From Oscillospiraceae bacterium (lineage in GTDB: Bacteria > Bacillota > Clostridia > TANB77 > CAG-508): a DNA stretch of 64,000 nt. The stretch's first letter is position 1, and each line of letters starts with the position of its first letter. Shown one piece after another: positions 1 to 64,000 of the stretch. Position numbers and translations under genes: made by a program. The stretch is taken from NCBI GenBank assembly GCA_009778695.1, contig WRFS01000003.1, forward strand, positions 19,974 through 83,973, written 5' to 3'. Under the pieces are notes generated by a model. It was not told the origin of the DNA and ran no database searches. It was given only the letters and a program-made list of their open reading frames with translations.

Positions 1-11
1 ATCCATTTTTA

Positions 12-2156
12 TTATCCTCCAATAACATTTTCTTCAGTAGTCTTCTGTGGTTGTTCAGCATCTCTTTGTGCTTGATTAATTTGTTCATTGGCACTACTTA
101 TTTCAGCAGATGTTATTCCTGCTTCTTTTCCTTCTGCCACTACGTCATCAATCATCTGTTGTCCTGTTGGTTTATTTTTCCCTAACTCCTCTATTTGTCT
201 CTTTAATTCTATTATTTTCCCTGATTTATCTAAATAGCTAATATTTCCATTTTCCTCAACATCTCTTAATTGTCTTGAAAGAACTGCTATTTTAACTTCA
301 TTTTTTTGTTCTGGTGTTAAATTCATTTGTACAATTAAATCATCTCTTATTTCAATTGGTGCTGAAACTATAATTGAAATAACTTCTTCTTTTGGTATGG
401 CTATCTCTGGTATTCTGTCTTTATATTTTTCAGTAAATTTTAATCTATCTAATATTGGTAGATTTCTAACTACATTGCTTGCATCTTCACTCTTGAAATT
501 TTCATCTTCTAACCTTTTATCATAATATAATGTAGCTATATTATATAATAAATGTGGATTTTCCTTATAACAAGCTTCCTCTGCACTTAATATCTGCATT
601 GGTACTATTTTTTCTTCATACTCTTCTGAATTAATATAGTGTAATTGAGTCACTTTTCTATAAATGTAAGTTGGTGGATATAGATTAGAATTTAATATGC
701 CACCACCAAGATCCTTGTCTTTAAAATTAGGTTCGCTTTTACGATACGCTTTAAGACTTTGCTCCTCTCTTTCTTTTGCTCTATTATATTTGCCAAAAAA
801 TTTACTTAAGGCTTGTTCATCTACCATATCAGCATACTTTACTATAAACTGTTCCGCAGAACAATTTTGAACCATTGGATTTTCATAGTTTCTGCCTAGA
901 ACTTCAAATATTAACCTCCCACGGTTTCCATAGTCTACACCACCACCACGATATGTATCTAAAAAAATATCACTCATGACTTTTGTTCCCAGTTCATTCT
1001 TATGTAATTCTATTTGCTTTTCTCTATATTCGCCTTTAGGCATTACACTTATAGATGCACTCAATAATCTCTGAATATCTTCTGGATTTAATATATCCTT
1101 ATACCTTTCTATATTTTCTAGTAATTTTGCATGATGTTCCAACGTTAATTTCTTAACATCTGCTGGGTTTAATTTATACCCATTTGACTTTATATCCTCT
1201 GGTAACTTTGTAAAAGGTTCTATTATTAATCTTTTGATGTCTTCTGGAGCTACTCTATCTTTATACATTTCTATATATTTGGGTAACTCTGTAAGAGATA
1301 ACTTTCCCATACATTCAATTATGTATTGTGGTAACATTTTATCCCCAAATAGAGTTAATAACTCTTTTGCTTGCTTTTCATTTATATTTAAATGTACATT
1401 CTCTCTCAACTTTTTTGTGTCTTCATCACCTTTTTCATCAACGCCTACATATTCTTTTATTTGTGTAGAGTATTTTTCTATAAAATTTGCATCATCAAAT
1501 TTACGATAAATTGCAAATGCCTCGAACGATTTTAAGTTATGATGTGAAAGAAATTCCATCCTTTTTTCAGATCCCATTTCCTCTAGCACCTTCATTGCTT
1601 CTCCATAAATATTGGTAGACTCAAACATCATATCTAACACTTTTTCTCTGTATTCTGGTGTCGTAAAGCATTCTTTTAAAAGGACTTCTCCACTATCATA
1701 ATGATACGCTTCTTCAACTTTACCCTCAAAAACAAGTACCGTATCATTAATATTATCTGATATTATACTATCTTTATCATTTTTAATCTTTGTTTCTTTC
1801 ATGCGTTCATTTACCCATAAAAGTACTTCATACTTATTTTTGTCTTCTTTTAACCTTCTAAGTATGAAAAAAGGATTCTCAATGGTTCTTTCAATGCGTT
1901 TGTCGTCATTACCACTACCACCATCATAATTGCCACTTTTAAATCGATCATATATGCCTTTTTCATCAAATTGCTTAAATAGTTTCATTCTACTTTCATC
2001 TAGTTTTAGTCCCTTCACTAAGCTATAATAAATATCGTTTTCACTTTTAGCATTTTCAATCTCTTTCAATGTTTTTGCGTCTTGTTTTCTAAGTCTCGCT
2101 TCTTTCCTTCCTTTCAACACGCCTCTTCCCCAGTTTGTTATTCCGTTGATTTCCAT
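12..2156 (-). CDS. Large hypothetical helical-repeat protein (about 714 aa)
   Basis: I do not recognise this protein. It has no signal peptide or membrane segment and is rich in Lys, Glu and Asn, which suggests a soluble cytoplasmic helical protein. The middle holds degenerate repeats of about 30-35 residues with a shared pattern, for example IEMYKDRVAPEDIKRL and IERYKDILNPEDIQRL, and a weaker copy near the C-terminus (TEKYKDRIPEIAIPKE). The tail is Gln/Glu/Ala rich. I place the start at the second in-frame ATG (2156), because GGAGG lies 4-8 bases before it, inside the first four codons of the longer reading frame that begins at 2168. No neighbour suggests a role. Confidence 0.75.
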   Translation of the reverse strand: MEINGITNWGRGVLKGRKEARLRKQDAKTLKEIENAKSENDIYYSLVKGLKLDESRMKLFKQFDEKGIYDRFKSGNYDGGSGNDDKRIERTIENPFFILRRLKEDKNKYEVLLWVNERMKETKIKNDKDSIISDNINDTVLVFEGKVEEAYHYDSGEVLLKECFTTPEYREKVLDMMFESTNIYGEAMKVLEEMGSEKRMEFLSHHNLKSFEAFAIYRKFDDANFIEKYSTQIKEYVGVDEKGDEDTKKLRENVHLNINEKQAKELLTLFGDKMLPQYIIECMGKLSLTELPKYIEMYKDRVAPEDIKRLIIEPFTKLPEDIKSNGYKLNPADVKKLTLEHHAKLLENIERYKDILNPEDIQRLLSASISVMPKGEYREKQIELHKNELGTKVMSDIFLDTYRGGGVDYGNRGRLIFEVLGRNYENPMVQNCSAEQFIVKYADMVDEQALSKFFGKYNRAKEREEQSLKAYRKSEPNFKDKDLGGGILNSNLYPPTYIYRKVTQLHYINSEEYEEKIVPMQILSAEEACYKENPHLLYNIATLYYDKRLEDENFKSEDASNVVRNLPILDRLKFTEKYKDRIPEIAIPKEEVISIIVSAPIEIRDDLIVQMNLTPEQKNEVKIAVLSRQLRDVEENGNISYLDKSGKIIELKRQIEELGKNKPTGQQMIDDVVAEGKEAGITSAEISSANEQINQAQRDAEQPQKTTEENVIGG

Positions 2157-2191
2157 AACTACCTCCATATTTTATTATTCGAAAATTACTT

Positions 2192-2471
2192 TTAGCAATA
2201 GAACTTTATTGTATCTACTTTAAAATGTTTTTTCCATTCAATACATATTAAAAAGTATTCCATAGATATTATTTTTAATAATTTATTCAAATCGTTTCGT
2301 GGAATATTACTATCATTATTTGCAATAACACATCCGCCCTCTTTTTGTTAACCAAATTTTTGTACTATTTGAATAAGGGTCCCCTTTAGATACATGCACA
2401 TGAATTGGTTCATAGTTTTCGTTTGACCAAAAATATATTTTGTATCCTAAAAAACTAAAAATACTAGGCAC
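2192..2471 (-). pseudogene. DUF4160-family small protein, frameshifted
   Basis: The first part reads VPSIFSFLGYKIYFWSNE followed by EPIHVHVSKGD, the usual opening of DUF4160 proteins (role unknown, often paired with a second small gene). The frame then runs into a stop at 2316. In the next frame the sequence continues with the expected second half (EGGCVIANNDSNIP, then DLNKLLKIIS and FLICIEWKKHF), ending at 2192. Removing one A from the run of five at about 2342-2346 restores a single frame. The GTG start at 2471 has GGAGG eight bases upstream and gives the normal N-terminus; the ATG at 2501 would lie inside the upstream gene. Either a real pseudogene or a sequencing error in a homopolymer. 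Confidence 0.75.
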
Positions 2472-2733
2472 TTTCAGCACCTCCAGCTCTTGCGAATTCA
2501 TAAATTAAAGGAACATTATGTTCAAGAAATTCTATAAAAAATGCGATTTCCTCGTCTGAAACATTATCTCTTATTATTAATTCATATGTTGGCAATACAA
2601 ATCTTGCCGACATAAACCCATTATTAATAGGTTTTTCAAAATGGACTTCTACTTTTTCTACACCATCTTCTTCAAAAATTTGTGTATGCAAAATTTCTGT
2701 TCCATCACCTAAAGTCACATATGGATATAACAT
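2464..2733 (-). CDS. Small conserved-type protein paired with DUF4160
   Basis: This 89-aa acidic soluble protein begins MLYPYVTLGDGTEILHTQI and carries a strong AAAAGGAGG ribosome binding site. Its 3' end overlaps the GTG start of the following DUF4160 gene by eight bases, so the two are translationally coupled. Small partners of about this size commonly precede DUF4160 genes; DUF2442 is the usual one, but this sequence does not clearly match it. Function is unknown; a toxin-antitoxin role is only a guess from size and coupling. Confidence 0.7.
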   Translation of the reverse strand: MLYPYVTLGDGTEILHTQIFEEDGVEKVEVHFEKPINNGFMSARFVLPTYELIIRDNVSDEEIAFFIEFLEHNVPLIYEFARAGGAESA

Positions 2734-2895
2734 ATTAAATTACCTCCTTTTCATGTAATATTAATATTCACCGTTTTGAATATACAATACTATTGTAACA
2801 GAAAACTTATGTAAAATCAAACCATTTGAATATAAGCCATGATTATTTCATCAATTTTGTCATAATTGACAAAATGACCCTGATTATAAACCATA

Positions 2896-4758
2896 TCACT
2901 CCGTTATTATCGCTTTAAACTTGCAATTTTCCATGCACATACCGCATTTGATGCACTTATATGGATCGATAATGTGTGGTTTTCCTACTTCGCCTGAAAT
3001 TGCATTGTTTGGGCAGTTTCTTTTGCATAATCCGCAGCCTTTGCAGTTTTCTGGTATTATTTTGAATTCTATCAAGGCTTTGCATTCTCTTGCTGGACAT
3101 TTTTTATCTTTAATGTGTGCTATGTATTCGTCTCTAAAATATCTTATCGTACTTAATACAGGGTTCGGTGCTGTTTGACCAAGCCCGCATACAGATGCTT
3201 TTCTTATTATTTCGGCAAGTTGTTCAAGTTTGTCTAGGTCTTCCATTTCTGCTTTTCCTGTTGTGATTTTTTCTAGTATGTCTAACATTTTTCTTATTCC
3301 AATCCTACACGGTGTGCAGTTTCCACATGATTCATCTACTGTAAATTCAAGGTAGAATTTTGCTAAATTAACCATGCATTTTGAATCGTCCATTACAATT
3401 AGTCCGCCAGAACCCATCATTGAGCCGATTTTGTTTAAATTATCGTAATCAATCGGAGTGTCTAAGTTTTCTTCTGTAATGCATCCCCCTGAAGGTCCTC
3501 CTGTTTGTGCTGCTTTAAAGCCTCTGCCGTCTGGAATTCCTCCACCTATATCAAATATTATTTCTCTTAAAGTTGTTCCCATTGGAACTTCTACAAGTCC
3601 TACATTGTGTACATTACCGCCCAATGCAAATACTTTCGTTCCCTTTGAAGTTTCTGTTCCCATGCTTGCATACCACTCGGCTCCGTTTAAAATTATGGTA
3701 GGAACGTTAGCGTAAGTTTCAACATTATTTATTAATGTTGGTTTTCCCCATAATCCACTAGTTGCAGGAAATGGTGGCTTTATTCTTGGTTGTCCTCTTC
3801 TTCCTTCTATCGACTCCAACAGTGCTGTTTCTTCACCACATACAAAGGCTCCTGCTCCTATCCTAATTGATACGTCAAATTCCATTTGTGTGCCAAATAT
3901 GTTTTTGCCTAATAATCCATATTTTCTTGCTTGGTTAATTGCAATTTGAAATCTTTTTACCGCAATTGGATATTCTGCTCTTACATAGATATATCCTTGG
4001 TTTGCGTTCGTTGCATAGCCTGCGATTATCATTGCTTCTATAACAGAGTGCGGTGTGCCTTCTAATACGCTTCTATCCATGAATGCTCCGGGGTCTCCTT
4101 CGTCAGCATTGCATACAACGTACTTTTGGTCTGCTTGGGCATTTTTTACAAATTCCCATTTTTTGCCTGTTAAAAATCCTGCTCCGCCTCTTCCTTTTAA
4201 TCCTGAATCCGTAACAGTTTTTATTACTTCTTCTGGTGACATTTCTGTTAGTACTTTTTCTAATGCTTTATATCCATCAAAGGCTATGTATTCATCTATA
4301 TCTTCTGGGTTTATTCTTCCACAGTTTTTTAATACGATTCTTTTTTGTTTTTCATAGAAAGATAGTTCGTCTAGTTTTTCTACCAATTTATTGTCTAATT
4401 CTTTAACTAGCAGTCTTTCAACGACTTTTCCTTCTTTTATATGCATGTTTATAATGTCTTCTACGTCTGTTTCTTTTACCATAGAGTAGAAGGTGTCGTC
4501 AGGTTTTATAATAACTACTGGTCCTTTTGCACAAAGTCCAAAACAGCCTGTTTTTACGACTTTTACGTTTTGGATGTTGTCTTTTATTATTATTGCTTCT
4601 AGTTTTGATATTATGTCTTGTGATTTTGAGGACATGCAGCCTGTGCCTCCACATACTAGTATGTGTTTTTCGTTTGTGTCTGGTTCTATGCAGTCTCTTA
4701 TGCTTAATTCTTTTATCTTTTGTTCTCTTATATTGTTGATTTCTTCTCTGGTTTTCAT
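2896..4758 (-). CDS. hndC: NuoF-like NAD(P)/FMN flavoprotein subunit with ferredoxin tail (HndC/HydB type)
   Basis: The protein joins three parts. Residues 25-100 form a thioredoxin-like [2Fe-2S] domain (CGGTGCMSS, then TGCFGLCAKG). The centre is the NuoF core, with the FMN/NAD glycine loop GRGGAGFLTGKKWEF and NADEGDPGAFMDRS, followed by the N3-type cluster motif SCGNCTPCRIG. The C-terminus has two [4Fe-4S] motifs (CKGCGLCKRNC and CIKCGMCMENC). This layout is that of electron-bifurcating or NADP-reducing hydrogenase beta subunits. I chose ATG 4758, preceded by AAAGGCAGG; the upstream 20 codons look non-coding. A NuoE partner lies upstream but no catalytic hydrogenase or formate dehydrogenase subunit follows. 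Confidence 0.9.
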   Translation of the reverse strand: MKTREEINNIREQKIKELSIRDCIEPDTNEKHILVCGGTGCMSSKSQDIISKLEAIIIKDNIQNVKVVKTGCFGLCAKGPVVIIKPDDTFYSMVKETDVEDIINMHIKEGKVVERLLVKELDNKLVEKLDELSFYEKQKRIVLKNCGRINPEDIDEYIAFDGYKALEKVLTEMSPEEVIKTVTDSGLKGRGGAGFLTGKKWEFVKNAQADQKYVVCNADEGDPGAFMDRSVLEGTPHSVIEAMIIAGYATNANQGYIYVRAEYPIAVKRFQIAINQARKYGLLGKNIFGTQMEFDVSIRIGAGAFVCGEETALLESIEGRRGQPRIKPPFPATSGLWGKPTLINNVETYANVPTIILNGAEWYASMGTETSKGTKVFALGGNVHNVGLVEVPMGTTLREIIFDIGGGIPDGRGFKAAQTGGPSGGCITEENLDTPIDYDNLNKIGSMMGSGGLIVMDDSKCMVNLAKFYLEFTVDESCGNCTPCRIGIRKMLDILEKITTGKAEMEDLDKLEQLAEIIRKASVCGLGQTAPNPVLSTIRYFRDEYIAHIKDKKCPARECKALIEFKIIPENCKGCGLCKRNCPNNAISGEVGKPHIIDPYKCIKCGMCMENCKFKAIITE

Positions 4759-4846
4759 GGTTTTCCTGCCTTTCTTAACATATTTTATTTCTATAAGAAT
4801 ATCTGAACGTAACTTCAATGAGAAATTATCTGCAATGGTTCGCTCC

Positions 4847-4949
4847 AGTGGTTGGTGTATCTTTTAAAAAAATTCCCTCCAGGTCAAGGGGTAATCCGTA
4901 TGCCTCAAAGGGCTGTCGGGCAATTTTTTTAAAAGATACACCAACCACT
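4847..4949 (-). repeat. Covarying hairpin element, copy 1
   Basis: A perfect 28-bp inverted repeat (4847-4874 with 4922-4949) encloses a 47-nt loop. Read on the minus strand the loop contains CGACAGCCCTTTGAGGC and CCTGGAGGG. It sits between the two co-directional electron-transfer genes, so it would be part of their transcript. The flanks GCG/ATAG are shared with other copies. Confidence 0.9.
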
Positions 4950-4983
4950 CACGCTATTCTATATCCAGTATTTTTTTCTTTTT

Positions 4984-5472
4984 TTATTTCTTCTTGTACT
5001 CTTCCAGTACTTCTCCTACTTTTTCCACTGTTGCTCTGCCGTATACTTCGCCGTTTATTGTGAAAACTGGGGCTAAGCCACAGGCACCTATGCATCTGGT
5101 TGGTTCTAGTGAGAATTTACCGTCTTTTGTAGTTTGCCCTAGGTCTATTCCTAATTCAGTTTTTACTTTTGAAAGTATTCTTTCTGCTCCTTTTACATAA
5201 CATGCTGTACCTTGGCATACACGTATGTTGTATTTTCCTTTTGGTTTTAAAGAAAATCTGGCATAAAAAGTAACAACCCCGTAGATTTCTGCAAAAGGTA
5301 TTTGCATTTGTTCCGAAATGTATTGCATAATGTTTCTAGGAATATATCCTACATATTCCTGTACTTCGTTTAGAACTTGTATTAGGTTGCTTTTATCGTG
5401 TTTATATTCATTTATTACTTCGATTATTTTTTCATCAATTTTTTTATGTTCACATTTGTTATTTTCCATCAT
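4984..5472 (-). CDS. hndA: NuoE-like [2Fe-2S] subunit (HndA type)
   Basis: This 162-aa protein is a NuoE/24-kDa-type thioredoxin-like ferredoxin. Four cysteines ligate the [2Fe-2S] cluster in the pattern CQGTAC and then RCIGACGLAP. The helical N-terminus (VLNEVQEYVGYIP) is typical of the family. It should pass electrons within a complex containing the NuoF-like protein encoded next (start 4758). The hairpin element at 4847-4949 lies between the two genes. The ribosome binding site AAGGAG precedes the ATG. Whether the complex is a hydrogenase cannot be told, since no catalytic subunit is in the window. Confidence 0.9.
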   Translation of the reverse strand: MMENNKCEHKKIDEKIIEVINEYKHDKSNLIQVLNEVQEYVGYIPRNIMQYISEQMQIPFAEIYGVVTFYARFSLKPKGKYNIRVCQGTACYVKGAERILSKVKTELGIDLGQTTKDGKFSLEPTRCIGACGLAPVFTINGEVYGRATVEKVGEVLEEYKKK

Positions 5473-5550
5473 TTTCTCCTTTGCTTACATTTTTATTATA
5501 TATTATAACTTTTAAAAAGACAAGCAGTTTCGACAATTTCTAATATTTTC

Positions 5551-6663
5551 CTACACAAATTCCTCCCATGTAATATTGGCATAGTCGAGCCCTAATTCAG
5601 TTAATTTTAAGTGATTATCCTCAATGCAAACCAATCCTTCAGTTTCCAGAACTTCAATAACTTCCTTAAACATAATTCTTGCGTCTTCTTTAAATTTAGT
5701 TTTAAATTTGTTTAAATTCACACCCTTTATTCTTCGTAACCCCAGCATAATATACTCTCTCATTAAGTCGTCTTCGTCTAAAAGTTCCTGAATATTTATA
5801 TTGCCTAGACGATCTGTAGTAGATATGTATTCCTGCAAATCGTCAGTATTAGAATATCTTATATGCCCCGCAAACGAACTCGCAGACAGCCCTACACCAA
5901 CATACACTCCTTGCTCCCAATACCAATTATTATGCTTTGATTCAAACCTTTTTTTAGCAAAGTTAGAAATTTCATAATGTATGTACCCTGCCTCTTCTAG
6001 TTGTTTTTTTATTAGCCAATACATTTTTCTCTCTGTTATATCTGGAACTAATTTAATTTGATTTTTACGTACTTTTTCATAAAGTACAGTTCCCTCTTCC
6101 AATGTGAGAGAATATGTAGATATATGTTCTGGCTTCAGATTAATTATATCATTTAAAGATTCCCTTACATTTTCTAACGTTTGGTTTGGTAGTCCAAACA
6201 TTAAATCCACACTAATATTTTTAAACCCTATTTCTCTTGCCATATGATAGGTTTCTAAAAAATCATTATACGTATGAATTCTGCCTATTTCTTTTAACAG
6301 ACTATCGTTAGTTGATTGCAATCCGATACTAAGCCTATTTATTCCCACATCGAAATACGTTTGCAACTTATGTTTGGTAACTGTTCCTGGATTTACTTCT
6401 ATAGTTATTTCCTTAGTATTTGTTGTGTCAAATAACTTAAAGATTTCTTTTATATATTTTTCATTAATTATAGACGGAGTACCTCCACCTATATAAATTG
6501 TTCTAAAACAACAATTTTTTTGACTAATACTTGAAATTTCTTTTTTCAATACCTTAATATATTTCTCAATATAACTGTCTTTGTCTGAAAAAGAACAAAA
6601 GTCGCAATAATAACATTTACTTTCACAAAACGGTATATGTACATATAATCCTATATTTTTCAT
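5551..6663 (-). CDS. hemW: Radical SAM heme chaperone HemW
   Basis: The 370-aa protein opens with MKNIGLYVHIPFC, then C13-x3-C17-x2-C20, the radical SAM cluster motif, followed by a fourth cysteine (C23). The motif YIGGGTPSI and the segment VNPGTVTKHKL fit the HemN/HemW fold. Length and the compact N-terminus fit HemW, the heme-binding chaperone, better than the longer HemN oxidase; HemW proteins are often mislabelled as coproporphyrinogen oxidases. It starts with a GAGGGCGAT ribosome binding site and stands alone between unrelated genes. Confidence 0.9.
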   Translation of the reverse strand: MKNIGLYVHIPFCESKCYYCDFCSFSDKDSYIEKYIKVLKKEISSISQKNCCFRTIYIGGGTPSIINEKYIKEIFKLFDTTNTKEITIEVNPGTVTKHKLQTYFDVGINRLSIGLQSTNDSLLKEIGRIHTYNDFLETYHMAREIGFKNISVDLMFGLPNQTLENVRESLNDIINLKPEHISTYSLTLEEGTVLYEKVRKNQIKLVPDITERKMYWLIKKQLEEAGYIHYEISNFAKKRFESKHNNWYWEQGVYVGVGLSASSFAGHIRYSNTDDLQEYISTTDRLGNINIQELLDEDDLMREYIMLGLRRIKGVNLNKFKTKFKEDARIMFKEVIEVLETEGLVCIEDNHLKLTELGLDYANITWEEFV

Positions 6664-6717
6664 ATCGCCCTCACTTTAAATTTTTTTATATTTATTTTAT
6701 CACATATTTGCATCTTT

Positions 6718-8163
6718 TTATACTATTATTCTATTATTTTTATCAGCTAATTTAATTTCTTCTTTTCTATATGAAGAAATACGATATTCATTTTTATTGT
6801 CAAATATTATGCTAATTGATTTTGTATACAGCATATCTTCTTTTGGGCTGAACTCTTCTATGTCCAAACTGGCATTGCATTTTTTTAATACTTCAAATGT
6901 ACTCATAAATCCAATTCCTGTACCCCCAGTTTCTTCATGAGTAGTTATTCTTTTTAATCCTAAATTAACAAGTGTATTTATTTCGAACTCTATCCCTGTA
7001 TCGCTTACAGAAAGCTCATAGTATTTGTTAAATTTACCTAATTGTACTAATATTTTCCTGTTTTTTTGATTATTCCCAGATTTTATTGCTATAATGGCAT
7101 CTTTTATATGATCTGCAATCATTATTTCCAAATCCTTTTTGTCTACCATATTATTTATCATACAATTAATGTCGTCGTCAATACTTAATTCAAATTCTAT
7201 TTTGTTTGTTATCACTTCCCCTCTCATATATTTAAACATATTGTCTATACTAAAAACATCTGTTGCTGGCAAGTTGTTTTTATCAATGGCATTATTTTTA
7301 CTTAATTGGTCTTTTAACTCACCAAGCTCTTCTATTAGTTCATTGCTGAATTCCACATTCATGTTTGCAACATAATTATAAACTGATTTAATTTTATGGG
7401 ATGTTTCATGCATCTTCTTTGTAAGCCTTTTATGCTCTTCATCTAATTTATCATATTGTTCTTGCTTTTCCTTATTTTCAGCATTAAGTTTGTTTATTAT
7501 TTTTTGAGTTTGCAGTGATTTATAATATGACCTAAAGGACATGAATATTAATAGCCCCATAAAAATACCTGTTATTATAAAAACAGAAATTATATCTACC
7601 TTTTGTAATTCTTCTGTCGGTTTTAATAACATTATATAGTATAAAATTATTTCTGCACTTATTATAAAAAGAGTTACATTCAAAATCTCTAATTTATTAC
7701 TATTATTATTTAAAAATGAAAATCCATTACTTAATCGTTTAATTCTTGAAAACATAAAAACTAAAATAATCTGTATAGTATATATTGCAATTAGATTTAC
7801 AAGTACATTCTCTTCCCCTTGTAATTTTCCAATTAAATAATATACAATTGCACCGCTTATGATATATGCTATAAAAGTAATTGCATACGAAATCATAATT
7901 ACAAACATTGAATTACTTATTATATTCTTCGTTATTTTTGATAGTAAAATACCATATATCAAAGCACCAATTACTAGTATAATAATAAAATTAAATTCTA
8001 AATATTTTAATAGTGAATATACAAAAGATATTACTAATATTGATACACTAAGCACGATAATATTATTACCTTTATTATTAACTATTTTTAAAAACAATAA
8101 GCACACACAACTGTTTATGGAAATTGTTTGAATTAAAAACTTAATAATGTCTTCTGTAATCAT
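6718..8163 (-). CDS. GHKL-type membrane sensor histidine kinase (AgrC-like architecture)
   Basis: The first 220 residues hold about six to seven hydrophobic segments with almost no extracellular domain, as in AgrC-type peptide sensors. A coiled-coil linker (KLNAENKEKQEQYDKLDEEH) leads to a candidate phospho-acceptor in MHETSHKIKSVYN. The C-terminal ATPase has DTGIEFEI and a G-box GGTGIGFMS. The N-box is unusual: DHIKDAIIAIK replaces the normal Asn-containing motif, so catalytic strength is uncertain. GGAGG precedes the ATG at 8163. A 15-codon peptide gene and a Spo0A-like regulator lie immediately upstream in the same direction. Confidence 0.85.
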   Translation of the reverse strand: MITEDIIKFLIQTISINSCVCLLFLKIVNNKGNNIIVLSVSILVISFVYSLLKYLEFNFIIILVIGALIYGILLSKITKNIISNSMFVIMISYAITFIAYIISGAIVYYLIGKLQGEENVLVNLIAIYTIQIILVFMFSRIKRLSNGFSFLNNNSNKLEILNVTLFIISAEIILYYIMLLKPTEELQKVDIISVFIITGIFMGLLIFMSFRSYYKSLQTQKIINKLNAENKEKQEQYDKLDEEHKRLTKKMHETSHKIKSVYNYVANMNVEFSNELIEELGELKDQLSKNNAIDKNNLPATDVFSIDNMFKYMRGEVITNKIEFELSIDDDINCMINNMVDKKDLEIMIADHIKDAIIAIKSGNNQKNRKILVQLGKFNKYYELSVSDTGIEFEINTLVNLGLKRITTHEETGGTGIGFMSTFEVLKKCNASLDIEEFSPKEDMLYTKSISIIFDNKNEYRISSYRKEEIKLADKNNRIIV

Positions 8164-8313
8164 TTCCAGAGATTCCTCCGAAATGATTATATATTATTCC
8201 AAATAAATAAGCAAGTTATATTAAATTTCGAGTTAATTTTTACCTCACAGTATAAACTCAATTTTTTTTAAAACTTGCTAAATCAAAAAATTAAAAATTA
8301 TATTCCCCCTATT

Positions 8314-8361
8314 TTAATTTCCCCACATGTATTTCATAAGCCAATTTAAAAAATCGTTCAT
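8314..8361 (-). CDS. Candidate 15-aa signal or leader peptide
   Basis: In the 300-bp space between the kinase and the Spo0A-like regulator, the minus strand has AAAGGGGT followed about 8 bases later by ATG and an open frame MNDFLNWLMKYMWGN ending in TAA. The peptide is amphipathic and Trp/Met rich, with no signal peptide. Its position beside a multi-pass GHKL kinase suggests a signalling, leader or membrane-active role, but no AgrB-type processing protease is nearby. Real expression is unproven. Confidence 0.5.
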   Translation of the reverse strand: MNDFLNWLMKYMWGN

Positions 8362-8464
8362 AAAATTATACCCCTTTCTTTTTTAAGAAAAGGATATACT
8401 TTTTATAAAAAATATTTAGTAACAAATTTTAATAACTTTATATCAAAAATGATTACTTTTGTTT

Positions 8465-9274
8465 CTATTTAAAAAATTCATTTACTTTAATAGCATAATA
8501 ATATATGAATTCATTTACCGTAGGAACACCCGTATTGTGATAAACTACTGCTGTATACTGTTCTTCTAATGTTTCTATAGTAGACTTTCTCCAAGCATGA
8601 TAAATTGCTGTTTGCATTACTTTAATCACATTAGCATGCGATTTTTTATACTTACTTTCTAACATTTTTACTGCGGGATATTCAACATTTTGTATTCCAT
8701 TTTCAATAAGATAATATATTGCATCAAATAAATACCTTTTACCTCGTAAGTTGTCCCCAATTCCTATAATATCCAGCTCTTTCGTAATTCTATTTTGAAT
8801 TCTTTTTCTTTTCACCTCTTCTGTATCTATATTTTCTATGTAACTTTTTCTCAATTTTCTTTTTGTATTCACTAATTCTATTAATGTATTAACTACAAAT
8901 TCTGGAGAATAATCTTGCTTGTTTTTATAAAATATAGAAGGAACATTGTAGCTATATATAAAATCATATGCTATTTCCGAATCTAATTTTGTTGTTACCA
9001 CAACTACTGGTTTATCATCTATTTTAAGCATTTGTAATTCTTTTAAGAATTTATATCCCGAACCAACCCCGTAATGCAATTCCATATCCAAAATTACACC
9101 ATCTGGAGAATGTGTTTTTACATAATTTAATGCTTCATCGCTAGAATTAGTCACAGCAATCAACATTGCCTTATCTTTAGTTAAAAAATATTCTTTAAAA
9201 ATATCACTTTCTATTTTATCATCTTCTACCAATAGAACTGAAACATCCTCAAAATTATCTTCATCAATAATCAT
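8465..9274 (-). CDS. Spo0A-like response regulator
   Basis: The N-terminus is a receiver domain: VLLVEDDKIE holds the acidic pair, ILDMELHYG the phospho-acceptor Asp, VVVVTTK the Thr and FYKNKQ the Lys. Residues 165-269 match the Spo0A DNA-binding domain pattern (IGIGDNLRGKRYLFDAIYYL, YKKSHANVIKVMQTAIYHAW, TVNEFIYYYA). It is divergent from Spo0A proper and is not next to spoIVB, where spo0A usually lies in Firmicutes, so I regard it as a paralogue or diverged Spo0A. GGAGGCAAT precedes the ATG. The likely partner kinase is encoded downstream. Confidence 0.85.
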   Translation of the reverse strand: MIIDEDNFEDVSVLLVEDDKIESDIFKEYFLTKDKAMLIAVTNSSDEALNYVKTHSPDGVILDMELHYGVGSGYKFLKELQMLKIDDKPVVVVTTKLDSEIAYDFIYSYNVPSIFYKNKQDYSPEFVVNTLIELVNTKRKLRKSYIENIDTEEVKRKRIQNRITKELDIIGIGDNLRGKRYLFDAIYYLIENGIQNVEYPAVKMLESKYKKSHANVIKVMQTAIYHAWRKSTIETLEEQYTAVVYHNTGVPTVNEFIYYYAIKVNEFFK

Positions 9275-9405
9275 ATTGCCTCCATCAATTTATAATTTTT
9301 TTACCTATTATAACATTTTTTTACCAAAAGTTACAATAAGTGATGAAAATTTGTATCCTTTTATTGTTTTAATTTTTAATATACTTTGATTAATGGTGGT
9401 TAAAT

Positions 9406-9732
9406 ATGAGAAAAGATATTAATATAGAAATAGGTAACAGAATTGTGCAAATAAGAAAAGATATGAATTTGTCACAAACAAACTTTGCAACATTATGTGA
9501 TATGTCTAAACAATCACTTTGCAATATTGAACATGGTAAAAATGGAATAACTATAGATATGTTGGTAAATATTTGCAATGCAACTGGAATAAGTACAGAT
9601 TACATTATTTTAAATAAAATTGATCAAAATACACCTCCATATTATAAAAAGATCGAAAATAAACTTTTGAAGTATTCTGAAAAAAAGTTAAAAAACGTAT
9701 TTAAAATAATAAACGATATTACAATTTTTTAA
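9406..9732 (+). CDS. XRE-family helix-turn-helix regulator
   Basis: This 108-aa protein has a Cro/C1-type HTH at residues 7-65: GNRIVQIRKDMNLSQTNFA, then CDMSKQSLCNIEHGKNGI for the recognition helix region. The short C-terminal helix has no enzymatic domain. It is divergent from the Spo0A-like gene (9274), with 131 bases between them that must hold both promoters. The hairpin element copy 2 starts 17 bases after its stop codon. Confidence 0.85.
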   Translation: MRKDINIEIGNRIVQIRKDMNLSQTNFATLCDMSKQSLCNIEHGKNGITIDMLVNICNATGISTDYIILNKIDQNTPPYYKKIENKLLKYSEKKLKNVFKIINDITIF

Positions 9733-9748
9733 AAACATATACTAAGTA

Positions 9749-9864
9749 GCCTCCTCAAGTATAGTATAGCTTTTAAAAAGGTGAACGACAGCCCTTTTGA
9801 GGCCCATGGAGTCTTCGGAGGCTTGGAGGAACCTTTTTAAAAGCTATACTATACTTGAGGAGGC
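9749..9864 (+). repeat. Covarying hairpin element, copy 2
   Basis: A perfect 34-bp stem (9749-9782 with 9831-9864) closes a 48-nt loop with CGACAGCCC and the core-B segment GAGGCCCATGGAGTCTTCGG. Compared with copy 10 (63882-63994), the outer arm differs at several bases and each change is matched on the opposite arm. It lies between two co-directional plus-strand genes. Confidence 0.9.
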
Positions 9865-9912
9865 GGAAGTTTTAGGCTAAACTGTTAACTAGTACATTTT
9901 GTTAAATAATAT

Positions 9913-9942
9913 TTGACAAAATATAGCATTTTCTGATATTAT
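9913..9942 (+). promoter_or_regulatory. Sigma-A-type promoter for the 86-aa gene
   Basis: TTGACA at 9913-9918 and TATTAT at 9937-9942 are separated by 18 bases. They lie 32 bases before the ATG at 9974 of a small gene with an AGAGGTG ribosome binding site. Confidence 0.7.
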
Positions 9943-9973
9943 ATGTAAAAATATAGTAATCAGAGGTGTTATA

Positions 9974-10234
9974 ATGTCGAATATTCTTAAATTTCCTATT
10001 AAGAATAATGTAAATTTTAATGAAAAATTAGAAATGTTACATGTTGAATGTATTGACGATTTACAAAAAACTGATGAATATATCCGTGCAACTGATAAAA
10101 AGCTTTTTTTAAGAAACCTACTTATAAAAGAATATAATGTTGAGGAACATATTATAGATGAGATTATAGAAATATCAGCTGAACTTACTTCTTTAGAATA
10201 TGACAACTTTATTTCGCATTTAGGTTACAACTAA
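9974..10234 (+). CDS. Small hypothetical protein (86 aa)
   Basis: I do not recognise this protein. It is acidic, soluble and predicted mostly helical (MSNILKFPIKNNVNF at the start, IIDEIIEISAELTSLEYD near the end). It has its own good promoter (9913-9942) and an AGAGGTG ribosome binding site. It ends one base before the stop codon of the convergent whiA-like gene, so the two transcripts must overlap or share a terminator. No Cys or His cluster suggests metal binding. Confidence 0.65.
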   Translation: MSNILKFPIKNNVNFNEKLEMLHVECIDDLQKTDEYIRATDKKLFLRNLLIKEYNVEEHIIDEIIEISAELTSLEYDNFISHLGYN

Positions 10235-10235
10235 T

Positions 10236-10874
10236 TTACACTCTCGCCTTCTTTGCAAATTCCAATACCTTTTGCAATCTATAATTTACACTGGTTTTAC
10301 TAATTGGCTTTTCTAACAATTCTCCCAATTGGGTCATACTTAGAGATGGATCATTTTTTCTTAATATAGCAACTTCTTTTAGATTATCTGGTAATCCTTC
10401 AAATTTGTCATTTTCTATTAAATAATTTATTGCTTCAATATGTCTAATAGAAGCTCCTATAATCCTATCTGTGTTTGCAGCTTCACAATTTACAATTCTA
10501 TTTATATTGTTTTTCGCTTCCTTTACCACTCGTTCCTCTTCAAAGTTTAATACAGATTTTACAACGCCAATATATGCTAAAAATTTAGAAATTTCTTCCC
10601 CATCTTTTATATATACAATATAATTTTTCAATCTAGGTATACTTTTAGAAACTATGCCTTTTTCAACTAGTAAATTTTGTAATTTAATTGCTTCTTCTTT
10701 TGTTTTAAAAGATACCTCTAAATGATATTTTTTCCTTGGATCATTAACAAACCCATGTTTAAAAAAAGCATCTCTAACATATGCTTTTTCTGAAAACTCT
10801 GGGGTCTTGCGTTTATTTTTATCTAATAATTGTGCTTTTTCCAATTCTTCTTTTACTAAATTTGAAAATGACAT
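10236..10874 (-). CDS. whiA: WhiA-like regulator lacking part of the LAGLIDADG domain
   Basis: WhiA is a conserved regulator of division and, in actinobacteria, sporulation. The protein begins MSFSNLVKEELEKA like WhiA and ends with the expected WhiA helix-turn-helix (MTQLGELLEKPISKTSVNYR). The middle has AYVRDAFFKHGFVNDPRKKY and RIVNCEAANTDRI, both typical. At 212 aa it is about 100 residues shorter than usual WhiA proteins: the first LAGLIDADG half between residue 14 and the VRDAFF segment is missing. The start at 10874 is the ATG giving the family N-terminus; a 13-codon longer frame looks non-coding. Confidence 0.85.
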   Translation of the reverse strand: MSFSNLVKEELEKAQLLDKNKRKTPEFSEKAYVRDAFFKHGFVNDPRKKYHLEVSFKTKEEAIKLQNLLVEKGIVSKSIPRLKNYIVYIKDGEEISKFLAYIGVVKSVLNFEEERVVKEAKNNINRIVNCEAANTDRIIGASIRHIEAINYLIENDKFEGLPDNLKEVAILRKNDPSLSMTQLGELLEKPISKTSVNYRLQKVLEFAKKARV

Positions 10875-10933
10875 GCTATTCTTTTCTTTCTTTTTAAAAT
10901 TATTATAACACATTTTTTAAAAATAATATATAT

Positions 10934-11938
10934 CTAATAATGATGTTTTATTCGTAAATATATAGATATAATTATAATAATAATTACACAAATTAGTATA
11001 ATTATTATCCATTTAAGCGTGCTGCTTTTTATTTGCTGTGAAGAAGAATGTATTTCATTTGCCGTATTTAATAACTCACCATGTAAATTTCCTTCTGTAA
11101 CTTGTTCCCCTGTTATAACACTTGAATTTGCTGCAGTAGACAGCCTTTGTATATTAGGAATAATTGTATTTGTATCTATCTCTGCTGCTTTTTTTAAAAT
11201 TATTATTTTATATATTTTTTCATTGCCACTTTCAGCCGTAACTACTACTCTAATGACATTGGTTCCTTCTTCAAGATTCATATTTCCCAATATTTTACAT
11301 GTTGCTTTTGAATTGTTAGAAACTGCAACTACATCTACTTTATTTACGCTGGTACCAACTGTAGTATTATAGCTTAATACATTTGATGAAAAGCTTGGAG
11401 TTAATATAGCTGGAGTTATGCTTAAACTTTTTAAAGTTGCATCTGTTGATTTGCCAGATATTGTAATAGGAACAATTGAGTTTCCACCTTCTATATTAAT
11501 AATCGCATTAGCTGTTTTTGCATAATCTTTTGCATCCATATCCATTAATACATCTACGCTTAATGGAACTACAATTTCGCCTTTTGGCATTGAATTTGGA
11601 ATTTTGAATTCCGCATTTATAACAACATCGTCACTTGGTGCTGATTTTTCATCCGTAGCAAAATAAGAAATTACATCTCCACTTACGCCGATATTTGTAG
11701 TTAGTGTGCCAATTTGTGTTAGTCTACTATCGGTTTGTCCTAATTTTGCTTCGAGTGCACCTAGTTTATTGTTTGAGGTCACTCCCATGGTTATAAATTG
11801 TACTTTAACGGTGTCGCCTGGTTTTGCTGTAACAGTATTACCTACTACGTCTATTTCAGCTGCAAATGATGTGTTTTTGATGAGTATTATGCTAAAAAAT
11901 ATTATTATAAATAATATGCTAATTTTAAGTTTTTGCAT
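10934..11938 (-). CDS. Membrane-anchored protein with cohesin-like and cadherin-like beta-sandwich domains
   Basis: A signal peptide (residues 1-27) is followed by a domain of about 130 residues with cohesin features: VTAKPGDTVKVQF, LGALEAKLGQTDSRL, VINAEFKIPNSMPKGE. Residues 160-250 form a cadherin-like beta-sandwich (ATLKSLSITPAILTPSFSS, NNSKATCKILGNMNLEEGTN). The C-terminus is one transmembrane helix with a short basic tail (YLRIKHHY). It should display its domains outside the cell. It is the last of three such anchor proteins that alternate with dockerin-bearing wall hydrolases, so it is a candidate dockerin receptor. The cohesin call is by pattern only. Confidence 0.75.
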   Translation of the reverse strand: MQKLKISILFIIIFFSIILIKNTSFAAEIDVVGNTVTAKPGDTVKVQFITMGVTSNNKLGALEAKLGQTDSRLTQIGTLTTNIGVSGDVISYFATDEKSAPSDDVVINAEFKIPNSMPKGEIVVPLSVDVLMDMDAKDYAKTANAIINIEGGNSIVPITISGKSTDATLKSLSITPAILTPSFSSNVLSYNTTVGTSVNKVDVVAVSNNSKATCKILGNMNLEEGTNVIRVVVTAESGNEKIYKIIILKKAAEIDTNTIIPNIQRLSTAANSSVITGEQVTEGNLHGELLNTANEIHSSSQQIKSSTLKWIIIILICVIIIIIISIYLRIKHHY

Positions 11939-12024
11939 GATTTTTTCTCCTCTCTATATTTCCGCCATATAAAAGATGGTGTCCTAGAATATAAAATTTT
12001 TGATATAATTAAATACATAGAATA

Positions 12025-12137
12025 GCACTTGGGGTTGGTATATATTTTTAAAAAATTGCCCGACAGCCCTTTGAGGCATACGGATTACCCCTTGACCTGG
12101 AGGGAGTTTTTTAAAAATATATACCAACCCCAAGTGC
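12025..12137 (+). repeat. Covarying hairpin element, copy 3, with outer arms
   Basis: A 31-bp perfect inner stem closes a loop with CGACAGCCCTTTGAGGC. Outer imperfect inverted arms lie at about 11979-11992 (GTGTCCTAGAAT) and 12169-12183 (ATTCTAGGGCAC). It occupies most of the 250-bp space between two minus-strand genes and is antisense to them. Confidence 0.88.
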
Positions 12138-12189
12138 GACTATTATAATTGATTTCTATATATAAAAAGGACATTCTAGGGCACAATCC

Positions 12190-14190
12190 TTAAAGACCAA
12201 TATTCAATAACCCCGTTACATATCGTTGCACCAACAGTGCATCGCCTGTATTAACCGTTCCATCACCATTTGCATCACCTGCCACTAGAAAATCATTACT
12301 AATTTTTCTAGAACCCACAGAATGCAATTGAATTAAAAATGCGTCAGCGGTATTAGATTTACCATCTCCATTTACATCACCAAGCTTTACTATTGTATAT
12401 TCTATTCCATTTAGACTAATTTTATATCCTGTAGCTAAGCCATAATCTTGTATTATATTACCATCACTATTTTTAACTTCATAATCATTTAAATTTAAAT
12501 ACCCAGCTAGTACATTAGCTGTAACTTTTGGAATTATTTTTATTACATTATTATCTTCCATTTTAACAAAATTAATTGTTGAAACGTATTGTTTTGAAAC
12601 ATACCCGGTTACACCTTCATATGTTGTAATTTTATACCAAGTTCCCAAATCTTCTAAAATTAATAATTCAGCCTTTGCTTTAACTGTTGTAACAATACCA
12701 TACCCAGTTCCTGCACCACTTCTAATATTTAAACTACTTGCTATATTTGCAATTCCATATCCTATGCAACTTATTGGCGTTGCAGAATTTGCACTTACAC
12801 CCCATGGCCCAATAGACGGATTATTTATTGTGCCTCCTCCAGTACCTCCGCCAGAAATTGGTCCTCCACTTGAATTAAATGGCTTCACATAGTCACTTGC
12901 AACATAGCCAATTTTCCCATTCCAAAACTTGACCTTATCCCAGCTTATTCCATTTGCAATAGCACAATTCCTTTGTAACATTATTACCAAATCATCTTTA
13001 TATAAAAATAATGTGCCAGAAACAGTTTGTCCATTTGCTAATTTATATTCAACGGTTACAGGACTTGCTGAACTACTCGGTTGAGTTCTTGTATTTAGTG
13101 TTGATGTAATTGTTGTATAATACTTTGTTTCTGTACTATTTGATAATGTTGATGGCTTATACACTATATCTGGCATATTATTAAATATAGGAATTATAAA
13201 ACATAACTTTTTACCCAACAATCCATTATTAGTATATGTTGTAAAAAGATTTGCTGATTGACCATATGGGTCTTGTACATTAGTCATGTATTGATGATAC
13301 AAATTCGCCGAAGATATTGTTTGCGTTTCTCCTGGTTTTAATATTTTTGTACCTACGCAATCAAATTTATAGAAATAAGCAGTGTTTTGCCCTGCCATAA
13401 TATAGTTTTTTGAGTTAAATATTGCCCCCTGCACAATCGCATAATATGGGCAGAACCATCCTTGTGCTTTTGCATATTTTAATCCATTAACAATAGCATC
13501 TCCCTCATCATATGCCCCAATATTAAAAAAGTTATAGCAACTCTGATATCCTGGATACGTTCCGCTAACAGAATCACTCCCATTTGGTCCAACTTCTTGA
13601 ATAATCTTAATTACCATACTAATAGGACTCATCTGAGATACTTCAGCAGCTTTCATAATTATATCCGTATACGTCATAGTTACATTTTTATTATAATTTG
13701 AATCTTTTGGATCGCTCATTTTAAAGGTTATAGGATTACCAAAATTAAAAACCTTGTACTTTTTCACCATATCATCTACTATACTTCTGTTATACAATTG
13801 CTGATTATATGAAACATCCAAAAATTGAAATATATTTCTTTCGTTAATGAAATTTCTTGGGTCCATAAAATATGATGTTATGGCTGAATTAGCAGCATAA
13901 AACCCACTTTCTAAATTATTAGATGGATCTCTATGAGCCACATCCATACTTTGATACACCCTGTTTAATCCTAATACGCTTTGCCCTTTTACAAAATCAC
14001 TCCAATCAATCCCCGTGTAATATGCTTGAAATTCCCAATTTGTGTGATCCGTATTTTGAATAAGTTGATCTAATAAGTTTCTATAACTTGTTGGAAAATT
14101 CTCAATTCCATTTTTTACAGTTTGTGTATAAGTTGCCGCTTGCACCTTTGAAGAAAAGAGCAAAATAAATAATGCACTTATAAATAACAT
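12190..14190 (-). CDS. Secreted beta-N-acetylglucosaminidase with SH3 and dockerin domains
   Basis: The protein cuts peptidoglycan glycans. After a signal peptide (LFISALFILLFSSKVQA) comes a domain beginning TYTQTVKNGIENFPTSY, then the glucosaminidase domain (SQMSPISMVIKIIQEVG, YNFFNIGAYDEGD, HQYMTNVQDPYGQ), two bacterial SH3 regions and a C-terminal type I dockerin with two Ca-binding repeats (GDVNGDGKSNTADAFLIQ and GDANGDGTVNTGDALLVQR). The 5' end is disturbed: the ATG with a good ribosome binding site (14281, AAAAAGGTGA) is out of frame because a palindromic repeat sits at 14210-14265. Translation must begin at ATG 14190 or at a TTG at 14268. It is a paralogue of the gene at 18546-20609. 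Confidence 0.85.
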   Translation of the reverse strand: MLFISALFILLFSSKVQAATYTQTVKNGIENFPTSYRNLLDQLIQNTDHTNWEFQAYYTGIDWSDFVKGQSVLGLNRVYQSMDVAHRDPSNNLESGFYAANSAITSYFMDPRNFINERNIFQFLDVSYNQQLYNRSIVDDMVKKYKVFNFGNPITFKMSDPKDSNYNKNVTMTYTDIIMKAAEVSQMSPISMVIKIIQEVGPNGSDSVSGTYPGYQSCYNFFNIGAYDEGDAIVNGLKYAKAQGWFCPYYAIVQGAIFNSKNYIMAGQNTAYFYKFDCVGTKILKPGETQTISSANLYHQYMTNVQDPYGQSANLFTTYTNNGLLGKKLCFIIPIFNNMPDIVYKPSTLSNSTETKYYTTITSTLNTRTQPSSSASPVTVEYKLANGQTVSGTLFLYKDDLVIMLQRNCAIANGISWDKVKFWNGKIGYVASDYVKPFNSSGGPISGGGTGGGTINNPSIGPWGVSANSATPISCIGYGIANIASSLNIRSGAGTGYGIVTTVKAKAELLILEDLGTWYKITTYEGVTGYVSKQYVSTINFVKMEDNNVIKIIPKVTANVLAGYLNLNDYEVKNSDGNIIQDYGLATGYKISLNGIEYTIVKLGDVNGDGKSNTADAFLIQLHSVGSRKISNDFLVAGDANGDGTVNTGDALLVQRYVTGLLNIGL

Positions 14191-14209
14191 TACAATTTTT
14201 TTTAATGTC

Positions 14210-14265
14210 GGGGCGAACTGCGTTCGCCCGAGAACATTCACAGGGCGGCTTTGCAATATTATGCA
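14210..14265. repeat. Palindromic GGGGCGAAC-type repeat within the 5' end of a hydrolase gene
   Basis: GGGCGAAC-tgc-GTTCGCCC (14211-14229) is a perfect palindrome, followed by ACATTCACAGGGCGGC. Similar GGGGCGAACA sequences lie at 59233-59332 and 49065-49075. The GC content contrasts sharply with the A/T runs on either side, and the reading frame is broken across it. Confidence 0.7.
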
Positions 14266-14299
14266 CAAAAAAAATAACCATTACCTAAATCACCTTTTT

Positions 14300-14331
14300 C
14301 TAGTCTCTAGTCTCTAGTTTCTAGTCTCTAG
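14300..14331. repeat. CTAGTCT tandem microsatellite
   Basis: Four and a half copies of a 7-base unit, ctagtct, with one substitution (ctagttt). It lies just before the ribosome binding site of the damaged glucosaminidase gene, so copy-number changes could affect its leader. Confidence 0.8.
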
Positions 14332-14372
14332 CTATTATATGTATTTAGATAATGATTATACTGTTATTTCAA

Positions 14373-15752
14373 TTATTCTTCGCCTTTTTCTTTATGTCTT
14401 TTTCCCTTTTTTGAATTAGTAGAACTTACATCTTTTTGTTCTTCTTTATCCAAGTTATCAGATTGACCACCCTGTGCAAGTTTTATAATAATAATTATTA
14501 TTACTATTATTATTATAAATGCTACTATTGCTAATATCATCATACTTATATTATCTTTTAGCATTGAAAAAAAGTTACTCGTATTGCTATTGTCGCTACC
14601 AACTATTGTATTGCTACTAGTTGCAATAACATTATCATCTGTTTTTATAGGATTATTTAACGTTATGTTGTAACTAGCAGTCTCTTTTCCGTCTTTTGAT
14701 TTTACCGTTACTACTATTAAATTGTCGCCTTCTATTAAATTAGTATTTCCCGTTATCTCCACAGTTGCACCATCTTGATTTGCGATTGCTGTTACATCTA
14801 CACTATCTGCCCAACTTTGTAAATTTCCAATATAATAATATGTATTTGTTGAAAATGCTGGACTTAGCTCGTCTATTTCAGTTATTGCTAAACTGCTTAA
14901 TCCTAATTTTGGAGTTGGAATAGCAGTAATGTTATTATCTACAACATTAATTGGAGGTGTTGTTGATATTATGTTATTTTCTATATCTGAAGGTGCCTTT
15001 TTAGTAACTGTTATTTGATATGTTTTTGTAGTTCCATTTTCAGCCGTAACAACTACTTTTATAATATTAGTCCCTGTTTGCAAGTTTGTATTCCCAGTTG
15101 TTTTATAAGTTGCTTTTGAATTATTTACAGCTGCAGTCACAGTCACCTTAGTTACAGTTGAATCTACAGTTAATGCATATTTTAAAGTTGAAGCTGAAAA
15201 TTTTGGTGTAATTCCACTTGGTGATGTAGTTAAGCTTTTTAATGTTGCATCTGACGACTTAACTGGAGCAACTGGGGTTGTATTTGTAGTTGTATTTGTT
15301 TTATTAGTATTAGTGTTTGTATTGGTATTGGTATTTGCAGGAGCTGGATCAGTTACAATAATTGAAATTGAAGTATCTATTGGTGTAGATTTAACATCTT
15401 GATCAACACATTGTCCCGTTAAACTTATACTATATTTTCCAGCTTTTGATGCCTTATATGTAAGCGTATCAAGTGTTTTGCTGGTATTGTTTGTATCTGA
15501 TGAAGTATCTGCAAGTGATGCAGAACTAGATTCACTTTGTAATGTTAATCCAGAATCCGCACTAACATGTAATACCCAACTTGCACTGTCTACCACATTT
15601 ACAGATACTGTAAATGTACTTCCTGTAGTTACCGTCATTTTAGAAGCTGATAAATTAGCTCCAGTAGCTGCATACACATTTTTTGGGAAAATAAATATTA
15701 GTACCCCTAATGTAAAAATTAATAATCCCACCATAGTTAAAGTTTTTTTCAT
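14373..15752 (-). CDS. Membrane-anchored protein with two cadherin-like beta-sandwich domains
   Basis: A signal peptide (to about residue 29) is followed by an Ig/cohesin-like beta domain (LSASKMTVTTGSTFTVSVNV), a Thr/Asn linker (TNTNTNTNKTNTTTN) and two cadherin-like beta-sandwich domains (ATLKSLTTSPSGITPKF and GLSSLAITEIDELSPAF). A transmembrane helix near residue 410-430 and a charged cytoplasmic tail (KKGKRHKEKGEE) complete it. It therefore displays about 380 residues outside the membrane. It lies between two dockerin-bearing hydrolase genes and is the second anchor of the alternating cluster. A binding partner is not known; wall anchoring of the hydrolases is inferred from context. Confidence 0.75.
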   Translation of the reverse strand: MKKTLTMVGLLIFTLGVLIFIFPKNVYAATGANLSASKMTVTTGSTFTVSVNVVDSASWVLHVSADSGLTLQSESSSASLADTSSDTNNTSKTLDTLTYKASKAGKYSISLTGQCVDQDVKSTPIDTSISIIVTDPAPANTNTNTNTNTNKTNTTTNTTPVAPVKSSDATLKSLTTSPSGITPKFSASTLKYALTVDSTVTKVTVTAAVNNSKATYKTTGNTNLQTGTNIIKVVVTAENGTTKTYQITVTKKAPSDIENNIISTTPPINVVDNNITAIPTPKLGLSSLAITEIDELSPAFSTNTYYYIGNLQSWADSVDVTAIANQDGATVEITGNTNLIEGDNLIVVTVKSKDGKETASYNITLNNPIKTDDNVIATSSNTIVGSDNSNTSNFFSMLKDNISMMILAIVAFIIIIVIIIIIIKLAQGGQSDNLDKEEQKDVSSTNSKKGKRHKEKGEE

Positions 15753-15793
15753 TTTTTTATTCCTTCTTTCTTTATTTATTCAACACTTTTGTG

Positions 15794-17572
15794 TTATGTT
15801 ATTAATTGTATTCCTAATAAATGACGCTTTAGAAGTAACAAGTCCACTGCATCAATCACATTGTCCTTATTTATATCTGCTGTTACATTATATGGAAATT
15901 GAAGTAAAGCCACCTGCAATAAATGACGTTTTAATAACAGCAAATCTACTGCATCTACAACATTACCAGTTGAAGAATCTGTTACCGTTTCACCATTAAG
16001 GTCCCCATAAACTAATACCAAATCATCTTTAATTACTGTATCATTTGAATCCATAATTAATACATGTGACCCTGTTGGAACTGGTTGATTATCATTTAAT
16101 TCAACGCCATCTTTATCTTTTATAACTACCTTCAAATTTTCACTTGTTTGTATATTTGCTTTAACATTTTTTACTAAAGTTTCAGGCGGTATTCCTGTAA
16201 GAATAGTATCTTCTTCTACTAATGGCGAATTCAAGTTGAAACTTTCATCTTCGCCTAATTCTGTGGCTGTAACTGTACACGTAGCAGTATATTCACCTTC
16301 TTCAGTTTTTACAGTTATATTTGCTATACCTGCTGAATTTAATGTAACTTTTCCTAATGAATCTACCGTTGCAACATCTTCATTATCACTTGTAAAAGTT
16401 ACATTCTTATTAACAGCTGTTGTTGGCAAAATAGAATAGTTTAAATTTATTTTTGAGCCATTTATGTCAGTTATATTAGGTATATTAAATTCTACACCAG
16501 AAACATATTTACTATTATCAACAGTTATGTATCTGCATAAAGTTTGTTTTTCACCATTCGCTCCTATTAGTTCTGCCTTCAATTTATGTGGTCCATCTGT
16601 TAACTTTGTTGTATCTATTGAATAACTAAACCCTGGATTTGGTGTAGTTGTTTCAAACCCTGGATATTGTGCCTGTATATCTGTCCTTTCAATTCTTTCT
16701 ACGTTTGATTTTACTAATTTGTCATCTATATATATATTTACTTGATTAGTTTGTGGACCAATTGCCCAGCCTGAAAAATCAACCGTTTTACTTACTGTAA
16801 CATTATTATCTGGACTTTCAACAGCAAAATTTAAAGTTTTTAGTTGCAAACCATAAAAATCTACTATTGCTTTTGCATCTGCCTGACCTATTTTTTGCAA
16901 TTTTGCATCTGTATTTATAAATTGCGTATCGCTACTATCTATATAACAATGTTCAACTATCATTGCTGGGATTCCATAAAACATTGGATTTCTAATTATT
17001 CCATACCAATCTGCTACTTGTCCATCAGGATATACAGGTGTATCACTTTGAGATGTTACAGGTTTAGTAAATATACCTCTATTTTTTATTCCTAAAGCTG
17101 ATAAATTATTTAATATAATATTTCCTAATTTTGTACAATTTTTATTAAATATATCTTGAGAAGTATCTCGTGTAACGTATACTTCTGCTCCTTGAACTTT
17201 AGTAGTGCTATCAATTGCGTTTATGTGCTGACTTATAAGCAAATCGGCATGAAGTCCATTTGCAATATCTGCTCTTTGTTGTAATGTAGGCGGATCTTGA
17301 TTTACTGGAACTCCATAATGTGTTTGAAATGTCCTTATTCCTGCATATTTGTCTAATTCTTGTTTTGTATATTGTGAAATTTTTAAGTTCAAGTCTCTTT
17401 CTATTAAATTTAAAGAAGTATTTACTGCACCTGGGTCGTTTCCCCCATGCCCTGGGTCAAGCACTACCACAATATTGTCGTTTTCATCAGTAGCTTTTGA
17501 AGTAGTGTTGATAGAAATTATTATAATCATTAATAATAATATTATCATTGGTATTAATATTCTTTTCTTCAT
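15794..17572 (-). CDS. N-acetylmuramoyl-L-alanine amidase with Ig-like and dockerin domains
   Basis: The catalytic Amidase_3 domain (residues 35-215) shows the zinc ligands and catalytic Glu in VVVLDPGHGGNDPG, NLIERDLNLKI, LLISQHINA and IVEHCYID. It cleaves the bond between muramic acid and the stem peptide. A beta domain (about 225-330) is followed by a Big_2-like Ig domain (DINGSKINLNYSILPTTAVN) and a C-terminal dockerin with two near-identical repeats (VVDAVDLLLLKRHLLQ and VIDAVDLLLLKRHLLG). The signal peptide is residues 1-27. It is the central enzyme of the alternating hydrolase/anchor cluster. Confidence 0.9.
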   Translation of the reverse strand: MKKRILIPMIILLLMIIIISINTTSKATDENDNIVVVLDPGHGGNDPGAVNTSLNLIERDLNLKISQYTKQELDKYAGIRTFQTHYGVPVNQDPPTLQQRADIANGLHADLLISQHINAIDSTTKVQGAEVYVTRDTSQDIFNKNCTKLGNIILNNLSALGIKNRGIFTKPVTSQSDTPVYPDGQVADWYGIIRNPMFYGIPAMIVEHCYIDSSDTQFINTDAKLQKIGQADAKAIVDFYGLQLKTLNFAVESPDNNVTVSKTVDFSGWAIGPQTNQVNIYIDDKLVKSNVERIERTDIQAQYPGFETTTPNPGFSYSIDTTKLTDGPHKLKAELIGANGEKQTLCRYITVDNSKYVSGVEFNIPNITDINGSKINLNYSILPTTAVNKNVTFTSDNEDVATVDSLGKVTLNSAGIANITVKTEEGEYTATCTVTATELGEDESFNLNSPLVEEDTILTGIPPETLVKNVKANIQTSENLKVVIKDKDGVELNDNQPVPTGSHVLIMDSNDTVIKDDLVLVYGDLNGETVTDSSTGNVVDAVDLLLLKRHLLQVALLQFPYNVTADINKDNVIDAVDLLLLKRHLLGIQLIT

Positions 17573-17624
17573 CTATTTCCCCCCTATAGAAATTGACTGC
17601 TCACACAATTACGTATTACTTTCA

Positions 17625-18464
17625 CTATTCTACATGTTTTTTTCTTTCAGGTAAGAATAGTAATACTATAACAATAATAATCAATATTACTACACCACCT
17701 AATAAAATTTTATCCAGTACTGGATTACCTTTCGTATTGTCATTTACTACACTTAAATCCGCTAATGCATTTTCATCATTTGAATTTAAGTTTTCGATAT
17801 TTTGATTATTATCTTGTGTATCTCCATTAACTAATCCTGATGAAAAAACATTTGGCTCTGTTGTAAGCATATATGTTTTTGTCGTAATGCCGTCTGGAGC
17901 TGTGCATGTTACATATATTGTGCTGTCTGTGCTGCTATTATCATTTATTGAAACTGTAGCTTTTGCATCCTCTGGTTGTGCCGTAACATTTATTTTTTTT
18001 GTTGTATCATTTTGTTCCAAAACATAGCTGACAATATTTGGGCTAAAATCTGGCACTAATGAAGCATTTTCAACATTAATGCTGCTTAAATTTGCATTTG
18101 CCTTGCTTTCATCACCTTTTGTAACATCAATTGTATATGTTCTTGTATCTTGTCCATTTTCTGCTGTGACTTTAATAGTTACTTTATTTAAACCCGATTT
18201 TAAATTCTTATTTCCAGAAATATTAACTGTTGCATTTGAATCATTTGGAGTTGCTGTAATATCAATGCTATCAACATTTTCTGGCACTACAATTATATAC
18301 TCAATAATACTTGAATCAAACTTTGGATCCAAAGTTCCAACATTTACAGATAAGCTTTTTAACGTTGGGTCATTACCCAATACTACTGTTGAAAGAACTG
18401 ATAATTGTACTAATAGTATCAAAAATATGATTAAGATTAAGAATGTAATTATTTTTTTATTCAC
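17625..18464 (-). CDS. Membrane-anchored protein with two cadherin-like beta-sandwich domains
   Basis: The signal peptide (residues 1-30) is followed at once by two cadherin-like beta-sandwich domains (DPTLKSLSVNVGTLDPKFDS and ANLSSINVENASLVPDFSP), an Asn/Asp linker and a C-terminal transmembrane helix (ILLGGVVILIIIVIVLLFL) with a basic tail (PERKKHVE). It has no enzyme domain and no cohesin-like part, so it is the simplest of the three anchors. It is encoded between the amidase and the first glucosaminidase. AAGGAAGG precedes the ATG. Confidence 0.78.
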   Translation of the reverse strand: MNKKIITFLILIIFLILLVQLSVLSTVVLGNDPTLKSLSVNVGTLDPKFDSSIIEYIIVVPENVDSIDITATPNDSNATVNISGNKNLKSGLNKVTIKVTAENGQDTRTYTIDVTKGDESKANANLSSINVENASLVPDFSPNIVSYVLEQNDTTKKINVTAQPEDAKATVSINDNSSTDSTIYVTCTAPDGITTKTYMLTTEPNVFSSGLVNGDTQDNNQNIENLNSNDENALADLSVVNDNTKGNPVLDKILLGGVVILIIIVIVLLFLPERKKHVE

Positions 18465-18490
18465 TATTTTTAACTTCCTTCCTTATGGCG

Positions 18491-18536
18491 TGATAGGCTG
18501 TCGGGCAGTTTTTTAAAAATATATACCACCCCCAAG
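18491..18536 (-). repeat. Half copy of the hairpin element, copy 4
   Basis: Only one stem arm and the beginning of the loop remain (GGCTGTCGGGCAG followed by the arm TTTTTTAAAAATATATACCA). The opposite arm and the rest of the loop are missing. It sits in the 81-bp gap between two cluster genes and shows that the elements decay by deletion. Confidence 0.75.
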
Positions 18537-18545
18537 AACTATTTG

Positions 18546-20609
18546 TCATAAAGTTAATTTATATATATTTAATAAATCTCGTTTTAACATTAGCAAATCA
18601 ACTGCATCAAGTGTGGCATTTTGGTCTAAATCTTCAGCCTTATAGTATAATCCATTTAATGTCGCAATACCTAATAAATGTCGTTTTAATAATAATAAAT
18701 CAACTGCATCAACAGCCCCATCTCCGTTTGCATCGCCTAATTTAACTACATCATATTCTTTATCTCCTACAACAAATTTATATCCTGTTCCTAAGATATT
18801 TCCAGTTACTGTTGCTGCACCATTCTTTATTGTATATGTGCTTGTGTTTAATCTACCTGCAACATAATTTGCTGTAATATCTGGTGTAACTGTAATTTGC
18901 GTATCACCAATTTTTATTTTTTCAAATCTAGTTATAGAATCTTTCGATACGTACCCAATTACTCCGCTTGATAATTTCACTCTATACCAGCCAGAGTCTA
19001 AATCGTCCAAAATTATCATTTCTTCATTTGGCTGGGCGTTTGCAATTATTGTTGCTCCTGAATTGTCTGAACTTCTCACGCTAAGTGAAGAAGATACATT
19101 AACGTATCCAAAGCCTATGTTAGGCTCTACTGCTTGTGTATCAGATGGCGAGTCTAGCGGTGGTCCTTGATTACTCGAACCTGATTTTATGAACGGTTCC
19201 AAATATTCAGTTGCCACATAACCTGTTTGTCCATTCCATAATTTGACTTGATCCAAGCTTAAAGGTCCATCTACACTGCTTACAGTCGCATAATTTCTTT
19301 TCAACATTACTACTAAATCATCTTTATATAAGGTCATTATTGTAGAATAAGAAGTAGTTGCATTTGACCTAACAGTTAAGTTAGAACTTACATTTGCATA
19401 ATATAACGGATCTGCACTATTTGATAATGATGAAGGTTTGTACACTACATCTGGCATATTATTAAATACAGGAATTATGAAATTTAATGGCTTGTCTAAT
19501 AAATTATTATTAGTATATGTATTAAATAACGACCACGATTGAGTATATGGGTCCATTACATTAGTCATATATTGATGGTATAAATCACTTTGAGCTATTG
19601 TTTGTGTTTCTCCAATATTTAATATTTTTGTGCCTACGCAATCAAATTTATAAAAATATGCGGTATTTTGCCCTGCTGTAATATAAGCGTCTGAATTAAA
19701 CCATGCCCCTCCAATTATTGAATTATATGGATTATCCCATCCATTAGGAAATGAAATTTTTGTATCGGCACTAGTCCTTTTTGTGGCTTTCTTAGCATAA
19801 CTTAAACCATTTGCAATTGGGTCTCCAGTATCATTAGCACCAACATTAAAGAAATTGTAATATCCTGAGTAATCCGTACCATCTGATGCTTTATATGTAC
19901 CACTTACAGAAGCACTTCCACTTGAGCCAACCTCTTGCACTATTTTAACAACAATACTAATTGGACTCATTTGAGACTCTTTTGCAGCTTGCATAATTAT
20001 ATCTGCATAATCTATTGTTACTTGTTGTCCACAATTTACATTAGCTATATCATCCATTGTAAAAGTTACCATATTGTTATCTGTAGTATAACTCTTACCA
20101 TCTGCGGTTTTCTTACCGCCATTAAACACTGGTAAATCTTGAATCATACCTTTAATTATACTTCTTGTATATAGTGCTGAATTAGATACATCCAAAAATT
20201 CAAATAAGTTTCTTTCATTTATAAAGTTTCTTGGGTCCATAAAATATGCTACTATATCTTGATTTGCGTTTATCCATGAGCCACTAGTATTTGCACCAGA
20301 AGCTCTGTATGCTGTATCCAAGCTTGAGCTTACCATGTTTTTACCACTTTCCCCTGCTAAAAAATCTGACCAATTTATTCCCGTGTAATAAGCTTGAAAA
20401 TTCCAGTTAGTATGCTCTGTATTTTCTATAAAATTTGTTAATAATTTTTTATAACTATCTGGGAAAGCATCTATCCCATCTTTTACAGTTTGTGTATATG
20501 TAGTGGCTGCTTGTACTTTTATTGGGAATAAAAACAAACTACTAATAAGCATTAATATAATTAGTGCATAAATACCTTTATATGTTGAATTTCTTATTAA
20601 TTCTTTCAT
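18546..20609 (-). CDS. Secreted beta-N-acetylglucosaminidase with SH3 and dockerin domains
   Basis: A paralogue of the 12190-14190 protein with an intact start. The signal peptide ends near residue 35 (PIKVQAA). The glucosaminidase region includes SQMSPISIVVKIVQEVGSS and YYNFFNVGANDTGD, then HQYMTNVMDPYTQ. Two SH3 regions follow (SSNLTVRSNATTS and VSSSLSVRSSDNSG). The dockerin at the C-terminus (LGDANGDGAVDAVDLLLLKR, then DAVDLLMLKRDLL) shares the DAVDLLLLKR repeat with the amidase dockerin, suggesting recent exchange. It is the first gene of the cluster. Confidence 0.88.
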   Translation of the reverse strand: MKELIRNSTYKGIYALIILMLISSLFLFPIKVQAATTYTQTVKDGIDAFPDSYKKLLTNFIENTEHTNWNFQAYYTGINWSDFLAGESGKNMVSSSLDTAYRASGANTSGSWINANQDIVAYFMDPRNFINERNLFEFLDVSNSALYTRSIIKGMIQDLPVFNGGKKTADGKSYTTDNNMVTFTMDDIANVNCGQQVTIDYADIIMQAAKESQMSPISIVVKIVQEVGSSGSASVSGTYKASDGTDYSGYYNFFNVGANDTGDPIANGLSYAKKATKRTSADTKISFPNGWDNPYNSIIGGAWFNSDAYITAGQNTAYFYKFDCVGTKILNIGETQTIAQSDLYHQYMTNVMDPYTQSWSLFNTYTNNNLLDKPLNFIIPVFNNMPDVVYKPSSLSNSADPLYYANVSSNLTVRSNATTSYSTIMTLYKDDLVVMLKRNYATVSSVDGPLSLDQVKLWNGQTGYVATEYLEPFIKSGSSNQGPPLDSPSDTQAVEPNIGFGYVNVSSSLSVRSSDNSGATIIANAQPNEEMIILDDLDSGWYRVKLSSGVIGYVSKDSITRFEKIKIGDTQITVTPDITANYVAGRLNTSTYTIKNGAATVTGNILGTGYKFVVGDKEYDVVKLGDANGDGAVDAVDLLLLKRHLLGIATLNGLYYKAEDLDQNATLDAVDLLMLKRDLLNIYKLTL

Positions 20610-20754
20610 TTCCCGAACTCAAACCTCCGACTTCTGATATTCATTCTATCACTAATTGCTAAACATAGTCAATATTTATTTTAATTTGTAATATTTTTGT
20701 AACAAAAAAATGCTTTTCATGGTACCCAAAATTGATTTTTTTATTATAGAACAA

Positions 20755-20789
20755 TAAAAAAACGGATTGGTATTTACCTTTCCGTTTTT
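20755..20789 (-). terminator. Rho-independent terminator
   Basis: On the minus strand AAAAACGGA pairs with TCCGTTTTT around an inner GGTA/TACC helix, followed by a run of T. It follows the 79-aa gene at 20797-21036. Confidence 0.8.
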
Positions 20790-20796
20790 GTGCCAT

Positions 20797-21036
20797 CTAA
20801 CAACGATGACTACTGTTAGGGGGTTTCCTCTCGTTAATAGAGTAAGAAAACTCTATTCCTAGACCCGTCATTGCTTTGAAATCCTCTTTTATGGAGGTTT
20901 CTTCTTCCTCTCTTAGCAAAGTTGCCCAAGGTTGACCTATTGCCATTATGCCGCTTTCGGTTTCTACAAACCGATACCGATTCCACCGTATTCCCTGTTG
21001 CCCCAAGACTTCCATTGCTACTTTAGTCAGGCTCAT
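20797..21036 (-). CDS. Small hypothetical protein of atypical composition (79 aa)
   Basis: I do not recognise this protein (MSLTKVAMEVLGQQGIRWNR at its start). It is soluble and has no membrane segment. The GC content and codon choice are clearly higher than in neighbouring genes, and it has a perfect consensus promoter (21092-21120), a TTGGC/GCCAA leader hairpin, a GAGGGG ribosome binding site and its own terminator. I start at 21036 rather than at the longer frame (21129), because that frame runs through the promoter and leader. Likely a transferred single-gene unit. Confidence 0.65.
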   Translation of the reverse strand: MSLTKVAMEVLGQQGIRWNRYRFVETESGIMAIGQPWATLLREEEETSIKEDFKAMTGLGIEFSYSINERKPPNSSHRC

Positions 21037-21091
21037 ATTTACCCCTCTATTATTATGAACGTTGGCACCATGCCAACAATCTACATCTATA

Positions 21092-21120
21092 ATTATACTC
21101 CCTTTTATCCAAAAAGTCAA
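21092..21120 (-). promoter_or_regulatory. Sigma-A consensus promoter
   Basis: TTGACT (21120-21115) and TATAAT (21097-21092) on the minus strand are 17 bases apart. They drive the 79-aa gene, whose ATG lies about 56 bases further on. Confidence 0.82.
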
Positions 21121-21261
21121 TTTTTTCACATTTATTTGTCGTTAAATTAATATTCACACTGTACATTCCATATATCATAATATATCTTAGCCAATGTATA
21201 TAAGTTTATTTCTTGCAAATAATAAACGAAGGTCAGAAAATAGAAGTCAGGAGGCAGAATT

Positions 21262-22104
21262 TTGAAAACTTTTTGTATAAAAACTAATAATCCAAAAGCT
21301 ATAGAGTTTATAAATAAAAAATTAGAAAAAATCAAATTGAACGGTATCTTTGTATCTAATGCCTCTTTTGCAGTATATAAAAATATTATAATTCATTATA
21401 ATGGTGAACAAATTCAAAAATTTACTTATTCAATATCTAAAATTTTAACAGAATGTATTATTTGTTTATATGAAAAAAATTTAATATTCAGTTTAATAAA
21501 CAAGAATTATTTTTATTTTTCAAGCTATGAAAGAGAAAAAATATATGAACACTACTTAGAACATTCTACGGAAGATGAATATATTCATAATAAGAAAGAG
21601 TCAATTAAATCAGCTGTTTCAAACTATTTAAATGATAATAATAAAATGATTTTAGATGGTTTTGTTATGTTTAGATTAAATGAATGTATATCACTATTAG
21701 ACGAAGTAGTTGATTTAAGTGTAAATAGTTTTTTATTAGAAAAAGAATATATTGAATTTATATATTTATTAAGGGTATATATTGAATCTAAATTTTCTGC
21801 TTTAGAACTTGTACATTTTATATATCATAATGATAATTGTTTATTATTAGATCAATATTTGAATGTAATTCCAGTTAATAGGGATATTGATGATATTAGA
21901 TATTTGTCTGATATTACTTTTTGTAATAATGATTATTTTTTAAGTACTCTTCTTCATATTTCTCCTCAAAAATTAATTATTCATTGTAATGAGGAAGATA
22001 ATGATTTTGTTAATACTTTAAAGCTCATTTTTTTAGGCAGAGTTGAATGTTGTTCTGAGTGTAATATTTGTTCGTTATTCGTTAATAATAATATATTGAT
22101 TTAG
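21262..22104 (+). CDS. ytxC: YtxC-like sporulation protein
   Basis: The 280-aa protein matches the YtxC family, found in spore formers and of unknown biochemical role. Typical segments are YEREKIYEHYLEHS, SNYLNDNNKMILDGFVMFRL and FIYLLRVYIESK. The C-terminus has a Cys cluster (CCSECNIC). The start is a TTG at 21262 with AGGAGG eight bases upstream. It stands alone on the plus strand, and a transposable repeat begins three bases after its stop. Confidence 0.8.
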   Translation: MKTFCIKTNNPKAIEFINKKLEKIKLNGIFVSNASFAVYKNIIIHYNGEQIQKFTYSISKILTECIICLYEKNLIFSLINKNYFYFSSYEREKIYEHYLEHSTEDEYIHNKKESIKSAVSNYLNDNNKMILDGFVMFRLNECISLLDEVVDLSVNSFLLEKEYIEFIYLLRVYIESKFSALELVHFIYHNDNCLLLDQYLNVIPVNRDIDDIRYLSDITFCNNDYFLSTLLHISPQKLIIHCNEEDNDFVNTLKLIFLGRVECCSECNICSLFVNNNILI

Positions 22105-22106
22105 GA

Positions 22107-22305
22107 GTCATTCTGAGCGTTGCTACAAAGCCTTTCTGTAGGTGTCATTCTGAGTGTTGCTACAAAGCCTTGCTCACGAAGAATCTTACTAAATGGCAGG
22201 TATATAAATGAAAATAGATAAAGTAAGATTCTTCGTAAGTCGGGCTACGAAGTAAGGCTCAGAATGACAATGCCTGAAATCCACATAGGTTTCGAAAGAA
22301 ATCTA
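22107..22305. mobile_element. GTCATTCTGAG-type miniature inverted-repeat element, copy A (rearranged)
   Basis: This region folds into a long hairpin with GTCATTCTGAGC at the left and GCTCAGAATGAC toward the right, and AAGAATCTTACT in the stem. The right end (TTTCGAAAGAAATCT) matches the terminal repeat of copy B at 60656-60858. The left end lacks that terminus and has a partial duplication of the GTCATTCTGAG arm. It fills the gap between ytxC and the sortase gene. Confidence 0.85.
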
Positions 22306-22310
22306 ATAAA

Positions 22311-22988
22311 CTAAACCTCGGCCGCTTTTACTATTATTCTTTTTAAACAAGTAATAGTACATGTTATTAAAGTTACTTCTCTTTTTCCATTAGTATTTTG
22401 ATTCAAGCATTCAACATCTGAAGGTTTTACTGTATATTTTTTATATATTTTATATTCTTTTTTATTGCCGTATAAATCTGTTAAATATATGCTATCTCCC
22501 ACTTTTAAGTCATTTAATTTCCCAAACATAATCTTACTGTTATAATTATGACCTACTATACAAAAATTCCCTATTTCATTTATGTTGGGGCCATAAAATT
22601 TTGCAACTGATTTTTTTAAACTGTCTTTAGTTAAGCTTTCTAATATGTATGTGGTTAATTTTATTTTGGGAATTTCTAATTTCCCGGTTACTTTATACTT
22701 ATCTACCTTTTCTGGAATGCTTTCGTCTTTTATAGGTGCAATTTGTTGCACTCCTTGATTTTGGACTGAATTTGATGTTTGATTTTCAATTACATTTGGT
22801 ATTTGTATGTTAATATTCCCTTGTTCAATTTCACTTATTGTTTCAGGCAATACGCTTAATTCATTATTGTTTTTCTCTCTTACAATAAGAAAAGTAATTG
22901 AACCAACTATTACTAAGAATATTACAAAAATTCCTAGTTTTTTCTTGAAATTTTTTATGACAAAAAATTTAGTTTTCACACGTACCAT
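22311..22988 (-). CDS. Sortase (class D-like)
   Basis: A membrane helix near residues 15-35 precedes a variable linker and the sortase fold. The catalytic triad can be seen as His in IVGHNYNS, Cys in VTLITCTI and Arg in CLKRIIVKA. Sortases join secreted proteins to peptidoglycan or to pilins. No LPxTG-type substrate is encoded in this window. The stop codon lies five bases from the repeat element 22107-22305, so the last residues could have been altered by its insertion, but the family C-terminus appears intact. Confidence 0.88.
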   Translation of the reverse strand: MVRVKTKFFVIKNFKKKLGIFVIFLVIVGSITFLIVREKNNNELSVLPETISEIEQGNINIQIPNVIENQTSNSVQNQGVQQIAPIKDESIPEKVDKYKVTGKLEIPKIKLTTYILESLTKDSLKKSVAKFYGPNINEIGNFCIVGHNYNSKIMFGKLNDLKVGDSIYLTDLYGNKKEYKIYKKYTVKPSDVECLNQNTNGKREVTLITCTITCLKRIIVKAAEV

Positions 22989-23090
22989 CCTTCTCGTTCA
23001 AAAAACGCAAATACACATATATAAAATATATTTACATATGTGTACTTTTGTGCGTGTCTATTCAATTATTTGTCTTGCATTATGTATCAA

Positions 23091-23564
23091 TCATGTTTCT
23101 TCGACATACTTTTTTCTTCTTATTTTGTAATAAAGTCCAGCAAAAATAAGTATTCCTACTAAAGCACCAGCTGAATCTATTAAAACATCTCCAACTGCTG
23201 GCGTTCTGCCTGCACTAAATACTTGATGAAACTCGTCTGTTATAGCATATGCACTACATATTATTTGTGCATACACTATTTTTCTCTTTAACGTTAAGTT
23301 AAATGTATTAAGAAGGTTGAATGCTATTATGCCACCAATAAGATAGATGGTAAAATGTGCACCTTTTCTAATAATGTGGTTAATCATTTCTTTATTTTGT
23401 TCTGTTACTTCATGGTTATGGTATATAATTGAACAAATTTCATCTGTTATCGACATACTAAGATTGCCTGATTGCTCCCCGTTTTGGCTCGAAAAGAAGA
23501 AGATGGTGAGCATCCAGAGTAGGATTAGTATGATTAACATTGTTCGCTTGAGGGGTTGGTTCAT
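23091..23564 (-). CDS. VanZ-family membrane protein
   Basis: A 157-aa protein with four hydrophobic segments. The motifs FFSSQNGEQS, RKGAHFTIYLIGG and AITDEFHQVFSAGRTPAVGD are characteristic of the VanZ family, whose members affect glycopeptide susceptibility or have unknown envelope roles. GAAAGGAC precedes the ATG. It is adjacent to, and in the same direction as, the acyltransferase gene. Confidence 0.88.
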   Translation of the reverse strand: MNQPLKRTMLIILILLWMLTIFFFSSQNGEQSGNLSMSITDEICSIIYHNHEVTEQNKEMINHIIRKGAHFTIYLIGGIIAFNLLNTFNLTLKRKIVYAQIICSAYAITDEFHQVFSAGRTPAVGDVLIDSAGALVGILIFAGLYYKIRRKKYVEET

Positions 23565-23587
23565 GGGTGTGTCCTTTCTTGCTACAT

Positions 23588-24628
23588 TTATTGCGTTTGT
23601 GGCTGTTTAATTTTGAAAATTTTAGAAAATATTATTTTAATTTTATCTTCTTTTTTATCTATTAATTTAAATAATGGCTTTTCTATTATAATAATTCTAA
23701 TATAATCAATTACAATACATACTACAAATACACTTAAAATTGCTGTAATAGCATGAAGAATTAAAAACTTTGAATTTATATATTCTTGATTTTTAAAAAT
23801 ATTTATCCATAGTGCATTCCTAACTAAAGGATTATCATGTATTAAATATACTCCAAACATAGTTAATGCAATATTATTTATATGTTTATTGTTTTTAATA
23901 CTAAGTTTTGAAAATGTTAAAAACATAGCAAGCGAACACAACAACATTGGAAATTTATTCATATCCCTAAAATATACTTCTTTACTTACAAAGAATGAAT
24001 TCACTTGCCCTAAAATATCAAATAAAATAACAGATAAAACAATTAATAAAAATATAATAATTGTCCATAGTGCATTCTTTTTTACATTTTCCATAGATTT
24101 GATTGGGTATAATCTTATATATCCTCCGATTAAGTACATAGTTATAAACCATGCTAAATTTGAAAATTCAGGAGCCACTGTTGTAAGTGTTGGAATTATT
24201 GAAAATATTAAAACTAGTGTTAATATTAATATTCTATAGTTCCTCTTATCTAGTACTTTAATAAGCTTGTTTATATACGGAGAGAAAATATATAATATTA
24301 CATATGTTGTCGCAAACCAATATTTTGTAAATATAATTGGAAACAGTGTGTGTATTAAATTTTTTATAGAAAAATTCGTATTATCAATTAAGCAAAAAAT
24401 TAAAAATATTATAATTGAATATGTAAAAACTTCAAAAATTATCTTTGCTAATTTTTTTACCTTGAATTTCGAAGATACCATAAAATATCCTGTTATAAGG
24501 ATAAAACAATTAACTCCTAACTTACCTCCAAGGGACAACAACTGTACTATAAGCTCATTTAGTGTAATGTTCGTACCACTAATATTAAATCCATGCACAG
24601 AATAATGATGTGCAATAATTAAAAGCAT
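23588..24628 (-). CDS. Acyltransferase 3 family membrane protein, 5' end frameshifted
   Basis: The protein has about ten membrane helices and the early catalytic-type motif IIAHHYSVHG, which marks acyltransferase-3 O-acetylases of polysaccharides. The usual N-terminus is missing from this frame. Upstream in frame the sequence reads RNSTLELLRIIS, exactly as expected, and an ATG with a perfect AAAGGAGG site lies at 24719 but in another frame. A one-base indel between 24705 and 24719 would reconnect them. As it stands, only the ATG at 24628 is available and it lies inside the first helix. It ends the polysaccharide locus. Confidence 0.75.
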   Translation of the reverse strand: MLLIIAHHYSVHGFNISGTNITLNELIVQLLSLGGKLGVNCFILITGYFMVSSKFKVKKLAKIIFEVFTYSIIIFLIFCLIDNTNFSIKNLIHTLFPIIFTKYWFATTYVILYIFSPYINKLIKVLDKRNYRILILTLVLIFSIIPTLTTVAPEFSNLAWFITMYLIGGYIRLYPIKSMENVKKNALWTIIIFLLIVLSVILFDILGQVNSFFVSKEVYFRDMNKFPMLLCSLAMFLTFSKLSIKNNKHINNIALTMFGVYLIHDNPLVRNALWINIFKNQEYINSKFLILHAITAILSVFVVCIVIDYIRIIIIEKPLFKLIDKKEDKIKIIFSKIFKIKQPQTQ

Positions 24629-24702
24629 GCTGATTATTCTTAAAAGTTCTAGTGTACTGTTCCTTGTTTTTATATTACTTTTTTCTGATTCTTGTGTTTC
24701 AA

Positions 24703-24925
24703 TTACACCGAGTAATCATTGTAGACCTCCTTTGATTTGTACCATTCTATAAAATTTTTTATTCCTTTTTTAAATGAAATTTTTGGGTCGTATCCAATTA
24801 ATTTTTAGCCTCTAAAATATTTGCATATGTTCTTTCTGCATCTCCTAGTTGCATTGGTAATTGCTTAATTTTAGGCTTAATTTGTAAAACTTATCCAATA
24901 ATATTAATCATTCCTTTTATAATGG
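24703..24925 (-). pseudogene. Remnant of an NAD-dependent nucleotide-sugar epimerase
   Basis: In two frames the minus strand encodes the C-terminus of a UDP-glucuronate-epimerase-like protein: IKPKIKQLPMQLGDAERTYA, then after a frameshift LIGYDPKISFKKG and IKNFIEWYKS. An in-frame stop precedes the first segment. The catalytic and NAD-binding parts are gone. It lies between flippase and acyltransferase, where an intact sugar-nucleotide gene would be normal. Confidence 0.75.
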
Positions 24926-24930
24926 GTTTA

Positions 24931-26343
24931 TCAGTGGCTAATTTTTTTTATAAATTTAAATTTGGAAAAAATTTCTTTAATTAAATTTTTATAAATAAAA
25001 AACACTACAATCATACAAGAAAAATTTATTAAAAACATCAGTATTTTATTTAGTTCTATTGTGTTAAATAATGCTGCAATTAATAAAACAAAGGTAATAA
25101 TTATGTACTTACGAATTGGAAATCTATGCCATAATTGCCTAGATATTATAGTTCTTGTCCAAAAAAAGATAATATACGCAATTCCCATTGCAATTGCTGC
25201 CCCAATAGCATTATATTTAGGAATCAACATTATATTTAATACTATATTAGTAACAACTGCTAAAATAGATGCTACTATATTAAAATAACTTTTCTTTGAA
25301 AATGCAATTCCTAATGTAGTTGTTTCACTTACAGTATACATCATGGGATAAAACAATAAAAATGGCATTATATAAATTGATTGTTTATAAGTTGGCATTA
25401 TTATTACTATTAAATCTTTAAATAATAAAATTCCTAAAAATGCAATAGACATGACGAAAAACAAACTATTACTCACTAAACCAAACTGTTTATTATCAAC
25501 TTTTTCATTATACCATCTATATGCGGTTGGAACCCAGAAAGTAGTAAAACAGGTTTGTATTATTAACAATAAACTCGTCATCTTCATTGCTATTGTATAA
25601 TAGCCCATTTGTTGAAAATTACTATAAATTCTTAAAAAAATTCTATCCATGGAATTTAATACCCATGCTAAAGAAGCATATACAAGCAATGGCAGTCCAA
25701 ATTTTAATAATGATTTTAAAAGTGTTTTATCTAAAAATTTAAAATTTAATGTTAAACTTTTTCTATAAATGATAATTAAAACAATGTCTCCAATTATTTG
25801 TCCTATTATTGATGAATATACAACTGCTAAAAAATCTGTTCTAATTTTTAATACAAATAATAAAGTGGCAAAAAATGTAACTAACTTTAATATTATTGAG
25901 AATACTGAATATTGTGCACCTTTTTCTTGCATTCTTATTGACAATAAAATAAATCTTTCGAATATTATTAATGGAATCGTTATCATCAATGCATATACAG
26001 GCATTATATATTGTGGATCCTCGAATAACATTTTAGAAATTATTTGGGGATTAATTGGCAATAAAACTATAGCAATTACCGAAACAACAAGTGGTATTAT
26101 CATTGAATTAAACAATAATTTTTTCTTGTTATCTTCTTCGTGATAAAATCTTACATATGCTTGATCTAATCCCAAATATACAACCATTGTTATAATAGTT
26201 TGCACTAATGTGAACATTGAAGCCTTACCATATTCAGTAGGTGCAACAAAATGTGTCGTTATAGGTATGGTTATAAATCCAATTAATGCACCTATAATTG
26301 GTCCTATAGAAAATCCAGTTAATTTTTTAAAAAAATCATTCAT
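24931..26343 (-). CDS. Oligosaccharide flippase (Wzx-like)
   Basis: A 470-aa protein with about 12 to 14 transmembrane helices and the MATE/MOP-type opening FFKKLTGFSIGPIIGALIGF. The segment VNSMDR-type loop here reads VLNSMDRIFLRIYSN, typical of polysaccharide flippases. It should move lipid-linked repeat units across the membrane for polymerisation by the Wzy-like protein encoded at 30210-31523. It lies 34 bases after the acetyltransferase gene in the same operon. Confidence 0.9.
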   Translation of the reverse strand: MNDFFKKLTGFSIGPIIGALIGFITIPITTHFVAPTEYGKASMFTLVQTIITMVVYLGLDQAYVRFYHEEDNKKKLLFNSMIIPLVVSVIAIVLLPINPQIISKMLFEDPQYIMPVYALMITIPLIIFERFILLSIRMQEKGAQYSVFSIILKLVTFFATLLFVLKIRTDFLAVVYSSIIGQIIGDIVLIIIYRKSLTLNFKFLDKTLLKSLLKFGLPLLVYASLAWVLNSMDRIFLRIYSNFQQMGYYTIAMKMTSLLLIIQTCFTTFWVPTAYRWYNEKVDNKQFGLVSNSLFFVMSIAFLGILLFKDLIVIIMPTYKQSIYIMPFLLFYPMMYTVSETTTLGIAFSKKSYFNIVASILAVVTNIVLNIMLIPKYNAIGAAIAMGIAYIIFFWTRTIISRQLWHRFPIRKYIIITFVLLIAALFNTIELNKILMFLINFSCMIVVFFIYKNLIKEIFSKFKFIKKISH

Positions 26344-26377
26344 TTATATTTCTCCAAAGTTATGTATAGTTTGTTTA

Positions 26378-26917
26378 TTATTCATCATATCCAAAGGTAT
26401 CTTTCAATAATTCTTTTTCTTTCATTTTATCTTTTTCCGTTTTATATTTCCAATATGTATTAAATACTGGTTTTTCCTTCATATATATAGCATGCTTTTT
26501 TTTGAATTCTGCAGTACTCATAATTATTTTAGCTGGGTTTCCTGCTACTACAGAATTTGACGGAATGTTTTTGGTAACAATTGTTCCAGCTCCTATAATA
26601 CAATCATCTCCTATATTTATATTAGGTAAAATTATACTTTGCATACCTATAAAACACCTATTTCCTATTTTAACTTTACCTACTTTAGATTTTCCAAAAT
26701 AATATTTTGTACTAGCATCATGTGATAATACAATACAATTAGTTAATGTACAATCATCTCCTATTTCTATTAAATAACCGTGTCCATTATCTAAATTAAC
26801 ATTATAAAATTTACAATTTTCTCCTATTTTAACTCCATTTTTTCTATATGCTTCTATTTCATCTTTCTTGCCTATTAACCTGGTTTTTTTTAAAAACTTT
26901 AATATCATTGATTTCAT
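26378..26917 (-). CDS. Left-handed beta-helix (hexapeptide) acetyltransferase
   Basis: The 179-aa protein has hexapeptide repeats (VKIGNRCFIGMQSIILPNIN, IGDDCIIGAGTIV) and the closing NSVVAGNPAKII typical of CatB/WbbJ-type O-acetyltransferases. The N-terminus is basic and helical without a membrane segment. It probably acetylates a sugar of the repeat unit. It is flanked by a glycosyltransferase and the flippase in one operon. Confidence 0.88.
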   Translation of the reverse strand: MKSMILKFLKKTRLIGKKDEIEAYRKNGVKIGENCKFYNVNLDNGHGYLIEIGDDCTLTNCIVLSHDASTKYYFGKSKVGKVKIGNRCFIGMQSIILPNINIGDDCIIGAGTIVTKNIPSNSVVAGNPAKIIMSTAEFKKKHAIYMKEKPVFNTYWKYKTEKDKMKEKELLKDTFGYDE

Positions 26918-26931
26918 ATTTTACCCCACAA

Positions 26932-28092
26932 TTATTTTTTGTTACATACCTTTGTCAACAAATCTTCCCAGTTTTGTCCAATTTTTTCATGTGAAAAATT
27001 TTCTGATTTTATTTTTATATTTTTAGATAATTTTTTTCTTAATACATCATCTTGTGAAAAGTGTATTAAGACCTGAGCATATTCTTCAACATTATTTTTT
27101 TCTATAATCATTCCTTCTTTTTCATTTTCTATTATTTCATTCAATACAGGTATGTTATATCCAATAACTGGCAAACCCATTTCCATAGCTTCAAGAACTA
27201 CCATCGGCATTCCTTCCCATCTTGATGATATTAATAATGCTGAAGCATTTAACATATACCTTTTTATATTATTAGTGAATGGTTCTAATGTAATTCTATT
27301 TTCCATACTATATTTTAATATCATCTGCTGTAGCTTATCTTTTTCCTCTCCTTCACCGACAATTATTAATCTCCATTCTTCATTTTTTTTTGCAAATATT
27401 TTGAATGCATCTATTAACATATCAAAACCTTTAGCATACGTATATCTTCCTGCTGCCAAAAAAATATTATTATCTAATCTTGATATTTCATTGCTATTAA
27501 AACTTTTAGGATTATATATTACTGTTGTATCAACATTGAATTCCTTTTTAAACTTTTCTTTGTCACTTTTAGTAAGCACTATATATTTATCTAATTTTGG
27601 AATTGATTTAATAAACATATTATCAAGTTTCCAATAATATCTATTTTCATTTCTGAAATATGCATCAAATGAGTTATGTTGCCACCCAATCACTTTTGAA
27701 TTTATTTTGTTTTTAATACTGGCCAATAATACGCTGTAATAACCAGCCACCCCAATTACTACCTCAAAGTTATTATCATTTATTGTACGAATAATTTGGC
27801 ATTTCTCAATTTGAATATTTTTTAAAACACTAAAATTAGTGATTCTCCCTATTTTCCTTATAATTTTTAAAAATAATGACTTCATTTTCTCAAAGATACC
27901 TTTTTCTGATAATACTATTATATTTACTTTCTTATTTAATTTATACATCTCATAGTTTATCATCGTTTTTTTATCAACACATAAGATAAATACCTCATTA
28001 TTTTTTTGTGTCAATATATTTGATATTACAGATACCACTCTTTGTTCTCCTCCTTGTGTAAACGGAGTTGACATAATAAAACAAATCTTCAT
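26932..28092 (-). CDS. Glycosyltransferase family 4
   Basis: A GT-B enzyme of 386 aa. The N-terminus shows FIMSTPFTQGGEQRVVSVIS with the glycine loop, and the C-terminal nucleotide-sugar site shows AAGRYTYAKGFDMLIDAF, IIVGEGEEKDKLQ and SSRWEGMPMVVLEAMEMGLP, including the conserved Glu residues (EX7E). It should add a sugar to the lipid-linked repeat unit with retention. The donor and acceptor cannot be told. Confidence 0.9.
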   Translation of the reverse strand: MKICFIMSTPFTQGGEQRVVSVISNILTQKNNEVFILCVDKKTMINYEMYKLNKKVNIIVLSEKGIFEKMKSLFLKIIRKIGRITNFSVLKNIQIEKCQIIRTINDNNFEVVIGVAGYYSVLLASIKNKINSKVIGWQHNSFDAYFRNENRYYWKLDNMFIKSIPKLDKYIVLTKSDKEKFKKEFNVDTTVIYNPKSFNSNEISRLDNNIFLAAGRYTYAKGFDMLIDAFKIFAKKNEEWRLIIVGEGEEKDKLQQMILKYSMENRITLEPFTNNIKRYMLNASALLISSRWEGMPMVVLEAMEMGLPVIGYNIPVLNEIIENEKEGMIIEKNNVEEYAQVLIHFSQDDVLRKKLSKNIKIKSENFSHEKIGQNWEDLLTKVCNKK

Positions 28093-28175
28093 AATTTTAA
28101 ATCCTACCTTATTATTTTTTTAATATTCAAGTTTTTTTGCTTTTATTAATTATTGGTGTATTAAAATTTACTTAT

Positions 28176-29330
28176 TCACAATTTCTCATTTGTATATACC
28201 TTATATATATTTCTTGAATTAATTTCTGTTGTAAATGCATTCAAAATTTTTTTTCTTGCTTTTTCTCCGAATTCAGTTATTAAATTCATATTCCTATAAA
28301 TATATTCTATTTTACTAGCTAAATCTTTATAATCTCCATATTTATATATTAAACCATCTTTTCCATCTTCTACAATTTCTGAATTTGCCCCTGTATTAGA
28401 AACAATCACGCACAATTTACTTGCCATATATTCAACTGTAACTCGTCCAAATCCTTCAGATCTTGAGCATACAACACCAACGTCATAATCAGACAGCTTA
28501 CTTCTTAGGTCATCATGATATCCTAATAATTTAACATTATCTTTTATACCGTTTTCATCAATTAACTTAATTATTTTATTTTCATATTCTTCAGATCCAC
28601 TACCAATTATATCTAATTTTATATTGCTTAATATCTCTTTGGGTAATATGGAAACTGCTTTTACTAATTCTAATTGACCTTTCCCTTCTTGTATTGAGCC
28701 TGAAATTACGATTTTTAATTTGTCCATGGCTTTTTTATCTCTTATTGAAATATCATCTAAATAAATACCATTATATACTACAACTGTTTTTTTGATATCT
28801 AATCCTTTATTTATCCAATACTTCTTTACCGCATTGGATATAGTTATAAAAGTATCTGTAGTTTTATTAAAAAATCGTATATAATTTTTTCTATAAGATT
28901 TTAAATTAAAATCTTTATCTCCAAATTCTCTTATATGGTGCACATGTCTTATATTGTACTTTCGAGAAATTATACTACCCACGTCTATTACACTTATATT
29001 TGTATGAATTAAGTCAATTTTGCTTAAATCTATATATCTGTTTATTAAAATAGGAGCTATAAAATTTCCATATTTATATCTTATATATCTAATCATGTAT
29101 TTTATAAAATTAATAATTTTATTTTTACTTTTTATATATGTAAATTTTCGATGAAATGTTACATAATTTTCTATATTGTTTTTATCACAAATTTTATTTA
29201 TATTATTTATTTTTGACGTTACAACGATTGGATATATTCCGTAATTTTCACGCAATGTAATTATCATTTCTATCATTGATTTTGGAGCTCCAAATTTATC
29301 GTCTTCATCTGTTATATATAATACTTTCAT
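28176..29330 (-). CDS. Glycosyltransferase family 4
   Basis: A GT-B enzyme. The N-terminus is MKVLYITDEDDKFGAPKSMI. Donor-site motifs are VVISGSIQEGKGQLELVKAV-like at mid-protein and SRSEGFGRVTVEYMASKLCV near the end. I start at 29330, the ATG giving the family N-terminus, because the longer frame upstream overlaps the true 3' end of the GT2 gene in another frame. Part of the polysaccharide operon. Confidence 0.88.
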   Translation of the reverse strand: MKVLYITDEDDKFGAPKSMIEMIITLRENYGIYPIVVTSKINNINKICDKNNIENYVTFHRKFTYIKSKNKIINFIKYMIRYIRYKYGNFIAPILINRYIDLSKIDLIHTNISVIDVGSIISRKYNIRHVHHIREFGDKDFNLKSYRKNYIRFFNKTTDTFITISNAVKKYWINKGLDIKKTVVVYNGIYLDDISIRDKKAMDKLKIVISGSIQEGKGQLELVKAVSILPKEILSNIKLDIIGSGSEEYENKIIKLIDENGIKDNVKLLGYHDDLRSKLSDYDVGVVCSRSEGFGRVTVEYMASKLCVIVSNTGANSEIVEDGKDGLIYKYGDYKDLASKIEYIYRNMNLITEFGEKARKKILNAFTTEINSRNIYKVYTNEKL

Positions 29331-29349
29331 AAACCCACTCATTCCACAA

Positions 29350-30241
29350 TTAAAATTTTTCTTGTCTAATAATTGCTTTTCTCCCTTCACGGATTCCTTC
29401 GATTAATGCTTTAAGTTTTTCATTTTGGTTACTTAGCTTATATTTTAATGCAATAAATATTCTAGTTACATAGAAAAAGCTTTTGGTAAAAACTCCATAA
29501 CATTTATACTTTTTTATAAAAAGTAATCTATTTCTCGTACTCCACTTTATAGAAAATGGCGAGTCCGTGCCGCCCTGAACTTGCACTTTCTTTATGATAT
29601 ATAACTGCATTATAGCATATGCCAAGTTTATACCCTGCATCTTTAACTTTTACACAATATTCAACATCTTCATAATACATAAAATAATCTTCTGGTAAAT
29701 ATCCCGCTTTATCTATAACTTCTTTTTTTATTAACATACAACAGCCCGTAATAAAATTAGTATAAGAAAAACTTCTGTTGTTTTCTTTGTATATAGTTAA
29801 TTTATCTTTTACCACTACAATTCCTTTAAACCAATTGATTTCTCCTCCCATATAATTAATTAACTCTTTATTGTTATAATACATTATTCTACATCCTATC
29901 ATCCCCATATCATCGTTTTCATTCAATATTTTATACATTAAGCTAATACAATTTAATTCTATAATTGTGTCATTATTTAATAATAAAATGTACTCTGCTC
30001 CTTTATCAATTGCATATTTTATCCCAATATTATTTCCATATGCAAATCCTCCATTGCGTTCAGATTCAAGCAATATAATTTCATCAATTTTTTTTAATTC
30101 TTCAACTGAATTATCTGTTGATTTATTATCAACAACTATAATTTCATAATTCATTTCTTTCTCATTTTGTTTAATGCTATCAATACATTCTATTGTATCT
30201 TTGTAACCATTATAATTCAGTAAGATTATTGATACTTTCAT
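29350..30241 (-). pseudogene. Glycosyltransferase family 2, single-base frameshift near the 3' end
   Basis: The first 222 residues are a GT-A family 2 enzyme (SIILLNYNGYKDTIECIDSI, VVDNKSTDNSVE, LLLNNDTIIE with the metal-binding Asp, and FMYYEDVEYCVKVKDAGYK), like rhamnosyl or galactofuranosyl transferases. The frame then drifts (SSGRHGLAIFYKVEYEK) and stops at 29528. The next frame carries the expected continuation GGTDSPFSIKWSTRNRLLFI and a helical tail to 29350. Deleting one G in the GGG at 29573-29575 gives one uninterrupted protein of about 296 aa. The start overlaps the end of the polymerase gene by 32 bases. Confidence 0.82.
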
Positions 30242-31523
30242 TATTTTTAACTCCTTCTTTTATCCCTTTATATTTATTTATGTCTGATATATAAACCATT
30301 AAGGATAAATATGCAAATACTTCAAATTGAACATCAAAATTAATAATAAACACTATATTTATTATTAGAAATATCATTCCTAATTCAAAAATTATAAGTT
30401 TTCTATCATGTATTTTCTTTAAATCTATAAAAATGTCTTTTAAAATTTTAATAAAATATACGGTTCCCACTATCCCCCAATATATTCCATATTGAAACAC
30501 TCCTGATTTTGCTGCTAAATTATAGTCATTATTTGAATTTATCATGCTTAATATTTCTGTATTATTAAGCTTTAACCCAAATTGATTTAATAAATTTAAA
30601 TGATTAGATAAAAATTGCTTGTATATTACCAAATATAGTCCATTACCTATTCCAAATGGATATATAACTGAAACTGCAATTGCAGTACATATAGTGTATA
30701 CTCTTGTAGCTACTGAGGTATAATTTTCTATATCATTACTTATAGACGTTAATATTTTCGGTCCTAATATCACACACATTATTATAACAACACCTAGAAT
30801 AAGCATTCTTGTCTTTATTTTTAATTTACTAATCATAACCAAAATAAATAAAGAAATTATTAATGATATTATTAAACCCTTAGACCCTGTAGTTAAAATA
30901 AAAATTATTAATGTAATAATCAAAATAATGCTTCTCACTTTACTGTTTTTTATATACATTGTATAATAAAATGATGGTACAAAAAATAATATAATTAACA
31001 ATGATGTGAAAGAAGATTCACTTGTTAACAGTCTTATTCTATAATATATTTGATTGCTACTATGAAAAATTGATAACAAGTTCGGATTATATAGTTCTAT
31101 TAATAATATAATAAATAAAATTATATATGTAATATAAAAAGGATAAAACACCTTTTCCTTATTCAGTCCTTTTTGCATATTATACATTAGTATTAAAAAC
31201 ATTACATTTATTAATATAAAAGTATATCCCTTTATTGTCTTTAATGGTAAAAATTCTCCGCTCGAATACAAATTACCAGACATAAAAAGATACATCACAG
31301 CAATACTAATAACATTAATTATAAATAAATAAATTATTAATTTTATAAATTTTTTAATATTTTCATTTATAGAAATTTTTTTAGTCATAATAAAATATAT
31401 CAAAAATATTACAGGTGTTAATATTAATGTTAATACTCTACCATATGTTCCTAATGCATCACTCCCTGGTAAGTCTTGAAATATTATAGAAAAAATTAAA
31501 ATACAATATAATAAATAATACAT
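30210..31523 (-). CDS. O-antigen polymerase/ligase-like membrane protein (Wzy type)
   Basis: A 437-aa protein with about 11 to 12 transmembrane helices. A large periplasmic-type loop lies between residues 260 and 350 (YPFGIGNGLYLVIYKQF), and the segment LLTSESSFTSLLIIL is typical of O-antigen polymerase-like proteins. It probably polymerises repeat units at the outer face of the membrane. Sequence identity in this family is always low, so the assignment rests on topology and operon position. Confidence 0.82.
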   Translation of the reverse strand: MYYLLYCILIFSIIFQDLPGSDALGTYGRVLTLILTPVIFLIYFIMTKKISINENIKKFIKLIIYLFIINVISIAVMYLFMSGNLYSSGEFLPLKTIKGYTFILINVMFLILMYNMQKGLNKEKVFYPFYITYIILFIILLIELYNPNLLSIFHSSNQIYYRIRLLTSESSFTSLLIILFFVPSFYYTMYIKNSKVRSIILIITLIIFILTTGSKGLIISLIISLFILVMISKLKIKTRMLILGVVIIMCVILGPKILTSISNDIENYTSVATRVYTICTAIAVSVIYPFGIGNGLYLVIYKQFLSNHLNLLNQFGLKLNNTEILSMINSNNDYNLAAKSGVFQYGIYWGIVGTVYFIKILKDIFIDLKKIHDRKLIIFELGMIFLIINIVFIINFDVQFEVFAYLSLMVYISDINKYKGIKEGVKNNESINNLTEL

Positions 31524-31531
31524 TCCCTCTT

Positions 31532-32692
31532 TTACCCTTGAATAAATTTATTCAATTTCCTCTCTAATATTTCAAATCCATAATTGTTTCTTAATGTTTT
31601 ATTGCCATGTTCAGCAATTCCATAATTAGGATTTATCAAATTTTCAATACATAATTGAGCAAAAAATTCAGAATCATTAGAAACAAGTAAATCTATATTG
31701 TTTTTAAAACACGTTCCTTCTATACCTATTTCTGTAGTTATAACAATATTATTAGTTTCCAAGGCTTCAAATAATTTTAATTTGATTCCCCCTCCATTCA
31801 ATAATGGAATCACTACTATTTGCGCTTTAGACAAATATTCTTTTACACTTTTTACAGCACCTGTTACAATTATATTTTTTGATGACAATTTTTTAATTTC
31901 TTTTGTTGGATCTTTACCTACTATATATAATTTACTTTTTGGTAATTTATCTAGAATATTTGGGAAAATTGATTTTGTAAACCATTCCATGGCAATTACA
32001 TTTGGTTCATAATCCATTTTACCAATAAAAACAATAGCATCTTTATTGATATTTTTATAAAATTGTTCATTCCCTTGTTCCACACATGGTGGTATACAAA
32101 TACTATTAACTTGTCCTATTTCTTCTTCATATATTTTATTATCTATGTCAGAAATAAATATATAACCTTTAAAAAATTTGTTTTTATATAATTTTTTTTC
32201 TATTTGTTTTAGTTTATTTGTTTCAAATTTATAGATTATTTTTTTTAACATATTATTTGTTTTATTGCTAATACTTTGGAATAACATATACTCTATATTG
32301 TGTTGAGTCAAAAATATAGGAATATTCTTTAAATCCAATTTACTGATATTATAATACATATGTATCGAATCCAAGCAAATAACATCTATTTTATTATCAT
32401 ATATTATTTCTTTTATTTTACTTTTTATATATATATTTTCTCTAGAAATCATACTATATGGTTTATAAAAGTTAAAAATTATTTTCATCCAGTTTTTTAC
32501 TCTGGGAAAAAAATAAAATTCTTTTACGTATTTTTTTAAAATATTTTTATCAATTGAATTATTAAATTCATTTATGGCTATTAACGTTATCTCATTCTCT
32601 TTACTTAACTGTCTAATTTTTTGCCAAGTATATCTTTTACCTCCAGAATCATCAGGATATGGTATTTCTGAAGCAATAAATAATATCCTCAT
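31532..32692 (-). CDS. Glycosyltransferase family 4-like
   Basis: A 386-aa GT-B enzyme starting RILFIASEIPYPDDSGGKRY, with the donor-site region VFIGKMDYEPNVIAMEWF, YIVGKDPTKEIKKL and VIPLLNGGGIKLKLFEALE. The GGGIKLK loop is typical of one GT4 subgroup of capsule and S-layer glycan clusters. Its start overlaps the preceding glycosyltransferase stop by four bases, indicating translational coupling. Confidence 0.88.
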   Translation of the reverse strand: MRILFIASEIPYPDDSGGKRYTWQKIRQLSKENEITLIAINEFNNSIDKNILKKYVKEFYFFPRVKNWMKIIFNFYKPYSMISRENIYIKSKIKEIIYDNKIDVICLDSIHMYYNISKLDLKNIPIFLTQHNIEYMLFQSISNKTNNMLKKIIYKFETNKLKQIEKKLYKNKFFKGYIFISDIDNKIYEEEIGQVNSICIPPCVEQGNEQFYKNINKDAIVFIGKMDYEPNVIAMEWFTKSIFPNILDKLPKSKLYIVGKDPTKEIKKLSSKNIIVTGAVKSVKEYLSKAQIVVIPLLNGGGIKLKLFEALETNNIVITTEIGIEGTCFKNNIDLLVSNDSEFFAQLCIENLINPNYGIAEHGNKTLRNNYGFEILERKLNKFIQG

Positions 32693-33792
32693 TTACTTTC
32701 CTCCTGATAATTTCTCATGCTCACCTTATCTACAAATTCTTCTATTTTTTTTCTGAATACGCTTTCATCAAACTCAAGAGCATGTTCACGTATTTCTTTC
32801 TTATCAAAACCCATTTTTTCGAATTTTAATATTGCATTTTTTAGCGATTCTACCGTTTGCTCTTTAAAAAATATACCTGTTTTTTCATCAATAACTGAAT
32901 CTAATACTCCACCTTTCCCATATGCAATAACTGGTCTCCCACACGATTGTGCTTCAACCGTTACTATACCAAAATCTTCTTCTCCTGGAAATATTAATGC
33001 CTTACATTCTGACATGTATTTATTTACAACTTCGTCAGGTTGTCTACCTAAAAAAATAATATTTTCATTTGCTAATTTCATTAAACTTTCTTTTTCTGGT
33101 CCATCTCCAATTATAATTAATTTTTTACCTAATTCAATACAAGCTTGTACTGCTAAATCAAACCTTTTATATTTCACTAATCTTGATACTATAAAATAGT
33201 AATCTTCATCAGTTTCAGATATATTAAACATATTACATCTAACTGGAGGGCTTATCACTATTGCATCTCTTTTATAATGTTTTTCTATTCTTTTTTTCAC
33301 TTCATTTGAATTTGCTATAAAATAATCTACTCTATTGACTGTTGTTGAATCCCACATTCTCATATAATGCAGTAACAATTTTACTAACTTTCTTTTTAAT
33401 TTCCCCATTCCATCTATATAATCATCTCTTTGTTCCCAAGCATAACGCATAGGAGTGTGGCAATAACAGATATGTATACTTCCTGGTTTTGTAAGTACAC
33501 CTTTTGCACAAGAACTACTGCTACTTAAGACAACATCATATTCATTTAAATTAAAATTTTCAAATGCTAACGGCATTAATGGAAAATATTTTTTATGGTT
33601 TTCTACCATTTTCTTTTTTTGTAAAAAACTAGTACGTACATCAATATTTTTTAATTTATCATCTAGCTTATCTGGATTGTAAAAAGTTGTATATATTGGT
33701 GCTTCCTTATATATTTCTTTAAAGTTAATAACTACTTGTTCTGCTCCCCCCATATTGGTTAACCAATCATGTACAATTGCTATTTTCATCAC
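32689..33792 (-). CDS. Glycosyltransferase family 4 (mannosyltransferase-like)
   Basis: A GT-B enzyme opening KIAIVHDWLTNMGGAEQVVI, with ICYCHTPMRYAWEQ in the acceptor half and SRLVKYKRFDLAVQACIELG, IIGDGPEKESL and FPGEEDFGIVTVEAQSCGRP in the donor half. The HTPMRYAW motif is shared with WbaZ-like mannosyltransferases, so mannose is a reasonable guess for the donor. It follows the initiating transferase by 16 bases and probably adds an early sugar of the repeat unit. Confidence 0.9.
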   Translation of the reverse strand: MMKIAIVHDWLTNMGGAEQVVINFKEIYKEAPIYTTFYNPDKLDDKLKNIDVRTSFLQKKKMVENHKKYFPLMPLAFENFNLNEYDVVLSSSSSCAKGVLTKPGSIHICYCHTPMRYAWEQRDDYIDGMGKLKRKLVKLLLHYMRMWDSTTVNRVDYFIANSNEVKKRIEKHYKRDAIVISPPVRCNMFNISETDEDYYFIVSRLVKYKRFDLAVQACIELGKKLIIIGDGPEKESLMKLANENIIFLGRQPDEVVNKYMSECKALIFPGEEDFGIVTVEAQSCGRPVIAYGKGGVLDSVIDEKTGIFFKEQTVESLKNAILKFEKMGFDKKEIREHALEFDESVFRKKIEEFVDKVSMRNYQEESK

Positions 33793-33808
33793 TTAGTCCT
33801 CCAACTTT

Positions 33809-34516
33809 TTACATTGCTCCTTCTTTTTTCACAACAAATTTTATTGTATCGAAGAATATTTTCGTATCCATTTTCAAGCTCTTTATGTAATAATACTCTT
33901 TATCAATCTTAAGCCTACTTTCAAAAGTAACATTACTTCTGCCTGAAACTTGCCATAAGCCGCTTAATCCTGGCTTACACGCTACTATGTAATCATAATA
34001 TCCATCAATATCTATTAGTTCTCTTTCCAAATATGGTCTTGGTCCAATAAAACTCATGTCTCCAAGAAAAATATTTAAAAGCTGTGGTAATTCATCAAGA
34101 CTTATTTTTCTTAAAAATAAACCTACTCTGGTCATTCTTGGATCGTCCTTGAGTTTCTTGTTTATTCTATATTCGTCCCTCATTACCTCATCTTCTCTTA
34201 ACATTTTAAACAATATTTCATCAGCATTTAAAACCATACTTCTAAACTTATATAATTTAAATAGCTTACCGTTTTTCCCTATCCTGTTTTGAACAAAAAA
34301 AGCTGGTCCTTTAGAATCGATTTTTATTAAAATTACAATAACCAAAAATACAGGAGACAGTAATACTAATCCAATAAATGACAAAATTAAGTCACACAAC
34401 CTTTTTACTATTAAATAGTAACGTTTTGTAACAACTACATCATATTCATTTTGTTTTTCCTTTATTTCATTAACACCGTTTATTGTTGTTACATCAACTG
34501 CCCTATTAAGATTCAT
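33809..34516 (-). CDS. Initiating phosphoglycosyltransferase (bacterial sugar transferase)
   Basis: This 235-aa monotopic enzyme transfers a sugar phosphate to undecaprenyl phosphate and starts repeat-unit synthesis. One membrane helix (LILSFIGLVLLSPVFLVIV) is followed by the catalytic region (KLYKFRSMVLNADEIL, KISLDELPQLLNIFLGDMS, FIGPRPYLERE, CKPGLSGLWQVSGRS), including the Asp-Glu pair and the PRP motif. The usual long N-terminal membrane domain of WbaP or WcaJ is absent. It is the first gene of the polysaccharide operon and has a TTAGGAGG ribosome binding site. Confidence 0.93.
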   Translation of the reverse strand: MNLNRAVDVTTINGVNEIKEKQNEYDVVVTKRYYLIVKRLCDLILSFIGLVLLSPVFLVIVILIKIDSKGPAFFVQNRIGKNGKLFKLYKFRSMVLNADEILFKMLREDEVMRDEYRINKKLKDDPRMTRVGLFLRKISLDELPQLLNIFLGDMSFIGPRPYLERELIDIDGYYDYIVACKPGLSGLWQVSGRSNVTFESRLKIDKEYYYIKSLKMDTKIFFDTIKFVVKKEGAM

Positions 34517-34710
34517 ATGTTAGCCTCCTAAGTAAATTTGTGTCAATCATCCTATACTTATTTTCAACAACAGTGTAATTATATCACATGTCAAAAATCA
34601 TTTCAATATTTTTTTATCCTTTTTTGTCGATTTTTCGAAAAAATATTACTCTTTCATTTTATAGCATTTTGTGGTAAAATAGTAGCAGGGTTTAGGAGGA
34701 TATAACATAT

Positions 34711-35850
34711 ATGTTTAAAGAAACTATGAAAAAATATGGACAAATTTTTATTTTAATTACTTTATTGATTATAATATACTTTGCAATTATAAATATTGTA
34801 CCGTTAAAAGACTTTATATTAAGATTATTAGGAATTCTATCGCCATTTTTACTTGGTTTATTATTCGCTTTACTTCTATATGTACCAAACAAAAAATTAG
34901 AATCTTTTTTACAAAAAAGAAAAATCAAACCAAGGCTATCTCGAGTATTAGCCCTAGTTATTGTATATTTTATTACTTTTATAATTATAACAATTATTAT
35001 AAAATTTATCTTTCCTGTAATTTATAATAATATGAAAGATTTGTTTTCTAATATTCCAACTCTTTATAATAATGCAATGAATTATTTGAAAAATATACCT
35101 GAAGATTCATTCTTTCATGGCATTGACTTTAGTTTTATTTATGACAATATTACTATAGATAACTTACAAAATTATCTAAATATTGATACACTTTTACTTT
35201 CAATAAGAAGCGTTTTCAGTGTGGCGAGTGCGGTTTTCTCTGTAATAATTGGAATCATTTTATCTGTATACATTTTGTTTGAAAGAAATAATATATTAAG
35301 TTTTATACAAAGGTTTTTGAAGGCTGTTTTCAATAAAAAAACAGAAGATACTTTTTCTAAATACTTAGAAAAAAGCTCTACTATTTTTTCTGGATTTATT
35401 AATGGACAGTTGTTAGATGCGTTAGTTATAGGAACTTTGTGTAGCATAGCTTTAGCAATTTTACAAGTAAAATATGCTTTAACGCTTGGAACTTTAATTG
35501 GTATTGCCAACTTAATACCATATTTTGGAGCTATTTTTGCAGTAGGTGCTACTATTATAATTACTCTTTTTACTGGTGGTTTTTGGAAAGCTTTCTGGGT
35601 TTTTATTGTGATAATAGTACTGCAACAAATAGATGCAAATATAATTAATCCAAAAATCCTTAGTCAACGTGTAAAAATAAGCCCTCTACTTGTAATTTTG
35701 GCGGTAACTATTGGTGGCGGCTTATTTGGGGTTATTGGTATGTTTTTAGGTGTTCCAGTAATGGCTTTAATTAAAGTGTTGGTTATGGATTATATTCAAT
35801 ATAGAGAAAGAAAAAAAATATATATTGATCATAGCAAAGATGAAGAATAA
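34711..35850 (+). CDS. AI-2E family permease
   Basis: The 379-aa protein has about eight membrane helices and the family signature GTLIGIANLIPYFGAIFAVG, followed by the conserved tail IGGGLFGVIGMFLGVPVMA. AI-2E family proteins include autoinducer and Na+ transport-linked permeases; substrate cannot be predicted. It has a TTTAGGAGG ribosome binding site and a TAAAAT box at about 34674. It is divergent from the polysaccharide operon. Confidence 0.9.
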   Translation: MFKETMKKYGQIFILITLLIIIYFAIINIVPLKDFILRLLGILSPFLLGLLFALLLYVPNKKLESFLQKRKIKPRLSRVLALVIVYFITFIIITIIIKFIFPVIYNNMKDLFSNIPTLYNNAMNYLKNIPEDSFFHGIDFSFIYDNITIDNLQNYLNIDTLLLSIRSVFSVASAVFSVIIGIILSVYILFERNNILSFIQRFLKAVFNKKTEDTFSKYLEKSSTIFSGFINGQLLDALVIGTLCSIALAILQVKYALTLGTLIGIANLIPYFGAIFAVGATIIITLFTGGFWKAFWVFIVIIVLQQIDANIINPKILSQRVKISPLLVILAVTIGGGLFGVIGMFLGVPVMALIKVLVMDYIQYRERKKIYIDHSKDEE

Positions 35851-35856
35851 TAACGT

Positions 35857-36243
35857 TTATATGTTTTGCGATATGACTAGATTTTGTATCTTATTCAATC
35901 TTTCCTTTTGTCCAGTTAAATATAAATACCCAATTAATGCTTCAAATGCTGTTGAATACATGTAATCTTCTGGGTTTGCATTTTTGGGTGCACTATGTGT
36001 TTCGGTATTACGTCCTCGTCTTACAATATCCCTTTCTTCATCCGTCAACTGTGGCTCTATCCTTTTTAATATATCTGCTTGTGCACTCGCTTTAACATAT
36101 TTTATTGTTTCAATATGTAATTTATGTGGTTTTAAATTTGTTGTATTTATTAAATATTCTCGTATAAACAATTCATAAACTGCATCTCCCACATACGCCC
36201 AAGTAAGCGGCGACATTAATTCAAAATCTCGTTTTTCTTTCAA
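35857..36243 (-). CDS. mrnC: Mini-ribonuclease III (MrnC)
   Basis: A 128-aa RNase III-like domain without a double-stranded RNA-binding domain. WAYVGDAVYELFIREYL contains the catalytic Asp, and STAFEALIGYLYL the second acidic motif. GRNTETHSAPKNA is a conserved loop of the family. MrnC matures 23S rRNA in Firmicutes. It usually follows cysS, but here stands between the AI-2E permease (convergent, six bases away) and hairpin copy 5. Confidence 0.93.
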   Translation of the reverse strand: MKEKRDFELMSPLTWAYVGDAVYELFIREYLINTTNLKPHKLHIETIKYVKASAQADILKRIEPQLTDEERDIVRRGRNTETHSAPKNANPEDYMYSTAFEALIGYLYLTGQKERLNKIQNLVISQNI

Positions 36244-36296
36244 ATCAAATCTTCCCTTCCTAATTTTAGTTAATAGTTAAATTTTTTAGCAAAATA

Positions 36297-36413
36297 GCTT
36301 TTGGTGGTTAGTATATAATTTTAAAAAAAGCGTACGACAGCCCTTTGAGGCCCATGGAATCTTCGGAGGCTTGGAGAAGCTTTTTTTAAAATTATATACT
36401 AACCACCAAAAGC
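36297..36413 (+). repeat. Covarying hairpin element, copy 5, with outer arms
   Basis: A stem of about 35 bp closes a core-B loop (GAGGCCCATGGAATCTTCGG). Further imperfect inverted arms lie outside: TTAATAGTTAAA near 36270 and TTAATAGGTAAAAG (minus strand) near 36439-36426. The right outer arm includes the last codons and stop of rbgA. Confidence 0.88.
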
Positions 36414-36433
36414 GGACATTTTAGATAAAACTT

Positions 36434-37306
36434 TTACCTATTAACCATTTCCAGTGTTATATTGCCTAACTTAGCAGCCCTAAACTCATCCAAAATTATA
36501 TTTGCCACCTTCTCAACATCTACTTTATTCCCTTGAAGTAAAGCTCCCCTCTTTCTCCCAATTAACTCCATAAATAAATATATCTTATTTTGCCCTTTTT
36601 CTAATCCTTCGTATTCTTGTCTTTCTATTTTATATCTATTCAATATATTTTCTAAATAATCTTTTTCCAATCCTTTTATCAACTGATACGCCAATTCAGT
36701 TTTATCTATATTTTCTTCTTTAATTGTTCCAACAAAACTTAAATTCAAAGCAATCTCTTCATTTTCAAGCTTAGGCCATAATACCCCTGGCGTATCTAGC
36801 AAATCTATTTTATTTGATAAATGTACCCATTGTTTTTGTTTTGTAACACCTGGCTTATTCCCAACCCCTGCTGATTTTTTATTTGTTATTCTATTAATTA
36901 ATGATGATTTGCCCACATTTGGTATTCCTAAAATTATCGTTCTTATTTGCTTACCCACACGACCTTTTATAATATCTTTCTTCATATGGTCTTCCATTAT
37001 ACTTTCTATCTCTTTTAAAACCTCATTTATGCCATTACCTGTATTCGAATTCGTTAAAACAGCTGAAATGCCTTGATTTTTAAAATACTTTACCCATTTT
37101 ATATTTTCAGTTTTATCACTTAAGTCACTCTTATTTAAAAGTATAATTCTCTTTTTGTTTTTAATTATCTGTTTAATATCTGGATTTTGGCTAGAAATAG
37201 GTATTCTTGCATCCAATATTTCTAACACAACATCTATTAATTTTATATCTTCTTCTATCTGTCTTTTGGTCTTCACCATATGCCCTGGATACCAATTAAT
37301 ATTCAC
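36434..37306 (-). CDS. rbgA: Ribosome biogenesis GTPase RbgA (YlqF)
   Basis: This is a circularly permuted GTPase: G4 (LLNKSDLSD) and G5 (LTNSNTGNG) precede G1 (GIPNVGKSSLIN), G2 (KPGVTK) and G3 (LLDTPGVLWP). The N-terminal NWYPGHMVKTKRQI is typical of RbgA, which helps assemble the 50S subunit. The start is a GTG with GGAGGAAAAG upstream. Two hairpin elements flank it, copies 5 and 6. Length (290 aa) is normal. Confidence 0.94.
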   Translation of the reverse strand: MNINWYPGHMVKTKRQIEEDIKLIDVVLEILDARIPISSQNPDIKQIIKNKKRIILLNKSDLSDKTENIKWVKYFKNQGISAVLTNSNTGNGINEVLKEIESIMEDHMKKDIIKGRVGKQIRTIILGIPNVGKSSLINRITNKKSAGVGNKPGVTKQKQWVHLSNKIDLLDTPGVLWPKLENEEIALNLSFVGTIKEENIDKTELAYQLIKGLEKDYLENILNRYKIERQEYEGLEKGQNKIYLFMELIGRKRGALLQGNKVDVEKVANIILDEFRAAKLGNITLEMVNR

Positions 37307-37360
37307 ACCTTTTCCTCCTCGCCCATATTTTAGGATATAGTTTAATGATTTAAAGAAGTA

Positions 37361-37475
37361 GCTCTTATGGGATAGTATATGTTTTTTAAAAAGTCACCGA
37401 CAGCCCTTTGAGGCTTACGGATTACCCCTTGCCCTGGAGGGACTTTTTAAAAAACATATACTATCCCATAAGAGC
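37361..37475 (+). repeat. Covarying hairpin element, copy 6, with outer arms
   Basis: A perfect 35-bp stem (37361-37395 with 37441-37475) closes a 45-nt loop. A second inverted repeat of 14 bp lies outside, ATATTTTAGGATAT at 37325-37338 and its complement at 37490-37503. The right outer arm contains the stop codon of the 156-aa membrane protein gene. Confidence 0.92.
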
Positions 37476-37494
37476 GGTCGTCTTTTGCAATATC

Positions 37495-37965
37495 CTAAAA
37501 TATTCTATAATTATTCTTATCAGCCCTCTTATCCAACTTCCTATCAAATTTATCATCTTTAAAAAACCAATCTGTATGCTTGTGTTTACCTTCACTTTTT
37601 CTATTTCTGCTTAATACTAAATCTACTAAATTTAATAATCCTAGAAAAATCGCTATAATACATACAAAAGCTTGTGTTATTGTATCTGTAGCAAAATTTC
37701 CATTTGAGTTAACCAATATACTATATAGTCCTACCCCAAAATACCCTGCATATGCAACAAAATAGGCTATACCGCCTATTATATTTCTTTTAAAAATTAG
37801 TACAAGAAATATAACTGTTGCAAATAATAAGCCTATTTCTATATTAAAGTTAATTGTTTTTACAGCGAAACTAACATTTGAATTTTCTAAAAACGTTACA
37901 ACAACTCTAAAAATCCAAAATCCCACTGCAAGTATATTTATTAACCAACTAAATACACTCCTCAC
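37495..37965 (-). CDS. Hypothetical four-helix membrane protein
   Basis: I do not recognise this 156-aa protein by function. It has about four transmembrane segments (for example NIEIGLLFATVIFLVLIF) and a strongly charged cytoplasmic tail (KHKHTDWFFKDDKFDRKLDK). Its stop codon lies in the outer arm of hairpin copy 6. No ribosome binding site stronger than AGGAGG-like GGAGGC is needed; that sequence lies just before the ATG. It is co-directional with rbgA. Confidence 0.75.
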   Translation of the reverse strand: MRSVFSWLINILAVGFWIFRVVVTFLENSNVSFAVKTINFNIEIGLLFATVIFLVLIFKRNIIGGIAYFVAYAGYFGVGLYSILVNSNGNFATDTITQAFVCIIAIFLGLLNLVDLVLSRNRKSEGKHKHTDWFFKDDKFDRKLDKRADKNNYRIF

Positions 37966-38054
37966 GTCCTATAGCCTCCTTAAAATTTTATTCTCGTCGC
38001 ACCTACTAGTGCTTTTTAGGGCCCCCAAGGTTGATTTTCACTATTATACGCAGT

Positions 38055-39101
38055 TTACTTTTCGTAGAGTGTAGTTTGAAAATCTTTTTTGGCTGTATCC
38101 ATACTATCGGGAACAAAATAATATATTCCATTAATATATTGTCCCTTTGCATAACTTGTTGCAGGTATTTGTTTAGAAATCATATTTGATTTATACTCGC
38201 TATAATTTGAAAGAATAGAAGGTACGTATTTTGTGGTATATCCAAGTACATCTACATTTGTTGTTACTTGTTTTAAAAAGTCTTGCATTACTGATAACTG
38301 CTTTGTTGTACTCATTTTTGATACTTTGTCCATTATTGCATTTAATACATCTCTTTGCCTGCTGGCTCTTGTAAAGTCACTGCCAACATATCTATCTCTT
38401 GAATGTGCCAAAGCTTCTTCTCCATTTAAAGTTACTGTTCCATATTGAGTCATTGGAACAAATGGCTTTCCAGTTAGTGCATATGAGGCTGGTAAATATT
38501 GATTTATTATGTCCATTTCGTCTTTTGTAATTGTCAATTGAATTCCACCAATATCATTAACTACATTTATCATACCCGAAAAATCTATGGTCATGTATTG
38601 CGTTAAATTTAAGCCAAAATTACTATTAATTGTTTTCAATAGCAATGTCTCACCACCATAAGCAAATGCAGCATTAATTTTATCCATTCCACCATTATAT
38701 TTACCATATGCTGGAATATTAACATATGTATCTCTTGGTATACTTATAAGTTTCATACTTTTTTTCATCGGATTAATTGATGCAATTATTATAGTATCTG
38801 ATCTTCCAGCATATGCACTACTAGTATCTCTAGAGTCTGAACCTATTAAGAGTATATTAATTATTTGATTAAATTCATCCTGTGGTAGCAAATTTTCTAC
38901 ATCATTATATAAATTTCCGTTTGCATCCAAATCGCTTGTATCAATTGCTTTATAATTAACTAGATGCATAAATTTGTACATCACAAAAAATATCACTGCT
39001 AATATTATTACTAATATAATTAATACTGTAATTAATACATTTCTTTTTGTTTTTTTGTTTGTTTTTCTTTTTTTATTTGTTTTATTCTGTTCTGTTTCCA
39101 C
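38055..39101 (-). CDS. LytR-CpsA-Psr (LCP) family phosphotransferase
   Basis: A cytoplasmic Lys-rich N-terminus and one membrane helix (VLIILVIILAVIFFVMYKFM) precede the LCP domain: INILLIGSDSRDTS, RSDTIIIASINP, KLISIPRDTYVNIP and GGMDKINAAFAYGG with the catalytic Arg and Asp residues. LCP enzymes attach undecaprenyl-linked glycopolymers to peptidoglycan. The start is GTG with GGGGAG upstream. It is a plausible final step for the polysaccharide made by the locus at 24-34 kb, though it is encoded separately. Confidence 0.93.
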   Translation of the reverse strand: METEQNKTNKKRKTNKKTKRNVLITVLIILVIILAVIFFVMYKFMHLVNYKAIDTSDLDANGNLYNDVENLLPQDEFNQIINILLIGSDSRDTSSAYAGRSDTIIIASINPMKKSMKLISIPRDTYVNIPAYGKYNGGMDKINAAFAYGGETLLLKTINSNFGLNLTQYMTIDFSGMINVVNDIGGIQLTITKDEMDIINQYLPASYALTGKPFVPMTQYGTVTLNGEEALAHSRDRYVGSDFTRASRQRDVLNAIMDKVSKMSTTKQLSVMQDFLKQVTTNVDVLGYTTKYVPSILSNYSEYKSNMISKQIPATSYAKGQYINGIYYFVPDSMDTAKKDFQTTLYEK

Positions 39102-39135
39102 CTATTCACTCCCCTTTTATTCTTTTACATCAAAT

Positions 39136-39186
39136 GGCGTCAGCCCCCTACAAAAAATGTAGGGGTCGACACCTCTCTGACGACCC
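39136..39186. repeat. TGTAGGGGTCGAC-type palindromic repeat
   Basis: CCCCTACA and TGTAGGGG form a hairpin at about 39145-39165, followed by TCGACACC and GACGACCC. Related sequences lie at 57516-57542 and inside the coding region at 43220-43246. Confidence 0.75.
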
Positions 39187-39203
39187 AAAAATAATAATTG
39201 TAA

Positions 39204-39536
39204 TTATGCTTCTTCATCTTCTGAAAAATTAAATTCATCTTTAAATTTTTCTTTAAACATATCAAACACTTTATTAAGCACAGCTTCGTCATCTACGCTT
39301 ACATATGATTCTTCTTCTTCTGAATCTGTGTCTTCTATTTTTAGTATTACAACCTCTCCGCCGTCTATCTCTTCTTCGCCTTCCTCATTTACTGGCAACA
39401 ATACAACATACTCTTCAGAATCTAGTTCTACTATATCTAAGAATTCAAAACGAACTTCTTTACCATCTTCGTCATTTAAAATTATAATATTATCTAATTC
39501 GTCCCCCATTATTTCATTTGAATTTTCGTTATCCAT
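39204..39536 (-). CDS. DUF1292 family protein
   Basis: A small acidic protein of 110 aa with the family core IIILNDEDGKEVRFEFLDIV and EYVVLLPVNEEGEEEIDGGE. DUF1292 genes (yrzB in Bacillus) usually follow ruvX and ireB, which is the order seen here. Function is unknown. AGGAG precedes the ATG. Confidence 0.9.
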   Translation of the reverse strand: MDNENSNEIMGDELDNIIILNDEDGKEVRFEFLDIVELDSEEYVVLLPVNEEGEEEIDGGEVVILKIEDTDSEEEESYVSVDDEAVLNKVFDMFKEKFKDEFNFSEDEEA

Positions 39537-39624
39537 ATCAAATCTCCTTTTCTTTTATTTCATTTTTTAATTTTCCTTAGCTTTGATAATAATATACTAT
39601 TATCAAAAAATTTGCAATAGCTTT

Positions 39625-40038
39625 TTAAATTTTTTTCATATAAGTTTCTAAAATATATTGTGCTGAAAGAGTATCTATTACTTGTTTCTTTTTTGTTTTC
39701 TCAAAGTTTAAAAAATTTAATGTCTTGTTAGCTTGTACAGTCGTTAGCCTTTCATCAACTGTTTCAATTTTTATTTTGTTATACTTGCATTTCAATTTAT
39801 TAATAAATTTCCCAGTTTTCTCCGCTCTAATTCCTAATGTGCCATTCATATTAATTGGCATACCTACTACAAATGTATCTATATCATATTTCTCTAATAT
39901 TTCATCTAATCTTTTTAGTATCACTTTATCGTTGTTTTTGTGATGTATAGTTTCTAAGCCTTGTGCTGTTATATTTAAGGCATCTGTTATAGCTAGTCCA
40001 ACTCTACTATCACCATAGTCTATTCCTAATTTTCTCAT
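39625..40038 (-). CDS. ruvX: Putative pre-16S rRNA nuclease RuvX (YqgF)
   Basis: The 137-aa RNase H-like protein starts RKLGIDYGDSRVGLAITDAL with the catalytic Asp, and has VVGMPINMNGTLG and TVDERLTTVQANKTL with the second acidic residue. YqgF trims the 5' end of 16S rRNA or acts on Holliday junctions. It belongs to the conserved ireB-ruvX-DUF1292 block; here hairpin copy 7 separates it from ireB. Confidence 0.93.
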   Translation of the reverse strand: MRKLGIDYGDSRVGLAITDALNITAQGLETIHHKNNDKVILKRLDEILEKYDIDTFVVGMPINMNGTLGIRAEKTGKFINKLKCKYNKIKIETVDERLTTVQANKTLNFLNFEKTKKKQVIDTLSAQYILETYMKKI

Positions 40039-40079
40039 TTTCGCCCCATTATGAAAATCAAATATATTAGTCCGCTTCC

Positions 40080-40180
40080 GTGGTTGGTGTATCTTTTAAA
40101 AAAACTCCCTCCAGGTCAAGGAGTAATCCGTATGCCTCAAAGGGCTGTCGGGTAGTTTTTTTAAAAGATACACCAACCAC
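40080..40180 (-). repeat. Covarying hairpin element, copy 7, with outer arms
   Basis: A perfect 27-bp stem, nearly the same arm family as copies 1 and 9 (GTGGTTGGTGTATC). The loop reads CCTCCAGGTCAAGGAG and GGGCTGTCGGG on the plus strand. Outside, GAAAATCAAATATATTAG (40053 onward) is imperfectly complementary to the sequence near 40190-40210. It interrupts the ireB-ruvX operon. Confidence 0.9.
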
Positions 40181-40220
40181 TCACGCTATTCTACATATTT
40201 AGTTTTCTCCATCTTCATTA

Positions 40221-40472
40221 TTATAATTCTAAATAATTAATTAACATTTTTTCTAGTAATTCATCTCTTTCGATTTTTCTTATTAGATTTCTTGAATCTT
40301 TATAACTCGTGATATACGTTGGGTCTCCCGATAAAATATAACCAATAATTTGATTAATTGGGTTATATCCTTTTTCAGCCAAAGCATCGTATACGCTTTT
40401 AAGAGTTTTTTTAACTTCTGAATTTTTTTCTCTTTCCAAATCAAAATCCATTGTTTCATCTGCTACCATAAT
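40221..40472 (-). CDS. ireB: IreB family regulatory phosphoprotein
   Basis: IreB (DUF965, YrzL) is a small substrate of the Ser/Thr kinase IreK in enterococci. The 83-aa protein has the conserved [20 protein letters not shown] and [19 protein letters not shown] segments. I start at ATG 40472, with GAAAGGAAG upstream, since the ten codons before it are the leader. alaS, the usual upstream neighbour, is not here; a degenerate GGDEF gene precedes it. Confidence 0.92.
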
Positions 40473-40514
40473 ACTACTTCCTTTCTTAATTTGAATCCCC
40501 AAATATTTTCAAAT

Positions 40515-41621
40515 TTACAAATAATTTATATCGTTTTCAGTTTCTGAAGCCATATCTAAATATTGTTCTAGTTTTTTACTTATTCTTTCAACTCCAGTTC
40601 CTTTATAATATGTTGAAATTACAAAGTTAATTCTTGGTTTTACAAAAATTTTTTCTTCATCTTCTGGCTTTTTCTTTTTTGAAATTACTTCCACATCTGC
40701 ACTTTCTACATTTACTTTAAGCTTTTGTATAAATCGTGTAACTTCATCTTGCTTTTCTCCAATAAATACAATTACAAACTTAGGTCCCATATATCTTACA
40801 AAAATGTGCTCTGGCAGTAAAGTGTCCCTTACAATTCTAGATACCGTTACAACCATGTTGTTGCCTGTATGCCTATTATAGGTGTTGTTAACTTCTTCTA
40901 AATTTGCAATTTTAAACATACAAATTTGTGAAGATATAAATTTATCTAGTTTTAACTTCCCTTCACCGTACAAAAACTCTGCTGAATTAATTCCTGTAAA
41001 TAAATCTTTTCTTACTATACTTTCCATTGTTGTTTGATAAGATATTGTTTTTACAACAACTATAATGTTATTTTTTACAATTTCTAATAAACTTAAATTT
41101 AGCTGATCAAACCCATGTTTAACGCCACTTTCTATTATCCAATATCCAATATATACATTATCTATATATAATGGAAAAAATATTGCTGATTTTGCTCTTC
41201 CTATTTCTTCTGTTTGATAAGGTAGGCTTTCTGTATCTCGTTCTACTGTGATGTACTTTGGAGTTGCTCTTACGATACTTTCTTTAAAAATACTTAAATC
41301 TTGCAAACTTTTCATGGTTTGCCAATGTCTTTCTTCTACATTCGTTGCCTTAATTTCATATTCTGCACCATTATATATTACAATTGTAGAATATTTTATA
41401 TCGAACTTTTCCCTTAACTTTTCATTGATTTGCTGTAATTTATAGTCTACTGTATTATCACTTCCAACAATATTCATGAAATCTTGCAAAACATTTAAAC
41501 TGTTGATTTTTTGATTTGTATCGGCCAATGTTTTTATCCTTTTTCTAACGATGAAATTATACACAACCAATACTATTATTGCACATGATAATAATGCTAT
41601 CGAAATTACTGTGATTAACAA
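40515..41621 (-). CDS. Membrane protein with GAF and degenerate GGDEF domains
   Basis: One N-terminal helix (residues 2-26) leads to a GAF-like sensor domain (STIVIYNGAEYEIKA, SAIFFPLYIDNVYIGYWIIE) and then to a GGDEF-like fold starting VRKDLFTGINSAEFLYGEG. The active-site motif is replaced: RYMGPKFVIVF stands where RYGGEEF is expected, so it should not make cyclic di-GMP. It may bind nucleotide or act as a scaffold. A good AGGAGG lies before the ATG. It follows the MinD-like gene, separated by hairpin copy 8. Confidence 0.8.
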   Translation of the reverse strand: MLITVISIALLSCAIIVLVVYNFIVRKRIKTLADTNQKINSLNVLQDFMNIVGSDNTVDYKLQQINEKLREKFDIKYSTIVIYNGAEYEIKATNVEERHWQTMKSLQDLSIFKESIVRATPKYITVERDTESLPYQTEEIGRAKSAIFFPLYIDNVYIGYWIIESGVKHGFDQLNLSLLEIVKNNIIVVVKTISYQTTMESIVRKDLFTGINSAEFLYGEGKLKLDKFISSQICMFKIANLEEVNNTYNRHTGNNMVVTVSRIVRDTLLPEHIFVRYMGPKFVIVFIGEKQDEVTRFIQKLKVNVESADVEVISKKKKPEDEEKIFVKPRINFVISTYYKGTGVERISKKLEQYLDMASETENDINYL

Positions 41622-41671
41622 GATACTGCCTCCTTTCTTCCTGTAGGTGTTGTCCTGTAATTAACTTCTGA

Positions 41672-41783
41672 GCGGGGGTGTAGTGTATCTCTTTTTAAAA
41701 ACTGCCCGACAGCCCTTTGAGGCATACGGATTACCCCTTGACTTGGAGGGTGGTTTTTAAAAAGAGATACACTACACCCTCGC
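41672..41783 (+). repeat. Covarying hairpin element, copy 8, with outer arms
   Basis: A perfect 27-bp stem plus a partly paired GC-rich base closes a loop with CCCGACAGCCCTTTGAGGC. Outer arms GTTGTCCTGTAATTA (41649-41663) and TAATTATAGGACACAAC (41788-41804) are complementary and resemble the outer arms of copy 3. Confidence 0.9.
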
Positions 41784-41805
41784 GGAGTAATTATAGGACA
41801 CAACT

Positions 41806-44322
41806 TTAGTATTTATTTTTCATTTGATCCAACGTATTATTTATATTATTTCCAAAAACTGGCTGAGAGTAACTATTATTTAATGAAGGTGGAGCATACC
41901 CTTTTTTGTTTCCACCCGTATTTGCCATAGGATATAACACATTAGCAATTTGCTTTAAGCTATTTATAATTGACTTCGAATACCCATTCAATGACATATC
42001 GCAACTAATTAACGATTCTAAATACTTTGAATATGCATCTATATCAAATGGTATTGAATACGATTGAACTGTATCTTTATTAAACAAATCCAACATATAT
42101 GCCATACCTGGATCTTTATATACTGAAATAGCCCCTACCAATACTCTTTCATTTATCCCTTTAACATTTGTCGCCATATTAATTATTACTTTTAATTTTT
42201 CTTCTTTTAATACATTTTTAGATTTTAACTCTTTTACAAATGTTGTTAACGGCTGCATTGTTAAAATATCCATATTTTGTACTAAACAAATATTTTGTGA
42301 ATTATCAAAATATCCTACTGGTGTTTTATAGTCGCAATCTATAAGCACTACTGAATGAGATTGCACTAATGTTTCTATTACTTTGTCTGCTTCATAAATA
42401 ACTTCTGTTTCGTTTGGTATAGCTGTATATACGGTTAAATTTTTATTAACAACTATTCCATCTGCAGTGCCATTTCTAAGTCCTATCATTGTATTTGAAA
42501 CTTTACTTCTAAGACTTTCATTATTATTAGTATATATATAGAATGAATTTCTATTTTGTGTCATATCTAATATTGCAACATTTATATTCATAGATGATAG
42601 CAATTGTGCTATGTTGTTTACTATAAATGATGTTCCAGACTTGCTTGTTCCTACAAATGATGCTACTTTTTTATCTCTAGAAATCAACTGTTCTATATTT
42701 TTATATTCTGTCTCTGATTGACCACTAGTAGCTGATTGGGCATACGAATTAGCTGTTAGCTGATTGCCAGTAACAGGTTGAGCATATGTATTTGCTACTG
42801 GTTGACTACTAGCAACAGGTTGAGTATAGGCATTTACCTCTGGCTGGCTACTAGTAACTGGTTGGGTATAGGCATTTGCCTCTGGCTGACTACTGGTAAC
42901 TGGTTGAGTATAGGCATTTGCCTCTGGTTGACTACTGGTAACTGGTTGAGTATAGGCATTTGCCTCTGACTGACTACTGGTAACTGGTGAAACGGCCTTA
43001 TTGGCCACTTGCTGACTATTTGCAGTTAGCGATGCATATGGATTCACTGCTGGTTGAGTATTAGTATAATAATCATCTTCCATACCTGGTAAACTTGCTA
43101 TTGAATCATCCTCTATGGTATTTGGTTCAATTTTTTTAGGTCTTCCTCTGCCTTTTTTTGGAGTAGCTGTAGTATTTATATCTACTGGTTTTTTTGGTCT
43201 TCCTCTGCCCTTTTTCATTGGGTCGATGATGGCATCGACCCCTACATTTGCGTTTGAATCATTCTGGGTACCCACCCCTACATCTGTTTCATCTTCTTCA
43301 AATCCTGGTAATGTGTTGGTTACTTCTTCTTCAGCAGTTTGTGCATCTTCTTCAAATCCTGGCAATGTATTTACTACATCTTCCTCAAGTGCTGTAAACG
43401 CATCATGAACAGGAGGTACGTAACTTTGCTTAGGTTCCAATTCCTCAATCTTTTTTGCAGAATTTATATCTACATTATTTGGAATTATTATATTTGAAGC
43501 AACTTGCGTACTGCTAATTTGTTCCATAATTCTATCATTTGATGAATCTACTTTTAAATCTTTTTCTTTAATTTTAGGCTCATTTTGAACTGATGTTAAG
43601 CCTAAAGAAGATGTATTTGACTTATAATTATTAGCAAACGTCATCAATTGTTGATATTTTGGAGATTTCGCTTCCAAAACTGCTTTTACATTCAACGGTA
43701 AGAATTTTATTATTACCTTTAATTGCCCATCTGTGTATTGACTAGCAATATTATCAAAGCCTTCTACATATTTTTCTTCATCCTTACCTAATTTTTTATA
43801 ATATGCAATTATGTTTTGAATTTCTTCTTCACTAACATCACTATCACCAGCTTGTTGAGTAGCGGCTTGCACATTATAATAACTTCTTGCTTCATTTTGT
43901 CCACGAGGATGGTCTATTAAATCACATACTATATGTACATTTCTATCTGCACCTACTAATGCATTATATATACCAATTTCATATAATTTTTTTACAAGAA
44001 AATCACCTGGAACATGCCTATCTGTTGTTATTAAGATTATAGGCATACTTGTTCCATCAGCCTTTTTTGCTTCTTCTCTAATTGATGATAATTTCTCTAT
44101 TAAAAATTTATCTATTGTATCGTAATTATTATTCGCAAACGGCTCTAAGTCTTCGCTAATTATTGCAATATCATATGTTTTATTATTTTGTAATTCTTTT
44201 ATAACCGCATTAAAATAATAAACATTTTTTGATACTACTTGTTGCATTTTATATATATTTTGATACTCCTTTTTTACAGCCTCTGATATATTTTCGTTAC
44301 TAACAGCAAATAATATTTTCAT
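41806..44322 (-). CDS. Large MinD/CpaE-like protein with AT-hooks and tandem repeats
   Basis: The 838-aa protein has a receiver-like N-terminus (residues 1-135, KILFAVSNENISEAV, IAIISEDLEPFA), an acidic linker, two AT-hook-type segments (KKGRGRPKKPVD and PKKGRGRPKKIE), a block of 14-residue repeats (QPVTSSQPEANAYT) and a C-terminal MinD/CpaE-like fold (residues 570-800). The P-loop reads FVGTSKSGTSFIVNNIA, lacking the usual GK[TS] lysine, although IDCDYKTP resembles the switch Asp region. It may bind DNA or polymers rather than hydrolyse ATP well. CpaE-like proteins place secretion or pilus machines, but no such genes are nearby. A membrane protein gene lies four bases upstream. Confidence 0.75.
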   Translation of the reverse strand: MKILFAVSNENISEAVKKEYQNIYKMQQVVSKNVYYFNAVIKELQNNKTYDIAIISEDLEPFANNNYDTIDKFLIEKLSSIREEAKKADGTSMPIILITTDRHVPGDFLVKKLYEIGIYNALVGADRNVHIVCDLIDHPRGQNEARSYYNVQAATQQAGDSDVSEEEIQNIIAYYKKLGKDEEKYVEGFDNIASQYTDGQLKVIIKFLPLNVKAVLEAKSPKYQQLMTFANNYKSNTSSLGLTSVQNEPKIKEKDLKVDSSNDRIMEQISSTQVASNIIIPNNVDINSAKKIEELEPKQSYVPPVHDAFTALEEDVVNTLPGFEEDAQTAEEEVTNTLPGFEEDETDVGVGTQNDSNANVGVDAIIDPMKKGRGRPKKPVDINTTATPKKGRGRPKKIEPNTIEDDSIASLPGMEDDYYTNTQPAVNPYASLTANSQQVANKAVSPVTSSQSEANAYTQPVTSSQPEANAYTQPVTSSQPEANAYTQPVTSSQPEVNAYTQPVASSQPVANTYAQPVTGNQLTANSYAQSATSGQSETEYKNIEQLISRDKKVASFVGTSKSGTSFIVNNIAQLLSSMNINVAILDMTQNRNSFYIYTNNNESLRSKVSNTMIGLRNGTADGIVVNKNLTVYTAIPNETEVIYEADKVIETLVQSHSVVLIDCDYKTPVGYFDNSQNICLVQNMDILTMQPLTTFVKELKSKNVLKEEKLKVIINMATNVKGINERVLVGAISVYKDPGMAYMLDLFNKDTVQSYSIPFDIDAYSKYLESLISCDMSLNGYSKSIINSLKQIANVLYPMANTGGNKKGYAPPSLNNSYSQPVFGNNINNTLDQMKNKY
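42721..43005. repeat. 42-bp tandem repeat within coding sequence
   Basis: About six to seven copies of a 42-base unit encode QPVTSSQPEANAYT in the linker of the MinD-like protein. Copies at the 42850-43000 end are nearly identical, while those toward 42721 have diverged, which points to expansion from one side. Confidence 0.88.
43220..43246. repeat. GGGTCGATGCC palindrome captured in frame in a coding sequence
   Basis: GGGTCGATGATGGCATCGACCC is followed by CCTACA, the same family as the intergenic repeats at 39136-39186 and 57516-57542. Here it lies between the AT-hook codons of the MinD-like gene and is translated (VGVDAIIDP) without breaking the frame. A second CACCCCTACA follows at about 43273. 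Confidence 0.75.
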
Positions 44323-44326
44323 TCGT

Positions 44327-44797
44327 TTATCCCCTCCAACCTTGTACTATAATAGCAAAAATCAACGGTAATACTTGACATATGACAAGTACCGTTACAA
44401 ATCCAACAATTAATGTAAAGCCCCTATCATGTATATCTAATCTTCTTATGCCTATAACATATTGATAAATTGAACCTATTGCTATTCCTAAAAAGCATAG
44501 TGGTATACTAAATATTCTTAGTTTACTTAACGCATATGCTGTATATCCATAAGCTTTTGATCCATATTTTTGTTCATAATCACTTAATTCTTGACTTGTT
44601 GTAGATTTTATTTCAGATACAGTACTAGGATTTTCTTGCTCAATGACAGTGTTGTTATTCTGGTCTGGTAATGGTGTTTGATTAAAATATGGTGTATATA
44701 CATTTAAATCATCGCTTGTTGCATATATGTTTCTAGCTCCAACTATTATAAATAGTGCCACAACTAATAATAAGTTTACTGCAAAAAATTTCTTCAT
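44327..44797 (-). CDS. Hypothetical membrane protein
   Basis: A signal-like N-terminal helix (residues 5-24), an Asn/Gln/Pro-rich extracellular stretch and two transmembrane helices near the C-terminus (LRIFSIPLCFLGIAIGSIYQ and LIVGFVTVLVICQVLPLIFA). I do not recognise the family. It ends four bases before the start of the MinD-like gene, so the two are translationally coupled and probably work together at the membrane. Confidence 0.72.
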   Translation of the reverse strand: MKKFFAVNLLLVVALFIIVGARNIYATSDDLNVYTPYFNQTPLPDQNNNTVIEQENPSTVSEIKSTTSQELSDYEQKYGSKAYGYTAYALSKLRIFSIPLCFLGIAIGSIYQYVIGIRRLDIHDRGFTLIVGFVTVLVICQVLPLIFAIIVQGWRG

Positions 44798-45126
44798 ATA
44801 AATTGGTCTCCCTTTGATACTTTTTATCTCAGATTATATCATACAATAATATTCACAAAATAGCAATAAGTATTTGAAAATTTATTGTATTTTTGTTGAC
44901 AGTTAATGATTATTTTTATTCACTTACTGCAAAACTAGGGATCGGAAATCCTTTTTGGTATTAATTCCCCTCTATCAGTTATTATAATTAATTAGTGTCT
45001 ATCCTTTCTTAAGTATTGTTGTGAATGTAACAAAGATGTAACAAAAAAGTAATATATTTGTAATGGACAATCCCTAAATACATGATATAATAAATTACAG
45101 ATAAAGTAAATAAAGTTATTTTACTT
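44798..45126. other. Intergenic stretch, little seen
   Basis: No open frame with a ribosome binding site. A TATAAT box on the minus strand (about 44833-44838) could serve the 156-aa membrane protein gene; I found no convincing -35 at the right distance. The rest is A/T-rich without clear repeats. Confidence 0.4.
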
Positions 45127-45231
45127 AACTCTATTTAACTTATCATCAAAGAATTTTAATTATTACTGAAAAATAAAAATAGAGTTACGTCAATAACTCT
45201 ATTTTAACTTATCATCAAAAAATTTTAATTG
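45127..45231. repeat. Direct repeat flanking a terminator
   Basis: Two 35-36 base copies of a sequence with TAACTTATCATCAAA and AATTTTAATT lie at 45127-45161 and 45196-45231, on either side of the terminator hairpin. The second copy touches the stop codon of the secreted-protein gene. Confidence 0.8.
45176..45205 (-). terminator. Rho-independent terminator of the secreted-protein/ABC operon
   Basis: AAAATAGAGTTA and TAACTCTATTTT form a 12-bp stem with a six-base loop. On the minus strand it is followed by TTTTATTTTTC. It lies 27 bases after the stop at 45232. Confidence 0.85.
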
Positions 45232-45630
45232 CTAAAATATAAGGGTTGCTCCCAAATGACCATCAGTTTTTTGCGTCCATGTAACTTTTACGTTATTTGT
45301 ACCACTAGCTGAATAGTTTGAAGTTACTGTGGTATTAGCGGGAAATTCACCAACTTTTGTTGTAATATTATATATTGTTCCACCGAGCTGTGACCAACCA
45401 ATACCTAGAAAACCTTTTTTATATCCATCCAACTCAATCTTCATAGCTGGATCGGTATATTTGTTTAGTAATTTCATCCCATTACTAAAGTTTCCTGTTC
45501 TACTATCTTCTTGTGAAAACTGTTTTCCATTTGTATCAAATTGAGCTCCTAAAAACCAAGCGTGGACAGTTGTCATAGCTACAATTAAGGAAAATACTGC
45601 AATAACAGTAAATATTAATACTTTTTTCAT
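45232..45630 (-). CDS. Small secreted protein, possible substrate of the adjacent ABC exporter
   Basis: A clear signal peptide (KKVLIFTVIAVFSLIVAMTTVHA) precedes a mature region of about 109 residues, rich in Gly, Thr and Asn (GFLGIGWSQLGGTIYN, SNYSASGTNNVKVTWTQ, ending DGHLGATLIF), without cysteines. I do not recognise the family. Its place after an ATPase and two FtsX-like permease genes resembles bacteriocin/immunity or antimicrobial-export clusters such as lactococcin 972 loci, but the sequence does not show that family's features. GGAGG precedes the ATG. Confidence 0.7.
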   Translation of the reverse strand: MKKVLIFTVIAVFSLIVAMTTVHAWFLGAQFDTNGKQFSQEDSRTGNFSNGMKLLNKYTDPAMKIELDGYKKGFLGIGWSQLGGTIYNITTKVGEFPANTTVTSNYSASGTNNVKVTWTQKTDGHLGATLIF

Positions 45631-45720
45631 GATTTCACCTCCTTTTCGTTAAATTTTTAACATTAGGTGAAAAGCATTTAGTTATTTTAATAATATCAGT
45701 ATTTACAACTTTAGTCAATA

Positions 45721-46800
45721 CTATATTAAAAAAATTTTTAATCTTTTTTTAATCTTTTTCCGTTTTACTCCTGCAAAAAAACATAAAAATATGGAAATTA
45801 AAAATAAAATAAAAACGATATATATTACATTAAAATTAAATGCATTTATCTTAATTCCAAAGATATTGATTATCAAGAAATTTACTAAAATATAACTGAT
45901 AGTATAAAAGAATATTACTATTAAATCTAAAATAATGATTTTCATTATGAGAAATTTTTTAATTTGCATTTTATTGTAGCCCAGTAATCTTTCAATATAC
46001 ATTTTTTCTAATTCATCACGAATGACATTATAAGTAATAATTAAAAATAAGATTAAAAAAATAACCACAAAAATGATACTTCCACTAGATAGTAAATTAA
46101 TTACATTCTCTAATGATTGAACAGTATTAAATTGTGCTTCACTCTCATAAAACTGAATAAAATTTAATTGAACATTTTTTTGTGATTGGAAATAATTAAC
46201 TATTTCTTCCTTTTGACGATAATCATTTAATAGAAAAGTATATGCATAAAAACTACTATTTTGTACTAAATCTTTAAAAGTATTTTGAGATACTACAACT
46301 CTTGCGAAATTTGATTCATATATTTTAACTATTTCAAAGTCTTTTTTATTATCTCCAATTTTAAAAGAGATTTTTTTCCCTGTTAAGTTGGATAATCTAG
46401 ATACATTATTTAGCATAAATTTAGGAAGTTCAATGACTACTTGATTATCTTCTAGCTTAATTTCTTGATTTCGATTAGGACTAACTATTATAAGATTATT
46501 GCCTTGATCAACTAAAATATTGTTATTAATATCTTGGTTTTCTGGAAAACTAATGTTATTAGGTTCTAATAATATTACATTTTCTATATCGATTGCAAAA
46601 CCCATTTCTTTAATATTATCAAAAATATCTTTTTCACTAGTTACCAAAAAATATGAGTTTTCTTGATAAGTTTTAGTAATAAGGTTTGAATAATATTGAG
46701 AAAAACTAAAAAGAATTGAAATTACAAGTAACATAACCGTAAATATTATTAAATATATTTTAGACGATTTGTGCCTTAAAAATCCTTTTAGTAAAATCAT
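45721..46800 (-). CDS. FtsX-like ABC transporter permease
   Basis: Topology is that of MacB/FtsX-type permeases: one N-terminal helix, an extracellular domain of about 200 residues, and three C-terminal helices (ILFLIITYNVIRDEL, YTISYILVNFLIINIFGI, IVFILFLISIFLCFFAGV). The segment LERLLGYNKMQIKKFLIMK-like loop (IERLLGYNKMQIKKF) fits the family coupling region. It lies five bases after the first permease gene and would pair with it on one ATPase. Confidence 0.85.
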   Translation of the reverse strand: MILLKGFLRHKSSKIYLIIFTVMLLVISILFSFSQYYSNLITKTYQENSYFLVTSEKDIFDNIKEMGFAIDIENVILLEPNNISFPENQDINNNILVDQGNNLIIVSPNRNQEIKLEDNQVVIELPKFMLNNVSRLSNLTGKKISFKIGDNKKDFEIVKIYESNFARVVVSQNTFKDLVQNSSFYAYTFLLNDYRQKEEIVNYFQSQKNVQLNFIQFYESEAQFNTVQSLENVINLLSSGSIIFVVIFLILFLIITYNVIRDELEKMYIERLLGYNKMQIKKFLIMKIIILDLIVIFFYTISYILVNFLIINIFGIKINAFNFNVIYIVFILFLISIFLCFFAGVKRKKIKKRLKIFLI

Positions 46801-46805
46801 TTATT

Positions 46806-48086
46806 TTATTCCTCACTTCCAAGTAGTTTAACAATATCTAAATTACATTTTCTAATTATATTATAAATAATAACTAAAGATGGAATAATAACCACTACTC
46901 CAAATGTAAATATGAAAGGAAATATATTTATTCCAATTCCACCCATCATCAAGTCAAGTCCTTCCAGAATTGGAACATTGTATGTCGCCACGAAAAAGGT
47001 TATTAGCATTATTATTGCTCCAATTATATAAATAAGCAAATTATGAATTAATGATTCCATAATATATATGTTGCGTATTGTCTTTTTTGAATAGCCACTG
47101 GCTCTCAATATAGCTATATTTTTTTCTTCACTGTTGATTTTCTTTTTTGTATAAGAAAGTGTTATGACAATAGTAGTAAATATTGTTAAGAATAAAACTA
47201 GTACAATAACTATACGAATGATATTAATAACTTGCATATCAAACATAGCATTTAACCCTGAGGTTTCAAATCCTAAAGCCTGTACTTGTTCAAAAACATA
47301 GTTAACATTATCGGTATGATCAACAATAACATTTATTAAAGAACTTGCTGAAATACCTATTTCTTTTTGAGTTTCTGTCCATGATTTTTGAGTATCTGCA
47401 ATTTCTGCTAAATCCTGTGCTGGTATGTAACAAACTCCGCTATCATCAAATCTTTCTGCTACATTATATAAACCAACAATTTTAAATTCTTTGCTGAAAG
47501 TTTGATTTTCTTGTGGTTCACCATTTTTATCCAATATATAATCATGATAGTAAACTGTAAAAGTAGTCCCTAAAAGAGTATTTCCATTAATTAGATGTTC
47601 ACGATTAACAAGCTCTGGATTAAAAGTAGGGAAAAATGATACGGGAACAATTGCAACACCAGTTTCACCTTCTTCAAAACCTCTTCCTGCAACAATAGTT
47701 GGAAGAGTGTTAGGTGTCCCTCTATTTAAAGTAACCGTTCCATCGAGATATTCATTGGCCAAACTACTATCAAAGATTGCTACCTCTTGATTACTGCTGT
47801 CAAAAGCATCAACAACATGTGTTATATTTAATAAATCGGTCAAATCGTTTTTAAATTGTTCTTCGTCTCCAATAGACTTTGATGAATCTCTTGGATAAAC
47901 AGTAATCGTTCTAAATCCAATATTATTTTCCAATACATGATTAAATAGTTTATCAAAATTAAGATTGAAAATCAAAATCCCAATAGTAACAATAACACAC
48001 AAAAGAATAACTATGGTATAAATTAATTTTTTCTTTCCTCTATATAATAATAATAAAGCTGTTTTAAAATAATCTTTTATACTCAT
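46806..48086 (-). CDS. FtsX-like ABC transporter permease
   Basis: A 426-aa MacB-type permease: a first helix (LIYTIVILLCVIVTIGILIF), a large extracellular domain (residues 45-285) and three C-terminal helices. The loop NIAILRASGYSKKTIRNIYI is the classic FtsX coupling motif (ILRALGxxxxxI). It overlaps the ATPase stop codon by four bases (ATGA), so the subunits are translated together. Confidence 0.92.
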   Translation of the reverse strand: MSIKDYFKTALLLLYRGKKKLIYTIVILLCVIVTIGILIFNLNFDKLFNHVLENNIGFRTITVYPRDSSKSIGDEEQFKNDLTDLLNITHVVDAFDSSNQEVAIFDSSLANEYLDGTVTLNRGTPNTLPTIVAGRGFEEGETGVAIVPVSFFPTFNPELVNREHLINGNTLLGTTFTVYYHDYILDKNGEPQENQTFSKEFKIVGLYNVAERFDDSGVCYIPAQDLAEIADTQKSWTETQKEIGISASSLINVIVDHTDNVNYVFEQVQALGFETSGLNAMFDMQVINIIRIVIVLVLFLTIFTTIVITLSYTKKKINSEEKNIAILRASGYSKKTIRNIYIMESLIHNLLIYIIGAIIMLITFFVATYNVPILEGLDLMMGGIGINIFPFIFTFGVVVIIPSLVIIYNIIRKCNLDIVKLLGSEE

Positions 48087-48796
48087 TTGCCATCACCTAC
48101 TAATTTACCGTCAATGATTTTATAAACTTTATCAGCATAATTTTTAACTTCATTACTATGACTAACAACAATAACACATTTTCCTTTTTTAGATAAATCC
48201 TTTAAAAGTGCAAAAATATCTTTTGCACTTTTTTCATCAAGATTTCCAGTCGGCTCATCTGCTAAAATAATATTTGGATTATTAGCAAGAGCTCTGGCTA
48301 TTGCAACCCTTTGCTGTTCTCCACCAGATAACTCCTTAGGATAATGGTCAACCCTTGCTTCTAACCCTATACTTTTCAATAAATCAAAAGCCTTTTGTTT
48401 TCGCTCCTTTGAATTAATTTCTTTATTGATTAACATAGGTACTATTACATTTTCATAAGCTTTTAAAGTAGGACTTAGATGAAATCCTTGAAAAATAAAT
48501 CCAATATTTTTCATCCTTAAGTTAGACAGTTGCACATCATTAAAATCGGATACATTTGTCTTATAAAGCTCATAAATCCCACTATCAAGTGTATCAACTA
48601 GCCCTAATATATTTATAAGAGTCGATTTTCCACTACCACTATGACCCATAATAGCATAGAAATATCCACTCGAAAAATCACTATTAATGTTTGATAACAC
48701 ATTTATATTTTTATTTTTAGATTTATAACTCTTATTGGCATTTTCAAGTCTCATAACTTTATCGCCTTGTAAAATATCATTTTTTTGTTTATCCAT
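48083..48796 (-). CDS. ABC transporter ATPase (MacB/LolD type)
   Basis: A complete ABC ATPase of 237 aa: Walker [14 protein letters not shown]-loop [10 protein letters not shown], signature [15 protein letters not shown], Walker [15 protein letters not shown] and H-loop IVVSHSNEV. It belongs to the LolD/MacB subgroup that works with FtsX-like permeases to export peptides, lipoproteins or drugs by mechanotransmission. It is the first gene of the four-gene operon. Confidence 0.94.
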
Positions 48797-48998
48797 ACAA
48801 ACACAACCCCTTTAAACGATAACTATAATATTAAGTATAATAAACCCATACACGAACATCATAAAACTTTTTTTATTATTTTGAATTAGCAATCCAAATA
48901 TATTATATAAATTTATATTTGTCAATATTTTTTAAAATAAAGTTTTTTTGCAAAAAAAGTTGAGAAACATTATTACGTAAATCTTTGTTGTAATATAT

Positions 48999-49036
48999 AA
49001 AAACCAAAAAGCCCTGCACGTGCTTACGTGGGGCTT
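48999..49036 (-). terminator. Rho-independent terminator
   Basis: AAGCCC and GGGCTT with inner ACGT/ACGT form a stem (about 49009-49036), followed on the minus strand by TTTTTGGTTTTT. It follows the coiled-coil gene at 49084. Confidence 0.8.
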
Positions 49037-49083
49037 CATTTTTATTGCTAACATAGTTGGCAAACAATGTTCGCCCTTACAAC

Positions 49084-50061
49084 CTATGCATCATGATTTG
49101 AATTACCATCAGGTAATGCTGGTATCTCTAGAACTATTCTTACTTTAAATAACATTCTTACTGCCCTAATAATACCTACATTTTTTACTCTATCCCATAA
49201 CCTTGGTTTTACTTCTATTCTTGTTTCTTTATTATACAACTCATTTTCAATAATTTCGTTTTGATTCTCTATTACTTCCACTTTTTCTTCAACTGCTGCA
49301 ACTGTTTCAACAGTTTCTACACGAGATTTCCTATTCATCATATAATCAACTGGAACAGGTATTTGTTTTAATGCTTCTGCAATTTCTATTCCAATATAAC
49401 TCAAAGCTTTCGATGTGTCTTCTATTCTTTCCATATCTATTTCAATATGAAGGTTTGCTTCAAGATTATTTATTCTAGCTTCTATTAACTTAGTGGCATC
49501 TTTATAATTTGCAGATTCTGATGTTTTGCATCTTCCAATAACTGACAATGTATCAACTATATCTTCTGAAAATCTTTCTGTTGCTTTATCAATACGTTCT
49601 TTCCAATCTTCACTTTTTGTTTTAACTGCTTCGTAAACGTCTTTTAATTCATGTGCTAAAGTGATGTTTACTTCTCTTTGCCTAATTAATGCTTCAACTT
49701 TTTTAGTACCTTCTTCAAATTGGTTTGTTGCAAATTCCACTAAATCATATGCTGCTCTATATACATCAACAGGAAAATTTTTCTTTTTTGGATATTCAAT
49801 TAAATAAGTCCTGATGGAATCTATTAAATCTTTAAAATAAGAATCATCTTCTAGCTGAACTATTTGTTTCTTACTTGTCGGACTGATTAATTTTTGAACT
49901 TTATCAATATTTGATAGCATCTTTTCTTCTGTGATTACCATCTTTACATTTACTATGCCGAATTTTTTTCTAAACAATGACATCGTAAATAACCCCCTTC
50001 TCCTCTGAGCAAGTTTCACCATATCGCATTTCTGTAAATCTAATTGTTTTTCACCGCTCAT
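49084..50061 (-). CDS. Hypothetical helical/coiled-coil protein
   Basis: I do not recognise this protein of about 300-325 aa. The centre is largely helical (KVEALIRQREVNITLAHELK, TKLIEARINNLEANLHIEID), with a Glu/Val-rich linker (EEKVEVIENQNEIIENEL) and a basic C-terminal helix (GIIRAVRMLFKVRIVLE) that might sit on the membrane. Two starts are possible: ATG 50061 with AAGGGAAGACG, or ATG 49983 with AAGGGGG; the second looks better because MSLFRKKFG follows a run of basic residues unlike the rest. It is probably a single-gene unit. Confidence 0.65.
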   Translation of the reverse strand: MSGEKQLDLQKCDMVKLAQRRRGLFTMSLFRKKFGIVNVKMVITEEKMLSNIDKVQKLISPTSKKQIVQLEDDSYFKDLIDSIRTYLIEYPKKKNFPVDVYRAAYDLVEFATNQFEEGTKKVEALIRQREVNITLAHELKDVYEAVKTKSEDWKERIDKATERFSEDIVDTLSVIGRCKTSESANYKDATKLIEARINNLEANLHIEIDMERIEDTSKALSYIGIEIAEALKQIPVPVDYMMNRKSRVETVETVAAVEEKVEVIENQNEIIENELYNKETRIEVKPRLWDRVKNVGIIRAVRMLFKVRIVLEIPALPDGNSNHDA

Positions 50062-50217
50062 CGTCTTCCCTTAAAAGTCTTGCATTCACACACTTTTGTG
50101 GGTTTCGATTTCTTTTGTTATATTTTGTATATTATATTTATTCCAATTATTCACTTACCATATACAAACATCTCTTTTAGTTTACACCAAAACCTTAAAA
50201 ATTGTCAATAGTTTTTA

Positions 50218-52014
50218 CTAATTTTTAAAAAATTGTTCAAATTCTTCTCCAGAAATTTTCTCTTTCATTAAAAGTTCGTTCGCTATCTTATCTAATAAAT
50301 TCATGTTTTCTTTTAATATACTTTGTGCTTTGTTATAAGCATTGTCAATTAATTTCTTCACTTCTTGTCCAACCACATTTTCAATATTTTCCCCTAATAT
50401 TGGTGATTCATATGTGTTTTCATTTTTTAAAAATAATGGTCCAACTGTTTCACTCATGCCGTATACTTCTATCATATCTTTTGCAATTTGAGTTGCAACT
50501 TGTATATCACTTCCTGCTCCTGTAGAAATATCATTTAATGCTATCTTTTCAGCAGCACGTCCACCAAGTAATGTTATTAGCCTTTCTTCCATTTCTGTTT
50601 TTGAAATGTAATATTTATCTTCTACAGTTTTATACATTGTATATCCACCTGCATGTCCTCTTGGTATTATTGATACTTCTTTAACATCTTCTTGTGTAGG
50701 TAAAAACTTACTAACAATAGCGTGACCAGCTTCGTGATATGCTGTCAATTTTTTATCTTTTTCAGATATTATTCTACTTGTTTTTTCTAAACCAACTGTT
50801 ACTTTCTTAACAGCTTCTTCAATATCACTGTGCAATATTTCAACATGACCATTCCTTGTTGCAGTGATAGCCGCTTCATTTAAAATATTACTTAACTCTG
50901 CTCCAGTAAAGCCCGCTGTATCTCCAGCAATATCTCTTAAATCCACTTCGGAAGATATGTTTTTTCCTCTCGCATGAATTTTTAATATTTCTTCTCTTCC
51001 TTTTATGTCTGGTGTTGAAATTGTAATTTGCCTATCAAATCTGCCGGGTCTTAATAATGCTTGGTCTAACATTTCTGGTCGATTTGTTGCTGCTAAAATA
51101 ATTATAGTTTCATTTACTTCAAATCCATCCATTTCAACTAATAACTGATTTAGTGTTTGGTTGTTTTCAGTTTCTGCTCCCATTGCATTTGTTCTTCTTG
51201 AACCAATTGCATCAATTTCATCTATAAAAATAATACAAGGTGCCATCTTTTTTGCCTTCTCAAATAGCTTTCTTACTCTTGAAGCTCCAAGTCCAGCGAA
51301 CATTTCAATAAATTCCGAACCGCTCATAGAAATAAATGGCACATTAGCTTCTCCTGCTATAGCTCTTGCAATTAAGGTTTTACCAGTACCTGGTTTACCA
51401 CAAAGCAAAACACCTCTTGGAATTTTTGCACCCATTTTTATATATTTCTCTGGATTCTTCAGAAAATGTACAATTTCATATAACTCGGTTTTTTCTTCAT
51501 CTAAGCCTGCCACATCATCAAATGTAGTTTTTGTGTTTGAAGTAGCAGCATCGTAAACTTTCCCCTTATCTCCCAAGCCTTGCATTTTGACTATTAATAT
51601 TATTAAAATAATCAAAATAGCTGTAGGCATGAATGTAAAAATTCTATCCATAATTACTAAAACTACATTTTGATCGTTCTGAATAAGATCTATTTGCTTA
51701 CCATCTTGCACTTTTTGTTGTATCAATTCTATAAATGCTTGTGTGCTTGGAATGATTGTTTTATAGTCTTTATCATCATCATTTAAGTTAACTTTTAATG
51801 TTGTACTTCCAACTGTCATCTCTATCTTCTTAACTTCATTGTTATCAATTTTTTTAATTAAATCAGTATATGCTATGGTTGTGTCGGTTGAATTTTTGTT
51901 ATTGTTTATTAATATATAGCCTAATATGCCTATTAATATAATAATAACTATTATTATAATTGTATATATGATCTTGTATTTTGAATTGTTTTTTTCTTTA
52001 TCCTTGTCTTTCAT
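50218..52014 (-). CDS. ftsH: ATP-dependent zinc metalloprotease FtsH
   Basis: A short cytoplasmic N-terminus, one helix (residues 14-36), an extracellular domain and a second helix (about 125-143) anchor the protease. The AAA domain has Walker A GKPGTGKTLI, Walker B CIIFIDEIDAIG and the SRH region RPGRFDRQI; the M41 protease has HEAGHAIVSKF. FtsH degrades membrane and regulatory proteins. Length (598 aa) is slightly short because the C-terminal tail is brief. It follows a DUF1189 gene and alr in one direction. Confidence 0.95.
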   Translation of the reverse strand: MKDKDKEKNNSKYKIIYTIIIIVIIILIGILGYILINNNKNSTDTTIAYTDLIKKIDNNEVKKIEMTVGSTTLKVNLNDDDKDYKTIIPSTQAFIELIQQKVQDGKQIDLIQNDQNVVLVIMDRIFTFMPTAILIILIILIVKMQGLGDKGKVYDAATSNTKTTFDDVAGLDEEKTELYEIVHFLKNPEKYIKMGAKIPRGVLLCGKPGTGKTLIARAIAGEANVPFISMSGSEFIEMFAGLGASRVRKLFEKAKKMAPCIIFIDEIDAIGSRRTNAMGAETENNQTLNQLLVEMDGFEVNETIIILAATNRPEMLDQALLRPGRFDRQITISTPDIKGREEILKIHARGKNISSEVDLRDIAGDTAGFTGAELSNILNEAAITATRNGHVEILHSDIEEAVKKVTVGLEKTSRIISEKDKKLTAYHEAGHAIVSKFLPTQEDVKEVSIIPRGHAGGYTMYKTVEDKYYISKTEMEERLITLLGGRAAEKIALNDISTGAGSDIQVATQIAKDMIEVYGMSETVGPLFLKNENTYESPILGENIENVVGQEVKKLIDNAYNKAQSILKENMNLLDKIANELLMKEKISGEEFEQFFKN

Positions 52015-52033
52015 AAATTAATCCTTTCTTTTT

Positions 52034-53107
52034 CTACGCTTTTCCTGGTTCTGGTTCTACCTTTGGTTTTGGTATTTTAGGTTTTTCTTTCTTTTTACTC
52101 TTGTCGTCTAGTTCTTCGTCTTTTTTTTCTTCCTTTTCCTCTTCCTCTGGAAATTCTTGTTCTTGAATTTCTGGCTCCTCTTGTTTTTTCACAGGTCCGT
52201 TTAAAGCTAAATATTTATCGTTTCTAATCATTAATATCCCTATCAATACATAAATATATGCAATTGTTATATACGCATAATCAAAGTACTGAACAACAAA
52301 ACCTGTTAATGTATTAATCCATATATATATTACTTTTAATATAAGTGGTAAGGTTAATGCATATACTGAAATTTTCATGCAACTTGTAAAATTTAGTTTT
52401 ATGCGATATATCCTGCTTGTTATAAATGCAAAAATTGCAATTACGATAACATCGCCAAATACTCCAACAATATACATTAAAAAAGTATAAATAGTTAAAA
52501 ATACATATAATTCCAAATATATTTTTGCCATACTGCCACTTGATAAATAGTCTACAACACTTTGTTTAGTAAACGAATTTAGTCCAATTTTCGCTGATAA
52601 ATCTGAAAGCTTAAAAATTGTATTTCCATTATCTTCTGTTGTTGGTAAGCCTCCAAGATTAAAAAGTGCTCTATCGCTATTGCTTAAATTGCTTACTATA
52701 ACTTTATCAGATAAAACAATAATTGTGATGGCATCACTATCAACTTTCGCTTCATCGCTATACTGCTTAACTTGTTCTTCGGTTGCATTTGTGTCAATAA
52801 TTAGCAAAGCATTCATTCCATTATTTCCAGTTAAGTTTATTGGTCCATCAGATTCAACCTTTAGCGTGTTGTCTGCAAATGAAAAGTTAGGGAATTCATT
52901 TTGTAAATAATCCATATTTCCGTTCACAAACTTTACAATACTTATTACACCAGCTATTGATATTAATAGACTGAAAAGCAGTAGTATTATGAAAAAGTAC
53001 TTAATTGCCTTACTCCCTTTTTGGTACATTAACTCTACATACTTCTCAAAATCAACAATGGCATAATATGCACTTTTAAAAAAATTTAAACTTTTTTTGT
53101 CATTCAT
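52034..53107 (-). CDS. DUF1189 family membrane protein
   Basis: The 357-aa protein starts KKSLNFFKSAYYAIVDFEKY, typical of DUF1189, with a first helix (YFFIILLLFSLLISIAGV), an extracellular domain (LKVESDGPINLTGNNG) and four further helices. The C-terminal tail is strongly charged and Pro/Glu/Lys rich (PEEEEKEEKKDEELDDKSKK). Role unknown; the family is often found near maltose or envelope genes. Its start overlaps the alr stop by eight bases. Confidence 0.85.
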   Translation of the reverse strand: MNDKKSLNFFKSAYYAIVDFEKYVELMYQKGSKAIKYFFIILLLFSLLISIAGVISIVKFVNGNMDYLQNEFPNFSFADNTLKVESDGPINLTGNNGMNALLIIDTNATEEQVKQYSDEAKVDSDAITIIVLSDKVIVSNLSNSDRALFNLGGLPTTEDNGNTIFKLSDLSAKIGLNSFTKQSVVDYLSSGSMAKIYLELYVFLTIYTFLMYIVGVFGDVIVIAIFAFITSRIYRIKLNFTSCMKISVYALTLPLILKVIYIWINTLTGFVVQYFDYAYITIAYIYVLIGILMIRNDKYLALNGPVKKQEEPEIQEQEFPEEEEKEEKKDEELDDKSKKKEKPKIPKPKVEPEPGKA

Positions 53108-54239
53108 TTAAATATTCCCTTCTAATGCTTTTAGGTACGTAAATAGGCTTTACATCTACATACACAATATCATTAATATTTATTGAATCTTTTTTTATAT
53201 CAACAACTATATGATATAGCCCGACTTTTCCGATAATTCTATACTTTTTATTACGCAATTTTACGTATAAATTATTCTTTTGTCCTTTCAATATATTTTT
53301 AAAATCGTTGTAAATATATCTGATATGGTCAATAACTCTAAAACTATCATTGCCTACTGTAATATTTATACCATCAGCATAACCAACTGGGACTATTGCT
53401 ATATTAGTATTTTCTTTTGTTTTGTATGTATTCGAATATCCTATGTTAAAACCTTTATCAACTGCTTTTATTTCTGATATACTTGATTTTAAAATACCTA
53501 TATTTTTTAATCCATATAAGTTTGTAATGCTTATTCTTCCCGTGAAAGCTGAACCTATTCGTACTGCATTTAATTTCATATATGGATATTTCAAGAAGGC
53601 TGAACTGTTACATATATGTAGCATTCCTGTTTGAATCTTATTTTGTTGCAGATTTGCGATTGCATCTAAAAACCTATTGTATTGAATGCTTGTCCATTTA
53701 TTCTTTTTTTCATAACTTTGTGAAAAGTGGGAAAAGCAACCTTCCACTTCTAAATTTTTATTATTTTGTATAACTTCAACTATTTCTAAAGGATTATTAT
53801 ATACAAATCCATATCTGCCAAACCCTGTATCTATTTTAATATGAACTTTTATTTTTCGTCCATTTTCTTCAGCAATTTTATTAGCTATTTCAGCCGACTT
53901 TTTTGAGCTTATTGTCAAAATTACGTTATTTTCAATTAATTCTTTGGCTTCTGATTTTATAATAACTGGAGAAAGCATTAGTAATTTTTCTTTTATTTTA
54001 GCATTCCTTATTTCTAATGCTTCTTCAATAGTTGAAACTGCAAAAAATTTTATTCCTTCATCTATCAACATTTTTACATATTCAATTAACCCCATACCGT
54101 ATCCATTATTTTTAACTACTGCTATTATTTCGCATTTTTTTATATCGCTTGGTAAGTCTTTGTAAGAAGAATTTAATATGTTTTTTATTGTATTTATGTT
54201 GTGCATTAAGTCTTTTTTGTTTATTTCTAGTGCTTTCAC
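53100..54239 (-). CDS. alr: Alanine racemase
   Basis: Alanine racemase supplies D-alanine for peptidoglycan. The PLP lysine is seen in IIAVVKNNGYGMG (K43), the barrel motif in IKIDTGFGRYGF and CFSHFSQSY, and the second catalytic Tyr region in GYSNTYKTKENTNIAIVPVG. The C-terminal domain is less typical, but length fits. The true start is the GTG at 54239, since GGGAGGG lies 6-12 bases before it; the ATG at 54254 would include that site in its codons. It is followed by DUF1189 and ftsH. Confidence 0.9.
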   Translation of the reverse strand: MKALEINKKDLMHNINTIKNILNSSYKDLPSDIKKCEIIAVVKNNGYGMGLIEYVKMLIDEGIKFFAVSTIEEALEIRNAKIKEKLLMLSPVIIKSEAKELIENNVILTISSKKSAEIANKIAEENGRKIKVHIKIDTGFGRYGFVYNNPLEIVEVIQNNKNLEVEGCFSHFSQSYEKKNKWTSIQYNRFLDAIANLQQNKIQTGMLHICNSSAFLKYPYMKLNAVRIGSAFTGRISITNLYGLKNIGILKSSISEIKAVDKGFNIGYSNTYKTKENTNIAIVPVGYADGINITVGNDSFRVIDHIRYIYNDFKNILKGQKNNLYVKLRNKKYRIIGKVGLYHIVVDIKKDSININDIVYVDVKPIYVPKSIRREYLNE

Positions 54240-54282
54240 AAATTTCCCTCCCATTAGAAATCAACTACAATGGTCCGCTTCC

Positions 54283-54382
54283 GTGGTTGGTGTATCTTTT
54301 AAAAAAACTCCCTCCAAGCTAACGGGTATTCCCACGCCTCAAAGGGCTGTCGGGCAGTTTTTTTAAAAGATACACCAACCAC
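54283..54382 (-). repeat. Covarying hairpin element, copy 9 (variant loop)
   Basis: The arms match copy 7 (GTGGTTGGTGTATC), but the loop centre differs: on the minus strand GAGGCGTGGGAATACCCGTT replaces the usual ATACGGATTACCCC, keeping a GGG/CCC helix. It lies between PBP1A and alr. Confidence 0.9.
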
Positions 54383-54420
54383 TCACGCTATTCTATATAC
54401 TTATGATACCCCTTATAAAA

Positions 54421-57054
54421 CTACGGTGCGGGTTCGTTTGTTTCAGGTACTGTATGATTTTCCTCAGTTGTATTATTGTTTGATTCTGGTGGTGTAGGAT
54501 TTTCTACAGTCGTATTATTATTTGTTTCAGGCGGTGGTGTGTTATTTCCTCCAGTTGTATTGTTCGTATTAGGCGGTGTAGTATTTTCACCCGGTACAGT
54601 ATTTGTATTAGGTGGTGGTATTATAACATTTTGGTCTGGTGGTACAGTTATATTTCCTGTGTCTGGATTTTCTGGCTGATTTGGCTCAACCACTGGTCCT
54701 GTATCAAGTACATCTGTAGGTAACATATACTTAGCATCGGCTGCACTTTTCCATGCAGTGGTTTTGTCGCTGTTTGGTCTTGTAATAAATGTTATTGGTA
54801 CTGCACCTGGATAATCTGGTGGTGCTAATAAATATTTATCACCTTGCTTTACAACTGTTGCTTGCACATGAACATCACAAGTTTTTGTTGGCTGTGTACC
54901 ATTTACAAATACTTCTGTATATACTTCATTTCCTTGAATTGTATCATTACAATTTGGTCCAGGTAATTCTCCAGAATCTATGCAAATTGGTACTTTTACA
55001 ATACCAGATGGCACAGTAAACTTCTTAGCTGGTAAATCTTTATGAATAGTTCCCATTACATCACGAAAAATATATGCACCTGGATTAATACCACCAGTAA
55101 TAGCCGATGGTATCTCTGCTGGGGTATCATATCCAAACCATATAGCTGTTGTATAATATGGAGTAAATCCACATAACCATCTATCTTTATCTGAACTTGT
55201 TGTTCCTGTTTTTGCAGCTACATCCATTCCTGATGGAAGATTATCATTACATAAGTAAGCTGTTATATATGTTCCTTGTACTTTAGTTTGCCCATTAATA
55301 CCTACAACAGGAGCTGTTAATAAATTCTTTAATATATATGCATTTTGCACAGACATTACCCTTGTTTTTGTTTGTTGTGATTGTAAAACAACATTTCCAT
55401 TTGAGTCTGTTACGGTAGTATAAAATGTTGGTGAAATATATACACCATCATTGTTAATCATATTATATGCTGCGGCCATTTCAAGCGGGCTAACACCCGT
55501 AGTTAATCCACCAAGTGCAAGTGCTAATCCAGCATCTTTATCTGTTAATGACGTAATCCCTTCTTCTTTCAAGTAATTAATAGATTTATCTACTCCTAAT
55601 TCTGATAATATTTTTACTGGTATAATGTTTTGAGAAATTGATAATGCTTCTCTAATTGTTGATAAGCCTTTATAGCCACCATAATAATTCTTTGGTTGGT
55701 AATTACCAAATTTAGTCGGCACATCATCATATACACTTCCTGCTGTTATTAATCCTTCTTGCAATGCTGGTCCATATACAGCCAGTGGTTTTATTGAAGA
55801 ACCTGGTTGTCTTTCAGCTTGTGTTCCTCTATTGAATCCAAAAACTGTCGTTTTATCTCCTGTTCCTCCAACTTCACCTACTACGTAGCCTGTTGTCGGA
55901 TCAATAATAACCATTGCGGCTTGCGATACTTCTCCTTTCTTTATTGGGTTAGGATACATATATTTTGTCTTTTTCAATTCAGTTTCCATTGTTTTTTGAA
56001 TTGATGTAACCTGTGTTGTATGGATTGTTAACCCACTTCCGTATATATATAATTTTGCAAAATCTGCTGAACATCCCTTTAAAGCCTGGTAATCGCTTAC
56101 TACTTGATTTATTGCAGCTTCCGTATTATATGATAAATTAGCAGTAACTATTGTTCCTTGTTTAAATGTTAGTCCGGTATTTACTTCTTCTACAGCTTTA
56201 TCATGAGCGTCTTGATCTATATATCCTAATTGTAGCATTTTATCTATAACTGTATTCGTTCTACTTTTAATCCTAGCCGCTATTGCACCATCCGAGTCTG
56301 AATTGAATGGATTATAACTATTCGGCGAACTATTTATACCAGCTAAAAATGCTGATTCTGCTAAATCTAAATCTCCTACGTGTTTATTAAAATAGTATTC
56401 TGCTCCCATTTCAACACCATGTAAATCTGAACCTCCAACAAACAAAATATTTAAATATAATTCCAATATTTGGTCTTTTGAAAGCATTTTTTCTAAGTTA
56501 TATGCTCTACCCCATTCCATTACTTTTCTTTGCCAAGTATCGTCGTTATAACTTGTCAAATTTTTCACTAACTGTTGAGTTATCGTACTTCCGCCAAAAG
56601 ATGCATGTCCTCCGCTGGTTATATAAGAGATAATTGCCGAAGCTGTTCTCTTTATATCTACTCCATGGTGGTCATAAAATCTTTCATCTTCAATTGCTAC
56701 ATACGCTTTTGGTAAATATGTTGGCATGGCATCTAATTTAACATACTGCCTTTTCTCGTCGCCCGCAATAGTGCCTAAAAAGCCTCCATTTGCATCAACT
56801 ACTGTTGAATTTGTAGCTCCTACTACCAAGTCTGATGCACTTAATTTTAAGTCATTTCCAAACATTCCAAAAAATATACCTATTGCAGCTCCAGCTGCCA
56901 TAATACCAAGTACTACAAGCACTAGAAATATTATTAATATTATTTTCCAAACTTTTCTTTTCTTTTTTGGCTTACCCTCTTTTTTTTGTATATTTTTTTT
57001 CTTTATTTTCTCGTTTTTATTTTTATTTGAATTTTTTGAATTATATTCAACCAT
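54421..57054 (-). CDS. pbpA: Class A penicillin-binding protein (PBP1A)
   Basis: A basic cytoplasmic tail and one helix (IILIIFLVLVVLGIMAAGAA) anchor the enzyme. The GT51 glycosyltransferase domain shows EDERFYDHHGVD and GGSTITQQLVKNL with its catalytic Glu. The transpeptidase domain shows QPGSSIKPL (active Ser and Lys), SISQN and KTGTTSSDKDRWL. The last 110 residues are a low-complexity Pro/Thr/Asn tail (NTNTVPGENTTPP and similar), unusual in length for the family and probably wall-associated. It is expressed alone, with hairpin copy 9 after its stop. Confidence 0.93.
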   Translation of the reverse strand: MVEYNSKNSNKNKNEKIKKKNIQKKEGKPKKKRKVWKIILIIFLVLVVLGIMAAGAAIGIFFGMFGNDLKLSASDLVVGATNSTVVDANGGFLGTIAGDEKRQYVKLDAMPTYLPKAYVAIEDERFYDHHGVDIKRTASAIISYITSGGHASFGGSTITQQLVKNLTSYNDDTWQRKVMEWGRAYNLEKMLSKDQILELYLNILFVGGSDLHGVEMGAEYYFNKHVGDLDLAESAFLAGINSSPNSYNPFNSDSDGAIAARIKSRTNTVIDKMLQLGYIDQDAHDKAVEEVNTGLTFKQGTIVTANLSYNTEAAINQVVSDYQALKGCSADFAKLYIYGSGLTIHTTQVTSIQKTMETELKKTKYMYPNPIKKGEVSQAAMVIIDPTTGYVVGEVGGTGDKTTVFGFNRGTQAERQPGSSIKPLAVYGPALQEGLITAGSVYDDVPTKFGNYQPKNYYGGYKGLSTIREALSISQNIIPVKILSELGVDKSINYLKEEGITSLTDKDAGLALALGGLTTGVSPLEMAAAYNMINNDGVYISPTFYTTVTDSNGNVVLQSQQTKTRVMSVQNAYILKNLLTAPVVGINGQTKVQGTYITAYLCNDNLPSGMDVAAKTGTTSSDKDRWLCGFTPYYTTAIWFGYDTPAEIPSAITGGINPGAYIFRDVMGTIHKDLPAKKFTVPSGIVKVPICIDSGELPGPNCNDTIQGNEVYTEVFVNGTQPTKTCDVHVQATVVKQGDKYLLAPPDYPGAVPITFITRPNSDKTTAWKSAADAKYMLPTDVLDTGPVVEPNQPENPDTGNITVPPDQNVIIPPPNTNTVPGENTTPPNTNNTTGGNNTPPPETNNNTTVENPTPPESNNNTTEENHTVPETNEPAP

Positions 57055-57288
57055 GTCTTCCTCCCATTTTATTTTTCTATTATATTACATAATTAAATAA
57101 ATTACAACTCTAATTTTTTTGATATTTTAAATTTTTTTGAAATTTTTGTTGTATTTTTTTAATATATGTGATATATTATATATAGGTTGAAAAAAACCAA
57201 TTTTATTTATAGACTAATTACTCTTTCATTGGAATGTGTCATTGTGTCAATAAATTAAATTATATTTCAAAGAAGGAGGACTCATATA

Positions 57289-57456
57289 ATGGCTGATAAG
57301 ACTTTAATATGCAAAGACTGTGGTGCAGAATTTATATTCACAGAGGGTGAACAAGCATTTTATGCTGAAAAAGGTTTTGAAAATGAACCAACTAGATGCC
57401 CAGATTGCAGAAGAGCTAGAAAAAATGCTAGAAGAAATTCATACAACAATAACTAA
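57289..57456 (+). CDS. Small zinc-ribbon protein (55 aa)
   Basis: The protein has two Cys pairs, CKDCG and CPDCRRARK, that should bind zinc, and the family text ADKTLICKDCGAEFIFTEGE of the zinc-ribbon-containing small proteins common in Clostridia. AGAAGGAGG lies before the ATG and a terminator follows at 57464-57496. It is too short for most gene callers. A role is not known; nucleic acid binding is a guess from the basic C-terminus. Confidence 0.85.
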   Translation: MADKTLICKDCGAEFIFTEGEQAFYAEKGFENEPTRCPDCRRARKNARRNSYNNN

Positions 57457-57463
57457 AAAAATT

Positions 57464-57496
57464 AGAGCTTTGGATTTTACCAAGGCTCTTTTTATA
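57464..57496 (+). terminator. Rho-independent terminator
   Basis: AGAGCtTTGG pairs with CCAAgGCTCT around a six-base loop, followed by TTTTTAT. It lies eight bases after the zinc-ribbon gene stop. Confidence 0.88.
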
Positions 57497-57515
57497 TTTA
57501 AAAAACATTGTTTTC

Positions 57516-57542
57516 GGGTCGTCGATGACGTCGACCCCTACA
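57516..57542. repeat. GGGTCGTC...GTCGACCCCTACA palindromic repeat
   Basis: GGGTCGTCGATGACGTCGACCC is an imperfect palindrome followed by CTACATC. It belongs to the same family as the repeats at 39136-39186 and 43220-43246. Confidence 0.75.
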
Positions 57543-57554
57543 TCTTTTTTTCTT

Positions 57555-57809
57555 TTATGCATGTTTTTGATATTTGAGCTTTGTCGCCATCCCTCCACGT
57601 ATATGCCTTTCTGCTTTATTTTCTTCCAATACAGCCCTAACTTGTGTGGCTAAAACTTTGTTAATATGTAGTAATCGTTGACTTACGTCCTTGTGGACGG
57701 TCGATTTAGAAATTCCAAATTTTTTTGCAGCTCCTCTTACCGTGTCTTTATTATCTATAATATAATGTGCCAAATTTACAGCACGTTCTTCTATCAAAAT
57801 ACTTCTCAT
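57555..57809 (-). CDS. spoIIID: Sporulation transcriptional regulator SpoIIID
   Basis: SpoIIID is a small DNA-binding regulator of mother-cell genes. The 84-aa protein has the helix-turn-helix VRGAAKKFGISKSTVHKDVS and the family text SILIEERAVNLAHYIID, then the basic tail HIRGGMATKLKYQK. I start at ATG 57809, preceded by AGGAGG; the longer frame to 57857 has no support. Length fits the family. Confidence 0.95.
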   Translation of the reverse strand: MRSILIEERAVNLAHYIIDNKDTVRGAAKKFGISKSTVHKDVSQRLLHINKVLATQVRAVLEENKAERHIRGGMATKLKYQKHA

Positions 57810-57927
57810 ACAAGAAAAACCTCCTAATAAATACATTGTTTTTACATGTGTATTCATTATTTGGTTTTTTATTCCTATTTTATTATGCGAAACTTCCCCT
57901 TATATTAGACTTCAGTAATCAGAAGAT

Positions 57928-58506
57928 TTATCCTTCACTTTTCCATAAGCTTACGAACTTTCCTATTTCATGAACTATTTTTGTTGAATTTTTTTGTGCA
58001 AGCATTTTGCCAATTGCTTTGCCACCAACAGTTAAAGATGCAACCAATGCACTTATTATAAACTGTAAGTTAAACTCTAAACCAAATTCCTGCATAATCT
58101 TAAAACTCAAAATTGCACTCATTGCACCACTCAACACTCCACAAACATCTCCAATAACATCTGCAAAAACAGCTGCAAATTTTGGTGAATGTTTAATCAT
58201 GAATAATGATATCTTAGCTCCTCTGGCTTTTTTACTTGCCTTTGCATGAAATTCATGTTCTTCAGCAACTGCAACAGCAATCGCCATAATGTCAAACACA
58301 ACACCTATTAGCACAACTAATATTAGTATTAGAATGGCTGGAATAATATTCAACTTATTCATTGATGTAGTAGATAAATATGAAAAAGACAATGAAACTA
58401 TAAATGTTATTATAACAACGATTATAAACCAACTTAAAGTTTCTCTATCTTTTTTATTTTTTATTTTATTATGCGATTTTTCTTCAACGCTTTTTTCTTG
58501 CTTCAT
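57928..58506 (-). CDS. Membrane protein of unknown role (CNNM/DUF21-like helices)
   Basis: The 192-aa protein has about four hydrophobic segments (WFIIVVIITFIVSLSFSYL, IIPAILILILVVLIGVVFDI) and a conserved-looking stretch AVAEEHEFHAKASKKARGAK followed by FAAVFADVIGDVCGVLSGA. The pattern recalls the CNNM transmembrane domain of CorB-like Mg2+ proteins but without CBS domains. The weak AAAAGGAG site is about 16 bases from the ATG, farther than usual. The large RNA candidate begins about 630 bases upstream and runs toward this gene. Confidence 0.65.
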   Translation of the reverse strand: MKQEKSVEEKSHNKIKNKKDRETLSWFIIVVIITFIVSLSFSYLSTTSMNKLNIIPAILILILVVLIGVVFDIMAIAVAVAEEHEFHAKASKKARGAKISLFMIKHSPKFAAVFADVIGDVCGVLSGAMSAILSFKIMQEFGLEFNLQFIISALVASLTVGGKAIGKMLAQKNSTKIVHEIGKFVSLWKSEG

Positions 58507-58544
58507 TTAAATTATGTATTAGACTCCTTTTAATATAAATTTTT

Positions 58545-59137
58545 GATGGTAAGAGCTTAAGTAAATTTTACGGTTTAGGTCTAGTAGAATTTCTCTGTTT
58601 CGTACTAAACATTACTGTATTAGCTGTTTCCATTTAACAAAACATTCTTTTAAAAAGAACACCAGATTACCACTTAAATCCGTACCTTAATCCCTAAGCT
58701 CCTATGTATAAAACTACAAACACTCTAGAGGTTTTCCCTGGGATATTGTTATATTATTAGTCCTTTTTGCAACACAAATTTCATAAAATAAATTTTTGGC
58801 GAAATTCATTTTAATTCCAATAATGTCACTCAAGACGAGCTACACTACGCATTTTATGCTAACTTAAACGTAGGTTTTACTTAATAATTTCAAATTTGCG
58901 GCTTAACGCTAATCACGTTGCTTGTGAATTAGCACCAATAAACTTGAAAATTTTAAGCCTCCACGAACATAGGGTAGATATGTATGCCATTACATAGGTC
59001 CCTATATTCTTTACTCCCCGCACACACACAAAACTGGGCGTTTCGCGCATATGCAAAAAACTTCAACGATATGCTCTTTAATGGATTTTTAGCCCCATTC
59101 TCACAATATACAATATCACTAGAATAATGCACCATCA
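58545..59137 (-). ncRNA. Candidate large structured RNA (about 590 nt), unclassified
   Basis: This gene-free stretch has a strong promoter on the minus strand (59143-59171). GATGGT at the RNA 5' end (59136-59131) pairs with ACCATC at its 3' end (58550-58545). Internal helices include GCATAT/ATATGC (59047-59074), ATAGGG/CCCTAT with inner TATGTA/TACATA (58969-59005), GGCTTAA/TTAAGCC with inner GCTAAT-CAC/GTG-ATTAGC (58900-58959), CTACG/CGTAG (58845-58873) and GTTTAG/CTAAAC (58573-58610). TTTCAA (58888) can pair with TTGAAA (58944) as a pseudoknot. GC content is higher than in other spacers. It has no tmRNA, RNase P or 6S features. Confidence 0.65.
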
Positions 59138-59142
59138 TTTAT

Positions 59143-59171
59143 ATTTTATCATATTTCTTGCATTTTATCAA
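59143..59171 (-). promoter_or_regulatory. Promoter of the large RNA candidate
   Basis: TTGATA (59171-59166) and TAAAAT (59148-59143) on the minus strand are 17 bases apart. Transcription would begin close to 59137, at the 5' strand of the closing stem. Confidence 0.8.
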
Positions 59172-59232
59172 CCTTTTTTGATGCAGAATTTTTGCCAAAT
59201 ACTAGTTAAGGGTTTAGCTAAAATGTCGCTGT

Positions 59233-59332
59233 TGTAGGGGCGAACATTGTTCGTCCTGCACTATAATTATCTCGTTTTTCAATAATTTTATCAAATTCCT
59301 CTAGTCTCGGACGAACAATGTTCGCCCCTACA
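59233..59332. repeat. GTAGGGGCGAACA inverted repeat pair
   Basis: TGTAGGGGCGAACATTGTTCG (split as arm 59233-59253) faces CGAACAATGTTCGCCCCTACA at 59312-59332. The same word occurs partly at 49065-49075. It lies just after the spoIVB stop and may serve as a bidirectional stem-loop. Confidence 0.8.
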
Positions 59333-59336
59333 TAGA

Positions 59337-60551
59337 TTATTCTCTCATTTGCTTTATCATTAAATCACTAAACACACCATAGCCAATAGTTGGGTCCGAA
59401 ACAAAAACATGTGTTACGACTCCAATTAATTTACCATTTTGAATAATCGGACTGCCACTCATTCCTTGTATAATTCCACCTGTTTTATCCAAAAGCCTTG
59501 GATCTGTAATTTTAATAGTCATGCTTTTGTTATCTTCATTATTGTTTAAAAATACTTTTTGAATTTCAATATCATATTCTTCTTTATCATTATTTTCCAA
59601 CATGCATATTATTTTTGCTTTACCAAGTTCGATTTCATCTCTACTTGCTACTGGAATAGCATCACTTGTATCTACATTTATTGCACTTAAATTATTTAAT
59701 TTACCAAAAATACCTAACTTTGTGTTTTTCGAAATTTCACCAATTACCGGCTGGTTTACAATACTTCCTCTTAACTCTCCAGGTTTTCCTTTTTCTCCTT
59801 TTTGAATTGAAATTATATTTGAAGTTACGATATTACCATTTGAAATTGTAATAAGCTCTCCTGTATCTACATCCATTATCCCATGTCCTAAAGCTGCAAA
59901 CATTCCTGTTGAAGGCTCATAAAATGAAATTGTTCCAATACCAGCTGCACTATCTCTTACCCATATTCCAAGTTTATATTGATTATCTTCTACTTTTTCT
60001 GGTGTTATGCTGGAAGTTAAAATTTCTCCATTCCTAACATACTTTAAATCTATGCTCTTTCCATCTGATTTATTAACTTCTTGTATTAATTCTGCTGTAC
60101 TAGTAATTGCTTTATTATTCACAGCAATAATCATGTCTCCTTCATCTATATTGCTATTTTCATATGGTTTCACTTTTTTATTATCCATATTTTCAACTTC
60201 TGTAACCCCAACCACGAGCACACCTTCAGTATATAATTTTAACCCAACCACATCACCGAGCGGCACAACATTAGCATTGGGTATAATATTTACATCAACA
60301 TTTTTAAGAGGAAATATATTAAAAAGTTTTAAAGATAATTCTTCATTATTTTTTAATTCTTCATTTAAGTTTTTATTTGTTAACACTGTTTTACCATTCT
60401 GTGATACAAAATCCAACCCTGCCAACGTTTTCATGTTAAGTTGTTCGTTATCGAAAAGTATTATACTATTTGGAATATTGTTTATATTACTTATATATGC
60501 AAATATTATTATTAAGAAAATTTGTATTAAAATTAAAAAAAATCTTTTCAT
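59337..60551 (-). CDS. spoIVB: SpoIVB sporulation signalling peptidase
   Basis: SpoIVB is the PDZ-containing serine protease that triggers SpoIVFB and pro-sigma-K processing. The protein has an N-terminal helix, a PDZ domain (residues 105-190, IDEGDMIIAVNNKAITSTAE) and the S55 domain with MFAALGHGIMDVD (His) and GIIQGMSGSPIIQNGKLIGV (Ser), then VTHVFVSDPTIGYG. Length (404 aa) is normal. spo0A, its usual downstream neighbour, is absent; a structured RNA candidate follows instead. Confidence 0.95.
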   Translation of the reverse strand: MKRFFLILIQIFLIIIFAYISNINNIPNSIILFDNEQLNMKTLAGLDFVSQNGKTVLTNKNLNEELKNNEELSLKLFNIFPLKNVDVNIIPNANVVPLGDVVGLKLYTEGVLVVGVTEVENMDNKKVKPYENSNIDEGDMIIAVNNKAITSTAELIQEVNKSDGKSIDLKYVRNGEILTSSITPEKVEDNQYKLGIWVRDSAAGIGTISFYEPSTGMFAALGHGIMDVDTGELITISNGNIVTSNIISIQKGEKGKPGELRGSIVNQPVIGEISKNTKLGIFGKLNNLSAINVDTSDAIPVASRDEIELGKAKIICMLENNDKEEYDIEIQKVFLNNNEDNKSMTIKITDPRLLDKTGGIIQGMSGSPIIQNGKLIGVVTHVFVSDPTIGYGVFSDLMIKQMRE

Positions 60552-60655
60552 GTTTACCTCATTTTTAGAATAACCATAAAAAGGTTTTTAATACTTTTAA
60601 AAAATGGTGCCCTAAAAAGTACTAATTGATTTTTCTTATTATATTAGACTTCTTT

Positions 60656-60858
60656 CGAAACTTATGTGGATTTCAGGCATTGTCATTCTGAGCCTTACTT
60701 CGTAGCCCGACTTACGAAGAATCTTACTTTATCTATTTTCATTTGTATTCCTACCATTTAGTAAGATTCTTCGTGAGAAAGGCTTTGTAGCAACACTCAG
60801 AATGACACCTACTTGTTTTTTGTAAGTATATCACATTTTATGTTTCGAAAGAAGTCTA
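60656..60858. mobile_element. GTCATTCTGAG-type miniature inverted-repeat element, copy B (complete)
   Basis: Terminal inverted repeats GACTTCTTTCGAAAC (from 60657) and GTTTCGAAAGAAGTC (to 60856) are flanked by TA on both sides. Inside, GTCATTCTGAGC and GCTCAGAATGAC-type arms and AAGAATCTTACT form a long hairpin. No transposase is encoded. Copy A at 22107-22305 shares most of the sequence in opposite orientation. Confidence 0.9.
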
Positions 60859-60861
60859 TTT

Positions 60862-60897
60862 AAAAAAAAAGAAAGGGTGTCTTTACAAAGACACCCT
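60862..60897 (-). terminator. Rho-independent terminator of the lipoprotein genes
   Basis: AGGGTGTCTTT and AAAGACACCCT form an 11-bp stem with a two-base loop, followed on the minus strand by TTTCTTTTTTTTT. It lies just after the stop at 60905. Confidence 0.92.
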
Positions 60898-60904
60898 CCA
60901 ACTG

Positions 60905-61231
60905 CTAGTTGCTTATGACTACCTTCTTGCAGCACTTCTTGATTACTGTTATCTTCTTAACTACTTGCGTGCAGTGCTTTGTGACCGCCTTACGGTGTTT
61001 TTTCACCGGTTTGGCTTTTGTGACCACCTTGTGAGCCTTTTCAACCTTGTACGCTGGAGCTACCATGGTGGTCGTTGGAATTTCCCGCGGTTGTGGTTGT
61101 TGATAAACCACATACGATTGCGGTTGCGATTGCGGTTGTTGATAAACCACATATCGTGGACACCTTGCGCAACCACCCGTTACCATCGCCAATACTACCA
61201 TAAATCCACATACCGCCAACATCTTTTTCAT
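60905..61231 (-). CDS. Small basic lipoprotein of atypical composition
   Basis: I do not recognise this 108-aa protein. A lipoprotein-type signal (VVLAMVTGGCARC) is followed by a Gln/Pro/Tyr repeat (YVVYQQPQSQPQSYVVYQQP) and a Lys/Val/His-rich basic tail with Cys pairs (HCTQVVKKITVIKKCCKK). GC content is well above the local average. It has a GGAGG site and a leader shared with the next gene upstream (61281-61898). A role cannot be assigned; surface polymer or DNA binding is possible from the charge. Confidence 0.65.
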   Translation of the reverse strand: MKKMLAVCGFMVVLAMVTGGCARCPRYVVYQQPQSQPQSYVVYQQPQPREIPTTTMVAPAYKVEKAHKVVTKAKPVKKHRKAVTKHCTQVVKKITVIKKCCKKVVISN

Positions 61232-61237
61232 AACACT

Positions 61238-61274
61238 CCTCCAATTGAAGGGTTGTAATTAGGGCTTTCGCCCC
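61238..61274 (-). promoter_or_regulatory. Leader hairpin and ribosome binding site, copy 2
   Basis: On the minus strand GGGC-GAAA-GCCC forms a GNRA-type hairpin, followed by TAATTACAACCCTTCAATT and GGAGG. The same arrangement precedes the gene at 61898 with a compensated base pair (GGGT/ACCC). Confidence 0.75.
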
Positions 61275-61280
61275 GTGATG

Positions 61281-61898
61281 CTACTTGCCTTTGCACCGTT
61301 CTTCATAACAGCGATGCAATTCCCACGAGTCCCTCTCGTGGGGACCTAATGAACCTAAACAATTGTGCATACAATCGTCGTCTTCTTTTGGTTTGGCAAT
61401 CTCTTTTTGCGGTGGTTTTAAACTCTTTTTTGGTTTTACCACCTTTTGTGGACCACTAGTGCATTCTGGCTCCTGATTTGGCTCTCGGACCATATTCCCA
61501 AGAAAAATCACTGTTTGCCGTGTATTTTTGTTGACACAAGCTGCTTTTGCTTCTGGGGTATCATTCACAACTCCACTTACAACCTCTACAGGTACTACTT
61601 CATGGAGTATGGCTTTTCCTCTTCCAGCAACAACAGCATCATTTACTACGCCATACAATTTCTGATACTGCGGATTATTCCGTAGTTGTTGTTCGCTCGA
61701 CTGCGGCGAATAAAGACCTTGCTGTTGTTGTGAAGGATTAGCATATTGCATGTCAGTATATTGTGGCTGATTTTGCCATTGTGAATCATAATATTGCGAA
61801 TCATAATATGGTTGATTCTCAACATACCGTCGACTAGAACATGCCACCAATGTCATACCTACCATCATCAACATTGCTACTACTAGCATCTTTTGCAT
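61281..61898 (-). CDS. Lipoprotein of atypical composition (205 aa)
   Basis: I do not recognise this protein. The signal peptide ends in a clear lipobox (GMTLVACSS). The mature part begins with a Tyr/Gln/Ser low-complexity stretch (NQPYYDSQYYDSQWQNQPQY), then a valine-rich segment (LYGVVNDAVVAGRGKAILHE) and a Cys-containing basic end (CMHNCLGSLGPHERDSWELH). I start at 61898, after GGAGGAAAGAAA; a longer frame to 61943 would include the leader hairpin. It has a perfect consensus promoter, and shares GC-rich codon use and leader with the next gene, so they form a small foreign-looking operon. Confidence 0.7.
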   Translation of the reverse strand: MQKMLVVAMLMMVGMTLVACSSRRYVENQPYYDSQYYDSQWQNQPQYTDMQYANPSQQQQGLYSPQSSEQQLRNNPQYQKLYGVVNDAVVAGRGKAILHEVVPVEVVSGVVNDTPEAKAACVNKNTRQTVIFLGNMVREPNQEPECTSGPQKVVKPKKSLKPPQKEIAKPKEDDDCMHNCLGSLGPHERDSWELHRCYEERCKGK

Positions 61899-61905
61899 TT
61901 TCTTT

Positions 61906-61941
61906 CCTCCAATTGAAGGGTTGTTATAAGGGTTTTCACCC
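61906..61941 (-). promoter_or_regulatory. Leader hairpin and ribosome binding site, copy 1
   Basis: GGGT-GAAA-ACCC forms a GNRA-type hairpin, followed by TTATAACAACCCTTCAATT and GGAGG. It matches the leader at 61238-61274 with one covarying pair. Confidence 0.75.
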
Positions 61942-61959
61942 ATACATTATATACGTTCA

Positions 61960-61988
61960 ATTATAATATATTTCGCATAATATGTCAA
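61960..61988 (-). promoter_or_regulatory. Perfect sigma-A consensus promoter
   Basis: TTGACA (61988-61983) and TATAAT (61965-61960) on the minus strand are exactly 17 bases apart. Transcription would start about 61953, giving a leader with the hairpin at 61930-61941. Confidence 0.9.
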
Positions 61989-62045
61989 CTTTTCCTTATT
62001 TTTCGTATGCGATTGCCCTATTATTTTTCAATGTGGCATCATGTA

Positions 62046-62795
62046 TTATGCAACTGCTTTATTATATACCCTCGTTGACCACCAAAATGCAATTATCGTT
62101 AACGGTATAATTACCAAAAATGCCTCCAATACAGTATAATTTAAAATTGTTCCTGCACTTAGCACCCTAGATGCTTTTACTGCATAATACAATGGATTTA
62201 TATGTGCAATATTTTGTAGCCACGCTGGTCCCACTTCCAATGGTACTAGTATTCCTCCAAGTAGCATAATAGGCAATTGCAGACCTGTAACCACCGCCGC
62301 TAAACTTCCTACTTGTTTTAGTATAAGTCCCAGGCTTCCACAAACTGCAGAAATCATTGATGTTAATAACGAAATTAAAATAAGTAACACTATTAAACCT
62401 AATATATGTACCGTTAACCCAAATATCCAAGAAATAAATATTACAACTATTGATGTACTTACCATAAAAAATACATCATTTACAACTGTCCCCATCATTA
62501 GTGAAAAACGCCTTACTGGTGTTACTCTTAATCTTTCAATAACTCCACCTTGCAATTCAAATATTATAGTCCAACCAATTCCTGTACCACTACTGAAAGC
62601 CAGTAATACTAGCATTCCTGGAACGAATACGTCAAGTACATTGCTTGTTCCTAAGTTCATATTTTTTAGTAATGGTGAAAAGAGTACTAAATATAAAATT
62701 GGAGTCATAAGTTCCGATATAAGCCAAACTGGCTGCCTTAGTGTTGCTAACAATCTACGCTTAAATAATAAATATATTTCTCCTACCATACTCAT
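62046..62795 (-). CDS. ABC-2 type transporter permease (DrrB-like)
   Basis: The 249-aa protein has six transmembrane helices and the ABC-2 signature region LRVTPVRRFSLMMGTVVND, followed by LPIMLLGGILVPLEVGPAWL and the end ARVLSAG-like segment (ASRVLSAGTILNY). It is of the daunorubicin/lipid exporter type. Its start overlaps the ATPase stop by four bases. Substrate unknown; export of drugs, polysaccharide or lipids are all possible. Confidence 0.9.
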   Translation of the reverse strand: MSMVGEIYLLFKRRLLATLRQPVWLISELMTPILYLVLFSPLLKNMNLGTSNVLDVFVPGMLVLLAFSSGTGIGWTIIFELQGGVIERLRVTPVRRFSLMMGTVVNDVFFMVSTSIVVIFISWIFGLTVHILGLIVLLILISLLTSMISAVCGSLGLILKQVGSLAAVVTGLQLPIMLLGGILVPLEVGPAWLQNIAHINPLYYAVKASRVLSAGTILNYTVLEAFLVIIPLTIIAFWWSTRVYNKAVA

Positions 62796-63775
62796 TGGCT
62801 CTGTTCCCCCTCTCTCAATTTTCTTCCAGTTTTCTTTAAAAACACATCATCTAATGATGGTTCTCTTAAATGTACTGTGTCTAATACTATGTTTTTCCCT
62901 TCTAAAAATATAAAAATTTTAGGTAAATCTTTTGTTCCGTCATTAACATATATTTGAAGTTTGTCGTTATCTATGCTCACTTCTCTTACATATGACTCTT
63001 TTTGAATACTTCCTTTTAGTTCATTAATTCCGTTTTCACCATTTTTGGTCTTTATTGTAATAACATCACCACTAATTTGTTTTTTTAATTCCTTTGGTGT
63101 ATCGAGTGCTACAATTTTTCCATTATCCATAATTGCTATGCGGTTTGCAAGCTCATCTGCTTCATCTAAGTAATGGGTTGTAATAAATACTGTTGTTCCC
63201 AAGCTGTTTAACTTGCGAATATAATCCCACATGTTTGCACGATTTTGTGGGTCAAGTCCTGTTGTTGGCTCGTCTAAAAATAATACTTTTGGCTTGTGCA
63301 TCATTCCTAAAGCTATTTCTAATCTCCTTTTTTGCCCTCCTGAATATGTACGAACAATTCTGTTTTGAATTTCTTTCAAACCGAATAATTCTAATACATC
63401 TTCTGCTGATTTTTTTGCTTCTTCTAAAGACATTCCATAAAGCCTTCCTTGCAACATTAGGTTTTCTATTCCAGTTGCTTCAACATCTCCACCTCCAATT
63501 TGACTTACAAATCCAATAATATTACGTACTTTTTTTGCCTCTTTTTTTACATCAAGTCCTGCAATTTTTACAGTTCCTTCATCAATTGGAAGAAGTGTTG
63601 TAAGCATTCTAAGAGTGGTTGTTTTGCCTGCACCATTTGGTCCTAAGAAACCAAAAATTTCTCCTTCATTCACGGTTAAGCTAACTCCACTTACCGCTTC
63701 TACTATTTTTTTCTGTTTTTTATCTTTCACATAAAAAGATTTTTTTAAATCTTTTATTTCAATTATACTATTCAT
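62792..63775 (-). CDS. ABC-2 type transporter ATPase (DrrA-like)
   Basis: Walker A FLGPNGAGKTTTLRM, Q-loop IGFVSQIGG, signature YSGGQKRRLEIALGM, Walker B VLFLDEPTTGLDPQ and H-loop ITTHYLDEADEL are complete. The C-terminal extension of about 100 residues (DVITIKTKNGENGINEL) is typical of DrrA-type exporters. I start at ATG 63775, after GAGGAGG; the longer frame to 63802 would put that site inside codons. It forms a two-gene operon with the permease. Confidence 0.93.
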   Translation of the reverse strand: MNSIIEIKDLKKSFYVKDKKQKKIVEAVSGVSLTVNEGEIFGFLGPNGAGKTTTLRMLTTLLPIDEGTVKIAGLDVKKEAKKVRNIIGFVSQIGGGDVEATGIENLMLQGRLYGMSLEEAKKSAEDVLELFGLKEIQNRIVRTYSGGQKRRLEIALGMMHKPKVLFLDEPTTGLDPQNRANMWDYIRKLNSLGTTVFITTHYLDEADELANRIAIMDNGKIVALDTPKELKKQISGDVITIKTKNGENGINELKGSIQKESYVREVSIDNDKLQIYVNDGTKDLPKIFIFLEGKNIVLDTVHLREPSLDDVFLKKTGRKLREGEQSQ

Positions 63776-63881
63776 AATACCTCCTCTCTTTCTTATATCC
63801 ACTTATATATCCGCTTCAAATTACATTAGTATTTACGTTATATCGAAATTATGTTACTAGTTAACAGTTTTCAGCAGAGTA

Positions 63882-63994
63882 GCCTCTGGAGTATAGTATA
63901 GCTTTTAAAAAGGTGAACGACAGCCCTTTGAGGCCCATGGAGTCTTCGGAGGCTTGGAGGAGCCTTTTTAAAAGCTATACTATACTCCAGAGGC
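63882..63994 (+). repeat. Covarying hairpin element, copy 10
   Basis: A perfect 32-bp stem closes a core-B loop. The arm reads GCCTCTGGAGTATAGTATAG, where copy 2 has GCCTCCTCAAGTATAGTATAG; both are fully paired within their own copy. The left flank ACTAGTTAACAGTTT (63856 onward) also occurs, inverted, to the right of copy 2 (about 9877-9893). Confidence 0.92.
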
Positions 63995-64000
63995 GGAAAT

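Follow-up and report, generated by a model that had tools for sequence, protein, structure and literature searches.

An OLE RNA ahead of a very probable oapA gene in an Oscillospiraceae genome, with an altered L9.3 loop

OLE is among the largest bacterial RNAs without a known biochemical job. In Halalkalibacterium halodurans it has roles in Mg2+, cold, alcohol and carbon-source stress, binds dimers of the protein OapA and is anchored to the membrane (PMC11332333, PMC12265935, PMC9723947). OapA almost always accompanies OLE and has a relative in the CNNM domain of MpfA (PMC11332333), which is an all-protein system, unlike OLE–OapA. The OLE dimer is described as having three bridges, one of which, B3, is a kissing loop formed by L9.3 with itself; published L9.3 palindromes are GGCC, GAUC and AGCU (PMC12286853). 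ROOL and GOLLD, likewise ornate bacterial RNAs of large size, also assemble into homo-oligomers (PMC12286853). Finally, a form termed OLE variant 1, from the TANB77 clade, has shortened P7, P8 and P9 stems and often lacks the terminal OapB site of P13 (PMC11332333).

Here we analyse a window of 64,000 nucleotides (the whole stretch of DNA examined) from the Oscillospiraceae contig WRFS01000003.1, together with a sample of 195 genomes from the family of the source genome. Within this sample, 96 OLE loci were read with 1.5–2 kb of each flank, or less at contig ends. The analysis establishes the identity of the RNA in the window, its intact pairing pattern, a closing stem, the conservation of its promoter sequence and the co-occurrence of OLE with OapA. 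We consider it highly probable that this OLE RNA, lying directly ahead of what is very likely oapA and likely having its own conserved promoter, would act in a predicted membrane complex with OapA that helps the cell cope with divalent metal ions and stress. The window locus itself is an ordinary example of OLE. The family, in contrast, is a natural mutant collection, in which about half of the sampled genomes carry OLE, OapA follows in step and the dimer loop is repeatedly missing; comparison within it could ask which RNA parts, dimer contacts and protein partners OLE needs.

The OLE RNA and its promoter

The features discussed below are the following.

58530..59151, minus strand: OLE RNA (RF01071), given as the extent of the Rfam match; 345.6 bits; 140 of 146 placed pairs standard
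59143..59171, minus strand: predicted promoter of the sigma-70 type, TTGATA-17-TAAAAT, its -10 box preceded by TG; all 96 family loci have a -10 box at this position
59131..59136, minus strand: 5' arm of the closing stem, pairing with 58545-58550; 566 of 570 cells paired, covarying
58545..58550, minus strand: 3' arm of the closing stem, partner of 59136-59131; same counts
58784..58815, minus strand: shortened P9 hairpin with 12 predicted pairs and the loop CGCCAA; CGCC at 58798-58801
57928..58506, minus strand: very probable oapA, encoding the predicted membrane protein OapA (192 aa); assigned from OLE co-occurrence, position after ole, the CNNM profile of relatives and a CNNM fold
57555..57857, minus strand: spoIIID, the next gene downstream (PF12116, TIGR02844)
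59337..60551, minus strand: spoIVB, the next gene upstream (PF05580, TIGR02860)

A comparison of the window with 4227 Rfam families (cmscan) reveals OLE (RF01071) as the sole family above its cut-off. The match lies on the minus strand (59151-58530), scores 345.6 bits against a gathering cut-off of 50 and spans model positions 1-616 of 616, i.e., the entire model. A sequence-only reading of the window had named ROOL, GOLLD and OLE as possible relatives of this stretch, with membership unconfirmed, and had proposed an Infernal comparison with Rfam; the guess of OLE is borne out end to end. ROOL and GOLLD, for all their likeness to OLE, do not reach their own Rfam cut-offs within the window, nor do raiA, tmRNA, RNase P and 6S, and all six are rejected as candidates. 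A search of the window with ARAGORN found no tRNA or tmRNA. The ole gene is single-copy in the source genome. We therefore find that the stretch 58530-59151 (minus strand) is an OLE RNA and a well-supported new member of an established class, sharing with the full-length form (RF01071) a complete model match, the conserved blocks and an oapA gene next downstream.

The gap described as gene-free does lack genes between oapA and spoIVB (58507-59336), and the only listed frame of at least 60 aa inside the RNA, on either strand, is one mechanical ORF of 61 aa. A decayed protein gene, which had been named as what the stretch might be instead, is rejected: there is no large frame, and it is RNA structure that the relatives conserve. 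The claim of raised GC content holds only weakly, as the value of 0.323 exceeds the mean of 20 other gaps (0.298) but eight of those gaps are higher.

Analysis of the pairing pattern reveals that 140 of the 146 Rfam pairs that could be placed in the window RNA are standard, compared with 49–78 when partners are slid by 1–3 positions. In an alignment of the 96 family RNAs that made no use of structure, paired cells amount to 81%, versus 38–48% when slid, and double-sided changes occur at 112 of the 146 pairs (1145 cells) versus 57–79 pairs (263–629 cells) when slid. Covariation, for which a test among homologues had been suggested, is thus present among the family relatives, and the lack of conservation that had been named as a refutation does not apply. 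The folding energy of the window RNA is -168 kcal/mol, compared with -129.7 for 20 shuffles (z -6.6). In our own placing on the model, the region of the kink turn for OapC keeps J4a/5 (UUGAAG) and J6/7 (GUGGAG), and two bases are missing from the internal loop of the hairpin that follows J6/7.

The Rfam model of OLE has the RNA ends unpaired. The end-to-end closing stem that had been drawn from the window alone is nevertheless found across the family: its six pairs (RNA positions 16-21 with 602-607) are kept in 566 of 570 cells and show compensatory changes, with A-U, G-C, G-U and U-A all occurring at the outer two. Adding a seventh, outer pair between RNA positions 15 and 608, which forms in just 24 of 95 RNAs, gives 590 of 665 paired cells, versus 137–421 of 659–665 when the stem is slid.

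The claimed promoter is likewise present on the minus strand (TTGATA at 59171-59166, TAAAAT at 59148-59143, spacer 17). Its score by itself is at chance level here, with nine promoter-like matches in this stretch versus 9.8 expected in shuffles, and was rejected as evidence. The promoter counts instead because its position is conserved in relatives. TANNNT lies just upstream of the closing stem in 96/96 family OLE loci, TG precedes the -10 box in 80/96, and a -10 box together with a -35 box matching at least four of six bases is found in 89/96. In shuffled upstream sequence, the corresponding frequencies are 34% for the -10 box and 5% for both boxes, although the 96 loci are relatives and the Rfam match itself covers the -10 box, and they do not amount to 96 independent trials. 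Transcription of OLE would likely start near 59136. This predicted dedicated promoter differs from the arrangement reported for H. halodurans, in which a single polycistronic transcript covers the ole cluster (PMC12265935). The word promoter is absent from the available text of that review and present in other OLE papers, and novelty is not claimed for an OLE promoter.

The P9 region and the L9.3 loop

The window RNA departs most visibly from full-length relatives in P9. Between two conserved anchors, by whose intervening content the P9 classes were scored, 61 of the 70 family RNAs with GGCC have 53–61 bases, while the window RNA has 35, and its loop carries CGCC instead of GGCC or AGCU. Over all 96 family RNAs, the region contains GGCC in 70 and AGCU in 9, is too short for P9.3 in 15 and is of another kind in 2. 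GGCC or AGCU is thus found in 79 of the 81 RNAs whose P9 region is long, the exceptions being the window and one relative (G149). In predicted folds, the tetranucleotide sits in the apical loop in most rows.

A self-complementary L9.3 is absent in the window RNA, whose CGCC is one base off, a base that rests on a single draft assembly. Loop self-pairing, computed with one flanking base included, amounts to -9.1 kcal/mol for GGCC, -5.1 for AGCU and -1.5 for the window loop. By these energies, the kissing interaction through L9.3 that joins two OLE copies should be weaker with CGCC, and any dimer formed here would therefore probably rely on the two bridges other than B3.

In a quick RNA tree built without the P9 columns, the presence of P9.3 requires at least five changes, whose direction the tree does not determine, and the window row has a long branch and an unsure place. 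The switch between GGCC and AGCU needs only two changes in the same tree, so the conservation of GGCC may be largely a matter of shared ancestry. As 15 family members do without P9.3, we do not count L9.3 as defining OLE. We tentatively raise the possibility, itself rather unlikely, that L9.3 is all-or-none in this family and that OLE can function without B3, either as a monomer or as a dimer held less tightly, within a reduced OLE–OapA complex that replaces MpfA. The shorter P9 stems of variant 1 have already been noted (PMC11332333) and the palindromes are already published; new here are the L9.3 pattern within one family and one broken loop.

The shortened P9 and its CGCC loop could also be read as damage, in that the ole gene would be a decaying, non-functional relic in a reduced genome, its sequence drifting and its kissing loop broken. 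The window RNA lies on a long branch (0.52 changes per column), and 98 of the 195 sampled family genomes give no OLE match. Moreover, of the 181 columns with a conservation of 97% or more among 90 relatives, which were defined with the window RNA excluded, seven are changed in the window RNA, the most of any row if five divergent or cut rows are set aside. However, the remaining 174 columns are kept, the great majority of pairs (140/146) and the fold (z -6.6) are intact, as is the promoter sequence, and the adjoining oapA is open over 192 aa and 52–63% identical to 19 relatives. Of the seven changed columns, those at RNA positions 54 and 71 read as partners in a single pair that compensate each other. 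We consequently regard decay as very unlikely and retain the reading of an OLE RNA that acts with OapA.

As a separate observation, one relative (locus L076, genome G106) has an OLE P9 region of 166 bases, some 90 more than its closest kin. Inspection by eye shows inverted repeats there, and an insertion inside the RNA gene is perhaps the cause.

OapA, other partners and the proposed complex

The start codon of the gene downstream of ole lies 23 bases from the OLE Rfam match. Neither Pfam nor NCBIfam yields a match for its 192-aa product at E 0.001. Among the 20 aligned members of its protein family, a CNNM match (PF01595; E no higher than 1, best 3.6e-6) is obtained for all 19 relatives but not for the window protein. 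The nearest relatives come from Clostridia or Clostridium MAGs. An AlphaFold model of the window protein, of middling confidence (pLDDT 76.9, pTM 0.61), has CNNM/CorB/CorC chains in the first five places of its PDB fold matches (TM normalised to the query 0.40–0.56), the best at E 4.2e-3 and none reaching E 0.001. The nearest solved folds are thus those of the MpfA/CorB/CorC (CNNM) Mg transporters, from which the protein differs in that 192 aa leave no room for CBS and CorC_HlyC domains. Since it follows ole, has relatives that match CNNM, resembles CNNM transporters in its model and co-occurs with OLE, the membrane protein is very probably OapA.

In the family sample, OLE is found in 97/195 genomes and OapA in 97/195, with both in 96 and each alone once. 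The only genome with OLE and no OapA (G052) has its locus cut by a contig end, and the only one with OapA and no OLE (G115) has a weak, 23-bit OapA match. Within the stretch read, an OapA match follows ole in 94 of the 96 OLE loci, and in 93 of the 96 it begins no more than 433 bases away.

Two relatives have ole and oapA split by other DNA, of 1.8 kb in L080 (G010) and of ~1.9 kb, beyond the stretch read, in L096 (G134).

That OLE is mainly a cis-acting long leader controlling oapA expression, and not a free RNA, would suit its position immediately before oapA, at a distance of 23 bases, and the lack of any terminator-like site found between the two, but we give this hardly any credence, given the ~1.8–1.9 kb that separate the genes in G010 and G134, a spacing that otherwise ranges from none to 433 bases, and an H. 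halodurans OLE that is described as membrane-localised and among the most abundant RNAs besides rRNA and tRNA (PMC12265935).

The source genome, a draft that is 93% complete and 7% contaminated, contains bS21. An L7Ae-type OapC was not found in this draft, nor was CorC_HlyC, the MpfA marker. OapB was not detected either: the KOW profile, which may miss OapB and thus does not prove its absence, matches only two frames, namely a 186-aa frame assigned to NusG by size alone and a frame among ribosomal protein genes that reads as uL24. These absences weigh little because the genome is a draft. Across the family, L7Ae is found in 128/195 genomes, mostly in frames of ~100–115 aa. OapC is shorter than this, so the family frames may be YlxQ-like.

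The MpfA marker CorC_HlyC occurs in 63/97 genomes with OLE and in 86/98 others (Fisher p 2e-4, uncorrected for kinship), a tendency only, in the same direction as the published anticorrelation but less pronounced. Strict exclusion of MpfA by OLE within the family is rejected by the same 63 genomes.

Similar to variant 1, the window locus combines a small genome, a shorter P9 region, no OapC found and OapB undetected (PMC11332333). However, the window RNA still matches the full Rfam model, and its P7 is longer than in the model, whereas that of variant 1 is shortened. P8 is aligned with several non-standard pairs, and the P13 loop (ACAGUAAUGU) is close to most of the 16 rows listed. With no L7Ae-type OapC, OapB-like KOW protein or MpfA marker found in the draft, the complex is probably a lean version consisting of OLE and OapA, perhaps plus bS21, that stands in for MpfA.

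The proposed sequence of events would be as follows: (I) OLE is predicted to be transcribed from its conserved promoter, (II) the RNA would fold with its two ends joined, (III) by analogy with H. halodurans, OapA dimers may bind it and the complex may be placed at the membrane, and (IV) by the same analogy, this membrane complex may tune divalent ion transport and stress responses.

The surrounding DNA

The window locus, with spoIVB upstream and spoIIID downstream of ole (57555-60551), is the only one of the 96 family loci so arranged. We rejected these genes as a fixed OLE neighbourhood, as spoIVB lies within the flank read in 1/96 loci despite SpoIVB being found somewhere in 170/195 family genomes.

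Between spoIVB and the ole promoter, a 20-base repeat, GTAGGGGCGAACATTGTTCG, is present as an inverted pair (59234-59331). The draft genome contains this repeat in 49 exact copies, 25 on the plus and 24 on the minus strand, against none for the reversed control, and several copies form inverted pairs 77–78 bases apart. The repeat resembles a small non-coding mobile or REP-type element.

Further along, near the contig end, two lipoprotein-like frames (60905-61943) have no family match over the curated cut-off. They lie in or beside the 1-kb bin with the highest GC content of the window (0.42 at 61–62 kb; next highest 0.376), and this region is possibly foreign DNA or a chimeric assembly.
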